From Calditrichota bacterium (lineage in GTDB: Bacteria; Zhuqueibacterota; Zhuqueibacteria; Zhuqueibacterales; Geothermadaptataceae), in assembly GCA_008501765.1 (NCBI GenBank), contig QQUE01000012.1, positions 186,001-250,000 on the forward strand: a DNA stretch of 64,000 nucleotides. Direction: 5' to 3'. A program made the translations under genes and the position numbers. The notes under the pieces are model-generated. The model saw nothing but the letters and a program-made list of their open reading frames with translations. It was not told the origin of the DNA and did not search any database. Position 1 is the stretch's first letter. Each line of letters begins with the position of its first letter. Shown here in pieces: positions 1-64,000 of this stretch.

Positions 1-1
1 A

Positions 2-811
2 ACTGCACAGCCCGACTTTATTATCGAATTGGGTGATTTTGGAACACCTGCCGAAAAATATGCGCATCTTTTCGATATTTGGAACTCATTCTCCGGCGAT
101 AAATTCCATGTCATCGGCAATCATGAAATGGATGGCGGCTATTCGAAACAGGAAGCTATTGCCTACCGGAAAATGAAAAACTCGTTTTATTCATTTGACA
201 AAAACCGGTTTCATTTCATCGTTTTGGATGGCAATGATCCGAGGAATAATTCTGACAAGGGCTACAAACAATTTATCGGAGAAAAACAGATCGATTGGCT
301 GAAGCAGGATTTAGCGGGTGCAAAACATCCCGTTGTGATCTTTTCTCATCAGGGTCTTACAACATATCCCGGTGGCGAAGGCGACGATTACGGCCTGGAA
401 AATGGTAGCGAGATAAGAGATATTCTGGAGCAATACAATTTACAAAATCCAAAAACCAGGGTGGTTGCCTGCTTCAACGGACACACACACTATGATTTCG
501 CCGAAAACATCAATGGTATCTGGTTCATCACAATCAATTCCATGGCCTATCAATGGATGGGTGAAGAATTTACCCACATTCGCTACAGCACCGAAGTTGA
601 TAAAAATTTCAAGTGGATAAAATATACGGCACCGCACAAAGAGCCGCTATTTACGATCGTCGAAATTTCAACAGCCGGCTTCATTAAAATCCATGGTAAA
701 CAGACAGAATGGGAAGGGCCATCGCCATGGGAGCTCGGCTATCCGGAGGCATTAAAAAAGTACGTCAGACCACAGATATCAGAAAGAAATTTATCTTTTA
801 AGTTGGATTAA
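2..811 (+). CDS. Metallophosphoesterase, 5' end cut by window
   Basis: The reading frame is open from base 2, so the true start lies before the window. The visible 269 residues carry a calcineurin-like phosphoesterase core: GD near position 31, GNHE near 115, a SHQ histidine near 349 and GHTH near 479. The first metal motif (DxH) must lie upstream. The family hydrolyses phosphomono- or diesters with two metal ions. Aromatic and Gly-rich spacers (for example near the GNHE motif) resemble secreted or lipoprotein 3',5'-cyclic-nucleotide-phosphodiesterase-like members, but the signal sequence is not visible, so location and substrate remain open. An SRPBCC gene follows 31 bp later on the same strand. 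Confidence 0.85.
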   Translation, partial: TAQPDFIIELGDFGTPAEKYAHLFDIWNSFSGDKFHVIGNHEMDGGYSKQEAIAYRKMKNSFYSFDKNRFHFIVLDGNDPRNNSDKGYKQFIGEKQIDWLKQDLAGAKHPVVIFSHQGLTTYPGGEGDDYGLENGSEIRDILEQYNLQNPKTRVVACFNGHTHYDFAENINGIWFITINSMAYQWMGEEFTHIRYSTEVDKNFKWIKYTAPHKEPLFTIVEISTAGFIKIHGKQTEWEGPSPWELGYPEALKKYVRPQISERNLSFKLD

Positions 812-842
812 AAAAATTAACTCCCAATTATAGCGAGGCGAT

Positions 843-1283
843 ATGAGAAAAGATGATCCTCCAGTCGTAGTCGAACAAACTTTTAACACTTCAGCAGAGG
901 TCGTTTGGAAAGCCATAACAGAAGTCGACCAGATGCGGCAGTGGTTTTTCGAAAATATTCCGGAATTTGAACCCAAAGTCGGCTTCGAAACTCAATTTAA
1001 CGTCAACAGCGGGGAAAGAAATTTTCTTCATCTATGGAAAATAACCGCAGTTGAGCCCCAAAAATTGGTAACCTATAACTGGAAATATCAGGACTATGCC
1101 GGCGATTCATTTGTTATTTTTGAAATTATGGAAGTGAATAATCAGGCAAAACTGAAATTGACAACACAAATTATCGAAAGCTTCTCTCAAGATATCCCGG
1201 AATTTAAACGGGAAAGCTGTGTTGCAGGTTGGACTTATTTTATCAATAAAAATCTAAAAGAATATATAGAGAATCTGGCTTAG
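843..1283 (+). CDS. SRPBCC / AHSA1-type START-domain protein
   Basis: The 146-residue product begins with the typical pattern of the AHSA1 group: a VVEQTFNTSAEVVWKAIT start, where ligand-cavity proteins of this family have a beta strand followed by the helix around VWKAITE, then WFFENI and the late aromatic GWTYFINKNLKEY helix. Length is normal for a single-domain SRPBCC protein. These proteins bind hydrophobic ligands or act as Hsp90-activator-like folds, and no specific ligand can be inferred. The stop codon overlaps by four bases the stop of the convergent channel gene, leaving no room for a terminator between them. Confidence 0.8.
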   Translation: MRKDDPPVVVEQTFNTSAEVVWKAITEVDQMRQWFFENIPEFEPKVGFETQFNVNSGERNFLHLWKITAVEPQKLVTYNWKYQDYAGDSFVIFEIMEVNNQAKLKLTTQIIESFSQDIPEFKRESCVAGWTYFINKNLKEYIENLA

Positions 1284-2317
1284 CCCGGATGCACCAGGTG
1301 GGCATTCAATCGTTCTACTTTTTCCCGATTTCCGAGCACGATGAGTACATTGCCCTGTTGGATTTTCGTGCCTGACTGCGGGTTGTAATTGTATTGTTCT
1401 TTGCCATCAACTGTCTGTTTTATAGCAATCACAATAAGCCCGGTGCGCTGGGGAATTTCTATTTCACGCAGAGTTTTCCCCTCAAAGCTGGTATTTTCCG
1501 GAACCGTCACTTCTTCGAGACGAAACTGCAGTTCATCATCGTGCATCATGACGTCAAGGAAACCAACAAGGTTTGGCCGCAGGATTGTCGCAGCCATGCG
1601 CAAACCTTCAGTGAGATTGGGAGAAATCACATGGCTGGCGCCGGCTTTGTACATTTTCCCCGTTGTATGCTGATCGACTGAGCGTGAAATAATATTTAGA
1701 CCAGGATTTAAATTGCGAGCGGAAATCACTACAAAAAGGTTATCGCGATCTTCAGAGAGTGTACAGATCAGGCCACTTGCTTGTTCCACGCCAGCCTCGA
1801 TAAGCACTTCATCTTTAGTGCCATCGCCCGCAATGAAGAGAATTTGTGGATATTGTTCGTGTAAAGCAGCGATTACCTCTTCATCCTGATCGAGCACTAC
1901 AAGTGGTTTTCGAGCTATATGGAATTCATTGATGACTGTTTTTCCTGTGTCCCCGGCCCCACACAAAATTACGTGATTTTTCTGTCTTTGAATATTCTTT
2001 TTCATTTTTTTTGACTTAAAATTGGTGATCAATTCCCGCCGGACAAATAAGCTGGTAACACTTGCTGAGAGCAAAGATATCAAAACGAGTCCAGAAAGAA
2101 TGATAAACATAGTGAAAAATTTGCTGGTGGGATGCAGCTCCCGCACCTCATGAAATCCGACTGTAGAAAACGTGATAAATGTCATGTAAAGTGAGTCAGT
2201 CCAGTCCCAGTCTTCAATAAAAACATACCCTGCCATCCCTATTAATAAAAGCAGGATAAGGCCAAGAAGTACAAAAAGTAAATTTTTCCAGCTTGAATCG
2301 TGGATCGGTTCATTCAT
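1280..2317 (-). CDS. Potassium channel with TrkA-N/TrkA-C (RCK) domains
   Basis: The 345-residue protein has one N-terminal membrane helix (about residues 10-32), a pore helix with selectivity-filter-like TVGFHE (about 51-57), a second membrane helix (about 65-88), a Rossmann TrkA-N domain starting at HVILCGAGDTGKT (about 115) and a TrkA-C domain at the end. This is the 2-TM plus RCK layout of ligand-gated prokaryotic K+ channels. The filter is TVGF followed by His rather than the textbook TVGYGD, a variation found in some bacterial relatives, so K+ selectivity is likely but not assured. It is the last gene of the nnr-vanZ-channel transcript and its start overlaps vanZ by eight bases. Confidence 0.85.
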   Translation of the reverse strand: MNEPIHDSSWKNLLFVLLGLILLLLIGMAGYVFIEDWDWTDSLYMTFITFSTVGFHEVRELHPTSKFFTMFIILSGLVLISLLSASVTSLFVRRELITNFKSKKMKKNIQRQKNHVILCGAGDTGKTVINEFHIARKPLVVLDQDEEVIAALHEQYPQILFIAGDGTKDEVLIEAGVEQASGLICTLSEDRDNLFVVISARNLNPGLNIISRSVDQHTTGKMYKAGASHVISPNLTEGLRMAATILRPNLVGFLDVMMHDDELQFRLEEVTVPENTSFEGKTLREIEIPQRTGLIVIAIKQTVDGKEQYNYNPQSGTKIQQGNVLIVLGNREKVERLNAHLVHPG

Positions 2318-2717
2318 GAGTGTAAAGTTTTACCAGTTGCCGTGAATATTTTTTTATAAATAGATACGATATACAACCGAAGAAAATACCACTGCTGTCG
2401 GCCAGCAAGTCGCCTAAATCAAAGTATCGACCCGGGACGAATAATTGATGAACTTCATCTGATAAACCATACAAACTTCCAATGATAAGCGCCTGGTTTA
2501 TAGTTGCTTTGCCTGTGAAACAGGGCCATTCTTCGAGAGCGTAAAACAACAAAAATCCCAGTGGCATGTACATGCCCAAATGAGCGATTTTATCCGAATT
2601 GGAGAATGAAAAAAAGCCCGGTGTTGAAATATGTGGAATTGAAGAAAGAACAAATATGAGCAATGCCCAAGCTGCCGGCATTACCCATGCGTAACTTCCC
2701 CGGAAAAATTTAACCAT
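2310..2717 (-). CDS. VanZ-like membrane protein
   Basis: A 135-residue integral membrane protein with four hydrophobic segments and the VanZ-family signatures DKIAHLGMY and SDEVHQLFVPGRYFDLGDLLADSSG. Function in the family is poorly known; the founding VanZ gives low teicoplanin resistance. An upstream in-frame ATG at 2765 would add 16 residues, but that lies inside the preceding gene. I chose 2717 because AAGGAG (complement of 2731-2736) precedes it and the 8-nt overlap with the upstream gene mirrors the overlap with the downstream one. It sits in a tight minus-strand trio. Confidence 0.8.
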   Translation of the reverse strand: MVKFFRGSYAWVMPAAWALLIFVLSSIPHISTPGFFSFSNSDKIAHLGMYMPLGFLLFYALEEWPCFTGKATINQALIIGSLYGLSDEVHQLFVPGRYFDLGDLLADSSGIFFGCISYLFIKKYSRQLVKLYTHE

Positions 2718-4266
2718 ACCGATTGCGAATCTCCTTAAATGTTTGTGGAATGTAAGATAAAACATCGCCTGCTGTCAGGGACAACAAGTCAATATCCGCC
2801 GCTGCAATATCTGCCGCACGGCTATGCAAAAACATGCCCAGTATAGTGGCATTCTCGAGCGTAATTTGTCCGCTTAAACCGGCGATTATCCCGGTTAAAA
2901 CATCCCCCATTCCTGCCGTTGCCATACCCGGATTTCCCGCGCAGTTGATATACACCTTGCCGTCAGGCAGCGCAACCAGTGAAGGAGCGCCTTTGAGCAA
3001 CAAAATCGCATTATATTCTTCTGCAAATTGACGTGCAACGGAAACCGGGACCCGTGGCAAATCGTCCTTTTTGCGGCCGGTCAATCGTAAAAACTCTCCC
3101 GGATGTGGCGTGAGAACAGTTCCGCCCCGGCGTTTTTTTAAACGATCTTTGCAGTTCCGAAGTAAATTTATACCATCTGCGTCAATTATAAGCGGACCAT
3201 GAAAATACGATAAAACCTGTTCGAGCCAAAATTCGGCATCGTCTTCCAATCCCAAACCCGGGCCGATGGCGACAACATCTGCCCACTGCAAACGCTCGCG
3301 AAATTTTTCCAGGTTCTTTGCCGGCATGCTGTTATTTTGCCAGTGCAGAGGGTGTTTCACAACCTCCAGCGGATGCGCTGCCAATTGTGCAATTATATCG
3401 GGTTTTGTACCTAATACAACCAGTCCTCCCCCGGCGCGCAGGGCGGCTGTGCTGGTTAATGCGGCGGCACCGGCCATGCCTTCACTACCTGCAATGACAA
3501 ATATCTGCCCACATTTATTTTTAAAAACTGCCGGATGGCGGCTGGGAAGCAAGGTGTGAATCTCATCATTTGGCAGCAGGAAAGTTTCATTTTTAACAGC
3601 AGAAAATGCTTTTTGTGGGAAACCAATATCGGCACAGTGCAATCGGCCGGTATATTCCCTTCCCGGTGAAAAAATAAGACCGGCTTTCAGGGCGCCAAAT
3701 GTGACCGTACTCTGCGCTTTGACCGCATTTTCGTCCACCTCACCTGTGTCCGCATCAACGCCGGTGGGCAAATCTACCGCAATGACGATTGCATTGCTCA
3801 TGTTGATCAATTTTGCCGCCCGGGCGTAAGCTGCACGCAAAGCGCCTTTTGAGCCAGTGCCTAAAAGTGCATCGACGATCAGGTCGGCTGTCAAAAAATC
3901 GGACTCTGTCGACGCCTCGAATAAGTCGATTTTTTGTCCCAATTTTTGCCAGCATAATGCGTTTAATTCGGCATCCCCTTTGAGCTTATCGACTGAACCC
4001 AAAAGGATGACTTTTACTTCCGGTACAATCCCGAGCAACCGGCGCGCAACCACAAAACCATCACCGCCATTGTTACCGCATCCACACAGCACAACCACTT
4101 TTGCTGAACTGCCGGGACGCAGTTGTTGCAAACAAACATCGGCGACAGCTTTGCCCGCCTGCTCCATCAAAACAGCTCCGGGAATACCAATTTTTTCGAT
4201 GGTGTAGCGGTCAACCGCAGCCATTTGTTCAGCAAGCAATACCGGATTTTTCTTAATCGAACGCAT
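2710..4266 (-). CDS. nnr: Bifunctional NAD(P)H-hydrate epimerase / ADP-dependent NAD(P)HX dehydratase
   Basis: The 518-residue protein fuses the two NAD(P)H-repair enzymes. Residues about 1-220 are the YjeF-N epimerase, with GNNGGDGFVVARRL (about 62-75) and a GTGSKG loop. Residues about 230-510 are the ribokinase-like dehydratase, with GSEGMAGAAALTSTAALRAG, a TPHPGEFLRL stretch and the catalytic AGMGDVLTGIIAGL motif near the end. Together they restore NADH and NADPH from their damaged hydrates. Length matches the bacterial Nnr fusion. It is the first gene of the minus-strand trio with vanZ and the channel gene; the start ATG at 4266 gives the normal N-terminus. Confidence 0.95.
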   Translation of the reverse strand: MRSIKKNPVLLAEQMAAVDRYTIEKIGIPGAVLMEQAGKAVADVCLQQLRPGSSAKVVVLCGCGNNGGDGFVVARRLLGIVPEVKVILLGSVDKLKGDAELNALCWQKLGQKIDLFEASTESDFLTADLIVDALLGTGSKGALRAAYARAAKLINMSNAIVIAVDLPTGVDADTGEVDENAVKAQSTVTFGALKAGLIFSPGREYTGRLHCADIGFPQKAFSAVKNETFLLPNDEIHTLLPSRHPAVFKNKCGQIFVIAGSEGMAGAAALTSTAALRAGGGLVVLGTKPDIIAQLAAHPLEVVKHPLHWQNNSMPAKNLEKFRERLQWADVVAIGPGLGLEDDAEFWLEQVLSYFHGPLIIDADGINLLRNCKDRLKKRRGGTVLTPHPGEFLRLTGRKKDDLPRVPVSVARQFAEEYNAILLLKGAPSLVALPDGKVYINCAGNPGMATAGMGDVLTGIIAGLSGQITLENATILGMFLHSRAADIAAADIDLLSLTAGDVLSYIPQTFKEIRNRYG

Positions 4267-4800
4267 CTTTAGAAAGCTCCATTGATCGTATTTATTTTAT
4301 TGATTAGGACCTTAGCTCCGTTGATTAAACTTTAAGGCTCTTATTATTAACGTTTTATGCATTTTCTTTTTTGCTTGATCAAAAAAGAAACAAAAAAATC
4401 AAGGCTGACGAAAAATCGGCTAAAATTTTGGACAATTTCCTGAATCTTTTTGAACTCGCTTCGCTCAAACAGAAAAAGATTCTTAACGGAAATTATCCAA
4501 AATTTCTTAACGCCATTTTTCGAAGGCCACTTTTTAAGGAAAAATGCGGAGTTAAAGGCACAATCAATTATTTTATAGCCGATTATTGTTACAGGCATTT
4601 GATGTGAAAATATGAGCATGGATTCTTGCGGGTTTTGTTATCGATAATTGAATTGTATTTTAGCCATATTAATCAAATAAATTCTGATACTCAAACTTAC
4701 TCAAAATACGCATAATCTCACGCGTAACGCAATGATTTTCTCCTTGCTTATTTTAGTATTTTCCTTTAATTATTTGTTTACTTTAAATTCGGGTTAAACT
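4267..4800. other. Intergenic region with AT-rich repeat
   Basis: This 534-bp gap lies between divergent transcription units (nnr leftward, sigma factor rightward), so promoters for both should lie here. The stretch 4363-4608 is an AT-rich repeat-like sequence described separately. I see no convincing gene, RNA gene or strong -35/-10 pair. Confidence 0.5.
4363..4608. repeat. AT-rich dispersed repeat-like sequence
   Basis: The segment begins with a self-complementary stretch around TTGATCAA flanked by T and A runs, followed by AAACAAAAAAATCAAGGC. Sequence of this kind recurs as noncoding dispersed repeats in Bacteroidota-type genomes and gives lysine-rich spurious reading frames on both strands. 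Open frames on both strands span it here without a ribosome binding site or recognisable domain. That it is a repeat in this genome is inferred from memory of similar sequences; only one copy is in this window. Confidence 0.4.
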
Positions 4801-5388
4801 ATGTCCTCTGCTTCCAAGAAAAATATCGATTCTGCCGTCATTGCCAGTGCGCTCGAAGGAAACGAGGACGCCTATGCGCAGATTTTAGCACGCTACCGCG
4901 GCCCGCTTTTTCATATGTTATTTAAAATGGTGCACAGCAAAGAAGAAGCTGAAGATCTGACGCAGGAAGCTTTTATAAAAGCATTCCGTGCGCTGGCATC
5001 ATTTAATGAAGAGTACGCTTTTTCAACCTGGTTGTACAAAATTGCGGCCAACAATTGTATCGATTATCTGCGCAAAAAACGCCTGCAAACATTCTCTTAC
5101 AATAAACCGATTGCCTCAAAAGATGGCGAACTGCAACGGGAATACGCCGATGAAAATGAGGCCACCGACAAACCGATGCTCGATACCGAAAAAACCCACA
5201 TGATTAATCTTGCCATCGAGGATTTGCCACCGAAATACAAATTGGCGATCGAATTGCGACACAAAGAAGAGCTCTCCTACGAAGACATCGCAGAAAAACT
5301 GGATATCCCCCTCGGCACCGTAAAAGCCCGTATATTTCGCGCCCGCGAAATGCTAAAACGCAAACTCAAAGGCAAAGTGCTCCCCTGA
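4801..5388 (+). CDS. ECF RNA polymerase sigma factor (sigma-24 type)
   Basis: A 195-residue sigma-70-family protein with only regions 2 and 4. Region 2 contains EEAEDLTQEAFIKAFRAL and STWLYKIAANNCIDYLRKK (about residues 41-90). Region 4 contains LPPKYKLAIELRHKEELSYEDIAEKLDIPLGTVKARIFRARE (about 143-185), the -35-reading helix-turn-helix. The absence of regions 1 and 3 is typical of extracytoplasmic-function sigmas. An anti-sigma partner is not adjacent: the next gene is a convergent Nudix hydrolase. The regulon is unknown. Confidence 0.93.
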   Translation: MSSASKKNIDSAVIASALEGNEDAYAQILARYRGPLFHMLFKMVHSKEEAEDLTQEAFIKAFRALASFNEEYAFSTWLYKIAANNCIDYLRKKRLQTFSYNKPIASKDGELQREYADENEATDKPMLDTEKTHMINLAIEDLPPKYKLAIELRHKEELSYEDIAEKLDIPLGTVKARIFRAREMLKRKLKGKVLP

Positions 5389-5545
5389 TTTTAAAAGCAG
5401 CTGGTGGTAATTCGCTGCTGGCTTTGAGTTAAATAAGAATATCGTGATTCTTGAATTCTTCCCACAATCTCATTTTTAAAAAATTTAGTACTCTGATACA
5501 TCTCAAAGCATTCCAATTTAAAAACGCAGCACAAATAACTAACAG

Positions 5546-6106
5546 CTAAATTCCAATTGCTGAGTTTTTCCAATCCATCCACTTTCGCGCCATGCGCAGC
5601 ATCGATTCTTCCGAATTATATTTTGCCATTTCATTTATCGGAATCCAGGCTAATTCGTGGGATTCGTCGGACAATTTTAACGCATTTTGACCCGTAGCGC
5701 GAAAAACAAAACGAGCGTCGAAATGCGCGTGCGCCGGAGTATTTTTGAAGCGAGGGATCGTGTGAATATCAATATCAAACAATTCTGGTGACACAATGCG
5801 AATGTTATCGATTCCAGATTCTTCTACTGCTTCCTGCAATGCTACCTGCAAAACATCCGACTCGCCATCGGCATGTCCACCAAGTTGAATCCAGATATTG
5901 AGTTTCTTATGGTGGGTTAAAACCACTTTTTCACCACACTCATCGACCAGCCAGGCTGAACCGGTGACATGACCGGTTTCAAGCCCGCGGGAAAAACAAT
6001 TAACATGATTTTCGACAAACTCGATAAATCTGTCGCACGTCGCCACTTCCTGCACATATTTTGATCTATAAGAAATTAATTTTTGAAGCAATTCTCGCCG
6101 ATGCAT
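5546..6106 (-). CDS. Nudix hydrolase
   Basis: A 186-residue protein with a Nudix box near residues 75-100: GGHADGES, then EAVEESGI. The box has one extra residue between its halves and Gln in place of the usual Arg before the first Glu of the RE pair, a pattern seen in a GGHADG subgroup of Nudix enzymes, so the metal-binding EAxEESG remains intact. The family hydrolyses nucleoside diphosphates linked to another moiety; the substrate is not evident. The gene is convergent with the sigma factor gene and monocistronic. Confidence 0.85.
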   Translation of the reverse strand: MHRRELLQKLISYRSKYVQEVATCDRFIEFVENHVNCFSRGLETGHVTGSAWLVDECGEKVVLTHHKKLNIWIQLGGHADGESDVLQVALQEAVEESGIDNIRIVSPELFDIDIHTIPRFKNTPAHAHFDARFVFRATGQNALKLSDESHELAWIPINEMAKYNSEESMLRMARKWMDWKNSAIGI

Positions 6107-6354
6107 ATAATTAACTCATTTTTTTATTGCTTTTTAATCGGGATCGAATATAATTCTTAACTTTCATTTTAGCAATATTTTCACGAAGCACAACAGATGC
6201 ATTTGCAAGAATCTCGTAGTTTGTTTATTTTAAGTCATAAAACTGTAAAACTTTTGTTAAATGTCGATCAAATAAACACTTATACTATCAAAAACACCAA
6301 AATTGATTTTTTCTTTTTCATGAAAAATAAAGATAATTAAAGGAAATCCTCAAA

Positions 6355-7620
6355 ATGAAATTTAAAATATTCTATTGCTCACTCCTCTTTCTGGGTCTAA
6401 CAACGAACGTATTTTCCCAGAACAAAAAAGGAAAATGGGGATTCGGCGCCGGGGGCACAATGTCAAACGTTACCGCATCAGAGGCAGTGCAAAACAGTGC
6501 CGGATTTGGTGGCGAAGGTATTATATCCTATCTTTTCAACGATAAATTCAGCCTGAACCTGGTGACGGGGTACAATAAATTCAGCAGCACGCCGTTGGCA
6601 AATGCTGCCGAGTTGAGCACAAGTTTAATTTCAAGCGCCCTGACGCTGGAATACGAAATGAAACTCATGCAGTCATTCCGACCTTTTTTATCGCTCGGTA
6701 TTGGTGCGCACAATTACACGGTTGGAGGAAGTGACCGGTTCAGTGATGGCGAGGGATTGGCCGGACTGGGAACGCGCTTTTATTTAGGAAAACGATCGGC
6801 AATTTATGTGGCCGGGTTGTTTAAATACACAACCGGGGATGCCATCGATGGGTTGGATGTTGGCGGCACCGATTTGTATTACAATGTCAGCGCCGGCGTG
6901 CAATTTTTCCGTGGTAAAAATAACACTAAAAAAATCGACGAGCCCAAAGTTACCGGCACGCCTTTCGACAACATGCCGCCAGTTGATTCCTTGCTCGTTG
7001 AGGAACTCGCGGAAGTTGAGAACGATGGTACTGCCGTACCGCTCACCGAAGAGGAAAAACGAAGTGCTGCAGAACATGAGCTGGAATTTTCACTCACTTT
7101 GAAAAAAGACGAACTAATGGAAAAGCTCAGCAGTGCTGAACAGGAAATTAATAAACTTCGCAATGAGATCGCGGATAAGTCCAAACAAATAGAAAATCTG
7201 GAACGGGCACAGCAAAACACGGAAGCAGTAAATCCGGATAAAATCCAGGGATTATATGCCAACTCGCTCGCTCTTTTCAATAAAAGAAAGTATTCTGAAG
7301 CAAGTCAGATTTTAGAGGAGTTGCTGCAATTGTACCCGAATCATCGGTTGAAAAGTAATTTTATCTACTGGACTGGTGAAAATTATTATGCACGGAAAAA
7401 ATACTTTCAGGCAGCGGCAGAGTTTGAAAAGGTGCTCGGCTTCCCACACTCGGTGAAAAGAGACGATTCATTGCTCATGCTTGGCCGAACATATCTGCAA
7501 CTTGGGGATATTTCCGCCGCAAACGCCAATTTTGAGAGGCTCATCGTAGAGTTTCCGCGCAGCGAATTCAAACAAAAAGCGGAAAAATACATGCAGCCAC
7601 AAAGTGTACCGGCGGAATAA
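6355..7620 (+). CDS. Outer-membrane barrel, coiled-coil and TPR fusion protein
   Basis: The 421-residue product starts with a signal peptide ending near VFSQ (residue 22). Residues about 25-190 look like an eight-stranded OmpA/OprF-type beta-barrel, with alternating hydrophobic strands, GFGAGG and a final aromatic strand ending YNVSAGVQFFRG. Residues about 235-290 are heptad-rich coiled coil (KDELMEKLSSAEQEINKL region). Residues about 300-415 are tetratricopeptide repeats of the YbgF/BamD type, with YxxGENYYARKKYFQAAAEFEKV. YbgF (CpoB) is normally a separate periplasmic protein of the Tol-Pal system; here the TPR part seems tethered to an outer-membrane barrel. An AAAGG ribosome site precedes the ATG and a terminator follows. 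Confidence 0.75.
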   Translation: MKFKIFYCSLLFLGLTTNVFSQNKKGKWGFGAGGTMSNVTASEAVQNSAGFGGEGIISYLFNDKFSLNLVTGYNKFSSTPLANAAELSTSLISSALTLEYEMKLMQSFRPFLSLGIGAHNYTVGGSDRFSDGEGLAGLGTRFYLGKRSAIYVAGLFKYTTGDAIDGLDVGGTDLYYNVSAGVQFFRGKNNTKKIDEPKVTGTPFDNMPPVDSLLVEELAEVENDGTAVPLTEEEKRSAAEHELEFSLTLKKDELMEKLSSAEQEINKLRNEIADKSKQIENLERAQQNTEAVNPDKIQGLYANSLALFNKRKYSEASQILEELLQLYPNHRLKSNFIYWTGENYYARKKYFQAAAEFEKVLGFPHSVKRDDSLLMLGRTYLQLGDISAANANFERLIVEFPRSEFKQKAEKYMQPQSVPAE

Positions 7621-7640
7621 AAATATCCACATTAATTTTG

Positions 7641-7679
7641 AAAAAAAGCGGTCAATCCAAACGGATTGCTGCTTTTTTT
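7641..7679 (+). terminator. Intrinsic terminator after the barrel-TPR gene
   Basis: A-rich left flank, stem GCGGTCAATCC pairing with GGATTGCTGC with a small mismatch, loop AAAC, then a run of seven T. It begins 20 bases past the stop codon. Confidence 0.8.
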
Positions 7680-8118
7680 ATTTCGTAAAATCATTAATTT
7701 TTGCTTAAAATACCATATTGATTTGCCGCTGCCCCGCACAGATCAAACACGTATTTGATTTGAGGAAATCTAGAAATCACCCGTTGTACAAAATTTAAAG
7801 TTATGCGGATTTCAGTAAAATATTTTATCTTCAATCATCATTTTCGTCATTCCCGAATGTTTTTATTGGGAATCCATCAATGTAAAAAATTTGGATTCCG
7901 GCTAAAAGATTGCCGGAATGACGTGGGAAAAATCGCCTGGGATGAAAATGATTGAATTATGCACAACGGGTTAGAAATCTGTGTTTTTCAATTTTCATGC
8001 TGCCTGACATTAATACTTCTGACTTTTTATTAACTTTTGTTTCTGCATGTCAACACGGCTGTTCATATTACATTGCAGTAACAGGATATCAATAATAATT
8101 CAGAAAGGGCAGGAAGCC
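7680..8118. other. Gene-poor region
   Basis: I see no gene here. It contains the palindromic repeat 7845-7923 and otherwise low-complexity AT-rich sequence leading to the doubtful small frame at 8119. Confidence 0.5.
7845..7923. repeat. Palindromic dispersed repeat (CGTCATTCC family)
   Basis: Outer arms CGTCATTCC (7845-7853) and GGAATGACG (7915-7923) are perfect inverted copies. Inner arms GGAATCCA (7869-7876) and TGGATTCC (7892-7899) are also complementary. The same inner core, GGAATCCA with TGGATTCC and GGAATGAC, occurs inside the element at 21707-21850, so it is a family with at least two members in the window. Confidence 0.75.
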
Positions 8119-8313
8119 ATGAATTTTAACGAATTATCCCAGATAATCGACGCATATCACAATTTTTCATGCCGGTCAATTCAGTCGAGCGGAGCAAAAC
8201 ATGAAATTCAAAAACAATACGCCATTCCCCAAAAGAACACGAAACAGAGGAACCAGGTTAAAACCATGTTAGAGTCCTGTGGACGAAACCGTGCACCCGG
8301 TTCGAATCAATAA
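8119..8313 (+). CDS. Doubtful small hypothetical protein
   Basis: A 64-codon frame starting at an ATG preceded closely by AGGAAG. No domain is recognised; the product is polar with basic residues toward the C-terminus. It lies between a gene-poor repeat region and the convergent transglutaminase gene, and its stop codon touches the terminator of that gene. It could be chance; an upstream in-frame ATG at 8047 has no ribosome site. Confidence 0.25.
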   Translation: MNFNELSQIIDAYHNFSCRSIQSSGAKHEIQKQYAIPQKNTKQRNQVKTMLESCGRNRAPGSNQ

Positions 8314-8340
8314 AAAAAAGCGACTGCATGAGCCGCTTTA
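8313..8340 (-). terminator. Intrinsic terminator of the transglutaminase-TPR gene
   Basis: Read on the minus strand: AAAGCGGCT, loop around CATGC, AGTCGCTTT with one mismatch, then a run of eight T. It lies about 65 bases downstream of the stop at 8405. Confidence 0.75.
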
Positions 8341-8404
8341 ATAAATCTTCAATTTATACAAAATGATCCGAGCTTTTGATACCTCCACCCCAAACTCGCT
8401 GCCA

Positions 8405-11400
8405 TTAATTTTTCTTCAGTAAAATCTGCTTATTATCTTCCGCCACCACATCGTTATAGAATTTTTTAAACTCGATGTATTCATCAGGCTCAATAATTCC
8501 TTTTTTATGAATCAGTTTCCGCTGTGCCCGAATAGTGCCATTCTCAAATTCAAATGACAATTCAAAATCAGCTATATTTGAACTCAACTTCACTTTCTTT
8601 GGCAAATCGACAGGCGCGAATCCTTCTGGCAATTTTAACTCTATTTCCTGAATAAAATGATCTGCCCAGGGCCAAAAATAATAAGAATAATTTCGTTTAT
8701 CGTACGCCAGGCCGCGGTCTGTCTCCAATTTATCCGACCAGGGAATTTGCAGGAATTTAAATTGCCCGGCTTCATTGATATAATTCGGCACTTCAAAAGT
8801 GTATGAGTATGAAACTTCCGGGGACAATTGTTCGATATCGCCAACCACGAGTTTTGTCAGCTTCACATTGGGAAAATCGCGCGCCAGGGTGGCCGCCATC
8901 GACTTCTCACGTTCTTCCTGATTTTTCTCGCGATAGGCCCGCCGCAGCGAGGCTGTGATACTGCCGGAACGAACCACATCCACGGAGATGATAACGCTGT
9001 TATCTTCTTTCAGCGTAACCTTTGATTTCCGGGTCACTTTTTTCGGTAAAAATTTCTGCGCGTCCAGATGTTCCGGTTCGGTTTTGCCTTTTTTAATGAG
9101 CAAACTAAAGCTGTCCACATCCATCTCCGGCACGGTACCGACGGGATAATTATAAGCGGTTAAATCGAGGTATTTCAATCCCTTTTCTGTTTCGACGCCA
9201 GCGATACAATGATTGAACGCAATCGTCGGCAGCGCATTTCTATTCAGACCCTCGTCGCGCGTGTTCACCAAAACATGGTTGGCTTTTATTCCGGCTTCTT
9301 TCAGCATGGCGATATACAAAGTCGAGACATCTTTGCAGTCCCCAATTTTTGTCACCAAAACATCGCGCGCTTTTTGCGGAATGAGACCGGACTGCCGGAA
9401 CGGAATGCTGCTGTAGCGGATATTTTCCGTTATATAATCATAAATGATGCGGATTTTTTCTTCTTCCGAAATGTTCTTTTTATTTTGAAAAAGTTGCTGC
9501 ACTGTTTCCTGAATTTCGTAGGAACTTCGCGTTTTTGTGCGTGCCAAATCCAGATACCAATCTACCAGATATTGCCAATCCGGAATACTGGTAATGAACA
9601 GCATTTTGCCGACATCGCGCAAAATCGGCATGCCATATTCATAGCCGATAGAGGCTTCATTGGAGAGCGACCAGGTGTATAAAGTTCCATCGACGGTTTT
9701 CGTTTCGCGGGGTTCATCCGGCATGTTTTGCGTCCGGTGCTGAAATTCGAAACCATCCGGAACGAGCAAAGAATAGCGGATATGGGTGATCGGATGAAAA
9801 CGGTTGAAGTAGAATTCATCCCAAAAATGATTCGACAAACGGCCGCTGTAATAATTGCGTACACGCCATTTAATATAGATAAAATCATTTTCTTCAAGAG
9901 ATTTAAATACGATAAAATTACCGCTGACATCGGCTTTTATTTTTGAGCCGTCATTTTTAATGACCGTCGCTGTTTCAACGACCAGTTTTTCTGAAAACCG
10001 ATTGTTTGGAATCTGATATTCTTTGTAGTCATCAATTCCTGATTTTGTGAAAACACGCACCAGCAGTTCGTGTGCAGATTCCGATGCCCCCTTTTCATAC
10101 ACAACCCGGCGGTTGTCATCGAGAATAATAATAGCGGCAGCCCCATTGTAATCTGCTGCTTCAGGAGCGCTATCGATCCAGTTATTGATATCTCGCTCAC
10201 CAAAGTGGTGAAAAACATTCTTTTTGCCTTCGAGTTCGCGCAATTTATCCCGGGCTTCATAATTTGTAGGTAAATATTTCAGCGCATTGCGAAAAGCGGT
10301 TTTGGCCTCCGCATCAGCCAGTTTTAAGCGATAAATATCCCCCTGCTTTTCCCAATATTGCGAGCTGTTGGGGCAAATTCGAATCGCTTTATTGACCGAT
10401 TCCAGCGCTTTGTCGTAGCGCTGCATACTCTCATAAATGTTCGCCATATTGTAATGTTCGCCGGGTGCAGCCGTGGTTCTAATCAGTAATTTTTGTGAGA
10501 TTTCTTCCCATTTCTCAACCTGGGATGCCCGCAGATAAAAATCGGCCAGCGTTCGATATGCCACTTCAATATTCCGTTTCTTGAGGAAATTTTCAATCAA
10601 ACTGATCGCGGTTTCATAGCTACGATTTTTCTGGATGGAAATCGCCGCATTAAAATAGGTAAATGACCAGTTATCAGGATATTTTTCCATCGCTTCTTCG
10701 GCCGCCGCCATCATCTCATTTATTTGGCTTTTTTTGCTGTAAAGCTGAATTTGATGATTAAAAACGAGTTCAGAAGACGGCAACACCATATCGAGATCGG
10801 CGATCAAATTTTCCGCTTTGTCCCACTCCTCATTTTCAATGGCCTGGCTGATTTTAAAATCGAGAACATTTGGAATACGTTTATCGATAGCATATAATTT
10901 TTCGATCGTCGTTGAAATTTCATCATATTTCTCACCGCGCATGTAAGCCTCGAGAACATGCGACAAGACCATGGTATTTTCGGGAGCCAACTTGAGGGCG
11001 TCGCGCAAAACCAGCTCGGCTTCGATGGCTTTGTCATTGCGTAAATAGCTGTCTGCCAACAGCAGATAATTTTCTAAATGTGTCGGATTTTCTTTGATTT
11101 TATTTTTGAAAAAAACCTCGGCAAAATTTTCGATATTTTGAAAATGGGCACCGGGATTTTTTTTGTATTTTTTAGCTTCAATCGATGTTTTTAATCCTTC
11201 GACCGGTTTACCTGATGCATCCGTGATTCGCAGCATAAAATTGCAGCGTGTTATTTCTGAAAAACCACATTTTACCAGAACGCGGTTCCACCCCTTTTGC
11301 AATGTAGTTTCCACGATATAGGTATCGAGATCGTTATTGTTTTCATCAAAATATTCGATGACAAGTTGATCATTGAGGAAGGTTTTGAGTGAACCAGAAG

Positions 11401-12163
11401 TACCAACACGCAATTGTGCGGTCTGTTTTTTTGGAGAGTAAATAAATGTATTGGCATAAAACACCGATTCTCTGAAAGCAAAATAACGGCGAAAATCAAC
11501 CCAGCGATCCCGGCGCAGTTCCGGGATTTCAGACCACGTTGCCAAAACCCCGTTTTTTCCTTCGTAAGCCGCATCGCTTTTATATTCGAGCTCCGGGGGA
11601 AACTCATTCGCAAACCCTGAGGCAGAAATATTATCAAACGGGCCACAGACCGTCCAATCATCGATTGTTTGCAGGCGGGTAAAAGCGGCGGCTGATTTTT
11701 CATATTCAGCTCTGTCGAGATAATATTCACCCAGCATTTCATTGGCCATTGCTGATAGAACACCACCGCTGTCCGCCTTTTTGCTCAAATCAAGGTAAAG
11801 CTGTTCGATTCCCAGTTCGGGTTTATCCACATTTCCCTGAATTTTTGCGGTTATCCATTCGGCGTATAAATACGGATAAATGGTGCTCGTACTATCGTCC
11901 ATTATTCGCCGAAAAGCATACCAGGCGTCAACATCTTTCTGTTGCAGCGTGTAAAGAAATGACAAACCCACGTGGGCACGAATATTGTGTGGATTTTCGT
12001 GTATGGCCGAGAGAAATTTCTGTTCAACCAGTTCCTGGTTATTCTGTTGCCAGGCTTCCCATGCCTCCGTTACCAGCTTTTTACTCTTTTCTTCATTCGC
12101 GAAAACTGAGAATTTGAGTGTTATTAAAACAAGGTAAAACAGTATTTTAGTCATTCGTATCAT
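8405..12163 (-). CDS. Secreted TPR, DUF3857 and transglutaminase-like protein
   Basis: A 1252-residue exported protein with an N-terminal signal peptide (about 1-22). TPR-like helical repeats fill about residues 25-155 and 365-640, separated by a beta-rich stretch (about 165-330). A DUF3857 beta domain spans about 660-850. A transglutaminase-like cysteine-protease fold spans about 890-1010; its Cys is in TKIGDCKDVSTLYIAML, its His in AFNHCIAGVE and its Asp in KYLDLTAY, so the triad is intact. A C-terminal beta domain follows. DUF3857-transglutaminase proteins are frequent in the FCB group; physiological substrates are unknown and peptide bond cleavage or crosslinking at the envelope is the usual guess. 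It is monocistronic with its own terminator. Confidence 0.85.
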   Translation of the reverse strand: MIRMTKILFYLVLITLKFSVFANEEKSKKLVTEAWEAWQQNNQELVEQKFLSAIHENPHNIRAHVGLSFLYTLQQKDVDAWYAFRRIMDDSTSTIYPYLYAEWITAKIQGNVDKPELGIEQLYLDLSKKADSGGVLSAMANEMLGEYYLDRAEYEKSAAAFTRLQTIDDWTVCGPFDNISASGFANEFPPELEYKSDAAYEGKNGVLATWSEIPELRRDRWVDFRRYFAFRESVFYANTFIYSPKKQTAQLRVGTSGSLKTFLNDQLVIEYFDENNNDLDTYIVETTLQKGWNRVLVKCGFSEITRCNFMLRITDASGKPVEGLKTSIEAKKYKKNPGAHFQNIENFAEVFFKNKIKENPTHLENYLLLADSYLRNDKAIEAELVLRDALKLAPENTMVLSHVLEAYMRGEKYDEISTTIEKLYAIDKRIPNVLDFKISQAIENEEWDKAENLIADLDMVLPSSELVFNHQIQLYSKKSQINEMMAAAEEAMEKYPDNWSFTYFNAAISIQKNRSYETAISLIENFLKKRNIEVAYRTLADFYLRASQVEKWEEISQKLLIRTTAAPGEHYNMANIYESMQRYDKALESVNKAIRICPNSSQYWEKQGDIYRLKLADAEAKTAFRNALKYLPTNYEARDKLRELEGKKNVFHHFGERDINNWIDSAPEAADYNGAAAIIILDDNRRVVYEKGASESAHELLVRVFTKSGIDDYKEYQIPNNRFSEKLVVETATVIKNDGSKIKADVSGNFIVFKSLEENDFIYIKWRVRNYYSGRLSNHFWDEFYFNRFHPITHIRYSLLVPDGFEFQHRTQNMPDEPRETKTVDGTLYTWSLSNEASIGYEYGMPILRDVGKMLFITSIPDWQYLVDWYLDLARTKTRSSYEIQETVQQLFQNKKNISEEEKIRIIYDYITENIRYSSIPFRQSGLIPQKARDVLVTKIGDCKDVSTLYIAMLKEAGIKANHVLVNTRDEGLNRNALPTIAFNHCIAGVETEKGLKYLDLTAYNYPVGTVPEMDVDSFSLLIKKGKTEPEHLDAQKFLPKKVTRKSKVTLKEDNSVIISVDVVRSGSITASLRRAYREKNQEEREKSMAATLARDFPNVKLTKLVVGDIEQLSPEVSYSYTFEVPNYINEAGQFKFLQIPWSDKLETDRGLAYDKRNYSYYFWPWADHFIQEIELKLPEGFAPVDLPKKVKLSSNIADFELSFEFENGTIRAQRKLIHKKGIIEPDEYIEFKKFYNDVVAEDNKQILLKKN

Positions 12164-12312
12164 TATTCGATTATTCCTTAAGAATTATAAAACATTTGTG
12201 ATCAAAATTTAGACTCTGTTCTTCCGCCTGCCAGGGATATCTTTAGACGAAGTAAACTGCAGGCGAGTTCTGTTCGTTCGAAAATTTCGGAAAAAATCAG
12301 TCGAGATTTAGC

Positions 12313-12471
12313 GTGAGTTCGATGAAAGCTGTAACATTCTTTACCAAGCATAACTAAAATAGAGCGAAGGCGTCTCGCCGAGCGTTTCGTGCGTTATCCT
12401 CGGCGGGACGCCTTCGGACTATATCTTATGATTAATTCGTTTTGTCCCAATTCTTCTTTTACCGAATTCAC
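12313..12471 (-). repeat. 159-bp MITE-like element, copy 1
   Basis: This segment is the reverse complement of 62190-62348, with the same length and only scattered differences. The ends are GTGAGTTCGAT and a diverged GAATTCAC. The centre is a strong hairpin, with GCGAAGGCGTCTCGCCGAG facing CTCGGCGGGACGCCTTCG. It has no coding capacity. Matched ends plus a conserved internal hairpin suggest a nonautonomous mobile element. Confidence 0.8.
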
Positions 12472-12558
12472 GTTAGATTTAGCAATCGAAATATTGCAAA
12501 TATTATAAAGCATGTATCGATTGTTTTATTCCATCTTCTCGAATGAACTAAACCACAA

Positions 12559-12863
12559 GACTGAAAGTCCATTATTCAAGCATTAAATTTTCATAATTTG
12601 TAAGCCATCTTTTTCAATTGGTCATTAAAATGATCTTTCCCCCAGCGCCTACGCTAAACAGGAAATGCTTTTATTGGCCACAGATTAACACCGATGAAAC
12701 ACGGATTTTTTAAACCCGATAAAATCTGTGTTCAATCAGTGTAAATCAGTGGCTGATGTTTCTTCAATTCAATATTTGCATTGCATCTTTATTTTTTATG
12801 GCATTAACTGAAAGTCTTGCGCTGGAAGCGCATAGTTTTAAACTAGCGCGCAGAAACAATAAA
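12559..12863 (+). repeat. 305-bp dispersed direct repeat, copy 1
   Basis: Nearly identical to 51467-51771 in the same orientation; by eye I find four substitutions in 305 bases and no gap. It contains a hairpin GGACT-GAA-AGTCC at its left edge, a palindrome of the CCACAGATTAACAC / GTAAATCAGTGGC family in the middle (about 12677-12753), and a TGCGCTGGAAGCGCA hairpin near its right end. The flanks differ between copies. It encodes no plausible protein. Confidence 0.9.
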
Positions 12864-12970
12864 CTCAGGGCTGTCGATCACTTCGTGCATTCTCCCCTGA
12901 AACTTGCTGACTGGCACTCTATAATTTCCAGTGAACAATATCTTGTTTACCCTTCATTTTATCAAGGCTT

Positions 12971-13008
12971 TTTACAAAATAATACATAAAAAGTCTTTAT
13001 TTTGTAAA
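12971..13008. other. AT-rich perfect hairpin
   Basis: TTTACAAAATAA (12971-12982) and TTATTTTGTAAA (12997-13008) are perfect 12-base inverted copies around a 14-base loop. No gene ends nearby on either strand, so a terminator role is doubtful. Confidence 0.4.
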
Positions 13009-13314
13009 TTTAATTCTTAATATATGCGAATTGAATGGCGTTCATTTTAAAATAATACCTGATTTCAGCTCAGAAGCAATTAGAGAACAAGATGAATTTA
13101 AATACATATATATTGCGTTTTACGGCCAAATTTGTTACTATCTCACCTCTTAAATTCACAGATATTGGTTTTCGGCGCATTCACTTCTTCGATTATGCTA
13201 ATATCACAGCATAATTTAATTAATCCCGGACATGATTCGAGTTGATTTTACGTGATTTGAGAAAAATCTCCGGGGGAAAATACGTGCAATAGATGAAAAT
13301 TAGTGGAGTTCTGA

Positions 13315-14262
13315 ATGATAAAATTTAATCCTGACTATTGGGCTGTTATTTTAGGCGGCTCCAGCGGATTTGGCCTGGCAACGGCAAAAAAGTTGAGCCA
13401 GCATGGGATGAATATCTGCATTGTTCACCGCGACCGCCGCGGGGCAATGAAAAACATTGAGCCGGAATTTGAGAGCATCCGTAAATCAGGTGTGAAATTC
13501 CTTGCCTGCAATATAAATGCGCTGACCGATGAAGGCCGCGCTGAGGTGATTGCACAATTAAAGACAGCAATGGGCGAAAATGGCCGCGTGCGGGCGTTGT
13601 TACATTCGATCGCATTTGGCAACTTGAAACTCATGGTGCAGGAACCCGATTCGATCAAAGAAAAGCATCAGGGACTGCTGTCGAGTTTAAGTGAAAAATT
13701 TGGTGTTGATGCCGCCGAACTGCAAACTGAAATTGATGCTCTGTTCGAGGCTGGTCATGAAGAATTAGCCGGCATTGCCACCCCGCCGACCTACAGTAAT
13801 TCCGAGTTGCTCGGCGATGAGGATTTTGCCCTGACACTTTATAGCATGGGCACGAGTTTATCGAGTTGGGTGCAGGATTTGTTTGCAGAAAAAATGTTTG
13901 CAACCGATGCGCGCATTTTTGGTCTTACCAGCGAAGGCAACGAAATCGCATGGAAGGGATATGCGGCAGTCGCAGCGGCAAAAACTGCGCTTGAGGCTGT
14001 TTCCCGCGCCATCGCGAAAGAATACGCACCCTATGGAATACGCTCAAATATAATTCAAGCCGGGGTAACAGATACACCAGCGCTGCGCTTAATCCCCGGC
14101 AATGCCCATCTCAAAGCCGGAGCCAGAAAACGCAATCCCTACAAACGGCTGACAACCCCGGAAGATGTCGCTAATTTTATATTCCTCCTGTGCCAGGACG
14201 AAGCCGGTTGGGCAAACGGGAACATCATTCGCGTCGATGGCGGCGAGCATATCAGCGGATAA
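13315..14262 (+). CDS. SDR-family enoyl-ACP reductase-like protein
   Basis: A 315-residue short-chain dehydrogenase with a GGSSGFGLATAKKL nucleotide loop (about residues 14-27) and the catalytic WKGYAAVAAAKTALE helix. Here Tyr and Lys are six residues apart (YX6K), the spacing of FabI/FabL enoyl reductases rather than the YX3K of FabG. It ends NGNIIRVDGGEHISG, typical of the class. An insertion of about 60 residues around 110-170 makes it longer than FabI (about 260). As first gene of the fatty-acid cluster it probably performs the final reduction of each elongation cycle. A FabG-like role is less likely given the spacing. Confidence 0.75.
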   Translation: MIKFNPDYWAVILGGSSGFGLATAKKLSQHGMNICIVHRDRRGAMKNIEPEFESIRKSGVKFLACNINALTDEGRAEVIAQLKTAMGENGRVRALLHSIAFGNLKLMVQEPDSIKEKHQGLLSSLSEKFGVDAAELQTEIDALFEAGHEELAGIATPPTYSNSELLGDEDFALTLYSMGTSLSSWVQDLFAEKMFATDARIFGLTSEGNEIAWKGYAAVAAAKTALEAVSRAIAKEYAPYGIRSNIIQAGVTDTPALRLIPGNAHLKAGARKRNPYKRLTTPEDVANFIFLLCQDEAGWANGNIIRVDGGEHISG

Positions 14263-14288
14263 ATTTCAATTTAAAAAGAGAATAAATT

Positions 14289-15284
14289 ATGATATACATC
14301 CACGGCATCGGCCATTTCCACCCTAAAAACGTAATCGATAATGCTTTCCTCGAAAGTCTGGATATTGGAACAAACGACGATTGGATCATGGAACGCGTTG
14401 GCATCGCATCGCGGCGGACTATTTTACCACTGGATTACATTCGCAAAACACACAACAAAGACATGCGGGCTGCTTACGAAGCTTCCGATTTTACCAATGC
14501 GCAAACAGGGGCATTCGCGGCGGAAAAAGCCATCGCGGCTGCTGGTATTTCGAAAGAAGATATCGGCATGGTGATCGCTGGCGGCTGCACACCGGAATAC
14601 GCAACCCCGGCCGAAGCTGCCACCGTTTCCTGCGAACTTGGAATCGAAAAGCCATGTTACGATATCAATTCAGCCTGCAGTACCTTTGGCGCTCAAATCA
14701 ACAATATTTCCGGAATGCGCCCCGAAGCCCTGCCAGAATATATTCTGCTGGTGATCAATGAAAATAGCACCCGCTCGGTTGACTATTCAGACCGTAGCGC
14801 TGCGGTATTGTGGGGAGACGGTTCCTGCGCACTGGTTATTTCCACGCGTATTCCGGGCCCGGCACAAATAAATTTCAGCACGCTCACTTCCAGTCCGGCT
14901 GGATGGAAAAAAGTAATCGTTCACAGAATGGATCATTTTACTCAGGAAGGCAAAACGGTGCAGACTTTTGCCATAAAAAGAACCATCCGTCTGTACCGGG
15001 AAATAATGGAAAAGTTTTCCGATGAGCACAAAAAAATATATTTTATTTCCCATCAGGCCAATTTGCGCATGCTGGAATCGGTATGCAACCGCTGTGAAAT
15101 TCCAGATCACCTGCACTTGTTTAACGTCGATCAATTTGGCAATACCGGCGCCGCTGGTGCGCCAACCGTTTTAAATCAAAATTGGTCTGATTTTAAAACC
15201 GGAGACGCAGTCGCCTTAATTGTTGTTGGCGCTGGACTTTCCTGGTCCAGCATGTTTATCGAATTTAACGAACTTAAAAAATAG
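14289..15284 (+). CDS. 3-oxoacyl-ACP synthase III-like (FabH/KAS III)
   Basis: A 331-residue thiolase-fold condensing enzyme with the complete KAS III triad: Cys in DINSACSTFGAQ (about residue 130), His in YFISHQANLRMLE (about 257) and Asn in DQFGNTGAAGAPT (about 287). KAS III primes fatty-acid synthesis by condensing an acyl-CoA with malonyl-ACP. It lies 26 bp after the reductase gene with an AAAGAG ribosome site. The divergent sequence and cluster membership suggest it primes a dedicated chain or acts on a special starter; this is inference. Confidence 0.85.
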   Translation: MIYIHGIGHFHPKNVIDNAFLESLDIGTNDDWIMERVGIASRRTILPLDYIRKTHNKDMRAAYEASDFTNAQTGAFAAEKAIAAAGISKEDIGMVIAGGCTPEYATPAEAATVSCELGIEKPCYDINSACSTFGAQINNISGMRPEALPEYILLVINENSTRSVDYSDRSAAVLWGDGSCALVISTRIPGPAQINFSTLTSSPAGWKKVIVHRMDHFTQEGKTVQTFAIKRTIRLYREIMEKFSDEHKKIYFISHQANLRMLESVCNRCEIPDHLHLFNVDQFGNTGAAGAPTVLNQNWSDFKTGDAVALIVVGAGLSWSSMFIEFNELKK

Positions 15285-15291
15285 TGAAAAT

Positions 15292-15885
15292 ATGAAATAT
15301 TCCGAGTTTCTCGAACGCAATCATTATACAAAAGAAGACCTGCTCGCCTTTGCCTATGGCCGTCTCGTTGACGATCCGCCGGAAGAATTTTCCCGCTTGC
15401 CGGCGCCGCCATTTATGATGATGGACCGCATTCTTGAGCTGGAAAGAAAAGGCCGCCGGGGCCGAATTGTGGCTGAGCAGGATATTCAACTGGATGCCTG
15501 GTTTTTTCAGTGCCATTTTAACGGCGATCCGGTGCAACCCGGCTGTCTCGGTGTTGATGCAATCTGGCAACTTCTCGGTTTTTATTGCGTCTGCAACGGC
15601 AGTATCGGGAACGGGCGGGCGCTCGGCTGTAAAGAAGTTTCCTTTGATGGTCAAATCCGGCCACACAATAAAATTGTACGCTATGAAATAGATGTGCGCC
15701 GTTATAGCGTTTTGCAGGGCGGCAAAACTTCTTTGGTCATCGGCAACGGAAAAGTGCTTGTGGATGGCGAGTTAATCTATACTGTGAATGATGCAAAAGT
15801 CGGTATTTTCACTGGAATCGCCTACACCGATTATCCGGCAAAATCAAAAAACGCTGTTGGTGGCATAATTACGAGAGATATTTAA
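15292..15885 (+). CDS. FabA-like 3-hydroxyacyl-ACP dehydratase/isomerase
   Basis: A 197-residue single hotdog protein. The FabA active-site block CHFNGDPVQPGCLGVDAIWQ (about residues 71-90) carries the catalytic His and, ten or so residues on, the Asp of GVDA that distinguishes FabA from FabZ (Glu). FabA dehydrates 3-hydroxyacyl-ACP and can isomerise trans-2 to cis-3 decenoyl-ACP, the entry to anaerobic unsaturated fatty-acid synthesis. I chose the ATG at 15292, seven bases after the fabH-like stop, over an upstream frame start inside that gene. The stop shares one base with the next start (TAATG). Confidence 0.88.
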   Translation: MKYSEFLERNHYTKEDLLAFAYGRLVDDPPEEFSRLPAPPFMMMDRILELERKGRRGRIVAEQDIQLDAWFFQCHFNGDPVQPGCLGVDAIWQLLGFYCVCNGSIGNGRALGCKEVSFDGQIRPHNKIVRYEIDVRRYSVLQGGKTSLVIGNGKVLVDGELIYTVNDAKVGIFTGIAYTDYPAKSKNAVGGIITRDI

Positions 15886-16343
15886 TGGCATTTTCCAAAG
15901 AAGAAATTCTCCAACTGGTGCCACAGCAAAGCCCTTTTCGTTTCATCGATGAAATTATTGAACTCGATGAAGAAGGCATCGTCGCGACGTATACTTTTAA
16001 GAAAGATGAGTCATTTTATGCTGGTCACTTTCCGGGAAATCCCATTACACCCGGTGTAATTTTGCTCGAAACCATGGCACAAACAGGTGTTGTCGCTTTT
16101 GGTCTCTACCTGGCAAGTCAAACCATGTCATTGGCTGAAATAAAAAAGACGCTCACCGTGTTTACTGACGCCGAAGTTGAATTTACCGGCATGGTGCGTC
16201 CGGGAGAAAAAGTTATTATCAAAGCAAAAAAGAAATTTTTCCGCCGATTGAAACTGAAAGCCGAAGCCTCCATCACGCTGGAAAATGGGGACGTCGTCTG
16301 CAGCGGAACAATCGCCGGAATAGGAGTCAAATCAGATGGTTAG
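15885..16343 (+). CDS. FabZ-like 3-hydroxyacyl-ACP dehydratase
   Basis: A 152-residue hotdog protein with the FabZ signature AGHFPGNPITPGVILLETMAQ (catalytic His and Glu, about residues 46-65) after the usual SPFRFIDEIIELDEE start. It removes water from 3-hydroxyacyl-ACP. Having FabA and FabZ types side by side suggests one works on chain elongation in general and the other on a chosen step such as unsaturation. It overlaps fabA by one base and the KAS gene by eight, so the three are surely co-translated. Confidence 0.88.
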   Translation: MAFSKEEILQLVPQQSPFRFIDEIIELDEEGIVATYTFKKDESFYAGHFPGNPITPGVILLETMAQTGVVAFGLYLASQTMSLAEIKKTLTVFTDAEVEFTGMVRPGEKVIIKAKKKFFRRLKLKAEASITLENGDVVCSGTIAGIGVKSDG

Positions 16344-17613
16344 AAATAGAGTTGTCATCACCGGAATGGGTATCATCGCGCCGAACGGGCATGGATTACC
16401 GGCATTTGAATTAGCGCTGCGAGATGGATTTTCCGGAATTCAAACAGTAGAAGATTTAGTTGAACATAAATTTGGCTGCCAGGTTGGGGGAATTCCACAA
16501 AATGTTGATGAAATCAGCCCAAAATATTTTACAGAAGAACAGCTACTGGCAATGAATACCGGCATTACTTACGCCGGTATTGCTGCCATCGATGCCTGGC
16601 GCGACGCAGGTTTTGAAGTTCCGGACGCCGAAGGTGAAACTGTGGATTGGGACACCGGGGCGATCGTTGGAACGGGAATTGGCGGAGTCGACACGATCGG
16701 TGAAAAAATTGTTCCTTTTACCGATGCGAAAAAAGTGCGGCGGCTCGGCAGTACAGCTGTTGAGCAGGCGATGGCCAGTGGAATTTCAGCAAAAATTAGC
16801 GGCTGGTTGGCCCTGGGAAATCAGGTTACCACCAACAGCAGCGCATGCAGCACCGGAACCGAAGCGATAATCGATTCATACTATCGCATTCGCAGCGGCC
16901 TGGCAAAACGCATGTTAGCCGGCGGCGCGGAAGGCAGTTCTCGCTACTGCTGGGCTGGATTTGATGCCATGCGTGTTTTAAACCGGACGAAGAATGATGC
17001 ACCCGAACAGGCATCGCGGCCGATGAGCGCCTCAGCAGCCGGATTTATTCCCGGATCGGGCGCCGGCATTCTAATGCTCGAAAGTCTGGAAAGCGCACAA
17101 GCGCGCGGCGCAAAAATTTATGCAGAAATCATTGGCGGCATGATCAATTGCGGCGGCCACCGGATGGGTGGCAGCATGACAGCCCCAAATCCTACCGGCG
17201 TTCAGCGTTGTGTCCGCGGCGCTCTGGCCGACGCCAATATTTCAGGCAAAGATGTGGATGCAATAAATGGCCATTTAACAGCCACTTTTGCCGATCCCCA
17301 CGAAATAAAAAATTGGCAAAACGCGCTCGAAGTGACGCCGGATCAACTGCCATTGGTCAATTCAACAAAATCATTGATTGGCCATGGGCTTGGCGCAGCG
17401 GGTGGCTTGGAATCCGTTGCCTGCGTTTTGCAAGTTGCAAAAGGTTTTGTGCATGGATCTTTAAATTGCGAAGACTTGCACGAAGATATCCAACCCTACG
17501 CACAGAGCATTGTTCATGAAACAAAAGATGTAGATATAGAAATTCTCGCCAAGGCCAGTTTCGGTTTTGGCGATGTCAATGCCTGCACCATCTATAAAAA
17601 ATGGCGTGCATAA
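16336..17613 (+). CDS. Beta-ketoacyl-ACP synthase (FabF/FabB type)
   Basis: A 425-residue condensing enzyme with the C-H-H triad of KAS I/II: Cys in NSSACSTGTEAI (about residue 173), His in INGHLTATFADPHE (about 313) and His in STKSLIGHGLGAAGG (about 347). It elongates acyl-ACP with malonyl-ACP. The first His motif reads NGHLTAT rather than the standard NAHGTST, so it belongs to a divergent branch and not to the housekeeping FabF. The start overlaps fabZ by eight bases; the ACP gene follows after 69 bp. Confidence 0.88.
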   Translation: MVRNRVVITGMGIIAPNGHGLPAFELALRDGFSGIQTVEDLVEHKFGCQVGGIPQNVDEISPKYFTEEQLLAMNTGITYAGIAAIDAWRDAGFEVPDAEGETVDWDTGAIVGTGIGGVDTIGEKIVPFTDAKKVRRLGSTAVEQAMASGISAKISGWLALGNQVTTNSSACSTGTEAIIDSYYRIRSGLAKRMLAGGAEGSSRYCWAGFDAMRVLNRTKNDAPEQASRPMSASAAGFIPGSGAGILMLESLESAQARGAKIYAEIIGGMINCGGHRMGGSMTAPNPTGVQRCVRGALADANISGKDVDAINGHLTATFADPHEIKNWQNALEVTPDQLPLVNSTKSLIGHGLGAAGGLESVACVLQVAKGFVHGSLNCEDLHEDIQPYAQSIVHETKDVDIEILAKASFGFGDVNACTIYKKWRA

Positions 17614-17682
17614 TTCACATAATTTTATTATAATCTAAAAAACAATTAATAATATAACAAATAGCTCAGAAAAGGAAGTAAA

Positions 17683-17928
17683 ATGACGAAAGAAGAAGTA
17701 TTGGGAAAAGTTGTGGAAATTTTGAAAAAATATAGCAAAGCCGATGTTGCTGAGGATGCTATCAAAATGGAAACGACAATTCTGGATGACTTAAAAGTAA
17801 ACTCTGCCCGCCTGGTAGATATCGTTCTCGATTTTGAAGATACATTTGATATCGAAGTTGAAGACGATGACGCTGATAAAGTGCGTACCGTGGGTGATGG
17901 TGTTGAACTTATTTTAGCGAAAATCTAA
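17683..17928 (+). CDS. Acyl carrier protein, divergent
   Basis: An 81-residue acidic helical protein with the ACP shape. The phosphopantetheine site reads LKVNSARLVDIVLDFED: Ser is present (about residue 47), but the canonical DSL is replaced by NSA. The helix II acid patch (DFEDTFDIEVEDDDA) is kept. A dedicated carrier with a variant site fits the divergent KAS and dehydratases around it. GGAAG lies eight bases before the ATG, and the acyltransferase gene begins six bases after the stop. Confidence 0.85.
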   Translation: MTKEEVLGKVVEILKKYSKADVAEDAIKMETTILDDLKVNSARLVDIVLDFEDTFDIEVEDDDADKVRTVGDGVELILAKI

Positions 17929-17934
17929 TAATAT

Positions 17935-18708
17935 ATGGAAAAAGAAAAAAGTAAGTTTTTGAGTAAAAAGGACCGGTTCTCTCTTTTTACACAGCGTTTT
18001 GTTGGCTGGGCCACCCTCCCCTTCTGGAATAATATGGCCGTATTTCTAATGCGATTTTGGGCTAAATATCACGTGAACGATCTCCGTGAAATTCGAAAAC
18101 AGTTCAAAAAAATGCTGAAAGAATCGGATGGGCCAATCATTGTTTGCGCCAACCATTTGACCAAAATCGATTCTGTGCTCATCAACTGGAGCCTGGCATC
18201 GTGGTGGACTTACATGAAAAGCTACCGCAGTTTTTCGTGGAACATGCCGGAGCGGGCCAATTTCAGCAGCAATCCGGTTCTCCGATCGATCTGTTACCTC
18301 GCCAGTTGTATTCCCGTTGACCGGGGTGGGGACAGAGACCGGGTCAAAAAATCGATTGATAAGCTCACACACATGATGCGCAAAGGCCACACCGTCACAA
18401 TTTTTCCTGAGGGCAAACGCAGCCGAATCGGTAAAATCGACCCGGAAGATTTTTCTTACGGCGTCGGACGGCTCGTTAAAACGGTTCAGGACTGCAAAGT
18501 GCTGTGCGTTTATTTGCGTGGCGAGGCCCAGGACACTTTTAGCAATATTCCCAAAAGAGGGCAAAAGTTTTATATGGATTTAAAATTGATAAAACCGGAA
18601 AGTCCATTTAAAGGATTACGCGCTACAAAAGATATCGCGGCGCAGGTGATGGAGCAATTGACAGAAATGGAAGAACATTACTTTTCTCTTTTTCGACAAC
18701 CGGCATAA
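17935..18708 (+). CDS. PlsC-like 1-acyl-glycerophosphate acyltransferase
   Basis: A 257-residue membrane-associated acyltransferase. It has the HX4D motif in CANHLTKIDSVLINW (about residues 75-90) and the acceptor motif FPEGKRSRIGKI (about 160), both diagnostic of the PlsC/LPLAT family. It transfers a fatty acyl group from ACP or CoA to a lysophospholipid or similar acceptor. Being the last gene before a terminator and directly after the ACP gene, it probably uses the acyl chain made by this cluster. Confidence 0.85.
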   Translation: MEKEKSKFLSKKDRFSLFTQRFVGWATLPFWNNMAVFLMRFWAKYHVNDLREIRKQFKKMLKESDGPIIVCANHLTKIDSVLINWSLASWWTYMKSYRSFSWNMPERANFSSNPVLRSICYLASCIPVDRGGDRDRVKKSIDKLTHMMRKGHTVTIFPEGKRSRIGKIDPEDFSYGVGRLVKTVQDCKVLCVYLRGEAQDTFSNIPKRGQKFYMDLKLIKPESPFKGLRATKDIAAQVMEQLTEMEEHYFSLFRQPA

Positions 18709-18722
18709 ACCTGTTTGCCAAT

Positions 18723-18751
18723 AAAAAAGCGGAAATTTCATCCGCTTTTTT
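18723..18751 (+). terminator. Intrinsic terminator of the fatty-acid cluster
   Basis: Perfect stem AAAAAAGCGGA pairing with TCCGCTTTTTT around a seven-base loop, 14 bases after the PlsC-like stop. Confidence 0.92.
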
Positions 18752-19009
18752 AATTTCCACTCGAATTGCAGCAGCGAATATTTCATTCGCAATTATACAC
18801 TGATTTCTCCGGCCCTGATTCAATGATCTACTAAAGCGCGAAAATTTTGCCAATTGCGCGGCGGGGTGGAAATTTGGCTCATTCACGCATATGGCAATCG
18901 ATGAAGCTACTTGTTTGGGTAATAATCTTCTCAAAACTCTTAAACTGATATTTTTTGCAGGAAAATTCATACTATTTATGCCATGAAATTTTCATGAAAG
19001 TGACTCCAG

Positions 19010-19846
19010 ATGAAGGCAAATAAAAATAAGCAAGCAAACAACGGCAATCTCGAAAACGTGGATGCGACCTCATCCAGCCACAAAGGTTTGGCCGGTCTCT
19101 TTGAAACAGCCTTGCGGCGATTTCGAGTTGTAACCTACCTTTTAGCTTTAATTCCAGTGTATTTTCTCGGAATTTTAGCCATGAGCATATCGGCGATTCC
19201 CGGCATTTTTCTGGTAAAATATACCCTGACAACCCTCAATTATTTGCCCGAATTTCTGTATTTCGGAGCCATTGCTTTTAGTGTGATCTCCAGCTATTTT
19301 CTCTACGGATTCACCCTCATATTCGTTATTCCTTTATTTAACTTTTTGATGCCTTTTCGCCTGAAAGCATTTCGAGGCGGCTTTTATTCCCTGGCTTCAG
19401 TTCCCTGGTATATTCATAATGCTTTTACTTATATTGTTCGCTATACTTTTCTGGAATTCATAACCCCTACCCCGCTCAACCTGCTTTTTTTTCGTATGAT
19501 GGGCATGAAAATCGGCAAAGGCGCTCACATAAATACCACCAATATATCCGATCCGGCGCTCATTGAAATTGAAGACAAAGTAACCATCGGCGGCTCGGTT
19601 CATATTTTAGCCCATTATGCTTCCAAGGGATATCTAATTGTTGAGCCGGTAAAAATTCGCAAGGGCGCAACCATCGGCCTGAAAGCGACGATTATGGGTG
19701 ATGTGGAAATCGGTGAGAATGCAACGATCGCCCCACACGAAGCAATCCTGCCAAAAACACGCATTCCTGCCGGCCGAAAACCGTTTATCAACGATGAGAA
19801 AGAGCGGATTGAAAAGCAAAAACTGCCGTCGCAGGATTTTCTGTAA
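19010..19846 (+). CDS. Membrane protein with hexapeptide acyltransferase-like domain
   Basis: A 278-residue protein. Residues about 35-145 hold three or four hydrophobic membrane segments. Residues about 160-260 are imperfect left-handed beta-helix hexapeptide repeats (MKIGKGAHIN, IEIEDKVTIGG, VKIRKGATIGLKATIMGDVEIGENATI), as in O-acetyl- and acyltransferases. A membrane anchor plus beta-helix resembles the C-terminal half of some carrier-linked acyltransferases. It follows the fatty-acid cluster but is separated by a terminator, so a shared pathway is possible, not shown. No clear ribosome site precedes the chosen ATG. Confidence 0.65.
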   Translation: MKANKNKQANNGNLENVDATSSSHKGLAGLFETALRRFRVVTYLLALIPVYFLGILAMSISAIPGIFLVKYTLTTLNYLPEFLYFGAIAFSVISSYFLYGFTLIFVIPLFNFLMPFRLKAFRGGFYSLASVPWYIHNAFTYIVRYTFLEFITPTPLNLLFFRMMGMKIGKGAHINTTNISDPALIEIEDKVTIGGSVHILAHYASKGYLIVEPVKIRKGATIGLKATIMGDVEIGENATIAPHEAILPKTRIPAGRKPFINDEKERIEKQKLPSQDFL

Positions 19847-20080
19847 AATTGCTTTTTAAAACGGTAATCACCACATCCAAGAATTTTTATTTGCAGTTCA
19901 TCAAAGATAACTTTTTGGCCGCCAAATTTATAGATCGGCTATTTCACCCACCCAGAACTTCCTTGTAAATCATCTCAAAATATTGTAATCTTTACCATTA
20001 CGAAATACTTTTAAAGATCAAACTGACTGACAAAGTTGCTCTGAATTGCTATTTTCTACAATTGCATTTGTACTTTTTAA

Positions 20081-21685
20081 ATGAGGTATTCATTGAAAAC
20101 AATATTATTTCATAATGCGAAAAGAGAATTTATTAGCACATTCGCTGCAATAATTTTAGTATTGTTTCTCACAAGTTGTGCCTTGGGACCAGACGAAAAA
20201 CGCCCCAACATCCTCTTCATTTCAATCGATGATTTGCGCCCCGATCTGGGATGTTACGGCAACACAGAAATCCAAACCCCTAATATTGATAAATTCGCGG
20301 CAACAGGTGTGGTTTTTACGCAGAATCACTGCCAATCTGCGGTCTGCGCTCCCTCCCGTGCCAGTTTGATGACGGGTCTGCGACCGGATTCAACCCGCGT
20401 TTGGCATCTCGGTGACAAATTCCGAGAAATAAATCCCGACGCTGTTACCATCCCGCAGTACTTTAAAAAATTTGGCTACCACACCGTTTCATTGGGTAAA
20501 ATATTCCACAATTTTATGCCCGATTCTGTTTCCTTTGACGAACCCGATTTACGCCCGCCGAAATACCGGACACAAGAAATGGTCAAACGCGATGCTGAAA
20601 CTTTTTATTTCGATAAAAAAATTCAGGAAAGACAGGTAACCCTGCGAGCCGAAAAGTTGAAGCGGCGGCCTGCTGCGATCAACTATGCCGATGGCTGGAA
20701 CGTCGGCCCGGCCTGGGAAGATTCGGAAGCGCCGGATAGCGCTTTTTATGACGGTGCGCAAACCGATCTGGCCATCGAAACATTAAAACGATTGAAAACC
20801 AGCAATGAGCCCTTTTTCATGGCGCTGGGTTACTACCGCCCCCACTTGCCGTTTACCGTTCCAAAAAAATATTGGGATTTGTATGATCCACAAGAAATCA
20901 CCCCGGCAATCAATCCATTTTTGCCTGAAGATGCACCGGTTTTTACCATGAATTCCATGTACGAACTCCGAGGATACGAAGGATTTGAGCATATCAAACA
21001 CCCGTCACAATTTCATATCGATGATGAAGCTGCCCGTCGGCTCAAACACGGTTACTATGCCAGCGTGAGCTATGTCGATGCCTGCATCGGAAAATTGCTG
21101 CACGCTCTTGATGCGCTCGGTCTTGCCGAAAATACGATAATCGTCGTTTTTGGTGATCACGGCTGGAAACTGGGTGAGCATAACAGTTGGTGTAAGCAGA
21201 CAAATTACAACATCGACACCCACGCACCACTGATAATTAGCGCACCGGATGTGAAAGCAAAAGGGCAAGCCAGCCCGGCATTGACAGAATTGGTGGATAT
21301 TTTTCCCACATTATGTGATATGGCGGGAATCAAAAAACCTACTTATTTGCAGGGAACAAGCCTCTCTCCCCTGCTCAATCAGCCTGAGAAAAAATGGAAA
21401 GACGCGGTGTTCAGCCAGTTCCACCGCCGGCCAAGAATTACCCCGGATGGCAAGCGATATATGGGCTATTCCATGCGAACGCAACGCTATCATTATGTTG
21501 AGTGGTATTATTGGGATAACAAAACAAAATTGGCAACAGAGTTTGTTGCACGGGAGCTTTATGACCATGAATCCGATCCCAATGAAAATAAAAACATTGC
21601 GCAAAATACAGAAAATATGCAAATTATAGATCGGCTTTCAAAAAAATTAAAAGCAGGATGGCGCGCAGCACGACCCACAATCTAA
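20081..21685 (+). CDS. Sulfatase lipoprotein (iduronate-2-sulfatase-like)
   Basis: A 534-residue type I sulfatase. The active-site signature CAPSRASLMTG (about residues 89-99) has the Cys that becomes formylglycine. Metal ligands appear in ISIDDLRPDLG near the start and in VVFGDHGWKLGEH (about 350). A lipobox LTSC around residue 34 suggests export and lipidation, so it likely attacks sulfated polysaccharide outside the inner membrane. No formylglycine-generating enzyme or transporter is adjacent. It stands alone, followed by a palindromic mobile-like repeat. Confidence 0.88.
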   Translation: MRYSLKTILFHNAKREFISTFAAIILVLFLTSCALGPDEKRPNILFISIDDLRPDLGCYGNTEIQTPNIDKFAATGVVFTQNHCQSAVCAPSRASLMTGLRPDSTRVWHLGDKFREINPDAVTIPQYFKKFGYHTVSLGKIFHNFMPDSVSFDEPDLRPPKYRTQEMVKRDAETFYFDKKIQERQVTLRAEKLKRRPAAINYADGWNVGPAWEDSEAPDSAFYDGAQTDLAIETLKRLKTSNEPFFMALGYYRPHLPFTVPKKYWDLYDPQEITPAINPFLPEDAPVFTMNSMYELRGYEGFEHIKHPSQFHIDDEAARRLKHGYYASVSYVDACIGKLLHALDALGLAENTIIVVFGDHGWKLGEHNSWCKQTNYNIDTHAPLIISAPDVKAKGQASPALTELVDIFPTLCDMAGIKKPTYLQGTSLSPLLNQPEKKWKDAVFSQFHRRPRITPDGKRYMGYSMRTQRYHYVEWYYWDNKTKLATEFVARELYDHESDPNENKNIAQNTENMQIIDRLSKKLKAGWRAARPTI

Positions 21686-21706
21686 TCGCTAATTTGAAGT
21701 ATATTT

Positions 21707-21850
21707 AGTGTCCATCCGGAAATGCCTGAGTCGGCGTCATTACGTCATGCTTTTAGGCGGAATCCATCATTTTTTGGCTTCAGCTGGTTATGGATTCCCG
21801 AAAAAAACATTCGGGAATGACAAAAGATGGAGCGTTTCCGGATGGACACT
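21707..21850. repeat. 144-bp MITE-like palindromic element
   Basis: Perfect terminal inverted repeats: AGTGTCCATCCGGAAA at 21707 and TTTCCGGATGGACACT ending at 21850. Inside lie GCGGAATCCATCA and TGGATTCCCG followed by an ACATTCGGGAATGAC stretch, matching the core of the repeat at 7845-7923. So a second repeat type is nested inside the outer inverted repeats. There is no coding capacity. Confidence 0.85.
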
Positions 21851-21966
21851 ATTTATCAAACAAGTTTGCTTGTTGAAGCAGATATATTTTCAAATAGATG
21901 ATTAATTTAAAAATCCAGGTTACCAGGAGATTTATTAAAAAACGTTATTTGAACTATTAATTTATC

Positions 21967-21995
21967 TTGACAATCTCGCTTCTGCAATTTATACT
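21967..21995 (+). promoter_or_regulatory. Sigma-70-type promoter of the pyrimidine operon
   Basis: TTGACA at 21967-21972 and TATACT at 21990-21995 are 17 bases apart, near consensus. An AGGAG ribosome site and the mmsA start follow within 35 bases, giving a short leader. Confidence 0.75.
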
Positions 21996-22027
21996 GTATA
22001 ATTATATAAAAACTCAGGAGATACCCC

Positions 22028-23482
22028 ATGAAATACCCCGAAGTGCAAAATTATATTGCTGGTAAATTTGTACCGAGCACCACAGCAACGATGAATGTAA
22101 TCAGCCCGCTCAATGGGAATAAAATCTCCACTGTACCCTTATCAGGAAAAAGCGAACTCGACCTTGCTGTCCGGGCTGCTACGGAAGCATGGCCGGCCTG
22201 GTCAAATATGACCATCAAAGAGCGCGTGCAAATTTTCTTTCGCTATAAAACCCTGCTCGAAAAAAATCTTGAAGAATTGGCTACTCTCGTTCGGGAAGAA
22301 AATGGCAAAACCATGGACGAAGCGATCGCCGAAGTCGCCAAAAGCGCTGAACTCACGGAATTTGCCTGCTCACTGCCGCAGCTCATTCAGGGAGAAATAT
22401 TAGAAGTCAGCAAAGGCGTCGAATGCCGGGTTGAACACAAACCGGTTGGCGTAGTGGCTTCAATCGCTCCATTTAATTTTCCCCACATGGTTCCCCACTG
22501 GACGCTGCCAAATGCCATCGCACTTGGTAATTGTATGATTCTCAAACCATCAGAAATCGTTCCCATCACCGCCAACCGCATCGCGGAGATGCTCAAAGAA
22601 GCCGGGTTGCCGGATGGCGTATTTAATATCGTCAATGGTTCGCAGGAGATAGTCGAAGGCATATGCGATCACCCCGGAATCCCGGCAGTTTCGTTCGTTG
22701 GTTCAACAAAGGTTGCGAAAATAGTTTACAAAAGAAGCACCGCGAACTTGAAGCGCTGTCTTGCTCTTGGTGGGGCAAAAAACCACCTCATCGTGCTGCC
22801 GGATGCCAACGCAGAAATGACGGCCAAAGACGCTGCGGCTTCCATGTCAGGCTGTGCCGGACAACGCTGCATGGCCTCATCGGCCATGGTTGCGGTCGGT
22901 GCTGTCGATCAAATAATCGAAAAACTCTGCATCGAAGCGCGAAAAATAATCCCCGGCCAAAACCTGGGATCGGTCATCTCCCAAAAAGCGAAGGAGCGTA
23001 TCGAAGGTTATATCACTGCTGCTGAAAATGCCGGGGCCAAAGTCCTCGTCGACGGTCGCAATGCCCGTGTAAAAGGCCACGAAAATGGTTTCTATGTCGG
23101 CCCGACGGTAATCGATTATGTGACGCCGGACATGCCAATCGCCAAAGAAGAAGTTTTCGGGCCGGTGTTGGTAATTATGCGCGCCAAAACTCTGGATGAG
23201 GCCATCGCTATCGAAAACAGCTCCAATTATGGCAATGCAGCGGGTGTTTATACGCAAAGTGGCGGCATGGCCCGCGAAGTGATGGAACGCGCCAGCGCCG
23301 GAATGATTGGCGTAAACATCGGCGTGCCGGTTCCGCGGGAGCCTTTTTCATTTGCCGGCTGGAATGAATCAAAATTCGGTGTAAACGACATTACCGGTAA
23401 GAGCTCAATCGAATTCTGGACACAATTGAAAAAGACCACAACGAAATGGAATCCCGAAGCTGGAGTTAATTGGATGAGTTGA
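22028..23482 (+). CDS. mmsA: CoA-acylating methylmalonate/malonate-semialdehyde dehydrogenase
   Basis: A 484-residue aldehyde dehydrogenase of the MmsA/IolA subfamily. The cofactor-binding GSTKVAKIVYKR and catalytic Cys in CAGQRCMASSAMVAVG (about residue 283) are present. It lacks the general-base Glu region of hydrolytic ALDHs, as expected for a CoA-dependent enzyme. It would oxidise malonate semialdehyde to acetyl-CoA, or methylmalonate semialdehyde to propionyl-CoA, with CO2 release. This is the last step after the aminotransferase encoded at the far end of the same operon. It is first in the operon behind a near-consensus promoter. Confidence 0.93.
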   Translation: MKYPEVQNYIAGKFVPSTTATMNVISPLNGNKISTVPLSGKSELDLAVRAATEAWPAWSNMTIKERVQIFFRYKTLLEKNLEELATLVREENGKTMDEAIAEVAKSAELTEFACSLPQLIQGEILEVSKGVECRVEHKPVGVVASIAPFNFPHMVPHWTLPNAIALGNCMILKPSEIVPITANRIAEMLKEAGLPDGVFNIVNGSQEIVEGICDHPGIPAVSFVGSTKVAKIVYKRSTANLKRCLALGGAKNHLIVLPDANAEMTAKDAAASMSGCAGQRCMASSAMVAVGAVDQIIEKLCIEARKIIPGQNLGSVISQKAKERIEGYITAAENAGAKVLVDGRNARVKGHENGFYVGPTVIDYVTPDMPIAKEEVFGPVLVIMRAKTLDEAIAIENSSNYGNAAGVYTQSGGMAREVMERASAGMIGVNIGVPVPREPFSFAGWNESKFGVNDITGKSSIEFWTQLKKTTTKWNPEAGVNWMS

Positions 23483-23491
23483 AAAAACTGC

Positions 23492-23530
23492 TCACGCGAA
23501 AACGCAAAGAAGCAGAGTAAACACAAAGAT
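23492..23530. repeat. Cargo-flanking repeat, left of GxxExxY 1
   Basis: CACGCGAAAACGCAAAG and following purine-rich sequence. It resembles the reverse complement of the stretch at about 23961-24000 downstream of the gene. This is a common class of dispersed repeat built from CGCAAAG units. Confidence 0.55.
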
Positions 23531-23557
23531 AAGACTTAAATCGTATGGGGGAAAAAC

Positions 23558-23944
23558 ATGACTGAAAACGAATTATCATATGAAATCATTGGTTCTGCAA
23601 TTGAAGTTCATCGAATTCTTGGTCCTGGTTTGTTGGAATCAGCTTATGAAGAATGTCTTTGCTACGAGCTTAAGCAGAAAAAAATCAAATTTGATCGTCA
23701 ACTTTGGTTGCCAATGCGATATAAGGATGTCATCGTTCGAGAAAAAATGTACCGATTGGATATTTGGGTTGAAGAGAAAGTAGTTATTGACATAAAGTCT
23801 GTGGAGAGAATTCCACCTGTGTTCAAAAAACAGGTTTTAACTTATTTAGAGCAAACGGGCAGCACGCTCGGGCTTCTGCTAAATTTCAATGTGCCCGTAC
23901 TTAAAGATGGAATTGAACGTGTAGTTCTGGGATTAAAAGAATGA
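23558..23944 (+). CDS. GxxExxY protein, copy 1
   Basis: A 128-residue protein of the GxxExxY family, defined by GLLESAYEECL after IEVHRILGPG (about residues 15-35). The second half has the PD-(D/E)xK-like pattern RLDIWVEEKVVIDIKS (about 68-83), so a nuclease-related fold is likely (PDDEXK_3 group). Its function is unknown. It is inserted between mmsA and a phosphoesterase gene, bounded on both sides by CGCAAAG-type repeats, and has no evident link to pyrimidine breakdown. The start codon is ATG with GGGGG upstream. Confidence 0.9.
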   Translation: MTENELSYEIIGSAIEVHRILGPGLLESAYEECLCYELKQKKIKFDRQLWLPMRYKDVIVREKMYRLDIWVEEKVVIDIKSVERIPPVFKKQVLTYLEQTGSTLGLLLNFNVPVLKDGIERVVLGLKE

Positions 23945-23960
23945 GCAAACGTTAATATAT

Positions 23961-24000
23961 GTTTTGCGAGACTTTGCGATTTAGCGCCTTTGCGTGAAAA
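23961..24000. repeat. Cargo-flanking repeat, right of GxxExxY 1
   Basis: Contains CTTTGCGATTTAGCGCC and TTTGCGTGAAAA, roughly the inverted form of the repeat at 23492-23530. Confidence 0.55.
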
Positions 24001-24073
24001 TTTTTTCCCATTTTTTGTTTTTCGATCAGCCTGGGAGCACATTTATTATAGCAACGTAATCCAAGGAGTACAT

Positions 24074-24865
24074 GTGAGAATTGCTGTATTGTCTGACATT
24101 CACAGTAATGTTTTTGCTTTAGAAGCAGTTCTCATTGACATGGCGAAGCGCAGCCCTGACTTGGTGCTCAACTTGGGAGATATTTTATACGGGCCGATTG
24201 CACCAAGGGCAACTTATGATCTTCTCCAGCAGCAGGATATTATTAATATTCGTGGGAACCAGGATCGGCAAATTTACGAGGCAAGTCCGGCTGAAATTGA
24301 GATCAACCCAACAATGCAGTTTATTCTCCAAGATTTGGATGAGGCGGGCGTTGAATGGTTAAAATCACTGCCGTTTGACAAACAGATGAACGGCGAAATT
24401 TATCTGTGCCACGGGAGTCCCGGCGATGATATGGATTATTTACTCGAGAATGTGGAAAAAGGATTTCCCTGTTTACGTTCGGAAAATGAAATTATAACCT
24501 TGCTGAATAACCAATCTTCAAAACTGATTTTATGCGGGCACACACATGTTCCGCGAACAGTTGCGCTCGAATCGGGCCAGCTAATTGTGAATCCCGGCAG
24601 TGTTGGTTTACCAGCTTACTCGGATGATTTTCCGGTTAAGCATTCAATGGAGAATTTCAGTCCCCACGCTGCCTATGCAATAATCGAGAAAAACAAATCC
24701 GGTTGGACAGTGCAGCACATGAAAATACCTTACGACCATGAAAAAGCGGCGGGTTGTGCTAAAATGCGTCATCGTGACGATTGGGCGCATTTTTTAACTA
24801 CAGGAAGAGGTTTGCGACAACCAATTATCGAACTTTATCCTCGAGTTCAGAAAAAATTTGGTTAA
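24074..24865 (+). CDS. YfcE-type metallophosphoesterase
   Basis: A 263-residue calcineurin-like phosphoesterase with all motifs in order: SDIHSN (start), NLGDILYGP, RGNQDRQ, CHGSPGDD, CGHTHVPR and NPGSVG. This set belongs to the YfcE/MJ0936 phosphodiesterase group. I chose the GTG at 24074 because AAGGAG lies five to six bases upstream; extending further upstream would translate the repeat sequence after GxxExxY. It lies inside the pyrimidine operon on the same strand; whether it acts on a nucleotide-derived phosphate is not visible. Confidence 0.9.
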   Translation: MRIAVLSDIHSNVFALEAVLIDMAKRSPDLVLNLGDILYGPIAPRATYDLLQQQDIINIRGNQDRQIYEASPAEIEINPTMQFILQDLDEAGVEWLKSLPFDKQMNGEIYLCHGSPGDDMDYLLENVEKGFPCLRSENEIITLLNNQSSKLILCGHTHVPRTVALESGQLIVNPGSVGLPAYSDDFPVKHSMENFSPHAAYAIIEKNKSGWTVQHMKIPYDHEKAAGCAKMRHRDDWAHFLTTGRGLRQPIIELYPRVQKKFG

Positions 24866-24881
24866 AGAACAAAGGAACTAA

Positions 24882-25283
24882 ATGAAATTAAAACAGATAA
24901 TTCTCGGAACGCTTGTGTACGCCGGGATCACTTTTCCAATAGCCGTTCTCTGGCATGTGGTGGTATTCAAGGATTTATATCAATCATTTCGTTATATCGA
25001 AGGCGAGCCGAACTTTCTCCTCGGATTGATCACAATTTTGATGCAAGGGATCATCCTTTCTGCGCTCTATCCATTTGTCAATTTCAGCGGCAAGGCAATT
25101 ATCCGTGGATTAAAATTTTCACTCAGCATCGGATTCTTTTTCTGGACTTCCCACGTTTTAGCCTTCATAGCCAAACAAAACATTGATAACACCTTATTTT
25201 TTATAATCATGGAAAGTTTTTACCTGTTGCTGCAGTTCGGAATTTTCGGTGTACTCATTGGATTAATCTATGCAAAAAAATAA
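24882..25283 (+). CDS. Four-helix membrane protein, unknown
   Basis: A 133-residue protein with four predicted membrane helices (about residues 5-27, 43-66, 75-95 and 103-130) and no charged catalytic motif. AAAGGAA precedes the ATG and it begins 16 bases after the phosphoesterase stop, so the two are co-transcribed. I do not recognise the family with certainty. It may be an accessory of the adjacent permease, but nothing in the sequence proves this. Confidence 0.6.
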   Translation: MKLKQIILGTLVYAGITFPIAVLWHVVVFKDLYQSFRYIEGEPNFLLGLITILMQGIILSALYPFVNFSGKAIIRGLKFSLSIGFFFWTSHVLAFIAKQNIDNTLFFIIMESFYLLLQFGIFGVLIGLIYAKK

Positions 25284-25401
25284 TGGAGGCGAAGCCCGAT
25301 AAACGAAGCTGATGTATCAGGCTGCGATACCAATCTGCATTAAAAATAGCACTAAGTTGTTCCCGAATTCGTGAAAATTAGTCCAAAGCACAAGGATCCC
25401 C

Positions 25402-27141
25402 ATGAAAGACGAGATCGCAGTAGTTAACGAACAATTTTCAAATTCCCGGTTGTACAGCGAGCATTTAGCGCCTGTGCCACACACAAAGCGTACGTGGAAT
25501 TTATGGAACCTTGCGGCTATTTGGATTGGCATGGCTGTTTGTATCCCAACTTATATTCTGGCGTCTTACATGATTAAATCCGGGCTAAGTTGGCAAGCAG
25601 CACTCATCATTATCTGTCTGGCCAATGTGATTATCACTATTCCAATGGTGCTGAACGGCCACGCCGGAGTCAAATACGGCATTCCTTTTCCCGTTTTAGG
25701 CCGGGCATCATTTGGAACAAATGGAATTCACATTGCCGCAATTTTGCGCGCAATTGTGGCCTGTGGCTGGTTTGGCGTACAAACATGGATCGGCGGACTT
25801 GCCTTCTACGCTATTTGGAATGCCCTGACTGGCAGTACGGGCTCACTGGGCCTTGATTTTGGCAAATTTGTCGGCTTTGCCCTCTTTTGGTTCGTCAACC
25901 TCTATTTTATTTGGCGCGGCACGGAAAGCATTAAATGGCTGGAAAGTTTTGCCGCACCGATACTCATTATTATCGGAATTTTATTGATCGTTTGGGGAAG
26001 CTACGGCGCGGGAAGTTTTAATACTGTGCTCGAGCAGGGTAAACAACTGGAAAATCCAACGGCTCGCCTGTCAAACAACAACGGAATTCTCAAAGTTCAA
26101 CTCACACCCCTGCAGGATGTACAGGGCACATTTAAAGCCGAAGAATACCAGCTCACCATTCCTATACTTTCCGGCGAGATGAAAACCCTTGGCTGGAATC
26201 AGCTCAATCCCGAAGGTCTAATTTTTCCTATAAATGATGCAGAATTTGCTATGGAATCCGTTTTCAATAAACAGCGGTCTATCGATGTACAGTTCCGCAA
26301 AAGACTGGGAGACAAAACCATTGAATCCAGCGTTGTGAGCTTGAATTTTCCACAGGAAAAAACATCCAGATCTATGGATCAATTATGGGGCTACTTGCTC
26401 TGGCTGACGGCCATGGTAGGATTTTGGGCGACGATGTCGCTGAGCATCGCGGACATTACACGCTATGCACACACGCAAAAAGAACAGGTTCTCGGCCAAT
26501 TTATCGGTTTGCCGGGAACAATGGTTCTTTATTCTTTTATCGGAATTTTCGTCACATTCGCCGCACTGGCGAACTTTGATGACATTCTAATTTCGCAAGA
26601 TGCACCCTGGGATCCGGTTTCACTGCTCGCACGATTTGAAAGTCCGACCGTCGTAATAATTTCACAAATTTTTATGATAATTGCCACATTAAGTACAAAT
26701 ATCGCCGCAAACGTCATCGCGCCGGCCAACGCTTTTGCCAATCTTTTCCCGAAAAAAATTGATTTTAAACGCGGCGGATTAATCACAGGAATTATCGGAA
26801 TCATCATTTGCCCATGGTGGCTGCTCGATGAAATTAGCGGCATTCTGATTTTTGTCAGCGGACTGTTGGGGCCGGTTCTCGGCATTTTACTCTGCGATTA
26901 TTTCGTCATTCGAAAGAAGGAGCTAAACCTGGCAGCACTTTATCAAACAGATGGCGAATACGCCTACAATTCCGGCTTTAATCCGGCGGCCATCCTCGCG
27001 TTAAGCATCGGAATTTTATCCGCCTTGATCGGTTACTGGGTTCCGGCGCTCAGCTTTTTTTACAGCCTTTCGTGGTTCACGGGATTTCTTATTTCCTTTG
27101 TCCTGTACTATCTGTTTTTTAACACTTTGAATAAAAAATAA
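25402..27141 (+). CDS. NCS1-family nucleobase permease with extra soluble insert
   Basis: A 579-residue transporter of the NCS1 family (uracil, cytosine, allantoin, hydantoin). Recognisable blocks are TWNLWNLAAIWIGMAVCIPTY near the start, FPVLGRASFGTNG (about 95), WFGVQTWIGGLAF (about 122) and MVGFWATMSLSIADITRYA (about 338-356). Residues about 212-322 form a hydrophilic beta-rich stretch not found in typical members of about 480-500 residues. In context it should import uracil, thymine or dihydropyrimidines for the enzymes encoded downstream. AAGGA precedes the ATG. Confidence 0.88.
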   Translation: MKDEIAVVNEQFSNSRLYSEHLAPVPHTKRTWNLWNLAAIWIGMAVCIPTYILASYMIKSGLSWQAALIIICLANVIITIPMVLNGHAGVKYGIPFPVLGRASFGTNGIHIAAILRAIVACGWFGVQTWIGGLAFYAIWNALTGSTGSLGLDFGKFVGFALFWFVNLYFIWRGTESIKWLESFAAPILIIIGILLIVWGSYGAGSFNTVLEQGKQLENPTARLSNNNGILKVQLTPLQDVQGTFKAEEYQLTIPILSGEMKTLGWNQLNPEGLIFPINDAEFAMESVFNKQRSIDVQFRKRLGDKTIESSVVSLNFPQEKTSRSMDQLWGYLLWLTAMVGFWATMSLSIADITRYAHTQKEQVLGQFIGLPGTMVLYSFIGIFVTFAALANFDDILISQDAPWDPVSLLARFESPTVVIISQIFMIIATLSTNIAANVIAPANAFANLFPKKIDFKRGGLITGIIGIIICPWWLLDEISGILIFVSGLLGPVLGILLCDYFVIRKKELNLAALYQTDGEYAYNSGFNPAAILALSIGILSALIGYWVPALSFFYSLSWFTGFLISFVLYYLFFNTLNKK

Positions 27142-27195
27142 TGCAACGGATTCCTGGATTGCATAAAAAAATAGACCAAATCAAAAGAGGTAATT

Positions 27196-28578
27196 ATGTC
27201 AGTTCTTATTAAAAACGGGCGTATTGTGACTGCGGGAGCAGATTACATCGCTGATATTTTTGTCGAAGGGGAGAGCATCTCCGCCATCGGCAAAAACCTT
27301 GCTGTTTCCGCCGACAAAACAATTGATGCCACGGGAAAGCTGGTATTCCCGGGTGGCATTGATCCGCACGTGCATCTTGATTTACCGTTCATGGGCACTT
27401 ATTCAAGTGATAATTATGAAACCGGAACTCGCGCTGCACTATTTGGTGGCACGACATCCGTCATCGATTTCGTCATCCAAAGCCAGGGTCATTCCATGCA
27501 TTCCGCCGTGGAAGAATGGCACAAAAAGGCTGATGGCAATGCTTTTGGCGATTACGGATTTCACATTGCTGTCACCGATTTCAACCCGGATTCACGCGCT
27601 GAAATCAATGATTTGATCAAATACGGCATCACTTCTTTCAAAGTATTTATGGCCTACAAAGGCGCTTTAATGATCGATGATGAGCAGATGATCGGCATCA
27701 TGAACGAAGTGAAGCAGCACGATGGCATGGTTTCCGTGCACGCCACCAATGGTGATATGATCGATTTTCTGGTGAAAAAACATCAGGCCGAAGGGAAGCT
27801 CACCCCGCACTACCATTATTTATCGCAACCGGAAATCACCGAAATCGAAGCATCCGGACGTTTTATCGATATCGCCAATTACACCGGCGTGACCTGCCTG
27901 ATTGTGCATATGACCAGCGGCGGCGCCCTGGACAAAGTTCGCGATGCCACCAAACGAAATCAGAAAGTTTTCGTCGAAACCTGCCCACAATATTTACTTT
28001 TGGATGCGTCAGTATATGAAAAAGAAAATTTCGAGGGTGCGAAATGGGTGATGTCGCCACCGATTCGAGAGAAAAAAGATCAGGCGGCGTTGTGGGCTGG
28101 CTTGAATCAGGGATTGATCAATTTTGTTGGCACCGACCATTGCCCATTTTTTATGGAACAAAAAAGAATGGGCCAAGATGATTTTACCAAAATTCCCAAC
28201 GGAGCCCCGGGAATCGAACACCGGCTCGAGCTTCTTTACAGCGAGGGTGTGCGAAAAGGCCGCATCAGCCTAAATAAATTCGTTGAAATAACTTCCACCA
28301 ATGTTGCGAAAATATTTGGCATGTATCCCAACAAAGGCACGCTCGCCATCGGCGCCGATGCGGATATCGTCATTTTTGATCCCGAAGAACAGCACACAAT
28401 TTCAGCCAAAACGCACCATCACAATTGCGATTATTCCAGCTACGAAGGTTGGGATGTCACCGGCAAATGCAAAACCGTGCTCGTCCGGGGTGTTGTTGCC
28501 ATTGAAAATAATGAGGTTAAAATCGAGAAAGGATTCGGCCAGTTCGTAAAACGCGGCCCGACGTCACTGGTAATTTAA
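27196..28578 (+). CDS. hydA: Dihydropyrimidinase
   Basis: A 460-residue cyclic amidohydrolase. Metal ligands are in GGIDPHVHLD (about 54-63), the carboxylated-lysine region SFKVFMAYKG (about 145-154), the SVHATNGD and HMTSGG histidines, and GTDHCPF (about 312-318). It opens dihydrouracil to N-carbamoyl-beta-alanine, or dihydrothymine to the methylated analogue. It lies between the permease and beta-ureidopropionase genes and matches the second step of the reductive pathway. AGAGG precedes the ATG. Confidence 0.93.
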   Translation: MSVLIKNGRIVTAGADYIADIFVEGESISAIGKNLAVSADKTIDATGKLVFPGGIDPHVHLDLPFMGTYSSDNYETGTRAALFGGTTSVIDFVIQSQGHSMHSAVEEWHKKADGNAFGDYGFHIAVTDFNPDSRAEINDLIKYGITSFKVFMAYKGALMIDDEQMIGIMNEVKQHDGMVSVHATNGDMIDFLVKKHQAEGKLTPHYHYLSQPEITEIEASGRFIDIANYTGVTCLIVHMTSGGALDKVRDATKRNQKVFVETCPQYLLLDASVYEKENFEGAKWVMSPPIREKKDQAALWAGLNQGLINFVGTDHCPFFMEQKRMGQDDFTKIPNGAPGIEHRLELLYSEGVRKGRISLNKFVEITSTNVAKIFGMYPNKGTLAIGADADIVIFDPEEQHTISAKTHHHNCDYSSYEGWDVTGKCKTVLVRGVVAIENNEVKIEKGFGQFVKRGPTSLVI

Positions 28579-28588
28579 GTATATTTTA

Positions 28589-28670
28589 ACACAAAGGCAC
28601 AGAGGCGCGAAGTTTCATAGAAAAAATCTTTACGCTTATCTGCATCTTAGCATAAAGTTTTAAATTTTAT
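28589..28670. repeat. CACAAAGGCACAGAGG-type dispersed repeat
   Basis: Begins ACACAAAGGCACAGAGGCGC just after hydA and continues to a partially inverted CTTTACGCTTATCTGCATC stretch. This class of noncoding repeat recurs in many bacterial genomes. It lies upstream of the BRO-N gene. Confidence 0.45.
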
Positions 28671-28774
28671 ACAAGTTTGGGATGAGCGCATACCACATTT
28701 TCATTAGAAAGCCAAGTAATGACAACAATTGAAGGAGCATTTAAAAAAAATAGAATGGTAAGAGGGGACTAATT

Positions 28775-29611
28775 ATGACTGATCAAGCGAATAAAATGGT
28801 CGTATTCCAAAGCAAAGAAATCCGTCGCATTTGGCATGACGATGCGTGGTATTATTCCGTTGTCGATATCATCGCTGCTTTAACCAGCAGCCCGACTCCC
28901 AGGCAATATTGGGGCAAGGTCAAGGAACGAGAATTTGTAAAACTTCAACTGTCCCCAATTTGGGTACGTTTGAAATTACGTGCACCTGATAGTAAATTGC
29001 GCTTCACCGACTGTGTAAATACCAAAGGTGCATTTCGTCTCATCCAATCCATCCCATCCAAAAAAGCGGAGCCGTTTAAACGTTGGCTCGCTCAGCTTGG
29101 GCAGGACCGGTTAGATGAAATCGAAAATCCTGAGTTGGTGCAACAGCGGATGAAAGTGATTTATGAGAAAAAAGGCTACCCGCAGGACTGGATTGATAAA
29201 AGATTGCGTGGTATCGCCATACGGCAAAACCTGACTGAAGAATGGCGGAAACGCGGAATCGATTCTCAAAAAGATTTTGCCATTTTAACCGCTGAAATTT
29301 CAAAAGCGACGTTTGGCATGACACCTTCGCAATACAAAAAACACAAAAATCTGCCTGAAAAATCCAAAGCCAACCTGCGCGACCACATGGATGATTTGGA
29401 GTTGATATTTACGATGCTTGGCGAACGTGTGACCACGGAAATATCAAAAAACGAAAAACCGGTATCATTTGTGAAAAGCAAAAAAGTAGCGCAACGCGGG
29501 GGAAAAGTCGCGGGAAATGCACGTAAAGAAACAGAAAGAGAACTGGGAAAAAGCATTATCACAAAACAAAACTTTCTACCAAAAAGTGGAAAAAAAGAAG
29601 TGGATAATTAA
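28775..29611 (+). CDS. BRO-N (phage antirepressor-like) domain protein
   Basis: A 278-residue protein. Residues about 8-105 match the BRO family N-terminal domain: RRIWHDDAWYYSVVDIIAAL, a PRQYW motif, then FRLIQSIPSKKAEPFKRWLAQLG. BRO-N domains occur in phage antirepressors and as stand-alone bacterial DNA-binding proteins. The C-terminal part is helical and ends in a basic Lys/Arg-rich tail (KKVAQRGGKVAGNARKETER region). It interrupts the pyrimidine operon between hydA and the ureidopropionase gene, in the same direction, with its own AGAGGGG ribosome site. Function here is unknown. Confidence 0.8.
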   Translation: MTDQANKMVVFQSKEIRRIWHDDAWYYSVVDIIAALTSSPTPRQYWGKVKEREFVKLQLSPIWVRLKLRAPDSKLRFTDCVNTKGAFRLIQSIPSKKAEPFKRWLAQLGQDRLDEIENPELVQQRMKVIYEKKGYPQDWIDKRLRGIAIRQNLTEEWRKRGIDSQKDFAILTAEISKATFGMTPSQYKKHKNLPEKSKANLRDHMDDLELIFTMLGERVTTEISKNEKPVSFVKSKKVAQRGGKVAGNARKETERELGKSIITKQNFLPKSGKKEVDN

Positions 29612-29694
29612 ACCGAATAACGATTGAAAAATGAAACAGCAAATTTAACTTTCTAAAATAAGATTTAAAATTAAACTTAGTTCCGGAGGGAATA

Positions 29695-30561
29695 ATGCCA
29701 CGAATGATAAAATCTGGTCTGATCCAAATGAGCCTGCCGATGACAGAAGGCGAGGGCACAATTGAAGAAATCATGCAAGCGATGGAGGCCAAACATACGC
29801 CATTTATCGAAGATGCAGGTAACCGCGGTGTACAGATTTTGTGTTTGCAGGAAATTTTTAATACGCCTTATTTTTGCCCCGGCCAGGACTCCAAATGGTA
29901 TGCATCGGCCGAGTCTGTTCCCGGCCCGACAACCGAAAGGATGGCGGCATTTGCAAAAAAATACGGCATGGTGATGATCGTGCCCATATTCGAAAAAGAA
30001 CAGGCCGGTTTTCTCTACAACACCGCCGCCGTCATCGATGCGGATGGCAGTTATCTTGGCAAATACCGCAAAAATCATATTCCACACACCTCCGGATTTT
30101 GGGAAAAATTCTTCTTCAAACCCGGCAATCTGGGCTACCCTGTATTCCAAACGAAATATGCAAAAGTCGGTGTTTACATTTGCTATGACCGTCACTTCCC
30201 GGACGGCGCACGAATATTGGGGCTGAACGGCGCCGAAATCGTCTATAATCCTTCCGCAACAGTGGCTGGATTATCGCAATATTTATGGAAACTTGAACAG
30301 CCTGCGCACGCTGCCGCCAACGGCTATTTTATGGGCTGCATCAATCGCGTGGGTGTTGAAAAACCGTGGAGCATCGGTAAATTTTACGGCTCCTCCTATT
30401 TCGTCGATCCGCGCGGTCAAATCCTGAAACAGGCATCGGAAGATAATGACGAGTTACTGGTTGCCGAATTCGATCTCGACGTCATCGAAGAAGTGCGCTC
30501 AGTGTGGCAATTCTATCGCGACCGGCGCCCGGAGACTTATGGAAAACTAGTTGAGCTTTAA
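29695..30561 (+). CDS. N-carbamoyl-beta-alanine amidohydrolase (nitrilase family)
   Basis: A 288-residue carbon-nitrogen hydrolase with the E-K-C triad: Glu in CLQEIFNTPYF (about residue 45), Lys in YRKNHIPH (about 125) and Cys in YICYDRHFPDGAR (about 162). These motifs match beta-ureidopropionase, the third step: N-carbamoyl-beta-alanine to beta-alanine, CO2 and ammonia. It begins behind an excellent CCGGAGGG ribosome site, needed because the BRO-N gene separates it from hydA. Confidence 0.92.
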   Translation: MPRMIKSGLIQMSLPMTEGEGTIEEIMQAMEAKHTPFIEDAGNRGVQILCLQEIFNTPYFCPGQDSKWYASAESVPGPTTERMAAFAKKYGMVMIVPIFEKEQAGFLYNTAAVIDADGSYLGKYRKNHIPHTSGFWEKFFFKPGNLGYPVFQTKYAKVGVYICYDRHFPDGARILGLNGAEIVYNPSATVAGLSQYLWKLEQPAHAAANGYFMGCINRVGVEKPWSIGKFYGSSYFVDPRGQILKQASEDNDELLVAEFDLDVIEEVRSVWQFYRDRRPETYGKLVEL

Positions 30562-30597
30562 AAGCGGTTGTTTGCGATTAGGTGTTGGCATTTAGCT

Positions 30598-30633
30598 AAG
30601 AAAATCCAACAGCCAATAGCCAATAGCTTAATT
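30598..30633. repeat. Cargo-flanking GCCAATAGC repeats, left
   Basis: Tandem AACAGCCAATAGCCAATAGC before the four-helix-bundle gene. Related AGCTAACTGCCAACAGC units follow the gene at 31005-31037. Confidence 0.6.
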
Positions 30634-30654
30634 AATTAAATGGGGGTTGGTTCA

Positions 30655-31011
30655 ATGAGAGATTTCAGAACTTTAAGTATTTGGCAAGAAGGAATAGTAA
30701 TTGTCAAGCATGTTTACAAAGTGGCGCAATACTTACCACCTGAAGAAAAATATGGTTTAAGGAGTCAAATCACACGGTGTGCTGTTTCTATTCCATCTAA
30801 TATTGCTGAAGGTTGTAGCCGGAGCAGCCAAATTGATTTTAAGCGATTTCTTGAAATAGCATTAGGTTCAGCATTTGAATTGGAAACTCAATTAATCATT
30901 ATGGAAGAGCTATCTATTATTGCCGGAGATCTAAATAATATAAAGCTCCAGCTAAACAAAGAACAAAAAATGATAAATAGTCTAATCTCCAAACTAAAAG
31001 CCAACAGCTAA
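30655..31011 (+). CDS. Four-helix-bundle protein (S23/IVS family)
   Basis: A 118-residue all-helical protein with the hallmarks DFRTLSIWQEG, YGLRSQITRCAVSIPSNIAEGCSR and FKRFLEIALGSAFELETQL. This is the family first seen inside intervening sequences of 23S rRNA genes and later as small genes scattered across genomes. Its function is unknown. The ATG at 30655 gives the normal family start; an ATG 15 bases earlier is possible. It sits between two pyrimidine genes, bounded by GCCAATAGC/GCCAACAGC repeats. Confidence 0.88.
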   Translation: MRDFRTLSIWQEGIVIVKHVYKVAQYLPPEEKYGLRSQITRCAVSIPSNIAEGCSRSSQIDFKRFLEIALGSAFELETQLIIMEELSIIAGDLNNIKLQLNKEQKMINSLISKLKANS

Positions 31012-31037
31012 CTGCCAACAGCTAACTGCCAATAGCC
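31005..31037. repeat. Cargo-flanking GCCAACAGC repeats, right
   Basis: AGCCAACAGCTAACTGCC is repeated with small changes, overlapping the end of the four-helix gene and reaching the ribosome site of preT. Confidence 0.6.
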
Positions 31038-31055
31038 ACGACAAAGGAGTCCCCT

Positions 31056-32378
31056 ATGCCGGAATTCCGGCGGCCAAAAAGTGAGGCCGATTTTCATAAA
31101 AATTTCGAGCAAATAAAACCATTGATGAGCAAAACAGAGGCAAATCAGGAGAGTGGGCGCTGCTTGTTCTGTTACGATGCGCCATGTGTAAAAGCCTGCC
31201 CGACGAGCATCGATATACCATTGTTTATCAGGCAGATAAACAATGGAAATTTGAGCGGTTCAGCAAAAACAATTTACGCTGCCAATTATTTCGGACGTAT
31301 TTGCGGCAATGTCTGCCCCACAGAAGTATTGTGCGAAGGAGCCTGTGTTTTTGAAAAACAAAATATTCGACCAATTGATATCGGGCGATTACAAACTTAT
31401 GCCACCTACAACTCCATTCGAAATAATAAAAAACACTTCGAGCTGGCAGCAGACAACGGCAAAAAAGTAGCGATTATCGGTGCCGGACCGGCAGGCATAT
31501 CCTGTGCGTGCGAGCTGCGAAAACTTGGATTTACTGTCGATATTTTCGAGGCAAAATCGCAGCCTTCCGGCCTGACGATTTACGGCGTTGCACCCTATAA
31601 AATCACCAACGAAGACGTGCTTGAAGAAGTAGCCTATTTGCAGGAACAATTTCAATTTAAAATTCACTACAATTCTGCTATCCAGAGCAAAAAAGATTTG
31701 GCGCGCCTCGATTCAGAATACGACGCAATTTTTCTCGGTATTGGGTTGGGAAGCACCTCCGGAATTGGAATTAAAGGTGAAAATCTTGACAATTGCATCG
31801 GTGCCGTTGAGTTTATCGAAAACATGAAAATGGAGAAGCACGACACGAAAATTGGCAAAAATGTAATCGTTCTGGGTGGCGGCAATACGGCCATGGACGC
31901 AGCATCAGAAGCTGCCCGTTTGGGCGCCGAAACGGTGATGCTGTGTTACCGTCGCTCAAAAATCGAAATGCGCGCGTATTGGTTCGAATATGATTTGGCA
32001 AAATCAGTTGGCACGAGGGGCGTATTTAACGCAGCACCGTTGGAAATAATTGGAACGAGCCATGTCGAAGGTGTCAAATTCGCCCAAACGGAAATTATCG
32101 ATGGAAAAGTTAAAATTCTTCCCGGCAGTGAATTTATAAAACCATGTGATATGGTTATCAAAGCCACCGGCCAGGAAACGCAGGTAAATTTGCTCAATCA
32201 AATTGACAAAATTAAACTGGATAAAAATGGCTGTATTAGCATAAACCTCGAAACCGGCCAGACCACCAATCCAAAATATTTTGCCGGTGGCGATGCCATC
32301 AATGGTGGTAAAGAAGTCGTCAACGCCGCCGCAGATGGCAAAAAAGCAGCAACAGGAATTAATCAGTTTTTGCAATGA
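31056..32378 (+). CDS. preT: NAD-dependent dihydropyrimidine dehydrogenase, flavin/FeS subunit PreT
   Basis: A 440-residue GltD-like oxidoreductase. The N-terminal cysteine motifs CLFCYDAPCVKACP (about 35-48) and CGNVCPTEVLCEGAC (about 85-99) bind Fe-S clusters. VAIIGAGPAGISCA (about 136) binds FAD and VIVLGGGNTAMDAA (about 268) binds NAD(P). With PreA it interconverts uracil or thymine and the dihydro forms, the first step of the pathway. AAAGGAG precedes the ATG. The preA gene lies downstream but is separated by an inserted GxxExxY gene, unlike the usual adjacent pair. Confidence 0.93.
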   Translation: MPEFRRPKSEADFHKNFEQIKPLMSKTEANQESGRCLFCYDAPCVKACPTSIDIPLFIRQINNGNLSGSAKTIYAANYFGRICGNVCPTEVLCEGACVFEKQNIRPIDIGRLQTYATYNSIRNNKKHFELAADNGKKVAIIGAGPAGISCACELRKLGFTVDIFEAKSQPSGLTIYGVAPYKITNEDVLEEVAYLQEQFQFKIHYNSAIQSKKDLARLDSEYDAIFLGIGLGSTSGIGIKGENLDNCIGAVEFIENMKMEKHDTKIGKNVIVLGGGNTAMDAASEAARLGAETVMLCYRRSKIEMRAYWFEYDLAKSVGTRGVFNAAPLEIIGTSHVEGVKFAQTEIIDGKVKILPGSEFIKPCDMVIKATGQETQVNLLNQIDKIKLDKNGCISINLETGQTTNPKYFAGGDAINGGKEVVNAAADGKKAATGINQFLQ

Positions 32379-32383
32379 CTATT

Positions 32384-32470
32384 TAAAGCCACGGATTCAC
32401 ACAGATGAAACACTGATTTTCCTGGCATTATTTAATTATCAGTGTTCCATCCGTGTCGATCAGTGGCTGA
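32384..32470. repeat. Palindromic CCACGGATTCACAC repeat, left of GxxExxY 2
   Basis: AGCCACGGATTCACAC on the left mirrors GTGTCGATCAGTGGCT on the right, with AACACTGAT facing ATCAGTGTT inside. The right half (32438-32468) recurs exactly at 32890-32920. The same family appears within the 305-bp repeats. Confidence 0.85.
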
Positions 32471-32518
32471 ATAAATTGTATGTGTAGCCTGTAATCAATA
32501 CAACAGGGGGGTGAGAAT

Positions 32519-32887
32519 TTGGATTTAAAACATGAAAAAATAACGGTAGATATAATTGGCTCAGCTTTTGAAGTTCATAATATTCTCGGTTATGGTTTCC
32601 TGGAAAAAGTTTATCAGAAAGCATTACAAATTGAATTACTGCATCGAGGGCACACCGCTGAAATAGAACATGCTATAAAAGTAACTTACAAAGAAGCAAT
32701 TGTTGGTGAATATGCAGCAGATTTATTAGTCGATGGCAAAGTCATCGTTGAGCTAAAAGTAGCAAAGGAATATAATTCACAAGATGAACCACAACTGCTC
32801 AATGAATTAAAAGCGACAGAAATAAAAGTCGGTTTGCTCATCAATTTTGGCAAAGAAAAAGTAGAATTCAAACGCTTCGTTTATTGA
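32519..32887 (+). CDS. GxxExxY protein, copy 2
   Basis: A 122-residue relative of the GxxExxY gene at 23558, with FEVHNILGYGFLEKVYQKAL and a nuclease-like YAADLLVDGKVIVELKVAK. The two copies are clearly divergent, so they are not a recent duplication. The start is TTG with GGGGGGTGAG just upstream; the nearby ATG is out of frame. The gene lies between preT and preA, flanked by exact 31-base direct copies of half a palindromic repeat. Confidence 0.85.
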   Translation: MDLKHEKITVDIIGSAFEVHNILGYGFLEKVYQKALQIELLHRGHTAEIEHAIKVTYKEAIVGEYAADLLVDGKVIVELKVAKEYNSQDEPQLLNELKATEIKVGLLINFGKEKVEFKRFVY

Positions 32888-32889
32888 AA

Positions 32890-32920
32890 ATCAGTGTTCC
32901 ATCCGTGTCGATCAGTGGCT
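32890..32920. repeat. 31-bp direct repeat, right of GxxExxY 2
   Basis: Identical over 31 bases to 32438-32468: it begins ATCAGTGTTCC and ends GATCAGTGGCT. It starts three bases after the GxxExxY stop codon. Confidence 0.9.
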
Positions 32921-32967
32921 TAAATATTTTTTCCATTTTTTATACTATTATAAAGGAGACACACCTC

Positions 32968-34308
32968 ATGCCGGATTTATCAGTCAACTTTGCAGGTATT
33001 CAATCACCAAATCCTTTCTGGCTGGCTTCTGCGCCGCCGACAAATTCGGGTTATCAGGTGATGAAAGCATTTGATGCCGGCTGGGGCGGCGCCGTCTGGA
33101 AAACCATGGGCATCCCCATAGTTAATGTTTCCAGCCGCTATGGCGGGGTCAATTACAAAGACAAACGTTTGGTTGGACTCAATAATATTGAATTAATTAC
33201 GGACCGGCCACTGAAGGACAATTTGCGTGATATCGAAGAAGTAAAAAAATATTTCCCCAACCATCCGGTCATTGCCTCGCTCATGGTCGACAGCCGGGAT
33301 GAATGGCAGCAGATCATAAAAGATGTGGAAAACGCCGGCAGTGATGGACTCGAGCTCAATTTTGGCTGTCCGCACGGCATGTGCGAACGCGGCATGGGCT
33401 CGGCGGTTGGACAGGAACCAAAAATATTGGAGAGGATTACGGCGTGGGTGAAGGAAGTGGCAACAACGCCCGTCATTGTAAAATTGACCCCGAATATAAC
33501 CGATATCCGCGAACCAGCACGCGCAGCGCGAGCCGGCGGCAGCGATGCAATTTCCTTGATAAATACAATTCAAAGCCTTGTCGGCGTCGATATCGATAAT
33601 TTTGTCCCCTACCCTGTCGTTGACGGATTGAGCACAAACGGCGGTTATTGCGGCCCGGCGATCAAACCAATCGCACTCAATATGGTAAAAGAATGCGCGA
33701 TGGATCCCGGTGTTGGAATTCCGATTTCAGGAATTGGTGGCATCGAAAATTGGCGCGATGTTGTGGAGTATTTATTACTCGGCTCGACCACAATTCAGGT
33801 GTGCACCGCAGTGATGCACTACGGTTTTGGCATCGTGCGTGAACTGACCGCGGGACTCGAGCAATATATGCTCGACAAAGGCTTTAATTCTGTCGACCAA
33901 ATGATTGGCAAAGCGTTGCCGAACGTAAAACCATGGGAACATCTAAATCTCGAATATCAGGTCAAAGCACAAATCGAAGACGAACTTTGTATCGGTTGCC
34001 AGCTTTGCTACATCGCCTGTGAAGATGGCGCCCACCAGGCTATTCGTCTCAATGAAAACAACGAATTACGCATTCCTTCGATCATCGAAGAAAACTGTGT
34101 CGGTTGTAATTTGTGCTCTCTCGTTTGCCCGGTGGATAATTGCATTTCCATGGTGCGTACCGATTCCGGCAAAAAAATCGAAACCTGGCATCAGCGCACG
34201 GAAAAAGGCAGCATTCCCACAACCTGGAATGACAAACGCGCCGGCGGTGTCGGTCACTGGATTCCCGAGCCGAAAGATGCTTTAAAACAAGATAAGAAGG
34301 AACTATAA
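32968..34308 (+). CDS. preA: NAD-dependent dihydropyrimidine dehydrogenase subunit PreA
   Basis: A 446-residue protein with a dihydroorotate-dehydrogenase-like FMN barrel (about 1-340; SAPPTNSG, ELNFGCPHGMCERGMG, VKLTPNITDI, SGIGGIENWRDV). A C-terminal ferredoxin domain has two CxxCxxxC motifs, CIGCQLCYIAC and CVGCNLCSLVCP. It reduces or oxidises the pyrimidine ring with electrons passed from PreT. I chose the ATG at 32968, ten bases after TAAAGGAG, rejecting an upstream extension that would translate the flanking repeat. Confidence 0.95.
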   Translation: MPDLSVNFAGIQSPNPFWLASAPPTNSGYQVMKAFDAGWGGAVWKTMGIPIVNVSSRYGGVNYKDKRLVGLNNIELITDRPLKDNLRDIEEVKKYFPNHPVIASLMVDSRDEWQQIIKDVENAGSDGLELNFGCPHGMCERGMGSAVGQEPKILERITAWVKEVATTPVIVKLTPNITDIREPARAARAGGSDAISLINTIQSLVGVDIDNFVPYPVVDGLSTNGGYCGPAIKPIALNMVKECAMDPGVGIPISGIGGIENWRDVVEYLLLGSTTIQVCTAVMHYGFGIVRELTAGLEQYMLDKGFNSVDQMIGKALPNVKPWEHLNLEYQVKAQIEDELCIGCQLCYIACEDGAHQAIRLNENNELRIPSIIEENCVGCNLCSLVCPVDNCISMVRTDSGKKIETWHQRTEKGSIPTTWNDKRAGGVGHWIPEPKDALKQDKKEL

Positions 34309-34338
34309 TTCCCCCTTTGAAGGGGGTTTGGGGGATGT
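34309..34338. repeat. CCCCCTTTGAAGGGGG repeat, copy A
   Basis: A palindrome CCCCCTTTGAAGGGGG followed by TTTGGGGGATGT, directly after preA. Copy C at 34881 has the same order and copy B at 34736 is inverted. Confidence 0.85.
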
Positions 34339-34340
34339 AG

Positions 34341-34712
34341 ATGGCAAGAAATAAACTTATATCCTACAACCCAAAACTAAAAGGTTTTGCAAAAAAATTA
34401 CGTAAAAACAGCACCCTCTCTGAAATCCTTCTTTGGAAGCAAATAAAAGGAAAAGCGCTTGGATTTGAATTCCATTGCCAAGTTCCCATGGATGAGTTTA
34501 TCGTTGATTTTTACTGCCATGAACTAATGCTCGCAATTCAAATTGATGGCGAAAGTCATGAATACAAATACGATTATGACAGCCAAAGACAAGCAGAACT
34601 TCAAAAATTTGGCATTACATTTATTCGATTTTCAGATTTGGATGTAAAGAAAAATATGAGGAGTGTTTTACTCGCGTTGGAACAAAAAATCAGGTTACTG
34701 GAATCAAGTTAA
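34341..34712 (+). CDS. DUF559 endonuclease-like protein
   Basis: A 123-residue protein of the DUF559 family (very-short-patch-repair-endonuclease-like fold): LRKNSTLSEILLWKQIKGKALGFEFHCQVPMDEFIVDFYC, then the conserved IQIDGESH and RLAELQKFGITFIRF-like block (here RQAELQKFGITFIRF). Asp in IVDFYC and Glu in DGESH are the presumed metal ligands. Function is unknown. It lies between preA and the aminotransferase gene, bounded by GC-rich palindromic repeats in inverted orientation. Confidence 0.88.
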   Translation: MARNKLISYNPKLKGFAKKLRKNSTLSEILLWKQIKGKALGFEFHCQVPMDEFIVDFYCHELMLAIQIDGESHEYKYDYDSQRQAELQKFGITFIRFSDLDVKKNMRSVLLALEQKIRLLESS

Positions 34713-34735
34713 ACTGTGGTGAATTTCAGCGGAGG

Positions 34736-34767
34736 ACATCCCCCTTATCCCCCTTCGAAGGGGGAAT
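34736..34767. repeat. CCCCCTTTGAAGGGGG repeat, copy B (inverted)
   Basis: ACATCCCCCTTATCCCCC followed by TTCGAAGGGGGAA, the reverse orientation of copies A and C. Confidence 0.85.
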
Positions 34768-34880
34768 TCAGAATCCGATTTTTTTGAATCATTAATGCCA
34801 GATTTCATGTAGAATGGAGTAAACAAATCACTATTTAATGAGCAGAACTGAATCAGGTAAAACAGTAAGTACAGATGAAA

Positions 34881-34910
34881 GCTCCCCCTTTGAAGGGGGC
34901 GGGGGGATGT
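34881..34910. repeat. CCCCCTTTGAAGGGGG repeat, copy C
   Basis: GCTCCCCCTTTGAAGGGGGC followed by GGGGGGATGT, same orientation as copy A, between DUF559 and the aminotransferase gene. Confidence 0.85.
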
Positions 34911-34951
34911 AATCGCCCCAACATTTTAATCAAAACGAAAGAGGATACAAA

Positions 34952-36229
34952 ATGCCCGATAAAACCCTGCAAAAGCATAAAGATTATCTTTTTCCCAGCG
35001 TGGCAAACTATTACAAAGATCCCCTGGTTATCGAAAGCGGGGAGGGTTATTATGTCTACAGCAAAGACGGCCGGAAATATCTCGATTTTTTTGGTGGCAT
35101 TCTCACCGTCAGCGTCGGGCATTGCAATCCGAAAGTGACCAGCAAAGTCAATGAGCAAAACCAGAAACTGCAGCACACATCCACGCTCTATCCCAACGAT
35201 AATATTGTTAATCTGGCAGAAAAATTAGCCCAGATTACTCCCGGGAAATTACAAAAAACGTTCTTCACCAGCGCGGGCACCGAAGCCGACGAAACAGCCG
35301 TTTTTATGGCGCAACACTATACCGGCAATCAGGAAATTATTGCGTTGCGGCATGGGTACAGCGGCCGTTCCATGCTGGCGATGAGCCTAACCGCACACGC
35401 TTCGTGGCGCCATGGCGGCACCCAGATTGCGGGAATCAAACACGCTGTGAATCCGTATTGCTACCGCTGCCCGCTCGGCCTCACTTACCCAGGTTGCGAC
35501 ATAAAATGTGCCCAGGATATTGAAGAAGTAATCATGACGACAACCTGCGGCGAAATCGCGGGATTTCTCGCTGAGCCAATTCAGGGCGTCGGCGGATTTA
35601 TCACTGCGCCACCCGAATATTTTAAAGTGGCAGTTCCTATCATCAAAAAATACGGCGGTGTTTTTATCTGCGACGAGGTGCAAACAGGCTTCGGCCGTAC
35701 TGGCAAACGCATGTTTGGCATCGAGCATTGGGAAGTGGAACCGGATATCATGACCTGCGCCAAAGGCATGGCCAACGGCGCGCCTATCGGAGCCACTATC
35801 GCACGCACGGAAATCGCCGACAGTTTTACCGGATTGACCATCTCGACATTTGGCGGCAATCCCGTTTCGATGGCAGCGGCATTAGCGACAATTCAGGTAA
35901 TCGAAGAAGAAAAATTAGCACAAAATGCCCATGAAGTTGGTGGTTATTTACGGGAAGGTCTGCTCGATTTGCAGAAAAAATACCCGGCCATGGGTGATGT
36001 CCGCGGCATGGGCCTGATGCAAGGAGTCGAATTTGTCGGAGAAAATAAAGTGCCTGACGCCGAACTGGTGGCCAAGCTTTTTGAAGAGACCAAAAAGGAT
36101 GGTGTACTTATAGGCAAAGGCGGATTATACGGCAATGTAATACGCATCGCGCCGCCGCTAACTATTAGCAAAAGCGAGGTAGATGATTTTATCCGTGTAC
36201 TCGATGCAGCACTGGGACGGTGTAAATAA
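34952..36229 (+). CDS. Class III aminotransferase (beta-alanine transaminase role)
   Basis: A 425-residue PLP enzyme. It has SAGTEADETAV, FICDEVQTGFGRTG (about residues 237-250) and the PLP lysine in MTCAKGMANGAPIGA (about 272). It resembles alanine-glyoxylate aminotransferase 2 and omega-amino-acid transaminases. In this operon it most likely converts beta-alanine (or 3-aminoisobutyrate) to malonate (or methylmalonate) semialdehyde, the substrate of MmsA encoded at the front. GAAAGAGG precedes the ATG. This is the last recognisable pathway gene. Confidence 0.9.
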   Translation: MPDKTLQKHKDYLFPSVANYYKDPLVIESGEGYYVYSKDGRKYLDFFGGILTVSVGHCNPKVTSKVNEQNQKLQHTSTLYPNDNIVNLAEKLAQITPGKLQKTFFTSAGTEADETAVFMAQHYTGNQEIIALRHGYSGRSMLAMSLTAHASWRHGGTQIAGIKHAVNPYCYRCPLGLTYPGCDIKCAQDIEEVIMTTTCGEIAGFLAEPIQGVGGFITAPPEYFKVAVPIIKKYGGVFICDEVQTGFGRTGKRMFGIEHWEVEPDIMTCAKGMANGAPIGATIARTEIADSFTGLTISTFGGNPVSMAAALATIQVIEEEKLAQNAHEVGGYLREGLLDLQKKYPAMGDVRGMGLMQGVEFVGENKVPDAELVAKLFEETKKDGVLIGKGGLYGNVIRIAPPLTISKSEVDDFIRVLDAALGRCK

Positions 36230-36280
36230 GGAGGAAAGAAACAGTCCAAAATTTTAAAAGAACCTGAAATTGAACCGCTT

Positions 36281-36430
36281 ATGAGTATAGTGCTGTCGAA
36301 TTTTGGTGTAAAATGTACAGGATCTTCAATCATGTTTTATACTCTTGATATTTCATCAGAAATGGAAGTGCAGCATTTCAAGGCAGTCAATGAAATTCCA
36401 AAGATATTGCATACTTTAACCAATTTATAA
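36281..36430 (+). CDS. Small ORF of uncertain reality
   Basis: A 49-codon frame (starting MSIVLSNFGVKCTGSS) that ends 15 bases before the HTH-fusion gene. No domain is recognised and there is no ribosome site near the ATG; a strong GGAGG lies much further upstream at 36230. It might be a fragment of an older gene or a small partner of the next gene. Confidence is low. Confidence 0.2.
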   Translation: MSIVLSNFGVKCTGSSIMFYTLDISSEMEVQHFKAVNEIPKILHTLTNL

Positions 36431-36445
36431 TGAAAGGGATGCAAC

Positions 36446-38023
36446 ATGTCAACGAGTTGGGTTCAACAATTAAAACAGATTCTCGAAAATGAAAACATCA
36501 AGTTGTCAAAATTCGCTCAAGAAAGTAATTGTACCATTCAAACATTTAGAGAATCTTCAAGGGGGAGAAGTAAGATTTCCAGGTCAGCTAAAAATAATAT
36601 TATTAGCGCGTTAAACAAATTAGCCAAGGAAAAATATTCTTTTAACGATGTATTCATCGAAAAAATAAAATTAGACAAGAAAAAGGATGATACCGAATCA
36701 GAAAAAGTACGTGATGCAATTGCACCACAATTTAAATCCGGCTTTATTTTGATGCCTTTTGGAACATTGGACGATGAACCTAATAAAAAAGCAGTTAATC
36801 CATCCAGGATTCTACTCAAAAAAAGCCGTCAGGATGATTTATTCAAATTATTATACTTTGCCTTAAATGATGCATTTTTCCAGAACTATTTCAATAAAAC
36901 TGTTGGTGATTGGCTACCGATAAAAATTGAGCGTGCCGATACGGGGGCAGGCCGTTCGCCAGACTTGCTTGATAATGTATTATTGAAAATTAGTGATAGT
37001 GATTTTTGTCTTGCTGATCTAACTGTAGATAATTTAAATGTTGCCCTTGAAACCGGCTACGCCTTTGCCTGTGATAAGTATATCATCAATATTGTTCAAG
37101 AAGACATTTTAATCGATCACAAAGAAGGTCGATTAAATACTACGATGTCGGACTTGGCCGGTAAGATTTATCACGAAATAAATTTATCACCAATAATTGG
37201 CAACGCAAAATGGAAAAAAATTTCATCCTTTTTAGAGAGCACGGATTTTTTTATAAATGCCGTTGCTTTTTTTTCATCAACAAAAGACAAACTCACTCCT
37301 TTCGAAGAAAAAATTAGAGCAGGTTTCTATTCGACTTTTTTTTGTGCATGGCTGCAGCAAAATTCTAAAAAACTATTTATCTCGAATGAATCTATCGAAA
37401 AATTAAATGAAAGCTATTTAAGAAACATTGTCAGGCCACTCTATGGAACTATTCGACCTCTTTGGGAGAAGTTAATTTCCGGCGGTACTGAAATCACTTA
37501 TAAAAGCGATGTTTTTGCTTCTCGGGTCGCAGCAGATTATGCATCCATATTTTCAAATGCGCGCAAGCGAATTCGAATTTTAACCACCAATTTACAAGGA
37601 TTGGTTGAGCATATTGGCGACATGTTAAATGCAATCAAGGGGAATCCGAGTCTTAAAATTGAAATTTTGACTCTCGATCCAGAAAGTGAGTTTGTGAACT
37701 CACGAGGAACATTGATTGGTAAAGAAATTTCAGAATTTCGGCAGGAAATGAAAACGAGTCTGCAAACTTTTAAAACAGAGTTAAAGTTCGAATCCCATAA
37801 AATTCACCAAAATGATTCGACAGTTCTCATACGCATATATCGTGAATTCCCGACGCAAATAACTTATATCATTGATGATTATGTCTATTCTTCAGTGGTT
37901 TCTGTAAATCATCAAAGCAGGCATAATCTGGTATTTAAAATTCAAAGAAGCAGGAAGGGCGTTGAAAATTCATTTTACCAACATTGGGATACTATTTGGG
38001 CACGGGCGATCGATATCAAATAA
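36446..38023 (+). CDS. HTH, deoxyribosyltransferase-like and C-terminal sensor fusion
   Basis: A 525-residue protein with three parts. Residues about 1-65 are a helix-turn-helix of the lambda-repressor type (LSKFAQESNCTIQTFRESSRG). Residues about 95-215 look like a nucleoside 2-deoxyribosyltransferase/TIR-like Rossmann fold: FILMPFGT, then SPDLLDNVLLKISDSDFCLADLT, NLNVALETGYAFA and KYIINIVQE. Residues about 355-520 resemble the phospholipase-D-like C-terminal domain found in other HTH proteins: ARKRIRILTTNL and IEILTLDPESEFVNSRG. No pathway gene is similar. Such folds serve as NAD- or nucleotide-cleaving effectors in bacterial immunity, but that role is inferred here. It has its own AAAGGG ribosome site. 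Confidence 0.6.
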   Translation: MSTSWVQQLKQILENENIKLSKFAQESNCTIQTFRESSRGRSKISRSAKNNIISALNKLAKEKYSFNDVFIEKIKLDKKKDDTESEKVRDAIAPQFKSGFILMPFGTLDDEPNKKAVNPSRILLKKSRQDDLFKLLYFALNDAFFQNYFNKTVGDWLPIKIERADTGAGRSPDLLDNVLLKISDSDFCLADLTVDNLNVALETGYAFACDKYIINIVQEDILIDHKEGRLNTTMSDLAGKIYHEINLSPIIGNAKWKKISSFLESTDFFINAVAFFSSTKDKLTPFEEKIRAGFYSTFFCAWLQQNSKKLFISNESIEKLNESYLRNIVRPLYGTIRPLWEKLISGGTEITYKSDVFASRVAADYASIFSNARKRIRILTTNLQGLVEHIGDMLNAIKGNPSLKIEILTLDPESEFVNSRGTLIGKEISEFRQEMKTSLQTFKTELKFESHKIHQNDSTVLIRIYREFPTQITYIIDDYVYSSVVSVNHQSRHNLVFKIQRSRKGVENSFYQHWDTIWARAIDIK

Positions 38024-38174
38024 TAAAAAACATCTATTTGATTTAAAACAACGAGAGAGTTCATGCACATCCTTGCCAAACTATAAAGGGCATTTCTCAA
38101 TATCCAATTAATTCACCCTAAAATTGAGCGGAATAATTCTTTAACGGTTATAAATATCCACGCAGGAATAAAAG

Positions 38175-38540
38175 GTGAAACACTCACTGCTTTTTGTATA
38201 TAATGCCCACTCCGGTATGTTCAACACCATGGCTGATATCGCCCACAAAGCATTTTCCCCTGGAACTTATCAATGCAGCCTGTGCCAAATAACCCACAAT
38301 TTATTTAATGAAAAAAGCGAGTGGCGAGAATTTATTGCCAGCCTGGAGATTCCCTGTAAATTTTTACATATTGATGAATTCAGAGAAAAATACAAAAATC
38401 ATACAAAGGATTTTCCAGCCTTGTTTTTATCGAATGATGAAAAGCTAACACACATTGCGACCGCAAAAGACATAAACAGGTGCAAATCATTGGAGGATTT
38501 GAAAAATTTGGTGCTACGAATTGTCAGCCAAATCAATTAA
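38175..38540 (+). CDS. Conserved hypothetical protein with CxxC
   Basis: A 121-residue soluble protein starting at GTG. It has FVYNAHSGMFNTMADIAHK, a CSLCQITHN motif (about residues 33-41), a WREFIASL helix and HIDEFREKY. I have seen this arrangement in small uncharacterised bacterial proteins. The CxxC motif and the alpha/beta pattern would fit a thioredoxin-like fold, but this is not shown. It stands between the HTH fusion and the DUF2721 gene on the same strand. Confidence 0.6.
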   Translation: MKHSLLFVYNAHSGMFNTMADIAHKAFSPGTYQCSLCQITHNLFNEKSEWREFIASLEIPCKFLHIDEFREKYKNHTKDFPALFLSNDEKLTHIATAKDINRCKSLEDLKNLVLRIVSQIN

Positions 38541-38633
38541 CACTGAAAGGTTCGATTTTAAAATTTCGAATATAAATACTTGACCTGTGCTATTTAACCA
38601 ACAACTACACCATAAATTATAACTTGGGCACCC

Positions 38634-39035
38634 ATGGAAATCACTTTAACAACCCCGGCATTACTATTTTCGACGATATCGCTTCTGTTGCTTGCGTATA
38701 CAAATCGATTTCTGGCTCTGGCAGCTTTAATTCGGCAATTGCATAATAAATATCAAACATCACCTTCTGCCGAAATGATGAGCCAGATTTTGAATTTAAA
38801 AAAACGTGTCGTGCTCATAAAAAATATGCAGGCAATCGGTATTTTTAGCCTGTTCTTTTGTGTTTTGTGTATGTTTCTCCTTTTCGCCGGGTTGCTTTTA
38901 CCGGGGAAAATTACCTTTGGTCTCAGCCTGGTTTTCATGATGGCCTCTTTGATTTTATCGTTGCAGGAAATTCGCATCTCTGTCGATGCACTCAACTTAC
39001 AATTAAGTGACCGCCTGTCGCAGATTAACAAGTAA
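38634..39035 (+). CDS. DUF2721 membrane protein
   Basis: A 133-residue protein with three hydrophobic helices (about 8-32, 65-90, 95-115) and the DUF2721 signatures LLLLAYTNRFLALAALIRQL, LKKRVVLIKNMQAIG and LQEIRISVDALNLQL. Its function is unknown. Length matches the family. It is monocistronic or weakly linked to neighbours, about 95 bases after the previous stop. Confidence 0.8.
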   Translation: MEITLTTPALLFSTISLLLLAYTNRFLALAALIRQLHNKYQTSPSAEMMSQILNLKKRVVLIKNMQAIGIFSLFFCVLCMFLLFAGLLLPGKITFGLSLVFMMASLILSLQEIRISVDALNLQLSDRLSQINK

Positions 39036-39232
39036 ACCTGAATAAGGGAATGAAACCAGCCAGCCCAACCTGATTTTCGCTTTTTCGATTTGCATTTTTC
39101 TCTGGTAAAATTAATCTGTTTACCCGATCGAATTTTCCATCAATCCATCTGTACTTATCTTGCAATTTTCCAAAATTTATATATATTCAATTATCTAATT
39201 TTTGTGAAATTAACAAGAACAGGAGACATCTT

Positions 39233-40027
39233 TTGAATCAAACCCCCAATTCAAAAAACATGCAAAAGATAGCCTTGTTGATCGATGGCGACAATGCGCA
39301 ACCACGTCTGCTGGGTAAAATTATTGCCGAGGCCGGCATTTACGGACCGATCACCATTAAACGGATTTACGGCGATTGGACGACCTCAAACATGCGCGGC
39401 TGGAAAGATGCGTTGAACAATTATGCCGTCCAGCCTATCCAGCAATTCCGGTACACCGTCGGGAAAAACGCCACCGATAGCGCCTTGATTATCGATGCGA
39501 TGGATATTTTGCATAGCGGACATGTCGATGGTTTTTGTATCGTATCCAGTGATAGCGATTATACGCGCCTGGCAACGCGTATTCGGGAAGCCGGTTTTTT
39601 CGTCATGGGAATTGGTGAGAAAAAAACGCCGAAAGCTTTTGTGAATGCCTGCAATATTTTTATTTTTACGGAAAATATCATCCATGATTATGAGGAAATG
39701 GAAGAAAAACCGGAATCACAAGGTGCGGCGGAAGATATTTCTACCAGCGATCCAGTTCCATTAATTATCAAAGCACACGGAATGGCGGAGAATGAAGGCG
39801 GATGGGCGCCCCTCGCTGCTCTTGGTTTGCATCTGCACCAGCTCGATCCGAGTTTCGATCCACGCACATTTGGCTTTAAAAAACTTTCCCAGCTCATACA
39901 GGCGAAAAAATCCCACTTCACGCTGCGCAATGACGATGAAAACAATCTCTCCACTGTTTATGTAAAAGTAAAAGCGAAAAAAACCGCTAAAAAGAAGCCT
40001 GTAAAAAAGAAACCGGTTAAAAAGTAG
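39233..40027 (+). CDS. NYN-domain protein with LOTUS (OST-HTH) domain
   Basis: A 264-residue protein. Residues about 10-150 form a NYN (PIN-like) RNase domain: LLIDGDNAQPRLLGKI, KRIYGDWT, NATDSALIIDAMDIL and CIVSSDSDYTRLATRIRE carry the acidic metal ligands. Residues about 175-245 are an OST-HTH/LOTUS RNA-binding domain (GWAPLAALGLHLHQLDPSFDPRTFGFKKLSQLI). The tail is a Lys-rich repeat (KKPVKKKPVKK). It probably cleaves or binds RNA. The TTG at 39233 is favoured by AGGAGA six bases upstream; an ATG lies at 39260. Confidence 0.88.
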   Translation: MNQTPNSKNMQKIALLIDGDNAQPRLLGKIIAEAGIYGPITIKRIYGDWTTSNMRGWKDALNNYAVQPIQQFRYTVGKNATDSALIIDAMDILHSGHVDGFCIVSSDSDYTRLATRIREAGFFVMGIGEKKTPKAFVNACNIFIFTENIIHDYEEMEEKPESQGAAEDISTSDPVPLIIKAHGMAENEGGWAPLAALGLHLHQLDPSFDPRTFGFKKLSQLIQAKKSHFTLRNDDENNLSTVYVKVKAKKTAKKKPVKKKPVKK

Positions 40028-40060
40028 TTCCATTAATTTCGTGGTCACCAGGAATAAATC

Positions 40061-41566
40061 ATGAACAATATACTCTTTAGTTTAATAATTTCTCTTTTCG
40101 CGATATTCACAACAAGCGTTTTTGGCGGGGAGGAAGTTCAGCGTGAAAAATTCAATAATTTACGAATTTACCAAGTAATGGTCGAAGCTTTTCAGGATGG
40201 TGATCCCAATCGAAATTATAGCGTCGGCTACGGGCCGAGCCCCCATCACGGCGATATAAAGGGAATAACAAAGGCCCTGCCGTATATCAAAAATCTGGGG
40301 ATGAACACAATCTGGCTGACTCCAATTTTTGATTCGGACAAGGGATCGGGTCTGGATTTACGTCTCGAATCGACGGGATATTTCTGCCGTGACTATTTTA
40401 AAATCGATCCTGCATTCGGCACATTAACTGATGCCCGCGAGATGGTGGACCGCGCCCATGAACTTGGCCTGTATGTTTTATTCGACGGTGTTTTCGGGCA
40501 CCACAAAGGCGAAGTCAAACCGTCTCCGACTGGCAAACTCCCGGCAGGTGCGAATAATCCCGTTGATTATCCTGGAAGTTTGGAATTTTACAAAGAAGTG
40601 GCCACATTTTGGATCGATCAATTAGATATTGACGGCTGGCGTTTGGATCAGGCATACCAGGTTCCCGCGAAATACTGGCCCGAAATCCGGTCTGCTGTGG
40701 AGACAAAATGTGCCGAACGGAAGCAGGCCGGAGAAACATGGGGCACGCTCGGATATCTGGTAGCGGAAATTTGGAATACGGCTGAAAATATTAGTAAACA
40801 GGGATATGGTACCGTTGCCGAGCCGGCACTTCCATCCGCCTTCGATTTTCCCCTGCGATACAATCTCGTTCAAGCGTTAGCCGTGGAAGAAAATGGTTTT
40901 GGGCTGCAGCCTGCCTATGTGTTGAATTTGGGATTTCTCAACTCGAAAAAATATCCCGGCCACGCCCTTCCCAATTTGATGCTCGGAAACCACGATCTGG
41001 TACGATTCGGCGATCTCATTCAACGTGCCGGGCTTGGTGGGCCTGAAACCGCTGATTACTGGAAAAGGCATCAATGTGCGTTCAGTTTTCTCACCGCTTT
41101 CACCGGGCCGATAACAATTTATTACAACGAAGAAATTGGCGCCGAAGTACCCAATTTCGCGGAGCGAATTACTCAGGACTGCGTGAAGTTTGATTTATGC
41201 GACGATCATGTCGGACGGACAGCAGGAAAAATCACCGGGCTTAATAAAAATGAGCAAGCATTATACGACTATCTCAGCACCTTGATGGGATTGCGTGCCC
41301 GGCATCTTGCACTTTGGAACGGTGAGCGCACCAATATCATGGCGGGAGAACATCTTTATGCCGACTTAAAAACATCTGCAGATGAGGCAATATTATACAT
41401 TTTAAACACTTCCAACGAGAAGCAAATCTTCAAGATAAATACCATCAATTTACCGGGTAATGCAGCAAAAGACTTACTTACTGCAGAGAATTTCAGACCA
41501 AGCGGGCCAAATCTGGAAATTCAAGTGAATGGATTATCATCGCGTTTTTTGATGATAAAAAAGTAA
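40061..41566 (+). CDS. Secreted alpha-amylase family (GH13) enzyme
   Basis: A 501-residue protein with a signal peptide (about 1-24). The GH13 regions appear in order: FDGVFGHH (region I), DGWRLDQAYQ with the nucleophile Asp (region II), LVAEIWNT with the acid/base Glu (region III) and LMLGNHDLVRFGD (region IV). It acts on alpha-glucans outside the cytoplasm; the exact specificity is not evident. AGGAA precedes the ATG, and MarC follows 25 bases later. Confidence 0.88.
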   Translation: MNNILFSLIISLFAIFTTSVFGGEEVQREKFNNLRIYQVMVEAFQDGDPNRNYSVGYGPSPHHGDIKGITKALPYIKNLGMNTIWLTPIFDSDKGSGLDLRLESTGYFCRDYFKIDPAFGTLTDAREMVDRAHELGLYVLFDGVFGHHKGEVKPSPTGKLPAGANNPVDYPGSLEFYKEVATFWIDQLDIDGWRLDQAYQVPAKYWPEIRSAVETKCAERKQAGETWGTLGYLVAEIWNTAENISKQGYGTVAEPALPSAFDFPLRYNLVQALAVEENGFGLQPAYVLNLGFLNSKKYPGHALPNLMLGNHDLVRFGDLIQRAGLGGPETADYWKRHQCAFSFLTAFTGPITIYYNEEIGAEVPNFAERITQDCVKFDLCDDHVGRTAGKITGLNKNEQALYDYLSTLMGLRARHLALWNGERTNIMAGEHLYADLKTSADEAILYILNTSNEKQIFKINTINLPGNAAKDLLTAENFRPSGPNLEIQVNGLSSRFLMIKK

Positions 41567-41591
41567 AACGACTCGATTCTAATTGTAAAAT

Positions 41592-42230
41592 ATGAACGAA
41601 CTCATAACCTTTTCTCTTCTCAGTTTCACTTCCTTTTTCACCCTGATAAATCCGCTGGGTGTCATGCCTGTTTACATGACAATGACCTCAGGATTAACAA
41701 CAAAAGAGCGCACAAAAACGGCACGTAAAGCGGTCATCACTTCGTTTTTTATCTTATTGGCTTTTGCATTTTCCGGCCAGCTTTTGTTTGATTTTTTTGG
41801 GATCTCAGTCGACAGCTTCCGAATTGCAGGCGGTATCATTTTTTTTATGGTGGGGCAGGACATGTTGCACGCCCGGCTTACAACAGTGAAAGTCCGGGAA
41901 GATGAAATCCATAAATATGTTAATGATATTTCGATTACGCCATTGGCCATTCCCATGCTTGCCGGGCCGGGCTCAATTACCAACGCTATCGTTTTAATGG
42001 AGGATGCCGGAACATTTGAGCTGAAAATGGTCTTGATTGGAACTTTAATTTCCGTATTGGTCATTACTTTTATTATTCTTTGGGGGGCTGCAAAAATATC
42101 AAAATTTCTCGGTGAAACCGGCAACAATATTCTTATGCGAATTATGGGTTTGATTGTGATGGTTATTGCTGTCGAGTTCTTTTTCAGTGGGCTGGGGCCA
42201 ATATTGCGCAAGATTTTTATTACAAATTAA
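41592..42230 (+). CDS. MarC-family integral membrane protein
   Basis: A 212-residue protein with six membrane helices and the MarC signatures FFTLINPLGVMPVYMTMT near the start, RIAGGIIFFMVGQDML and PLAIPMLAGPGSITNAIVL. The family is often misnamed multiple antibiotic resistance protein; its real function is unknown. It may be co-transcribed with the GH13 gene, but the pairing suggests no shared role. Confidence 0.9.
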   Translation: MNELITFSLLSFTSFFTLINPLGVMPVYMTMTSGLTTKERTKTARKAVITSFFILLAFAFSGQLLFDFFGISVDSFRIAGGIIFFMVGQDMLHARLTTVKVREDEIHKYVNDISITPLAIPMLAGPGSITNAIVLMEDAGTFELKMVLIGTLISVLVITFIILWGAAKISKFLGETGNNILMRIMGLIVMVIAVEFFFSGLGPILRKIFITN

Positions 42231-42261
42231 TTTCGAAACAACTTTGGTATCTGCAACAATT

Positions 42262-43044
42262 CTAATCTTTATTTTCCAAAACAACGGGTTGCAAGTTTTG
42301 TACTTCTTCTTTTGTCACCATTCTCCCGTGGCCGGGAAAAAGTGAGTGTGGATTTAAGACCTTCGCTTTGCTTGTGCTTTCGGCAATTTCCTGCCAATCG
42401 AATGCGTACAATTTTTGTATAGTCGGCGCCCCGTGTTTCGCCGCAACCAGATCACCAGCGAAAAGAATTGTGCCATTCACCAACAATCCGCTTGAGCCCG
42501 GGGTATGGCCAGGAAAATGAATGGCTTCGGCATCCAATCCGAATTCATCGAAGCGAAAACCATCCTCAAATTTTATATCTGCTTCAATTTTTCCGGGTGG
42601 CCAGATAAAATATCCGAGCGGGAGAAAAAACCGCCCAACCCGCCCCCATCTCCGGACTTTCGGCAGCTCCGTTTTTCCGGCAGCCATCGCAGCCGCATCA
42701 TTTTTGTGAATCGCCACGGGTGCTGGATATTTCTTTTTGAGCGCAGCAGCAGCGCCATAATGATCAAAATGGGCGTGAGTGATAAATATCAGGCGCAAGT
42801 CTTTCCGGCTGAGCGCTTTCATTTTGGCAATAATTTTCTTTTCACAGCCCAAAGCGCCGGGATCGACAGCGTACAACCCCTGTGGAGTTTCAATTAAAAA
42901 AGATTGCGAAAGCAGGTCGGAAAAAATGTGGACTTTAATATCAGAATCTTGCACTTGTTTGCCTGAATTCGGTGCGATTGTATAATTGTGGGAACACGCA
43001 AAATTTAAAATAGAGGGTAGGATGACAAATAAATACATTCTCAT
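42262..43044 (-). CDS. Metallo-beta-lactamase-fold lipoprotein
   Basis: A 260-residue MBL-fold hydrolase. The metal motif THAHFDHYG (about residues 89-97), HFPGHTPGSSGLL (about 178) and LFAGDLVAA (about 195) give the usual ligands, and FPGHGRMV near the end the last His. A lipobox LNFAC at residue 17 points to an exported lipoprotein. The substrate is unknown; a quorum-lactone or glyoxalase-II-like role cannot be distinguished. It is downstream of selD in the same direction, 114 bp away. Confidence 0.85.
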   Translation of the reverse strand: MRMYLFVILPSILNFACSHNYTIAPNSGKQVQDSDIKVHIFSDLLSQSFLIETPQGLYAVDPGALGCEKKIIAKMKALSRKDLRLIFITHAHFDHYGAAAALKKKYPAPVAIHKNDAAAMAAGKTELPKVRRWGRVGRFFLPLGYFIWPPGKIEADIKFEDGFRFDEFGLDAEAIHFPGHTPGSSGLLVNGTILFAGDLVAAKHGAPTIQKLYAFDWQEIAESTSKAKVLNPHSLFPGHGRMVTKEEVQNLQPVVLENKD

Positions 43045-43158
43045 TTTGAAATTCCAGGCTAAACAGATTAGTAATTTTACTTTTGGAAGATAAATAATTC
43101 ACCGGGTTTGAGTGTCATGAGAATGTCAAAATTGGAGTTTGAAACGAAAGAGCACTAC

Positions 43159-44208
43159 TTAAAATACCTGCAAGTACAAATTTTCGTGCATTGCAACCAC
43201 CTCACCAATGATGCGGGCATGTTCGACGCCGCTATCGTGCAACTGCCGCAATGCTGCAGCAGATTGAGCGGCTGGCAACGCAACCAGCAATCCACCACTG
43301 GTCATGGGATCAGCCAGAATTTGCTGCTGTGCAAAAGGCCGCTCGTTGGCAAATCTAAGACGATCACCGACGAGCTGAAAATTCATGGCATTCGATCCGG
43401 TATTGATGCCTTTTTCGTACACTTCGGCTGCACCGGGGAGAACGGGCAGATCGTCAAATTGAATAGTGAAAGTAACATTGGAACCCGAAGCCATTTCAAA
43501 AGCATGCCCCATGAGACCAAAACCGGTAACATCAGTGGCCGCATGAATATCGAAATTGCCCAACGTTTCACAGGCAGTGCGACTTAAAGTTGTCAAAATT
43601 TTTAAACAGGCATCGAGATCTTTTTGGGATACCCAGTTTTTCAAATTGGCATTAAAAATTCCACCGCTGCCCAATGGTTTTGTGAGAATGAGCGCATCGC
43701 CTGGCCTTGCGCCAATATTGCGCCAGATTTTTTGTGGATGCACGATTCCTGTAACAGCGAGACCAAATTTCGGCTCGGCATCCTCGACCGTGTGACCGCC
43801 TGCCAACACAGCACCCGCCTCGGTTATCTTACTTAATGCGCCGGCAACGATGCCCTGTGTCACTTCCGGCCCCAATTTCCCTGAGGGCAGGGCCAACAAA
43901 TTGAGGCACGTCAGCGGCTTTCCGCCCATGGCATAAATATCGCTGATGGAATTGGCCGCGCTTATCTGACCGAAAATGTACGGATCATCTGTCGGCGGCG
44001 TGATAAAATCTGCCGTGGTGACCAGGGCAATGTCATCATTAAGCTGATAAACGCCGGCATCATCGCTGGTAGAAAAGCCTACAAGCAAATTTGGATCATT
44101 ATTTTGTGGAATTTTATTCAGCAGTTCACTGAGTCCGACCGGACTCGCTTTCGCCGCTCAGCCGCAGGAGCTGGCCAGGCTGGTTAATGTATATTTTTTA
44201 CTCGACAT
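43159..44208 (-). CDS. selD: Selenide, water dikinase with selenocysteine
   Basis: A 349-residue protein if the UGA at codon 17 (complement of 44158-44160) is read as selenocysteine. The frame runs from the ATG at 44208 through UGA with SSCG-U-AAKASP, which aligns residue for residue with E. coli SelD Cys17 and Lys20. Beyond it come TRDDA-like STSDDAGVY, ISDIYAMGGKP, LAGGHTVEDAEPKFGLAVTGI and TDVTGFGLMGH. SelD makes selenophosphate from selenide and ATP for selenocysteine and selenouridine synthesis. A hairpin with a GGTC loop lies just after UGA. A caller ignoring recoding would start at the TTG at 44088 and lose the active site. Confidence 0.95.
44131..44160 (-). promoter_or_regulatory. Bacterial SECIS-like element with UGA
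   Basis: On the minus strand the UGA (44160-44158) is followed after 11 bases by GAGTCC-GGTC-GGACTC, a perfect six-pair stem (44146-44131). The loop holds GGUC, as in the E. coli fdhF SECIS. The distance of 17 bases to the loop fits the SelB-binding requirement. Confidence 0.85.
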
Positions 44209-44329
44209 AATTCTCAGTTTTTAGTTGAAATGTGCGTCCGAATTGAGTGTAATTTTTCGATCAATTAATGATAAGATTTATTTTAAAATATACAACTTTA
44301 AATGTGGATAATTCATTCCCCTACGCAAC

Positions 44330-44356
44330 TCTGACAGGATTCCGAACCCTGTCAGA
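44330..44356. repeat. TCTGACAGG hairpin
   Basis: TCTGACAGG and CCTGTCAGA are perfect nine-base inverted copies around ATTCCGAAC. Similar hairpins are common as dispersed repeats in FCB-type genomes. It lies 13 bases past the end of the barrel gene on the minus strand without a T run. Confidence 0.55.
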
Positions 44357-44368
44357 ATTATCAACCGA

Positions 44369-45526
44369 TTATAAATGGAAAGCAATCGCTACTGAAATAT
44401 ACGTCTGCCGGAACAAATCTTTCGTTTCATCCGGTTGCTTGTTCGAGAGCAAATTGCTGTCGATTACCGATAAACTTAGTGTGTATTTTTTACTTAAATC
44501 CAAGTTCAGCCCCGCAGTAAAAAAATTTTGATCATAGTAATCACCACTAATTTTTGATGGATCATTTTGCGTAAAATATCCGGCCATGACAGTGATTCTT
44601 GAAGAGAGATCGTAACTCATCCCGGAATGAAATTGCGCAATATTTTCAAATCCATCGGCTACCCCGATCCATTTCTCAAAATCAACCTGGAATAAAAATA
44701 TCCACTTGTGGGTCAAATTATAACTGAGACTGGCCGAAAGAACCTGGGGAAATCCAAGCATGCTCTCGTATGAGGTTACAACTGCGAAAAGGCTTGAGGT
44801 ATCCACTGGCACTGAATTTTGAATACGTAAATAATCTTCGGAGCCTTCAAATTTAATTGCAGATATAGTTTTAAATAATATAGCGAAACGCAATTTTTCA
44901 TTTGGGAAATAAATTGCACCAATAGCCAATTGGTATCCAAATCCATGGCCATCAGAAGGTCGGGAAACATTCGTAAATTCATTATAAGCCAGATAATTAA
45001 TACCAGCACTTGCCCCCAACTCTAAACTTGGTTTCAGGCTAAAGGCGCAAGCAAGCGACAGCGAAGATACATCAAGTTCGTGCAGCCAGGCTGAATTTTC
45101 CACTTCCTGAGAAAAAGAATTGAAAACAGGAATTTCCTTCACAGTCAGTTCTCTATAACTATAAAACCGCGCATATGCCAAAGATATACCATATTTTTCT
45201 GTTGATCGCGAAATGGCCAGATACGCAGGCAGCAACTTTTGTTTATCCAACCTTGTGTCTGTATCTAAAGCACCTTCAGTTGGCAGCCTTTTACCTATTT
45301 CAACATAAAATGGGTATTGATAACTACTTCGCAGCGCTGGATTATTGAACCCGGCCGTCGCATCGAGGGGGCTCACGATACCTGCCCCTCCGGCGCCCCA
45401 CGATGCTGTACCAATTTTGGTAAGTGTACCCCGAGGATAATGGTAAGTTGTTTCAGATGGAGAGTTTTGGGCAAGAATAGTGGATGCAGAAAATAATGTG
45501 GCAAAGAATAGGTAAAAAAACTTCAA
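44369..45526 (-). CDS. FadL/OmpP1-like outer-membrane barrel protein
   Basis: A 385-residue outer-membrane protein with a signal peptide (about 1-19, ending ILAQ). The strand-rich body has early GAGGAGIVSPLDATAGFNNPA, the hallmark of the FadL/OMPP1 or PorV-like group (GGAGVASPxDxxAxFxNPAxL), and ends in the terminal strand YISVAIAFHL with aromatic last residue. FadL-type barrels take up hydrophobic compounds; PorV-type barrels serve secretion. The sequence does not settle which. It is monocistronic on the minus strand. Confidence 0.75.
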   Translation of the reverse strand: MKFFYLFFATLFSASTILAQNSPSETTYHYPRGTLTKIGTASWGAGGAGIVSPLDATAGFNNPALRSSYQYPFYVEIGKRLPTEGALDTDTRLDKQKLLPAYLAISRSTEKYGISLAYARFYSYRELTVKEIPVFNSFSQEVENSAWLHELDVSSLSLACAFSLKPSLELGASAGINYLAYNEFTNVSRPSDGHGFGYQLAIGAIYFPNEKLRFAILFKTISAIKFEGSEDYLRIQNSVPVDTSSLFAVVTSYESMLGFPQVLSASLSYNLTHKWIFLFQVDFEKWIGVADGFENIAQFHSGMSYDLSSRITVMAGYFTQNDPSKISGDYYDQNFFTAGLNLDLSKKYTLSLSVIDSNLLSNKQPDETKDLFRQTYISVAIAFHL

Positions 45527-45733
45527 AACACCCTCCCTGTTTTGATCAAAATTGAAAATAAAGATGACTGTTATCGGGTTTCCAGTTCAAAGTTAAGAAT
45601 TTGCTGCGAACTCTGGAATAACAAATGGTAGCCATCGTATTGTTGCAGTTATGTTAGAATACTGGATTTTTAATTGAAATACAATATTGAATTTATTGAT
45701 AGGAATTACAGACAGAATTCTTTAGGTGGGAAT

Positions 45734-45772
45734 AAAAAAACGGCATTCAGGATAAATCCAAACACCGTTTTA
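45734..45772 (-). terminator. Intrinsic terminator of the small membrane ORF
   Basis: On the minus strand AAAACGG and CCGTTTTTTT close a stem with an inner GGAT/ATCC pairing. It begins about 14 bases after the stop of the 41-codon gene, supporting that gene as real. Confidence 0.7.
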
Positions 45773-45785
45773 TAATTAAAGGCAA

Positions 45786-45911
45786 TTACGCTTTGAGATG
45801 GTTGACTCGGCATCTTTGCCGCCATTCTTGTCTTCGCTGCTCTTCTTTTGCAGATTTAATTGCGACAAAAACGGAAAAGGCTGCTGCGAGAAAAAATAAC
45901 AAGGTCATCAT
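45786..45911 (-). CDS. Small single-helix membrane protein (41 residues)
   Basis: The frame starts MMTLLFFLAAAFSVFVAIKS, a membrane helix, followed by a basic tail rich in Glu, Gln, Arg and Lys. AAAGGAG lies six bases before the ATG and an intrinsic terminator follows, so this is a complete transcription unit. No family is recognised. The topology with a positive C-terminus suggests an inner-membrane microprotein. Confidence 0.6.
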   Translation of the reverse strand: MMTLLFFLAAAFSVFVAIKSAKEEQRRQEWRQRCRVNHLKA

Positions 45912-46537
45912 CTTTTTCTCCTTTCAGTTTGAATGAACATGTTTCTGTTCAATAAAAACAGGGCAATTCCGCTTAAGTTTCAAAAATTATCTTCTTGAGA
46001 CAAACTTCTCGATTAAAATTTAAAAATATTGATTCTGTAATTACTAATATTGGGCAAGTTGCTTTTTGAGTTGATCAAACATTTCTTAACAAAATCGGAT
46101 TCGCAGGTGACATAATTTATTCCTGCCCGGTCGTGGTATTTTGGATGATTTAAAGAACGCTTCTGTTGCGTCAAATTCAAAATTTTCAGACATATTTTCC
46201 ATACATCTGCAAGCGGAAGCGCCACTACGTTTTAAAGCTAAAAGTGAAAATCATAACAAAAAATCAAATAATATTTGACTTCGAAATATCCGTCTTGAAT
46301 TCGTAATTATGGCGGCGCCCGCTTCGACCAAATTGATTTTATTTTAAATAAATAACCCGGTTTGCAAAATGGCATACTCACATGAATTTAGGAACAGTTT
46401 AGTGTGTGCGTCGTCCCTGTTTTTTCCATATTTTAAGAAAATTAAAATTTTCACTATGCTTAAGATCATTTTTTTTGTATACTATAAATCACTATAATTA
46501 CAGGATTTTGAATTAACACAGCGCGAATAATTTCTGA
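45912..46537. other. Gene-free intergenic region
   Basis: AT-rich region upstream of the divergent small ORF and the ATP-grasp gene. I see no gene that I can support; open frames here lack ribosome sites and family features. Confidence 0.5.
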
Positions 46538-47818
46538 ATGACTGCAAAGCTTTTTCCGAAGAATCGATCGGTCCGGGTTTTGGTGCTCGGTGTAGGTTCA
46601 TTTTCTCAATCTGTATTGCATTTTTTAAAAAATGATGGCGCCGAAGTTCATACGTATCTCACGCGCGATTATGCCCACTATCCGCCCTCAACACAGGGGC
46701 CGACCTACTTGCAAGAACTGCATCCCAACCCGTGCCACCTCGCCAAGCAACTCGGAATCGATTTTATCGTTCCAATGTCCATCGACTGGCATGACGCCGA
46801 CTGGGCAGAAGAAATAATAGCTTCAGGAATTCCTATTCTCTCACCTTTTGGTGCAGGAATGCGCCTTGAGAGAGAACGAGATTTCGGCAGGCATTTATGT
46901 TTAAAGTATGGCATCCCCTGGCCAGCATCGTTCGTTGCCCAAAATAAACTGGAAGCGCAAAAAATACTCGACAAACATCCAAATGCCTACGTGATAAAAA
47001 ACCCATTTTGTTCACCAACGAGTCCAATACATACAATAGTTTGCGAAACGATTTCAGACACGAGAAGCTGGCTTGAACGCATCGATTATGCCGAAGGCGT
47101 TTATCTGCAGGAATATCTTGGCAGACGGGAAGCCGGTCACATCGCTTTTGTCAGTGCCGGCGAAATTTATCCTTTGATTACGAATCAGGAGTACAAACAC
47201 GCATTTAATGGCAATATGGGAATCATCGCCGGTGCCCCGCTCGGTGGGCTTGTTCAGCTGGACACCGAAGATGAGTTTGGCTTGGCAAAAGAATTGCTTT
47301 TTCCACTTTTGCCCTGGTTTCGGGAAACCGGTTACCACGGCCCCGTTCAAGTGACGGCGTGTAAAAAGCAGGATCGCTGGCACGTTATCGAGTATAATGT
47401 TCGTCTTGGTGTAACCTGTGCCCCGATGATTCTCGGATTGCTGGCAAATCCATTGGAAGTTTTGTGGAACGTGGTTCATAATCAAAAATTACAATTTCAA
47501 TTTAACCAGGACAGGCATTTTTCCTGTTCATTAACCCTTGCTGGTTTTGGCTATCCATACACACAAATTACCGGCCCGAACTTACCAGTGACTTGCACCG
47601 AGCCTGTGAAGTGTGATTTATGGTGGAACGAAGTTGACAGCACCTCCCGGAATGAGCTATTTATGACCGGCCATCGGATCGCGGAGATTGTTGCATTCGC
47701 CCCCAAAATGGAAGATGCAATTGCATTAGCCTATAAAAATATAAAGAAATTACATTGTGTTGGCAGCTACTATCGCACTGATATTGGTGAGAGCAAGTGG
47801 CCGCCAGGCACTTCCTGA
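46538..47818 (+). CDS. PurD-like ATP-grasp ligase
   Basis: A 426-residue protein with the shape of phosphoribosylamine-glycine ligase: Rossmann start RVLVLGVGSFSQSVLHFL, then LGIDFIVPMSIDWHDADWAEEI, then an ATP-grasp fold (FGRHLCLKYGIPWPAS, VYLQEYLGRREAGHIAFV, the metal-binding IEYNVRLGVTCAPMIL near residue 287). The IEYNVRLG block replaces the E-x-N-x-R-x-GDPE of true PurD, and purine context is absent. So it likely ligates another amine and carboxylate. It precedes alanine racemase and an aminoacyl-transferase-like gene, which hints at an amino-acid or peptide substrate. Confidence 0.75.
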   Translation: MTAKLFPKNRSVRVLVLGVGSFSQSVLHFLKNDGAEVHTYLTRDYAHYPPSTQGPTYLQELHPNPCHLAKQLGIDFIVPMSIDWHDADWAEEIIASGIPILSPFGAGMRLERERDFGRHLCLKYGIPWPASFVAQNKLEAQKILDKHPNAYVIKNPFCSPTSPIHTIVCETISDTRSWLERIDYAEGVYLQEYLGRREAGHIAFVSAGEIYPLITNQEYKHAFNGNMGIIAGAPLGGLVQLDTEDEFGLAKELLFPLLPWFRETGYHGPVQVTACKKQDRWHVIEYNVRLGVTCAPMILGLLANPLEVLWNVVHNQKLQFQFNQDRHFSCSLTLAGFGYPYTQITGPNLPVTCTEPVKCDLWWNEVDSTSRNELFMTGHRIAEIVAFAPKMEDAIALAYKNIKKLHCVGSYYRTDIGESKWPPGTS

Positions 47819-48023
47819 TTTATTTCATACCAGGCAATGGATGACGTTACAAGCTGTACTCAAATAATTTTACATCGATACACTGCACGCCGTTTTTTTG
47901 AAAACATGAAATCTTTAACCAGCAGAAATGATGGCTAAAAGAATCCAGCCGTAATGATTTACAGATCAGTTATATAAATTTAATATATTATGGGAATTTA
48001 TATTCTTTACAAAAAACGCACAC

Positions 48024-49250
48024 TTGCAAATAAAACATAAACAACTGTATTTATTGTGCTTTTATCAAAATACTTATGAATCATCTTCTCTAATAGACAG
48101 GTTTTTTGCAATTAAAAATCAGAAAAAACATCACCGCCCGGCCTGGGTAGAAATAAACTTGGGACGCCTTGAGAATAATTTTGTCCTTATTAATGCTGAT
48201 CGTCCCAGGCATCTGAAATTTCTTACGGTGGTCAAAGATCAGGCCTATGGTCACGGAGCAATCGAAATATCCCAGGCAGCGCTTCGAGCCGGCGCATCTT
48301 ATCTCGGCGTTGTTACATTGGACGAAGCACTGCAATTACGGCAAAACAAAATACAAGCTCCTATTTTAATATTCGGTGAACGCTCCCAGGATGAAATCGC
48401 CACCAGCATTTCGAACAGCCTGACCTGCTGCATAAATGATAAAATGATCGCTTTATCAGCCATAGAAACAGCTCGAAAACTAAAAAAAAACTTGACCATT
48501 CATATTGAAATTGATACCGGTATGAGTCGCTATGGAATACGATGGGATGAAGCTGCGGAATTTATAACGTTCATCGCCCAGATTCCAGAATTCAATTTTG
48601 AAGGGATATTCACCCACTTTGCTATGTCCGATGAAACGGATAAATCTTATGCGATGCTGCAATTGGAGCGCTTCAACACGCTTCTATCAGAAATCAGAAA
48701 AAAGGATATCTCTGTTCAATTACTGCATGCCAGCAACACCGGCGGATTTTTGGACTTGCCTATGGCAAATTTTGATATGGTTCGCATGGGAATCTTGCCG
48801 TTGGGCGTTTATCCCTCGAAAGTGTGCCGGCGGATTCCCGGCTTGTTGCCGGTGATGAGTGTCAAATCGAAAATAGCTGCTATACGGGATCTCAAAATTG
48901 GCGATAAAGTTGGCTATGGAATGCGATACACCGCTGAGACTCCACGGCGCATTGCCGTTTTACCGCTGGGCTATGGCGATGGCTATCCACGGGTTCGCAA
49001 CCGCGGTGAAGTGTTGGTGCATGGCAAAAGGGCGCCAATTATCGGCGGAAATGCGATGGACGCAATGATGGTCGATATTACGCATATTCCGGAGAGCAGG
49101 CAATGGGATGAAGTTGTCATTATGGGAAATCAGGGCGAAGAAGAGATTTCAGTTCACGAAATTGCTGAGCTTAAGGGCAGTGTGTCTTATGATATCCTGA
49201 CCGGCTGGCGGTCGCGATTGCCACGAATATATGTTCGAGGAATAGATTAA
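48024..49250 (+). CDS. alr: Alanine racemase
   Basis: A PLP fold-type III enzyme. The PLP lysine is in VVKDQAYGHGAIE (about residue 70), GVVTLDEALQLR follows, and the second catalytic base Tyr is in VGYGMRYTAETPRR (about 300). Late motifs YGDGYPRVRNRGEVLVHGKRAPIIGGNAMDAMMVDIT are typical. It interconverts L- and D-alanine. The start is uncertain: the frame opens with TTG at 48024, there is no ribosome site, and the fold proper begins near RPAWVEINL (about residue 39). It lies between the ATP-grasp and the transferase-like genes, so it may serve this cluster rather than cell-wall synthesis. Confidence 0.88.
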   Translation: MQIKHKQLYLLCFYQNTYESSSLIDRFFAIKNQKKHHRPAWVEINLGRLENNFVLINADRPRHLKFLTVVKDQAYGHGAIEISQAALRAGASYLGVVTLDEALQLRQNKIQAPILIFGERSQDEIATSISNSLTCCINDKMIALSAIETARKLKKNLTIHIEIDTGMSRYGIRWDEAAEFITFIAQIPEFNFEGIFTHFAMSDETDKSYAMLQLERFNTLLSEIRKKDISVQLLHASNTGGFLDLPMANFDMVRMGILPLGVYPSKVCRRIPGLLPVMSVKSKIAAIRDLKIGDKVGYGMRYTAETPRRIAVLPLGYGDGYPRVRNRGEVLVHGKRAPIIGGNAMDAMMVDITHIPESRQWDEVVIMGNQGEEEISVHEIAELKGSVSYDILTGWRSRLPRIYVRGID

Positions 49251-49252
49251 AA

Positions 49253-50053
49253 ATGAAGATTGTTTTTTCAGAATATAAGTCGGATTATCAAAATTATATC
49301 TTTCCGTATGCGGTTTGGGCATTTCCAGAAGACAACGAAACACCCGCCTCGCTCTTCGCCCATGGATTTTTGCCAGCCACCAGGGATATGGATCGCTATT
49401 ATATGTGCAGGCAAATCCGCGTCCGGTTGAACGCTTTCTCAGCATCATCTGAAAATAGAAGAATTCTCCGCAAAGGAGAAAATATCAATGCCCGGCTCAT
49501 ACCAATCGCCAACTTTGATTATACACCTGAGCGTAGAAATTCCTATAAAACCTATGCCGATATAAAATTTGGCAAAGATATAATGACTTACAAACGGCTG
49601 GACAGTCTCTTTAACTCAAAAATTATAACACATTTGTTGGTTTTTTCTGATACCGAACAAGACAAAGAAATCGGGACAGCCACGCTATTCATCGAATCGA
49701 ATGAATTGGTTTACTATTACTACGCTTTTTATGATTTGAATTATTACGCGCGTAATCTGGGAATGTATATGATGACGGCGGCGACAAAATATTTTGCTGA
49801 ACAGAATTCCACTTTTTTATATCTGGGTACCTGCTACACAAAAAATGCCCTCTATAAAATACAGTTTAAAGGCAGTGAATTTTTTACCGGTTTTAGCTGG
49901 TCGAGCGATCTTCGGGAATTGAAATTTCTCATTAAACGTGAGCAGCAAAATATTAACAAACATCTTTTGGAAACACCGGAGTATTGCGAAAAATTTTATA
50001 ACAATGAAATCAAGCAATTTGCGCATAAATCGTCTTTTAAAATCAGGCCTTAA
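49253..50053 (+). CDS. Arginyl/leucyl-tRNA-protein transferase-like GNAT protein
   Basis: A 266-residue protein related to ATE/Bpt transferases: a CRQIRVRLNAFSASSENRRILRK segment (about residues 52-74) matches the family CRxCxxxRxxxxxFxxSxxxRRxLRR, with the second Cys replaced. The GNAT-like half has LGTCYTKNALYKIQFKG and LGMYMMTAATKYFAE. Family members move an amino acid from charged tRNA to a protein or amine. It begins two bases after the alr stop, so the two are translationally coupled. A role in building a small peptide with the neighbouring ATP-grasp enzyme is inference. Confidence 0.65.
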   Translation: MKIVFSEYKSDYQNYIFPYAVWAFPEDNETPASLFAHGFLPATRDMDRYYMCRQIRVRLNAFSASSENRRILRKGENINARLIPIANFDYTPERRNSYKTYADIKFGKDIMTYKRLDSLFNSKIITHLLVFSDTEQDKEIGTATLFIESNELVYYYYAFYDLNYYARNLGMYMMTAATKYFAEQNSTFLYLGTCYTKNALYKIQFKGSEFFTGFSWSSDLRELKFLIKREQQNINKHLLETPEYCEKFYNNEIKQFAHKSSFKIRP

Positions 50054-50081
50054 ATTTGAGCTGTTTATTTTCAGCTCAAAT
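50054..50081. other. Hairpin between transferase and pip
   Basis: ATTTGAGCTG and CAGCTCAAAT form a perfect ten-pair stem with an eight-base loop, starting at the stop codon of the transferase gene. There is no T run on the plus strand, so a terminator is doubtful; it may be an RNA-processing or attenuation hairpin. Confidence 0.4.
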
Positions 50082-50147
50082 AAATAATAAAAAAGTGATA
50101 TCAGGAAGAGTATTCACTTTGCAATTGGCTACTGGGATACTAAAACA

Positions 50148-51131
50148 ATGGGAGTGATCGTGATTGACGAAAAATGCAAAACCGCCAAGGTTGAGCGTTC
50201 GTTCGATTGTGGATATTTATCTGTTTCGGACAAACACGAAATCTACTATGAACAGTGGGGAAATCCGGATGGGATTCCTATTCTGTTTATTCATGGGGGG
50301 CCCGGGGCTGGTTTTTTAAAGGATGACCATCGTTTTTTTGATTCAACAAAGCATCGTATTATCTTTTTTGACCAGCGTGGTGCCGGCAAAAGTACACCTT
50401 TTGCCAGTCTCAAAAACAACACTACAGCGCACCTGATTGCGGACACCAACGCACTGCTTGACCATATAAACGTCAAAAACTGCCATCTTTTTGGTGGTTC
50501 GTGGGGAGCCACCCTGGCGCTCGCCTTTGCAATCCAATGTCCGGACCGGGTTTTGGGCATTCTTTTACGAGGGCTATTTCTCGGTTCAAAGGAAAGCATC
50601 AAGCATTATGTCGGCGGGGGTGTGCGACACCATTTTCCCGATGCCTGGCAGCGCTTCATTAAAATCGTCCCCTATGAAAAACAGGATGATATTGTCGGCT
50701 ACTATTTAAAACAAATGCAATCCAGCGATGAAGCCATTCGTGAGAAATACACCTACGAATGGGCCTACTATGAATTTTCTATCTACAAGCTTAAAATTGA
50801 GGGTGCTTCGGTCGAAGAGCTGTTGAATGACTTTTCATATAAGTCGCTCAGCCCGCTCGAAGCCCATTATATGCAAAACAACTGCTTCATGCCGGATAAT
50901 CATATCCTGAAAAATACCAGGAAACTGGAGCATATTCCAATTTCGATAATTCATGGCCGCTACGATTTCATTTGTCCACCCAAATATGCTTTCCAATTGC
51001 ATGAACGATTGCCGAATTCCACCTTGCATATTGTCTGTGCCGGCCATGCCGGATCGGAGCCCGAAATCGAGAAAAAAATTGAGATAGAAATAGCAAAAAT
51101 ATCACAACAGCCAAGCCTGTCTTTTTGCTAA
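50148..51131 (+). CDS. pip: Prolyl aminopeptidase
   Basis: A 327-residue alpha/beta hydrolase of family S33. The oxyanion-hole HGGPGAG (about 50), the nucleophile elbow GGSWGATLAL (about 118-127), the Asp in HGRYDFICPP (about 276) and the His in CAGHAGSEPE (about 303) complete the triad. It removes N-terminal proline from peptides. Its end of cluster position behind a ligase, racemase and transferase would fit peptide maturation or turnover. Start choice among ATG 50148 and nearby GTG codons is uncertain by a few residues. Confidence 0.9.
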   Translation: MGVIVIDEKCKTAKVERSFDCGYLSVSDKHEIYYEQWGNPDGIPILFIHGGPGAGFLKDDHRFFDSTKHRIIFFDQRGAGKSTPFASLKNNTTAHLIADTNALLDHINVKNCHLFGGSWGATLALAFAIQCPDRVLGILLRGLFLGSKESIKHYVGGGVRHHFPDAWQRFIKIVPYEKQDDIVGYYLKQMQSSDEAIREKYTYEWAYYEFSIYKLKIEGASVEELLNDFSYKSLSPLEAHYMQNNCFMPDNHILKNTRKLEHIPISIIHGRYDFICPPKYAFQLHERLPNSTLHIVCAGHAGSEPEIEKKIEIEIAKISQQPSLSFC

Positions 51132-52043
51132 AAGGAGATGAATTTGCCTGTGGTTGTCCCGAATTACATATTGAAATTTGTGTGATATTTTTTATCCAAA
51201 TGATGATGCACTTCAATTTTTGAGCATTGTTTTGCAATTAATATTTCCCCATCAAAATTTTCCTCATCGCGGTACCCGCTGCATTGAGGATAATTTTATG
51301 CTCTTCTTCTACTTTTCGAATTTATTTTACATCAATTCAACCATCGTTTCAAAAGTTCTCACAGGATATCCACCACAGAAATCTGAAATATTAAGTTTTA
51401 ATTAATATGGATTTCCATGTCTTTCCACTAAACCACTATGCACTGCAATTGCATAGTTTTGGCCAGGACTGAAAGTCCATTATTCAAGCATTAAATTTTC
51501 ATAATTTGTAAGCCATCTTTTTCAATTGGTCATTAAAATGATCTTTCGCCCAGCGCCTACGCCAAACAGGAAATGCTTTTATTGGCCACAGATTAACACC
51601 GATGAAACACGGATTTTTTAAACCCGATAAAATCTGTGTTCAATCAGTGTAAATCAGTGGCTGAAGTTTCTTCAATTCAATATTTGCATTGCATCTTTAT
51701 TTTTTATGGCATTAACGGAAAGTCTTGCGCTGGAAGCGCATAGTTTTAAACTAGCGCGCAGAAACAATAAAAATGGATTTTGAAATTTGCAGTATGATTA
51801 GTAGCTTAATACTATGTAATTTTTCAAGACCAATACCTCCCCCAAAATAGAATTTTTCCAGGTCAGATATACTTATTCAGATTTAATCAATGGCACAGAT
51901 TCGCAACACAAAAATATCAGCAGGAGAAAAAATTATTCTCATTTCAGGAAATATTCATTCCAAAAGTCATGTTATGGCAGCATATTGTTAAAAATTGATG
52001 GATGAAATAACCAACCGAATTTGATCCTCTGAAAGAAGGTGTA
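51132..52043. other. Intergenic region with 305-bp repeat
   Basis: The gap between pip and the oxidoreductase gene contains copy 2 of the 305-bp direct repeat (51467-51771). The rest shows no gene or RNA I can support. Confidence 0.6.
51467..51771 (+). repeat. 305-bp dispersed direct repeat, copy 2
   Basis: Nearly identical to 12559-12863 (about four substitutions). Upstream of the common part, copy 2 has CACTATGCACTGCAATTGCATAG, a hairpin related to the TGCGCTGGAAGCGCATAG hairpin at the right end, where copy 1 has only a short AA. Confidence 0.9.
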
Positions 52044-53378
52044 ATGGAGCATCTCGTAATAATTGGAAATGGAATTACCGGCATCACAACCGCACGCCAT
52101 GTGCGGAAAATAAGCGATAAAAGGATCACGATCATTTCTGCCGAAAGTGACCACTTTTACTCCCGTCCGGCATTAATGTACATTTTTATGGGCCACATGC
52201 GCTATCCGGATACGAAGCCCTATGAAGATTGGTTTTGGGAAAAGAACAAAATTGAGCTTCTGCGTGGCTTGGTTACGGAAATCGATTCAGATAATAAAAC
52301 GTTATCGCTGGCTGATGGATCAAAAATAATGTACGACCAACTTGTAATCGCCACCGGTTCAAAATCCAATAAGTTTGGCTGGCCCGGGCAAGATTTACCC
52401 GGCGTTCAGGGATTGTACTCGCTACAAGATTTGGAACTACTGGAAAAAAATAGTGTGGGAGCAAAACGAGCAGTGATAGTTGGCGGCGGGCTCATCGGTA
52501 TCGAGTTGGTAGAAATGCTTCTTTCCCGGAAAATTCCCGTCACTATGCTGGTGCGCGAAAAATCATATTGGGACAATATTCTACCACAAAGAGAATCGAA
52601 ACTCATCACCCGCCACATTTTGGAACACGGCATTGATCTGCGCTGTGAAACGAATTTAAAAGAAATTATCGCTGATCCCGACGGCCGGGTATGCGCTGTG
52701 AAAACAGAAAATGGTGAAGAAATATCATGTGAAATTGTTGGACTCACACCCGGTGTTGCACCCAATATTGAAGTAGTAAAAAACTCACAAATTGCAGCGG
52801 GCCGGGGAATTTTGGTCAATGATTTTTTCGAAACAAACATACCGGATGTCTACGCTGCCGGCGATTGTGCGGAAATTGTGACGCCGGAAGGTGAAAGAAA
52901 TAAAATTGAGCAATTGTGGTACACCGGACGCATGCACGGAAAAGCGCTGGCCAAAACAATCTGCGGCGAAAGAACGATTTATGAGCGCGGAATTTGGTTC
53001 AACTCAGCGAAATTTCTTGATATCGAATATCAGACTTATGGTTTTGTCAGCAATGTTCCGCGCAAAGGTGAGAGTTCATTTTATTGGGAACATGCAGAGG
53101 GACGAATGTGTCTGCATCTCGTTTACAATGCCCAAAATCATGCCCTCGTCGGCGTGAATATTTTTGGCATTCGCATGCGGCACACTGTGTTTGAAAAATG
53201 GCTCACGGAGAAACGCACCCTTGAATATGTGCTCGAACATTTATGTGAAGCCAATTTTGATCCCGAGTTTTTTGCAGAATTTGAATCGGAATTCGTCGCC
53301 CAGTACAACACACAATTTCCAGGCCAAAAATTGCGTTTGCAAGGCAAGCGCGGTTTGTTTAATAAAATATTTGCTTGA
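52044..53378 (+). CDS. FAD-dependent pyridine-nucleotide oxidoreductase
   Basis: A 444-residue protein of the rubredoxin-reductase/NirB class: FAD-binding VIIGNGITGITTARHVRK at the start, NAD-binding VIVGGGLIGIELVEM (about 148-162) and the second FAD motif IPDVYAAGDCAEI (about 267-279). It moves electrons between NAD(P)H and a protein partner. GAAGG precedes the ATG. The polyferredoxin gene follows ten bases later, which suggests the two form one electron-transfer chain. Confidence 0.85.
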   Translation: MEHLVIIGNGITGITTARHVRKISDKRITIISAESDHFYSRPALMYIFMGHMRYPDTKPYEDWFWEKNKIELLRGLVTEIDSDNKTLSLADGSKIMYDQLVIATGSKSNKFGWPGQDLPGVQGLYSLQDLELLEKNSVGAKRAVIVGGGLIGIELVEMLLSRKIPVTMLVREKSYWDNILPQRESKLITRHILEHGIDLRCETNLKEIIADPDGRVCAVKTENGEEISCEIVGLTPGVAPNIEVVKNSQIAAGRGILVNDFFETNIPDVYAAGDCAEIVTPEGERNKIEQLWYTGRMHGKALAKTICGERTIYERGIWFNSAKFLDIEYQTYGFVSNVPRKGESSFYWEHAEGRMCLHLVYNAQNHALVGVNIFGIRMRHTVFEKWLTEKRTLEYVLEHLCEANFDPEFFAEFESEFVAQYNTQFPGQKLRLQGKRGLFNKIFA

Positions 53379-53388
53379 GAGGACAATT

Positions 53389-54945
53389 GTGACGCCAATA
53401 CAAATTACAAAATCAACGCCGGGCAATCATGAAAATAACCGCTTTGGAGCAGTGAAAAGTGGCGGGCTCATTCTTTTTCTCATCGGGATGGTCATTTTTC
53501 TCAGCACCCTGTTTCGTGGTGATTTTAAAATAACCCAGCAATCATTGCAGCAATCCGGGAACAAAGTTTCTACTGCGCGCCTGCAAAATTTGCAACCACT
53601 CGTTGGGAAATTTTACACATCAAAAAAAAGAGCATTAGCCGAAATTAGGAACACACTCCGTGAAGCCGAACCGCAGATTGATGCCTATAATTTGGGCGTA
53701 GCACAATTCTGGGTGCTAAAAAATGCAGCAGCCGGGGTTTTCAAAGATCAAACTGTGCTCTATTTTTTTCTTAGCATAATCCTCGCAATTGTTGGTGGAT
53801 TGCTGTACATAATCCCCCAATTTTACGAAGGCCTTCCGGGCATAAAACACAATAATATCTGGTTCAGCTCCGCCATGGCCCGGGGTGCAATCGGCATTAC
53901 GATAGGTACTTTATTTATAGCATTTTACATCCTGCTCTACTGGTTCCCGCAGTATATTGTCAACATGGTTTTGCTCGTCGATCCGGTGAGTTATTTTATC
54001 AGAAATATGCCTGCCGACCAATGGTTCCTGTATGGTTTTCTATACACATTGACAATAATCGTTATGGGCCTGCGAATGTTGGCGAAATACCGCCATTCGC
54101 GCTACCACATTATTCGCACATTTTCGATTATTTTCTTCCAACTCATTTTCGCTTTCCTGTTGCCATCCCTGCTCGAACGCTTGAGCATGCCGAGTATGGA
54201 TTTAAAAAACGCCTGGCCGTTAAATTATTATTTTTTCACCGATTGGAACATCAACTCACTTTGGGGTGGTGGATCGTTTGGGCAGTTTTTATTCATCTGG
54301 GGAATTATTCTCAGTTTCGCTGGCGTTCCATTGCTGACCTATTTTTATGGAAAACGGTGGTATTGCTCCTGGGTTTGCGGCTGCGGTGGCTTGGCAGAAA
54401 CGCTCGGAGACCCCTTCCGGCACCTGTCCGATAAATCGCTGCGGGCCTGGAAAGTAGAAAGAATAACCATTTACAGCGTGCTGGTTTTTGCTTTAGTGAT
54501 GACTTTTATGCAAGTTGTTAATTATACTTCAAATGGAGATATTTTTGGCAATTATACCTGGCGAGTCAATCAAGCCTATTCCTTTTTCATTGGCGCTGCA
54601 TTTGCCGGTGTAGTTGGCACCGGATTCTACCCATTTATGGGAAACCGGGTTTGGTGCCGCTTTGGCTGCCCGCTCGCTGCTATCTTAGGAATTGTGCAAC
54701 GATTCAAATCCCGATTTCGCATTACAACAAATGGCGGCCAGTGTATTTCTTGCGGCAACTGTTCAACTTATTGCGAAATGGGCATTGATGTTCGCGCTTA
54801 TGCACAGCGTGGTGAAAATATAGTTCGGGCATCCTGTGTTGGCTGCGGTGTCTGCGCGGCTGTCTGCCCCCGCGGTGTTCTGCGCCTGGAAAATGGACCT
54901 GCTGGTAACCGGTTTAATCTCATAAAATCTGACGCCATCAATTAA
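53389..54945 (+). CDS. NosR/NapH-like membrane polyferredoxin
   Basis: A 518-residue membrane protein. After an initial helix (about 18-38) and an extracytoplasmic helical stretch come several membrane helices. The cytoplasmic cysteine motifs are CSWVCGCGG, CRFGCPLA, and a C-terminal ferredoxin with CISCGNCSTYC and CVGCGVCAAVCP. This pattern belongs to the NapH/NosR/RdxA group that passes electrons across the membrane. I chose the GTG at 53389, five bases after GAGAGGA, because the frame upstream lies in the oxidoreductase gene. A terminator follows. Confidence 0.83.
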   Translation: MTPIQITKSTPGNHENNRFGAVKSGGLILFLIGMVIFLSTLFRGDFKITQQSLQQSGNKVSTARLQNLQPLVGKFYTSKKRALAEIRNTLREAEPQIDAYNLGVAQFWVLKNAAAGVFKDQTVLYFFLSIILAIVGGLLYIIPQFYEGLPGIKHNNIWFSSAMARGAIGITIGTLFIAFYILLYWFPQYIVNMVLLVDPVSYFIRNMPADQWFLYGFLYTLTIIVMGLRMLAKYRHSRYHIIRTFSIIFFQLIFAFLLPSLLERLSMPSMDLKNAWPLNYYFFTDWNINSLWGGGSFGQFLFIWGIILSFAGVPLLTYFYGKRWYCSWVCGCGGLAETLGDPFRHLSDKSLRAWKVERITIYSVLVFALVMTFMQVVNYTSNGDIFGNYTWRVNQAYSFFIGAAFAGVVGTGFYPFMGNRVWCRFGCPLAAILGIVQRFKSRFRITTNGGQCISCGNCSTYCEMGIDVRAYAQRGENIVRASCVGCGVCAAVCPRGVLRLENGPAGNRFNLIKSDAIN

Positions 54946-54951
54946 CAAACC

Positions 54952-54985
54952 AAAGCGTATTCGCAATTGTAGAATACGCTTTCTC
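54952..54985 (+). terminator. Intrinsic terminator-like hairpin after polyferredoxin gene
   Basis: AAAGCGTATTC (54952-54962) and GAATACGCTTT (54972-54982) pair perfectly around nine bases, followed by a pyrimidine-rich stretch. Confidence 0.75.
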
Positions 54986-55409
54986 TTCTCACCCCGCGTT
55001 GACTTGGAAAAATAGCTCGCCCCTTTTCCTAATGTAAAGATTGCAACAAATTTATCCTTTCGAAAACAGCGCTCTTTTTATCAATTTCAAAAAAATATAC
55101 TGGAGTACTACTTAAAATGCTCCGAAAGTAAAGAGAGAGGCGATGTTTCTGTTTATATTTCATGTACGCGAGATAAAAAAACGTTAACAGTGATAAATGA
55201 ACTTCCGTAGCCACAGTGACCTACATTTCTTACATAAGTTTATTTTCATAACGCCCATCTGATATTCTATTCACAGGCAGCACGTCGGGAAATCTGAGAT
55301 TGATCTTCCTGAAAATATTTATTTTGAAGTGGCAAATAAATTAAGGTGGAGATTCTATTGACGTTTACGCGGAAAATAGAATAGTATTAATTGCTGGAAG
55401 CAGGTGCCA
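54986..55409. other. Gene-free leader of the GGDEF gene
   Basis: No supported gene. The region should contain the promoter of the GGDEF-EAL gene; no clear consensus was identified. Confidence 0.5.
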
Positions 55410-57650
55410 ATGCCCAAATTACCTATTCAACGCAACAACGGGAATGAAAAGACTCCTGTTATTGTCTTAGTCATTGGTTTAATCCAGGACGACGATGATT
55501 TTCATTCGGAAGTCATTAATTTCGTGCAACATACATCCAGGTCTGGTGTGAATTTCATCTATTGCAAAAACCTGGAAGAGGTCGAGAGATTATCAACAAA
55601 AAATGAAATTCATGTCGTTTTGTTAGACATGTCTTTGCAATCCGGAAATGGATCCTGTATTATTACCCAGGTCCATTCGCAACTCCCGGAAAAACCGATC
55701 ATCGTGCTCACAAGTATCGACGAAAACTTGATGAATTTGGATTTGCAAAACAAAGGTGTCCAGGATTATTTGGCAATCGAACACCTCGACAGCAATTTCT
55801 TAATGCACTCGATTTATTATGCGATTGAACGGCAAAAAATGCAAAATTTTCTCGAAGAAAAAGACATTTCGCTTGCACAACGCCATTTCCAATTGAGTCA
55901 GCTTTTAAGCCACACGATCGATGGCGTCCTTATCGTCGACCTGAAAGGAACCATCCAATTTGTTAATCCGGCGGGCGAACATTTATTAGGCGAACAAAAC
56001 TCCGATCTGCTTAACAGCACTTTTGACTATCCACTGCATAACCACCAAAACTTTGAAATTGAGATCGTCCGGGACAATGGCGATACCTCGGTAATTGAAT
56101 CACGGGTTGTTGATACAAGCTGGGAAAACAAACCAGCATACCTCATTACCTTACGCGATATCACCGAGCTGAAAAAAATTCAGGCCCAAAATGAACAAAC
56201 GAGAATTCGTGAAAAACACCTCGCCTACCATGACCTCCTCACGGGATTGCCCAACCGGCAACTGGTAAACGATCGCATGAGTCAGGCGCTCGTCCAGTCG
56301 CTGCGGGAGAACAAACAATTTGCTCTGCTTTTTCTCGATCTCGATGGCTTTAAAAATGTCAATGATTCGCTCGGTCATGCACAAGGAGACCTCCTGCTCA
56401 AAAATGTCGCAAAACGTTTAAAAAAATGTGTTCGCATTAGCGATACGGTCGGTCGCTACGGTGGTGATGAGTTCGTCATCCTCATGAATGATATTTCGCG
56501 GGATGAAGATGCTGCCAGGGTGGCGCAAAAAATTATCGTGTCAATCAACGAACCTTTCGCCATTAAAAAACAGCACGTACAGATAACGACCAGCATCGGA
56601 ATTGCCATTTTCCCGACCGATGGAAATACCACTTCTGACCTGCTGCAAAACGCTGACACAGCGATGTATCACGCTAAAAACAATGGCAAAGGTACAGCGA
56701 AATTTTATAATCAGGATATCCAAATCTCCAGCACTGCCACCTTTGACCTGGATTATAATTTAAGAAAAGCATTTAAGAACAATGAATATTTAATTCACTT
56801 TCAACCCCAAATTGAAAGCCAAAACAATAATATAATCGGCATTGAAGCGTTATTACGCTGGAATCATCCCAAATTTGGAATCATCGATCCGAAAAAATAT
56901 CTGCCAAAAACAGAATACGGTGGATTTAATGAAAAACTTGGTTTGTGGTTTTTAGATCAATCGTGCCGGCAATACAAGGGCTGGAAAAGCCGACATGATT
57001 ATCAATTAAAATTAGCGCTGAATCTTTCCCCATATCAGATTCGACAAAAAAATCTGGAAAAAACTCTCGATATGTTGCTTGATAAATATCAGATTTCAGC
57101 ACATTCGCTAAATCTGGAAATATGTGGATGCGAAGTCAATTTGAAATCAACACAAGTGATGGAGCAACTCAATAATTTAACGCAATACGGAATATCTTTA
57201 ACCTATGTCGGCTTCGGAAAACAGGACTGTTCGTTTCCACATTTAATAGAATTTCCATTCGATTTTTTTAAAATCGATGAAAATACAACGGCTTTAATCA
57301 AACAAAAAAACAGCTTCCGGAAAGCTCTGCAGGGTATTATTCAAATTGCCCATCAATTTGACAAATCCGTGATCGCCTGTGGTGTGGAAACAGAGAAAGA
57401 CATCGAAATCTTAAAAAATATGGGCTGTGATTTATTGCAAGGCCATGGAATTTGTAAACCGGTTCCCGAGGCGGGCCTGATTAATTTTATCGATTCAAAA
57501 GAAGCGCAATTAATAAAGAAAATTCAGACTACGGGATACAAAAACGAAATTCACACCGTAGATCATCAAAAAATTGTCCCTGCTTCCACAGGTCAAAGAT
57601 TGAGCAGAGGGCAACTTGCATCTCCCCTGGATTCAAATATCCTACATTGA
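55410..57650 (+). CDS. REC-PAS-GGDEF-EAL cyclic-di-GMP protein with degenerate EAL
   Basis: A 746-residue protein. A receiver domain (about 12-145) has the phosphoacceptor Asp in VVLLDMSLQSG. A PAS domain (about 165-265) follows, then GGDEF (about 280-445) with intact RYGGDEFVILM and LLTGLPNR, so diguanylate cyclase activity is likely. The EAL domain (about 460-715) keeps EALLRW, but the DDFG catalytic pair is replaced by TYVGFG and EGVET by CGVET, so phosphodiesterase activity is doubtful. The ATG at 55410 has GGAAG nine bases upstream; GTG at 55404 is less well placed. It is monocistronic. Confidence 0.9.
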   Translation: MPKLPIQRNNGNEKTPVIVLVIGLIQDDDDFHSEVINFVQHTSRSGVNFIYCKNLEEVERLSTKNEIHVVLLDMSLQSGNGSCIITQVHSQLPEKPIIVLTSIDENLMNLDLQNKGVQDYLAIEHLDSNFLMHSIYYAIERQKMQNFLEEKDISLAQRHFQLSQLLSHTIDGVLIVDLKGTIQFVNPAGEHLLGEQNSDLLNSTFDYPLHNHQNFEIEIVRDNGDTSVIESRVVDTSWENKPAYLITLRDITELKKIQAQNEQTRIREKHLAYHDLLTGLPNRQLVNDRMSQALVQSLRENKQFALLFLDLDGFKNVNDSLGHAQGDLLLKNVAKRLKKCVRISDTVGRYGGDEFVILMNDISRDEDAARVAQKIIVSINEPFAIKKQHVQITTSIGIAIFPTDGNTTSDLLQNADTAMYHAKNNGKGTAKFYNQDIQISSTATFDLDYNLRKAFKNNEYLIHFQPQIESQNNNIIGIEALLRWNHPKFGIIDPKKYLPKTEYGGFNEKLGLWFLDQSCRQYKGWKSRHDYQLKLALNLSPYQIRQKNLEKTLDMLLDKYQISAHSLNLEICGCEVNLKSTQVMEQLNNLTQYGISLTYVGFGKQDCSFPHLIEFPFDFFKIDENTTALIKQKNSFRKALQGIIQIAHQFDKSVIACGVETEKDIEILKNMGCDLLQGHGICKPVPEAGLINFIDSKEAQLIKKIQTTGYKNEIHTVDHQKIVPASTGQRLSRGQLASPLDSNILH

Positions 57651-57847
57651 TTTATTGAATAAAAATAAATTTACCCTTCCATTTTGAAAAATCATTTTGA
57701 AATAGGCTAAAATATTTATGATATCAAATTTAAATTGAATTAATGAAATTCGTTTATAAAACTTACATAAATACAATAAAACCTTAAATATATAATCCAC
57801 TAAATCACGATTTAGCAGCAAATAATTTTTATTTTAAAATAAATATC

Positions 57848-57875
57848 TTGACTTTTTCTCAGACTAAGCTATATT
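57848..57875 (+). promoter_or_regulatory. Sigma-70-type promoter of the ilv leader
   Basis: TTGACT (57848-57853) and TATATT (57870-57875) with a 16-base spacer lie about 35 bases before the leader ORF. This is the only near-consensus pair upstream of the ilv operon. Confidence 0.65.
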
Positions 57876-57910
57876 TACCAGCTAATAATTTTCTCTAATT
57901 CGGTATAATT

Positions 57911-58138
57911 ATGCAACAAACGTTTGTGACAACTGCGAAATCAAAAACATTAGCGGCGGCTTCCCCGGTCGACGTACGCGATGTTGTCACAATCGGCAAT
58001 GCATTCCTTTCTTTATCTCTAATAATTGGCTTGATAGTTAACACGACTTTAATTAGTGTCGTGGGAATTATTATTAGCCCTGTGGTCCTCCACATTATTG
58101 GGATTTTGCTTCTTAGCCTGATTATTATCAGCCGCTAA
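57911..58138 (+). CDS. Ile/Leu/Val-rich leader peptide of the ilv operon
   Basis: A 75-residue frame between the promoter and ilvD. By my count 28 of its last 46 residues are Ile, Leu or Val, with runs such as LIIGLIV, GIIISPVVL and LLLSLIII, ending ISR. This is the composition of attenuation leader peptides of branched-chain operons (the E. coli ilvGMEDA leader has similar runs), though 75 codons is long. No strong ribosome site precedes the ATG. It might instead be a small two-helix membrane protein; the position directly upstream of ilvD and the hairpins that include its last codons favour a regulatory role. Confidence 0.6.
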   Translation: MQQTFVTTAKSKTLAAASPVDVRDVVTIGNAFLSLSLIIGLIVNTTLISVVGIIISPVVLHIIGILLLSLIIISR

Positions 58139-58264
58139 AAACCAGAAGCGAATCCTGATACACGCCAAAATTTCTTAACAAAACAATCAAAATATTCATC
58201 GGGAATCGCTTCTGGGAGAAACGTACATCTAATTTGATGTATTAATATTTAATCCGGAGGTTCG
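58100..58264 (+). promoter_or_regulatory. Alternative hairpins controlling ilvD translation
   Basis: Segment A (GGATTTTGCTTCT, 58101-58113, within the leader ORF) pairs with segment B (AGAAGCGAATCC, 58144-58155). Segment B plus its neighbours (CCAGAAGCGA, 58142-58151) pairs with segment C (TCGCTTCTGG, 58206-58215), extended by three more pairs. Segment C (CTTCTGG, 58209-58215) can pair, with two wobbles, with the ilvD ribosome site CCGGAGG (58254-58260). A:B, B:C and C:ribosome site are mutually exclusive. There is no T run, so control of translation rather than termination is suggested. Confidence 0.6.
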
Positions 58265-59932
58265 ATGCGCAGCGATGTCATAAAAAAAGGATTCGAGAGG
58301 GCGCCTCATCGCAGTCTTTTAAAAGCAACCGGGGTAAAAGATGAGGATTTTCACAAGCCTTTCATCGGGATTTGCAATTCATTTATCGAAATCATTCCCG
58401 GGCATGTGCATTTGCAGGAGCTGGGTAAAATCGTCAAAGACGCTGTGCGTCAGGCAGGCGGTGTGCCTTTCGAATTTAATACAATAGGCGTTGATGATGG
58501 CATCGCTATGGGGCACGAGGGCATGAAATATTCGTTGCCAAGTCGTGAACTCATTGCCGATTCCCTCGAAACGGTGGCCAACGCGCACCAACTGGACGGA
58601 CTCGTTTGTTTGCCAAATTGTGATAAAATCGTACCGGGCATGTTGATGGGGGCTTTGCGTGTCAACATTCCAACTATATTTGTTTCCGGAGGGCCAATGG
58701 CCGCGGGAAAAACGAGTGATGGCCGGACTATTGATCTCGTCTCGGTTTTCGAAGGCGTTGGGCAATACCAAACCGGCGAAATAAATGATTCTCAGCTCAA
58801 AGAGCTCGAAGACAATGCCTGCCCAACCTGTGGTTCCTGCTCCGGAATGTTTACAGCAAATTCAATGAACTGTCTGATGGAAGCTATCGGTCTCGCTCTC
58901 CCGGGGAACGGAACCTATCTGGCAACCAGCTCAAAACGCCGTGATCTCCTCAAATCTGCTGCTGAACGCATTCTGGCTTTAGTCGAAGACGATCTCAAAC
59001 CCCGCGATATCGTCACAGAAAATGCAATCGATAATGCATTTACGCTGGATGTCGCCATGGGCGGCAGCACCAACACTGTACTACACACATTGGCAATCGC
59101 CGAAGAAGCGGGTATCGAATATCCACTAAATCGACTTAATGAATTAGCAGCTGGCGTACCCCAAATATGCAAAGTCTCCCCCGCCTCTCAGTGGCACATG
59201 GAAGATGTCGACAATGCCGGTGGCATAAGCGCAATTCTAAAGGAAATTAGTAAAAAACCGGGAACACTGCACCTCGATCAAATAACTGTGACGGGAAAAA
59301 CCCTCGGTGAAAATATAGCAGCAGCTGAAAACCTGAACGCGGAGGTCATTCTGCCGTTCAACAAACCCCATTCTGAAAAAGGAGGTCTTGCGGTTTTGTT
59401 TGGCAATTTAGCCCCGCAAGGCGCTGTGGTTAAAACAGGTGCCGTGCACCCAAAAATGATGGTACACCGGGGGCCGGCGGTTGTTTTCGAATCGCAGGAC
59501 GAAGCCTGTGAGGGCATTCTCAACGGCCGGGTAAAAAAAGGCGACGTCGTCGTTATTCGTTACGAAGGCCCCAAAGGTGGTCCCGGCATGCAGGAAATGC
59601 TCGCACCCACAGCCAATATTATGGGCATGGGACTCGGTTCCAGCGTCGCGCTCATCACCGACGGCCGATTTTCAGGTGGAACGCGTGGCGCTTGTGTCGG
59701 TCACGTCTCTCCGGAAGCAGCAGCGGGAGGTCCGATTGCTTTAGTCGAAGCAGGTGATATTATTAGCTTAAATATCCCTGAGAATAGATTGCTGCTCGAA
59801 GTAAATGAAATTGAATTGAACAAGCGAAAAAATAACTGGCAGCCGCACCCGGTAAAGACATCCAGTCGCTGGCTCGCCCGGTATGCAGCCATGGTCACAT
59901 CAGCAAATACCGGCGCTGTCTTAAAAATATAA
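58265..59932 (+). CDS. ilvD: Dihydroxy-acid dehydratase
   Basis: A 555-residue IlvD/Edd protein. Fe-S cysteines lie in [12 protein letters not shown] (about residues 117-128) and [19 protein letters not shown] (about 189-207). Also present are [22 protein letters not shown] and GRFSGGTRG. It dehydrates 2,3-dihydroxy-3-methyl acids to the keto acids of valine and isoleucine. Length is normal. The ATG follows CCGGAGG at four bases; that ribosome site can be sequestered (see the hairpin entry). The gene starts the operon. Confidence 0.96.
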
Positions 59933-59951
59933 TTTACCAGGAGATAAAATA

Positions 59952-61700
59952 ATGTTCGTAACCACAGCTCCGACCGCAGAAAAAAATCGGATTAATAAAG
60001 CTGAACGCACTGCAGCTCCCGTTCTGACAGGTGCAGAAATATTCATTGAATCATTGGTAAAAGAGGGCGTCGATACTATTTTTGGCTATCCCGGTGGCGC
60101 GTTAATTGGATTGTATGATTATCTATATAAAAACAATCAATTACGTCACCTTCTCGTAACACACGAACAGGGCGGCGCGCATGCTGCTGATGGTTATGCG
60201 AGGGCTACGGGGAAACCCGGGGTTGTTTTGGTTACATCAGGACCCGGAGCTACGAACACGGTCACCGGAATCGCAACAGCATTCATGGACAGCATTCCAT
60301 TGTTGGTTTTTACCGGTCAGGTTCCATCAAATATGATCGGCAATGATGCATTTCAGGAAGCTGATATTCTCGGCATCACGCGTCCTATCACGAAACACAG
60401 TTTTCTCGTCAGGGATGTTGCTGATCTGGCAGATACAATTCACAAAGCCTTCCATATAGCCGTCACCGGGCGGCCGGGGCCTGTTTTGGTCGATTTGCCC
60501 AAAGATATGCTTGCCGCAAAAACAACGTATTTTCCATCGAAAAATATTGATCTTCCCGGATATAAACCAACGGTTAAAGGCAGTTTTCGGCAAGTCCGTA
60601 ATGCGGCGGGACTTTTGCAATCCGCAAAAAAACCGGTTATTTATGTCGGTGGTGGAGCGATTCTGAGCAATGCGGCAAAGGAGGTAACGGAATTTGCCAG
60701 AAAATTAAACGCCCCCGTGACCACAACCCTTCTCGGGCTCGGCATCTTTCCGGAAACAGATGATCTTTCACTGGGCATGCTCGGTATGCACGGCACCTGG
60801 TATGCCAACAAAGCTGTCGATGATTGCGATTTGCTCATTGCAATCGGAGCCAGATTTGATGATCGAGTCACGGGGAACCTTAAAAAATTCTCACCACACT
60901 CTAAAAAAATGCAGATCGATATCGATCCGAGCTGCATTGGCAAAAATGTGCCTGTCGATTTGCCGATAGTCGGTGATATCAAAACCGTGTTGGCTGAATT
61001 GAATACCTGTGTCGAAAGCTGCGACAGTAGCGAATGGCTGCAGGAAATTGCGCAATGGAAAATAGAACACCCGCTGCGATACCGGGAAATTGAAGGCAGC
61101 TTGAAGCCACAACAAGTCATCGAAGCGCTTTCGAAAGCAACAAAGGGCAATGCGATTATCGCCTCCGATGTTGGTCAACATCAAATGTGGGTTGCGCAAT
61201 GGTACCAGTTTACCCAACCGCGCAGCCATTTATCATCCGGCGGGCTCGGTACGATGGGTTTTGGTGTACCTGCCGCTCTTGGCGCGCAAGTTGGTAAGCC
61301 GGATCGCACAGTTATTGGCATCGTCGGCGACGGCGGATTTCAAATGACTTCAATGGAGATCGCAACTGCCGTTCGCTACAATATTCCGGTAAAATATGTG
61401 ATTCTCAACAACGGGTATCTCGGTATGGTGCGTCAGTGGCAACAAATATTCTTTGATAAACGCTATTCCAATACTCATTTAAATCCAACAAATCCAGATT
61501 TTAAAAAATTGGCAGAAAGCTACGGGGCTTTCAGCTTGCGTGTAAAAAATATTGAAGAACTGCATGATGCCTTTGATAAAATGCTGGCTATCGACGACCG
61601 ACCTGTTGTATTGGACGTGTGGGTTTCCCCGGAAGAAAATGTATTTCCAATGATACCGGCCAATGGCAGTTTTGCAGATATTTTGGAGGGAAATGAATGA
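59952..61700 (+). CDS. ilvB: Acetolactate synthase large subunit
   Basis: A 582-residue thiamine-diphosphate enzyme. It has the catalytic Glu in LLVTHEQGGAHAADGYARATG (about residues 55-75), SGPGATNTVTGIATA, and the ThDP/Mg motif GDGGFQMTSMEIATAVRYNIPVKYVILNN (about 461-489). It makes acetolactate and acetohydroxybutyrate. AGGAG precedes the ATG, and the end overlaps ilvH by four bases (ATGA), which couples subunit synthesis. Confidence 0.96.
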   Translation: MFVTTAPTAEKNRINKAERTAAPVLTGAEIFIESLVKEGVDTIFGYPGGALIGLYDYLYKNNQLRHLLVTHEQGGAHAADGYARATGKPGVVLVTSGPGATNTVTGIATAFMDSIPLLVFTGQVPSNMIGNDAFQEADILGITRPITKHSFLVRDVADLADTIHKAFHIAVTGRPGPVLVDLPKDMLAAKTTYFPSKNIDLPGYKPTVKGSFRQVRNAAGLLQSAKKPVIYVGGGAILSNAAKEVTEFARKLNAPVTTTLLGLGIFPETDDLSLGMLGMHGTWYANKAVDDCDLLIAIGARFDDRVTGNLKKFSPHSKKMQIDIDPSCIGKNVPVDLPIVGDIKTVLAELNTCVESCDSSEWLQEIAQWKIEHPLRYREIEGSLKPQQVIEALSKATKGNAIIASDVGQHQMWVAQWYQFTQPRSHLSSGGLGTMGFGVPAALGAQVGKPDRTVIGIVGDGGFQMTSMEIATAVRYNIPVKYVILNNGYLGMVRQWQQIFFDKRYSNTHLNPTNPDFKKLAESYGAFSLRVKNIEELHDAFDKMLAIDDRPVVLDVWVSPEENVFPMIPANGSFADILEGNE

Positions 61701-62188
61701 AGCACACAATAAGTTTACTCGTTGAAAACAGCGTTGGCAGCCTTTTGCGCATCGCCGGGATGTTCAGCGGTCGCGGATTTAATATCGACAGTATTTCCGT
61801 CGGCGCTTCCGAAGAAAAAGGCATGTCGCGCATGACAATTGTTACCCAGGGTGATGATGAAATTATCGAACAAATTAATAAACAGCTCCATAAATGTATT
61901 AATGTTATTAAAGTATTTGATCTCACACAGGAAGCATTTGTGCATCGGGAGCTGGCGTTGATAAAAGTCAAAGCAACGCAGGCTGAACGGTTGGAAATAA
62001 TGCAAATCGTCGAGGTATTCCGGGCGAAAATAATCGATATTTGCCCAAGCGGTTTAACAGTTGAAACCACCGGCACTGAAGACAAAATCAACGCGATAAT
62101 TTCGATGCTACGGCCTTTTGGATTAAAAGAAGTTTCGCGTACCGGCCGAATTGCGGTGAAGCGGGATTTTCAGGGCAGTGTTAATTAA
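61697..62188 (+). CDS. ilvH: Acetolactate synthase small (regulatory) subunit
   Basis: A 163-residue regulatory subunit with the ACT domain at the start (HTISLLVENSVGSLLRIAGMFSGRGFNIDSISVG) and the C-terminal ALS_ss domain (ELALIKVKA, EVFRAKIIDI, TGRIAVKRDFQG). The ACT domain binds valine to inhibit IlvB. Length fits the single-ACT form. The gene overlaps ilvB by four bases. A 159-bp mobile-like element begins two bases after its stop. Confidence 0.95.
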   Translation: MKHTISLLVENSVGSLLRIAGMFSGRGFNIDSISVGASEEKGMSRMTIVTQGDDEIIEQINKQLHKCINVIKVFDLTQEAFVHRELALIKVKATQAERLEIMQIVEVFRAKIIDICPSGLTVETTGTEDKINAIISMLRPFGLKEVSRTGRIAVKRDFQGSVN

Positions 62189-62189
62189 T

Positions 62190-62348
62190 GTGAGTTCGAT
62201 ATAGGAAGAATTTGGACAAAACGAATTAATTATAGGATATAGTCCGAAGGCGTCCCGCCGAGGATAACACACGAGACGCTCGGCGAGATGCCTTCGCTCT
62301 ATTTTAATTATGCTTGGTAAAGAATGTTACAGCGTACATCGAACTCAC
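62190..62348 (+). repeat. 159-bp MITE-like element, copy 2, inside the ilv operon
   Basis: Ends are perfect inverted copies: GTGAGTTCGAT (62190) and ATCGAACTCAC (to 62348). The core hairpin CGAAGGCGTCCCGCCGAG faces CTCGGCGAGATGCCTTCG. It matches 12313-12471 in opposite orientation with identical length. It separates ilvH from ilvC in the message. Confidence 0.88.
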
Positions 62349-62441
62349 GTTAACTAATAACAAATAGCTTATAAATTATATAGCAGACGGTTTGCCGCTG
62401 AAAATTGCGGCTCAATTCTGCAAATAACAACAGGAGAAAAT

Positions 62442-63431
62442 ATGCAGCTCTACTATGCAAATGATGTAAACCGGGATTCTTTAAAAGGAAAAACAATCGC
62501 GATTCTTGGCTACGGCAGCCAGGGACACGCCCATGCCAACAATCTCAAAGAAAGTGGCTACAACGTCGTGGTTGGCCTCTACGAAGGCAGTAAATCTAAA
62601 AAAACCGCTGAGGCTGCCGGATTAAAAGTAATGCGCGTCGCGGAAGCCGCAAAAACCGCGGATATTATCATGTTCCTCGTGCCCGATCAAACCCAAAAAA
62701 TGCTTTATGACACGGAAGTTGCACCCAATTTAGCCAGCGGAAAGACATTGGCATTTGCTCATGGATTTAATATTCACTACGGCCAAATCGCGCCGCCCGC
62801 CGAGGTGGATGTCTGGATGGTTGCGCCCAAAGGGCCGGGACATCTCGTGCGCCGGGTTTATACCGAAGGCAAAGGTGTGCCCTGCCTCTTCGCTGTTTAT
62901 CAAGATGCCAGCGGCAACGCCCGGGAAACAGCCATGGCCTATGCCGATGGACTCGGGGGAACACGCGCCGGGATCATCGAAACGACCTTCGATGAGGAAA
63001 CTGAAACAGATCTTTTTGGTGAACAGGCTGTGCTCTGCGGTGGTGTATCCGAGCTCATAAAAACCGGTTTCGAAACTCTGACTGAGGCTGGATACAAACC
63101 GGAAATCGCTTATTTTGAATGCCTGCACGAACTCAAACTTATCGTCGATTTAATCTACGAAGGCGGTATTGAACAAATGTACTGGTCGGTTTCCGAGACC
63201 GCCGAATATGGTGGCTATGCCCTCGGGCCCGAGGTTATCACCAAAGAGACAAAAAAAGCAATGCAACAGATTCTGGCCAATATTCAAGATGGCAGTTTTG
63301 CTCACGAATGGATTCTCGAAAATGTGGCACAGCAACCCAAATTACGCTCATTTCGCCGTCAGTTGGCCAATCACCCCATTGAAGTTGTGGGGCGGAAATT
63401 GCGTGAAATGATGAGCTGGCTGAAGAAATAA
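62442..63431 (+). CDS. ilvC: Ketol-acid reductoisomerase (class I)
   Basis: A 329-residue enzyme with the NADPH loop [17 protein letters not shown] (about residues 24-40), the metal-binding and catalytic [24 protein letters not shown] (about 180-203) and LCGG, plus the C-terminal [23 protein letters not shown] block. Length matches the short class I form. It converts acetolactate to dihydroxyisovalerate. CAGGAG precedes the ATG, so it has its own ribosome site despite the repeat insertion upstream. Confidence 0.96.
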
Positions 63432-63521
63432 TTATTAGCAGGCTGAATGTTTCACCTTGAATGTTCAACCTCTGGCCATAAATTATTAACTTTCAACCTT
63501 TAACTTCCAACATTAATTAAA

Positions 63522-64000
63522 ATGAAAATACAAATATTTGACACGACTTTACGGGACGGTACGCAAGGCGAAAAAGTCTGTTTTTCAGTGGATGAGAAAC
63601 TGCGTATTGCGCACAAATTAGATGAATTCGGTATCAATTACATCGAAGGCGGCTGGCCGGGATCCAATCCCAAAGATGCTTTATTTTTTGAGGCAGCAAA
63701 AACCGAAACGTGGCAGCACGCTAAAATTTGCGCTTTTGGCAGCACCCGCCGTGCCGGATCAACTGCTGAAAATGATGCCAACCTCAATATGTTGCTGGCA
63801 GCCGAAACTCCTGTCGTCACAATTTTTGGCAAAACCTGGATCAAACATCTGGTGAAAGCGCTGAAAGTCAGCCGCGAGGAAAATTTGGCCATGATTTTTG
63901 AATCAGTCAACTGGCTAAAACAGAACGGCCGTGAGGTTATTTACGATGCCGAACACTTTTTCGATGGTTACAAAAGTGATCCCGAATATGCGATGCAGAC
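63522..64000 (+). CDS. cimA: Citramalate synthase, 3' end cut by window
   Basis: The first 159 residues are visible. [25 protein letters not shown] at the start and [17 protein letters not shown] are diagnostic of the CimA branch of the LeuA family, rather than isopropylmalate synthase (which has IEAGFP). It condenses pyruvate with acetyl-CoA, which starts isoleucine synthesis without threonine. This fits the ilv operon: one route for Val and a threonine-independent Ile route. Confidence 0.9.

Follow-up and report, generated by a model that had tools for sequence, protein, structure and literature searches.

The segment at 32387-32920 of the window (the whole stretch of DNA analysed here, 64,000 nucleotides from a Calditrichota bacterium) is likely a discrete mobile element between preT and preA, in which a GxxExxY gene lies within a palindrome whose arms would be recognised by the encoded nuclease and copied by host repair. 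We are highly confident of the core of this reading, namely that the arms and the gene form a discrete mobile unit. Comparison at the sequence level shows that the arms and the gene co-travel and that they insert in the sense orientation between co-transcribed genes without detectable target-site duplication. It likewise shows a unit that occupies a given junction in some genomes, is missing from it in others, and is found again at unrelated junctions.

Arms and inserts in the pyrimidine-degradation operon

The GxxExxY element has the layout L-R1-gene-R2 (Table 1). L, a 20-nt loop and R1 make up a complete palindrome; the arms are runs of three units of about 10 bases (CCACGGATTCA/CACAGATGAAA/CACTGAT) and their ends read AGCCAC...GTGGCT. 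L is complementary to either right arm at the same 26/31 positions, R1 and R2 being identical. The 31-mer ATCAGTGTTCCATCCGTGTCGATCAGTGGCT has exactly two copies in the window, as R1 and R2, and none on the minus strand of the window. R2 starts two bases past the TGA stop of the GxxExxY ORF. The initial annotation was correct in placing these exact 31-bp repeats on both sides of the gene and in linking the gene with a palindromic repeat family. Measured over the gene, the inverted arms score 30, compared with a maximum of 15 when the same geometry is shifted along the locus. We also considered a chance origin of the repeats, which is ruled out by the exact 31-bp copy, the shifted-position controls and the HepT controls described below. 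In RNA, L can pair with R2 around the gene, and this fold is modestly better than those of shuffled sequences (z -1.95), while the alternative fold is the upstream L-R1 hairpin. An Rfam search of positions 11000-53000 gave no structured-RNA match.

Since the two right arms share one sequence whereas L has diverged, the copying of the right arm is probably recent, and the exact identity represents one layout variant. The second copy most probably arose when palindrome halves underwent duplication or gene conversion, either as the element inserted or later. The class contains all of the layouts L-gene-R, LR-gene-LR, LR-gene-R and L-gene-LR; therefore, the half-repeat duplication is a variable detail, one layout among several, and not the defining event.

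Table 1 Operon genes, inserts and arms, by position in the window
Feature	Position	Strand	Description
Hydantoinase	27196-28578		operon gene, named from its sequence
Fourth filled junction	28589-29611	+	decayed GxxExxY-type palindrome (~28589-28665), then Bro-N/DinD-like gene (28775-29611); gap empty in G042
CN-hydrolase	29695-30561		operon gene
S23/IVP insertion	30566-31037	+	same general plan as the GxxExxY element; gap empty in G042
S23/IVP arms	30566-30597 and 31013-31037; additional right-arm copy 30606-30627		~7-bp units
S23/IVP gene	30640-31011		four-helix bundle, PF05635
preT	31056-32378	+	operon gene 5' of the GxxExxY insertion
Left arm (L)	32387-32417	+	three ~10-bp units, AGCCACGGATTCACACAGATGAAACACTGAT
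First right arm (R1)	32438-32468	+	inverse of L, 26/31
GxxExxY gene	32519-32887	+	TTG start, 122 aa
Second right arm (R2)	32890-32920	+	same sequence as R1; L and R2 pair over the gene in the minimum-energy RNA fold
preA	32968-34308	+	operon gene 3' of the GxxExxY insertion
DUF559 insertion	34307-34768	+	gene 34341-34712 (PF04480), arms 34307-34338 and 34736-34768; gap empty in G042
Aminotransferase	34952-36229		operon gene, named from its sequence

The host operon is a five-gene pyrimidine-degradation operon (hydantoinase, CN-hydrolase, preT, preA and aminotransferase), and each of its four junctions contains a small gene in the operon direction, in order Bro-N/DinD-like, S23/IVP, GxxExxY and DUF559. 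G042, another genome of this class, carries these five genes in unchanged order (hyd-CN-preT-preA-AT), with 72-85% protein identity to those of the window, and all four of its gaps are empty, each being only some tens of bases long; this operon spans two contigs whose overlap falls within preA. There, preT adjoins preA and the gap has no palindrome. The comparison with an insertion-free genome that the initial annotation had called for thus supports its view that an insertion split preT from preA.

The S23/IVP insertion shares the L-R-gene-R layout of the GxxExxY element. The decayed palindrome 5' of the Bro-N gene reads ACACAAAGGCACAGAGGCGCGAAG..., and we looked for an arm downstream of this gene but found none. 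DUF559 genes, in the window (34307-34911) and at L063-L066, L204 and L206-L208, have arms such as CCCCCTTTGAAGGGGG or CCCATCC..GGAGGGGAC, and a third, gene-free copy of the window arm lies at 34883-34911. The region 27196-36229 is a cluster of insert-type elements, with a further GxxExxY gene at 23570-23923 and a DUF559 gene at C3:177397. Elsewhere in the window, 12308-12475 and 62186-62353 form a 168-nt inverted repeat pair that is 91% complementary, with 50 kb between the two copies.

Arms, relatives and insertion sites across genomes

Arms were scored by inverted local alignment of 160 bp on each side of a gene, and the same measurement at shifted positions of the same locus served as the control. 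Across the class, 55/72 GxxExxY genes score at least 16 (control 95th percentile, 15), and in named genomes, which cover many bacterial phyla and two archaea (Methanosarcinales), 60/80 lie above the control 95th percentile. Inverted arms were also found around 23/32 S23/IVP genes and around DUF559 genes, 5/5 in the window's own genome and 10/18 elsewhere in the class. HepT, a small and patchily distributed family taken as a control, gave no arm signal (median 11, no higher than background). No arms were detectable at about a quarter of the GxxExxY genes, some of them being at contig ends or decayed.

The grammar of the arms differs by family: the period is 9-10 bp for GxxExxY and shows sharp peaks at 7, 14 and 21 bp for S23/IVP, and the DUF559 arms are G+C-rich palindromes without a period. 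Among the GxxExxY genes of the class, arm likeness rises with protein likeness (Mantel r 0.31, 0/2000 permutations); the correlation is weak across phyla (r 0.11, 84/2000), in a set that comes from one query and is narrow in arm types. S23/IVP genes at L127 (G036), L058, L060, L133 and L143 are flanked by arms of 7-bp units, and the arm at L127 contains TAACTGATAACTGA, a heptamer described from Beggiatoaceae (PMC4679880). The heptanucleotide repeats may belong to S23/IVP elements.

The closest relatives of the window GxxExxY protein are found at unrelated loci in other genomes. It is 82-84% identical to the proteins of dnaN-recF elements in G010 and G011 and 76% identical to that of a sucC-sucD element in G041 (sucC, sucD, dnaN and recF were identified from their sequence and not by profile search), and these elements have arms of the CACGGAT/CACAGAT type, as in the window. 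The DNA homology of the window element to one dnaN-recF element (L191) starts exactly at the left arm edge and takes in the upstream palindrome. Other GxxExxY copies within the window's own genome are only 27-47% identical to one another. Because the near relatives sit at unrelated loci elsewhere and the own-genome copies diverge, the sequences indicate that the arms and the gene travel together and that copies are in most cases acquired from outside and not multiplied inside the genome.

These results do not support the earlier proposal if it is read as a single event in which the gene entered an unrelated existing repeat and left the half-palindrome duplication as its mark, since arms of the same grammar bracket GxxExxY in most genomes tested and the nearest relatives (76-84% aa) carry the same arm type at unrelated loci, with the L191 homology beginning at the arm edge. 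The same evidence bears on the model of the initial annotation put as passive capture, in which the palindromes are older dispersed repeats spread by another agent, and homologous recombination or repair between copies brought the gene in with duplication of one half. This genome has many gene-free palindromes of the same arm family, some of them inside an unrelated ~300-bp repeat, and L has diverged from the identical pair R1 and R2, all of which would be expected from such capture; however, in the different genomes a given protein clade or family goes with a given arm type, arms flank the gene at the majority of its loci in many phyla, and the dnaN-recF homology includes the upstream palindrome. 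We therefore regard passive capture as quite improbable.

Genome-wide, the 19-base arm pattern had 77 matches with up to three mismatches, compared with 4 for the reversed control, and most of these pair as ~25 palindromes, nearly all gene-free. The initial annotation had held that a half repeat common without cargo in tandem arrays would make the duplication independent of the gene. This is seen in part, in that the genome has many full palindromes that contain no gene. Two palindromes with enlarged loops (C14:506816-507203 and C14:978246-978495) were considered as decayed GxxExxY copies and rejected, as tblastn found no recognisable remnant.

A ~300-bp dispersed repeat is found at 12556-12855 and 51464-51763 and at L011, L012, L017, L019-L024 and L026. 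The 10 copies aligned are ~98% identical and have a gene-free GxxExxY-type palindrome in the middle, and this looks like a separate, recently spread MITE-like repeat. The repeats at 12.6 and 51.5 kb had been proposed as donor sites. They do contain palindromes of a related family, but these are divergent, being 82-85% identical to the window right arm, and belong to a separate multi-copy repeat, so that they are weak evidence for donors and were set aside as such.

The dnaN-recF junction, like that of preT-preA, can be compared with empty sites. In G007 and G009, dnaN ends three bases before recF and the junction has no palindrome, and in G010 and G011, of the same genus, it contains ~640 bp of element. 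We considered whether the arms are the cut site of the nuclease and the gene alone homes into gene-free palindromes that spread separately. An intercistronic nuclease gene with cognate arms, many solo palindromes in the genome, layouts in which each side of the gene may have a half or a full palindrome, and the lack of a target duplication would all suit such homing. We nevertheless find it unlikely because neither the 3 nt between the genes in the empty dnaN-recF congeners nor the preT-preA gap of G042 offers a palindrome as a target, although a bare-palindrome intermediate is conceivable.

Beside the arms, there was no excess of direct duplication (1970/5000 permutations as high). The outer flanks of 43 GxxExxY loci have a modest excess of inverted symmetry at positions 3-22 (0/5000 permutations), fading after ~18 bp, which may mean that the element runs beyond its arms or that symmetric sites are favoured as targets. 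The flanks in the window show such symmetry, reading TATTTAA-element-TTAAATA. Insertion at the centre of a pre-existing palindrome was considered and set aside, as the flank symmetry is too weak to claim it and is partly explained if the element ends exceed the arms.

At loci where both neighbours could be called by a longest-ORF heuristic and were co-directional, the small gene is sense in 114 cases and antisense in 8 (49:3 for GxxExxY in the class, 42:4 for GxxExxY in named genomes, 18:1 for S23/IVP and 5:0 for DUF559). This sense bias fits a putatively promoterless gene that relies on, or is only tolerated in, a host transcript.

GxxExxY genes occur in 55/63 genomes of the class, S23-like genes in 56/63, and GxxExxY genes are also present in many other phyla. 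The GxxExxY copy number per genome in the class ranges from 0 to 21, and some copies have stop codons. A plasmid or phage vehicle was rejected, with hits in 8/72,556 plasmids and in none of 50,697 phage records. Contigs of relatives end within a few hundred bases of the GxxExxY gene at L160, L162, L166, L169, L170, L176 and other loci, as expected if the arms are multi-copy and break assemblies.

A predicted nuclease and a possible route of movement

The window GxxExxY protein matches PF13366 (E 8.8e-37, 126.5 bits, cut-off 22) and TIGR04256 (E 3.5e-38, 130.5 bits, NCBIfam cut-off 35). The best PDB fold match of its AlphaFold2 model (pLDDT 92.1) is Cas4 SSO0001 (4ic1, E 6.3e-4), followed by lambda exonuclease and MGME1, all of which are RecB/Cas4-like nucleases; a sequence search found no solved homologous structure. 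The catalytic residues D68, E78, K80 and Q92 are present in the window protein, and over 143 members the catalytic D is conserved in 142/143, E or D in 143/143 and K in 141/143. The protein is thus a predicted PD-(D/E)XK nuclease of RecB/Cas4-like fold. A domain search of the ORF identified PF13366 only, with no HUH/Y1, DDE, serine or tyrosine transposase.

When elements from different loci are compared, dN is ~0.1 and the synonymous sites are near or at saturation. Because of this difference, the protein is taken to be under strong purifying selection and has stayed functional as it moved. Such selection could also be expected of a regulatory or defence cassette, in which the gene serves the host (e.g. 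in nucleic-acid surveillance) while the arms act as signals for transcription or RNA stability or as autoregulatory operator iterons. The operon position, the sense orientation and the iteron-like units, which would suit a binding site, agree with this possibility as well. However, the insertion splits tightly spaced operons, the arms are symmetric on both sides, and the copies with stop codons and the patchy copy number look like turnover. In addition, the PADLOC models of the defence library gave no match for the GxxExxY or IVP protein. We consider a host-function cassette very unlikely.

In the mechanism that we propose for the mobile element, the nuclease would recognise the iterons of its arms, probably in extruded-hairpin or single-stranded form. 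That the protein recognises its own arms is probable, and such recognition would explain the family-specific unit length and the co-variation of arms and protein. The cut made by the nuclease would then allow host repair to place a copy of the element between two cistrons or in a solo palindrome already resident there; whether nuclease activity drives the mobility is, in our judgement, evenly balanced. In the transcript, a stem formed by the arms could enclose the gene, an arrangement known from 23S rRNA intervening sequences, and RNase III would separate the element from the operon message, limiting polarity. We regard this RNA-level excision as doubtful.

Several observations stand against the explanation. 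The copies within the genome are usually very different, so there has been no intragenomic burst of the kind that an active transposon leaves. The correlation of arms with protein is weak across phyla, about a quarter of the genes have no detectable arms, and the RNA stem is only modestly better than shuffled sequences. Furthermore, the nuclease is not a general engine for all three families because the S23/IVP elements, which have the same plan, encode no known nuclease fold; in these, the cut may come from the host.

More tentatively, three unrelated small protein families, GxxExxY, the S23 four-helix bundle and the DUF559 nuclease, could each be encoded by a distinct type of mobile palindromic element that has a unit grammar of its own, GxxExxY being a minimal Cas4/RecB-type nuclease that acts as a recombinase for its own iteron arms, outside the known transposase classes, across bacteria and archaea. 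GxxExxY and S23-like genes have so far been annotated by motif or fold only; if they are what mobile palindromic elements encode, each family with iterons of its own, a large set of orphan genes would be explained. The CACGGATT-, CAGGAT- and heptamer-type intergenic repeats would then gain an owner, the rRNA intervening-sequence plan would extend to mRNA operons, and ready protein-DNA pairs would be at hand for studying how a Cas4-like nuclease could move DNA. If the nuclease proved to be a recombinase, it would be categorically new.

Comparison with known mobile and repeat systems

We found no description linking GxxExxY to such repeats in open-access full text. Because relatives across many bacterial and archaeal phyla are packaged alike, our results suggest that a very common 'hypothetical' gene family belongs to a largely unrecognised kind of selfish mobile element.

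Free-standing intercistronic homing endonucleases are found in phage T4 genomes, and the GxxExxY gene resembles them as a nuclease gene placed between conserved neighbours. In contrast to these, the GxxExxY element occurs at unrelated loci, has its own arms and is absent from the phage records searched. The inverted arms across the gene are similar to the terminal inverted repeats of a classical insertion sequence or MITE, but there is no target-site duplication and the ORF has no DDE, serine or tyrosine transposase domain.

The STRR of cyanobacteria are heptanucleotide intergenic repeats, and they and the TAACTGA repeats of Beggiatoaceae have the same 7-bp unit grammar as the S23/IVP arms. 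In the excerpted account of the TAACTGA repeats, no gene is tied to the repeats and a mobile TAACTGA-binding protein is suggested (PMC4679880).

In the 23S rRNA intervening sequence of Coxiella burnetii, an S23 ORF lies in the loop of a 28-bp inverted-repeat stem that is cut by RNase III, and the sequence has been called selfish (PMC4990558). The window element is likewise a small ORF in an inverted-repeat stem, sense to the host transcript, and the S23 family occurs in the window operon too. The element differs in that it sits in a protein-coding operon (preT/preA) instead of helix 25 or 45 of 23S rRNA and in that its nuclease-fold protein is unrelated to S23, RNase III excision being putative here.

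In REP/RAYT systems (REPtrons), a gene is bracketed by its own type of palindrome and gene-free palindromes are scattered in the genome (PMC3733652, PMC3116915). The GxxExxY element shares with them a gene with its own palindromes, gene-free copies and the pairing of protein and repeat, whereas it lacks both an HUH/Y1 tyrosine transposase and the GTAG or CGTC tag that marks one end of a REP palindrome, its arms are ~10-bp iteron runs and its gene-free copies are far fewer. In summary, the element works like a REPtron and is built like an rRNA intervening sequence, and by the defining tests of both it is neither.
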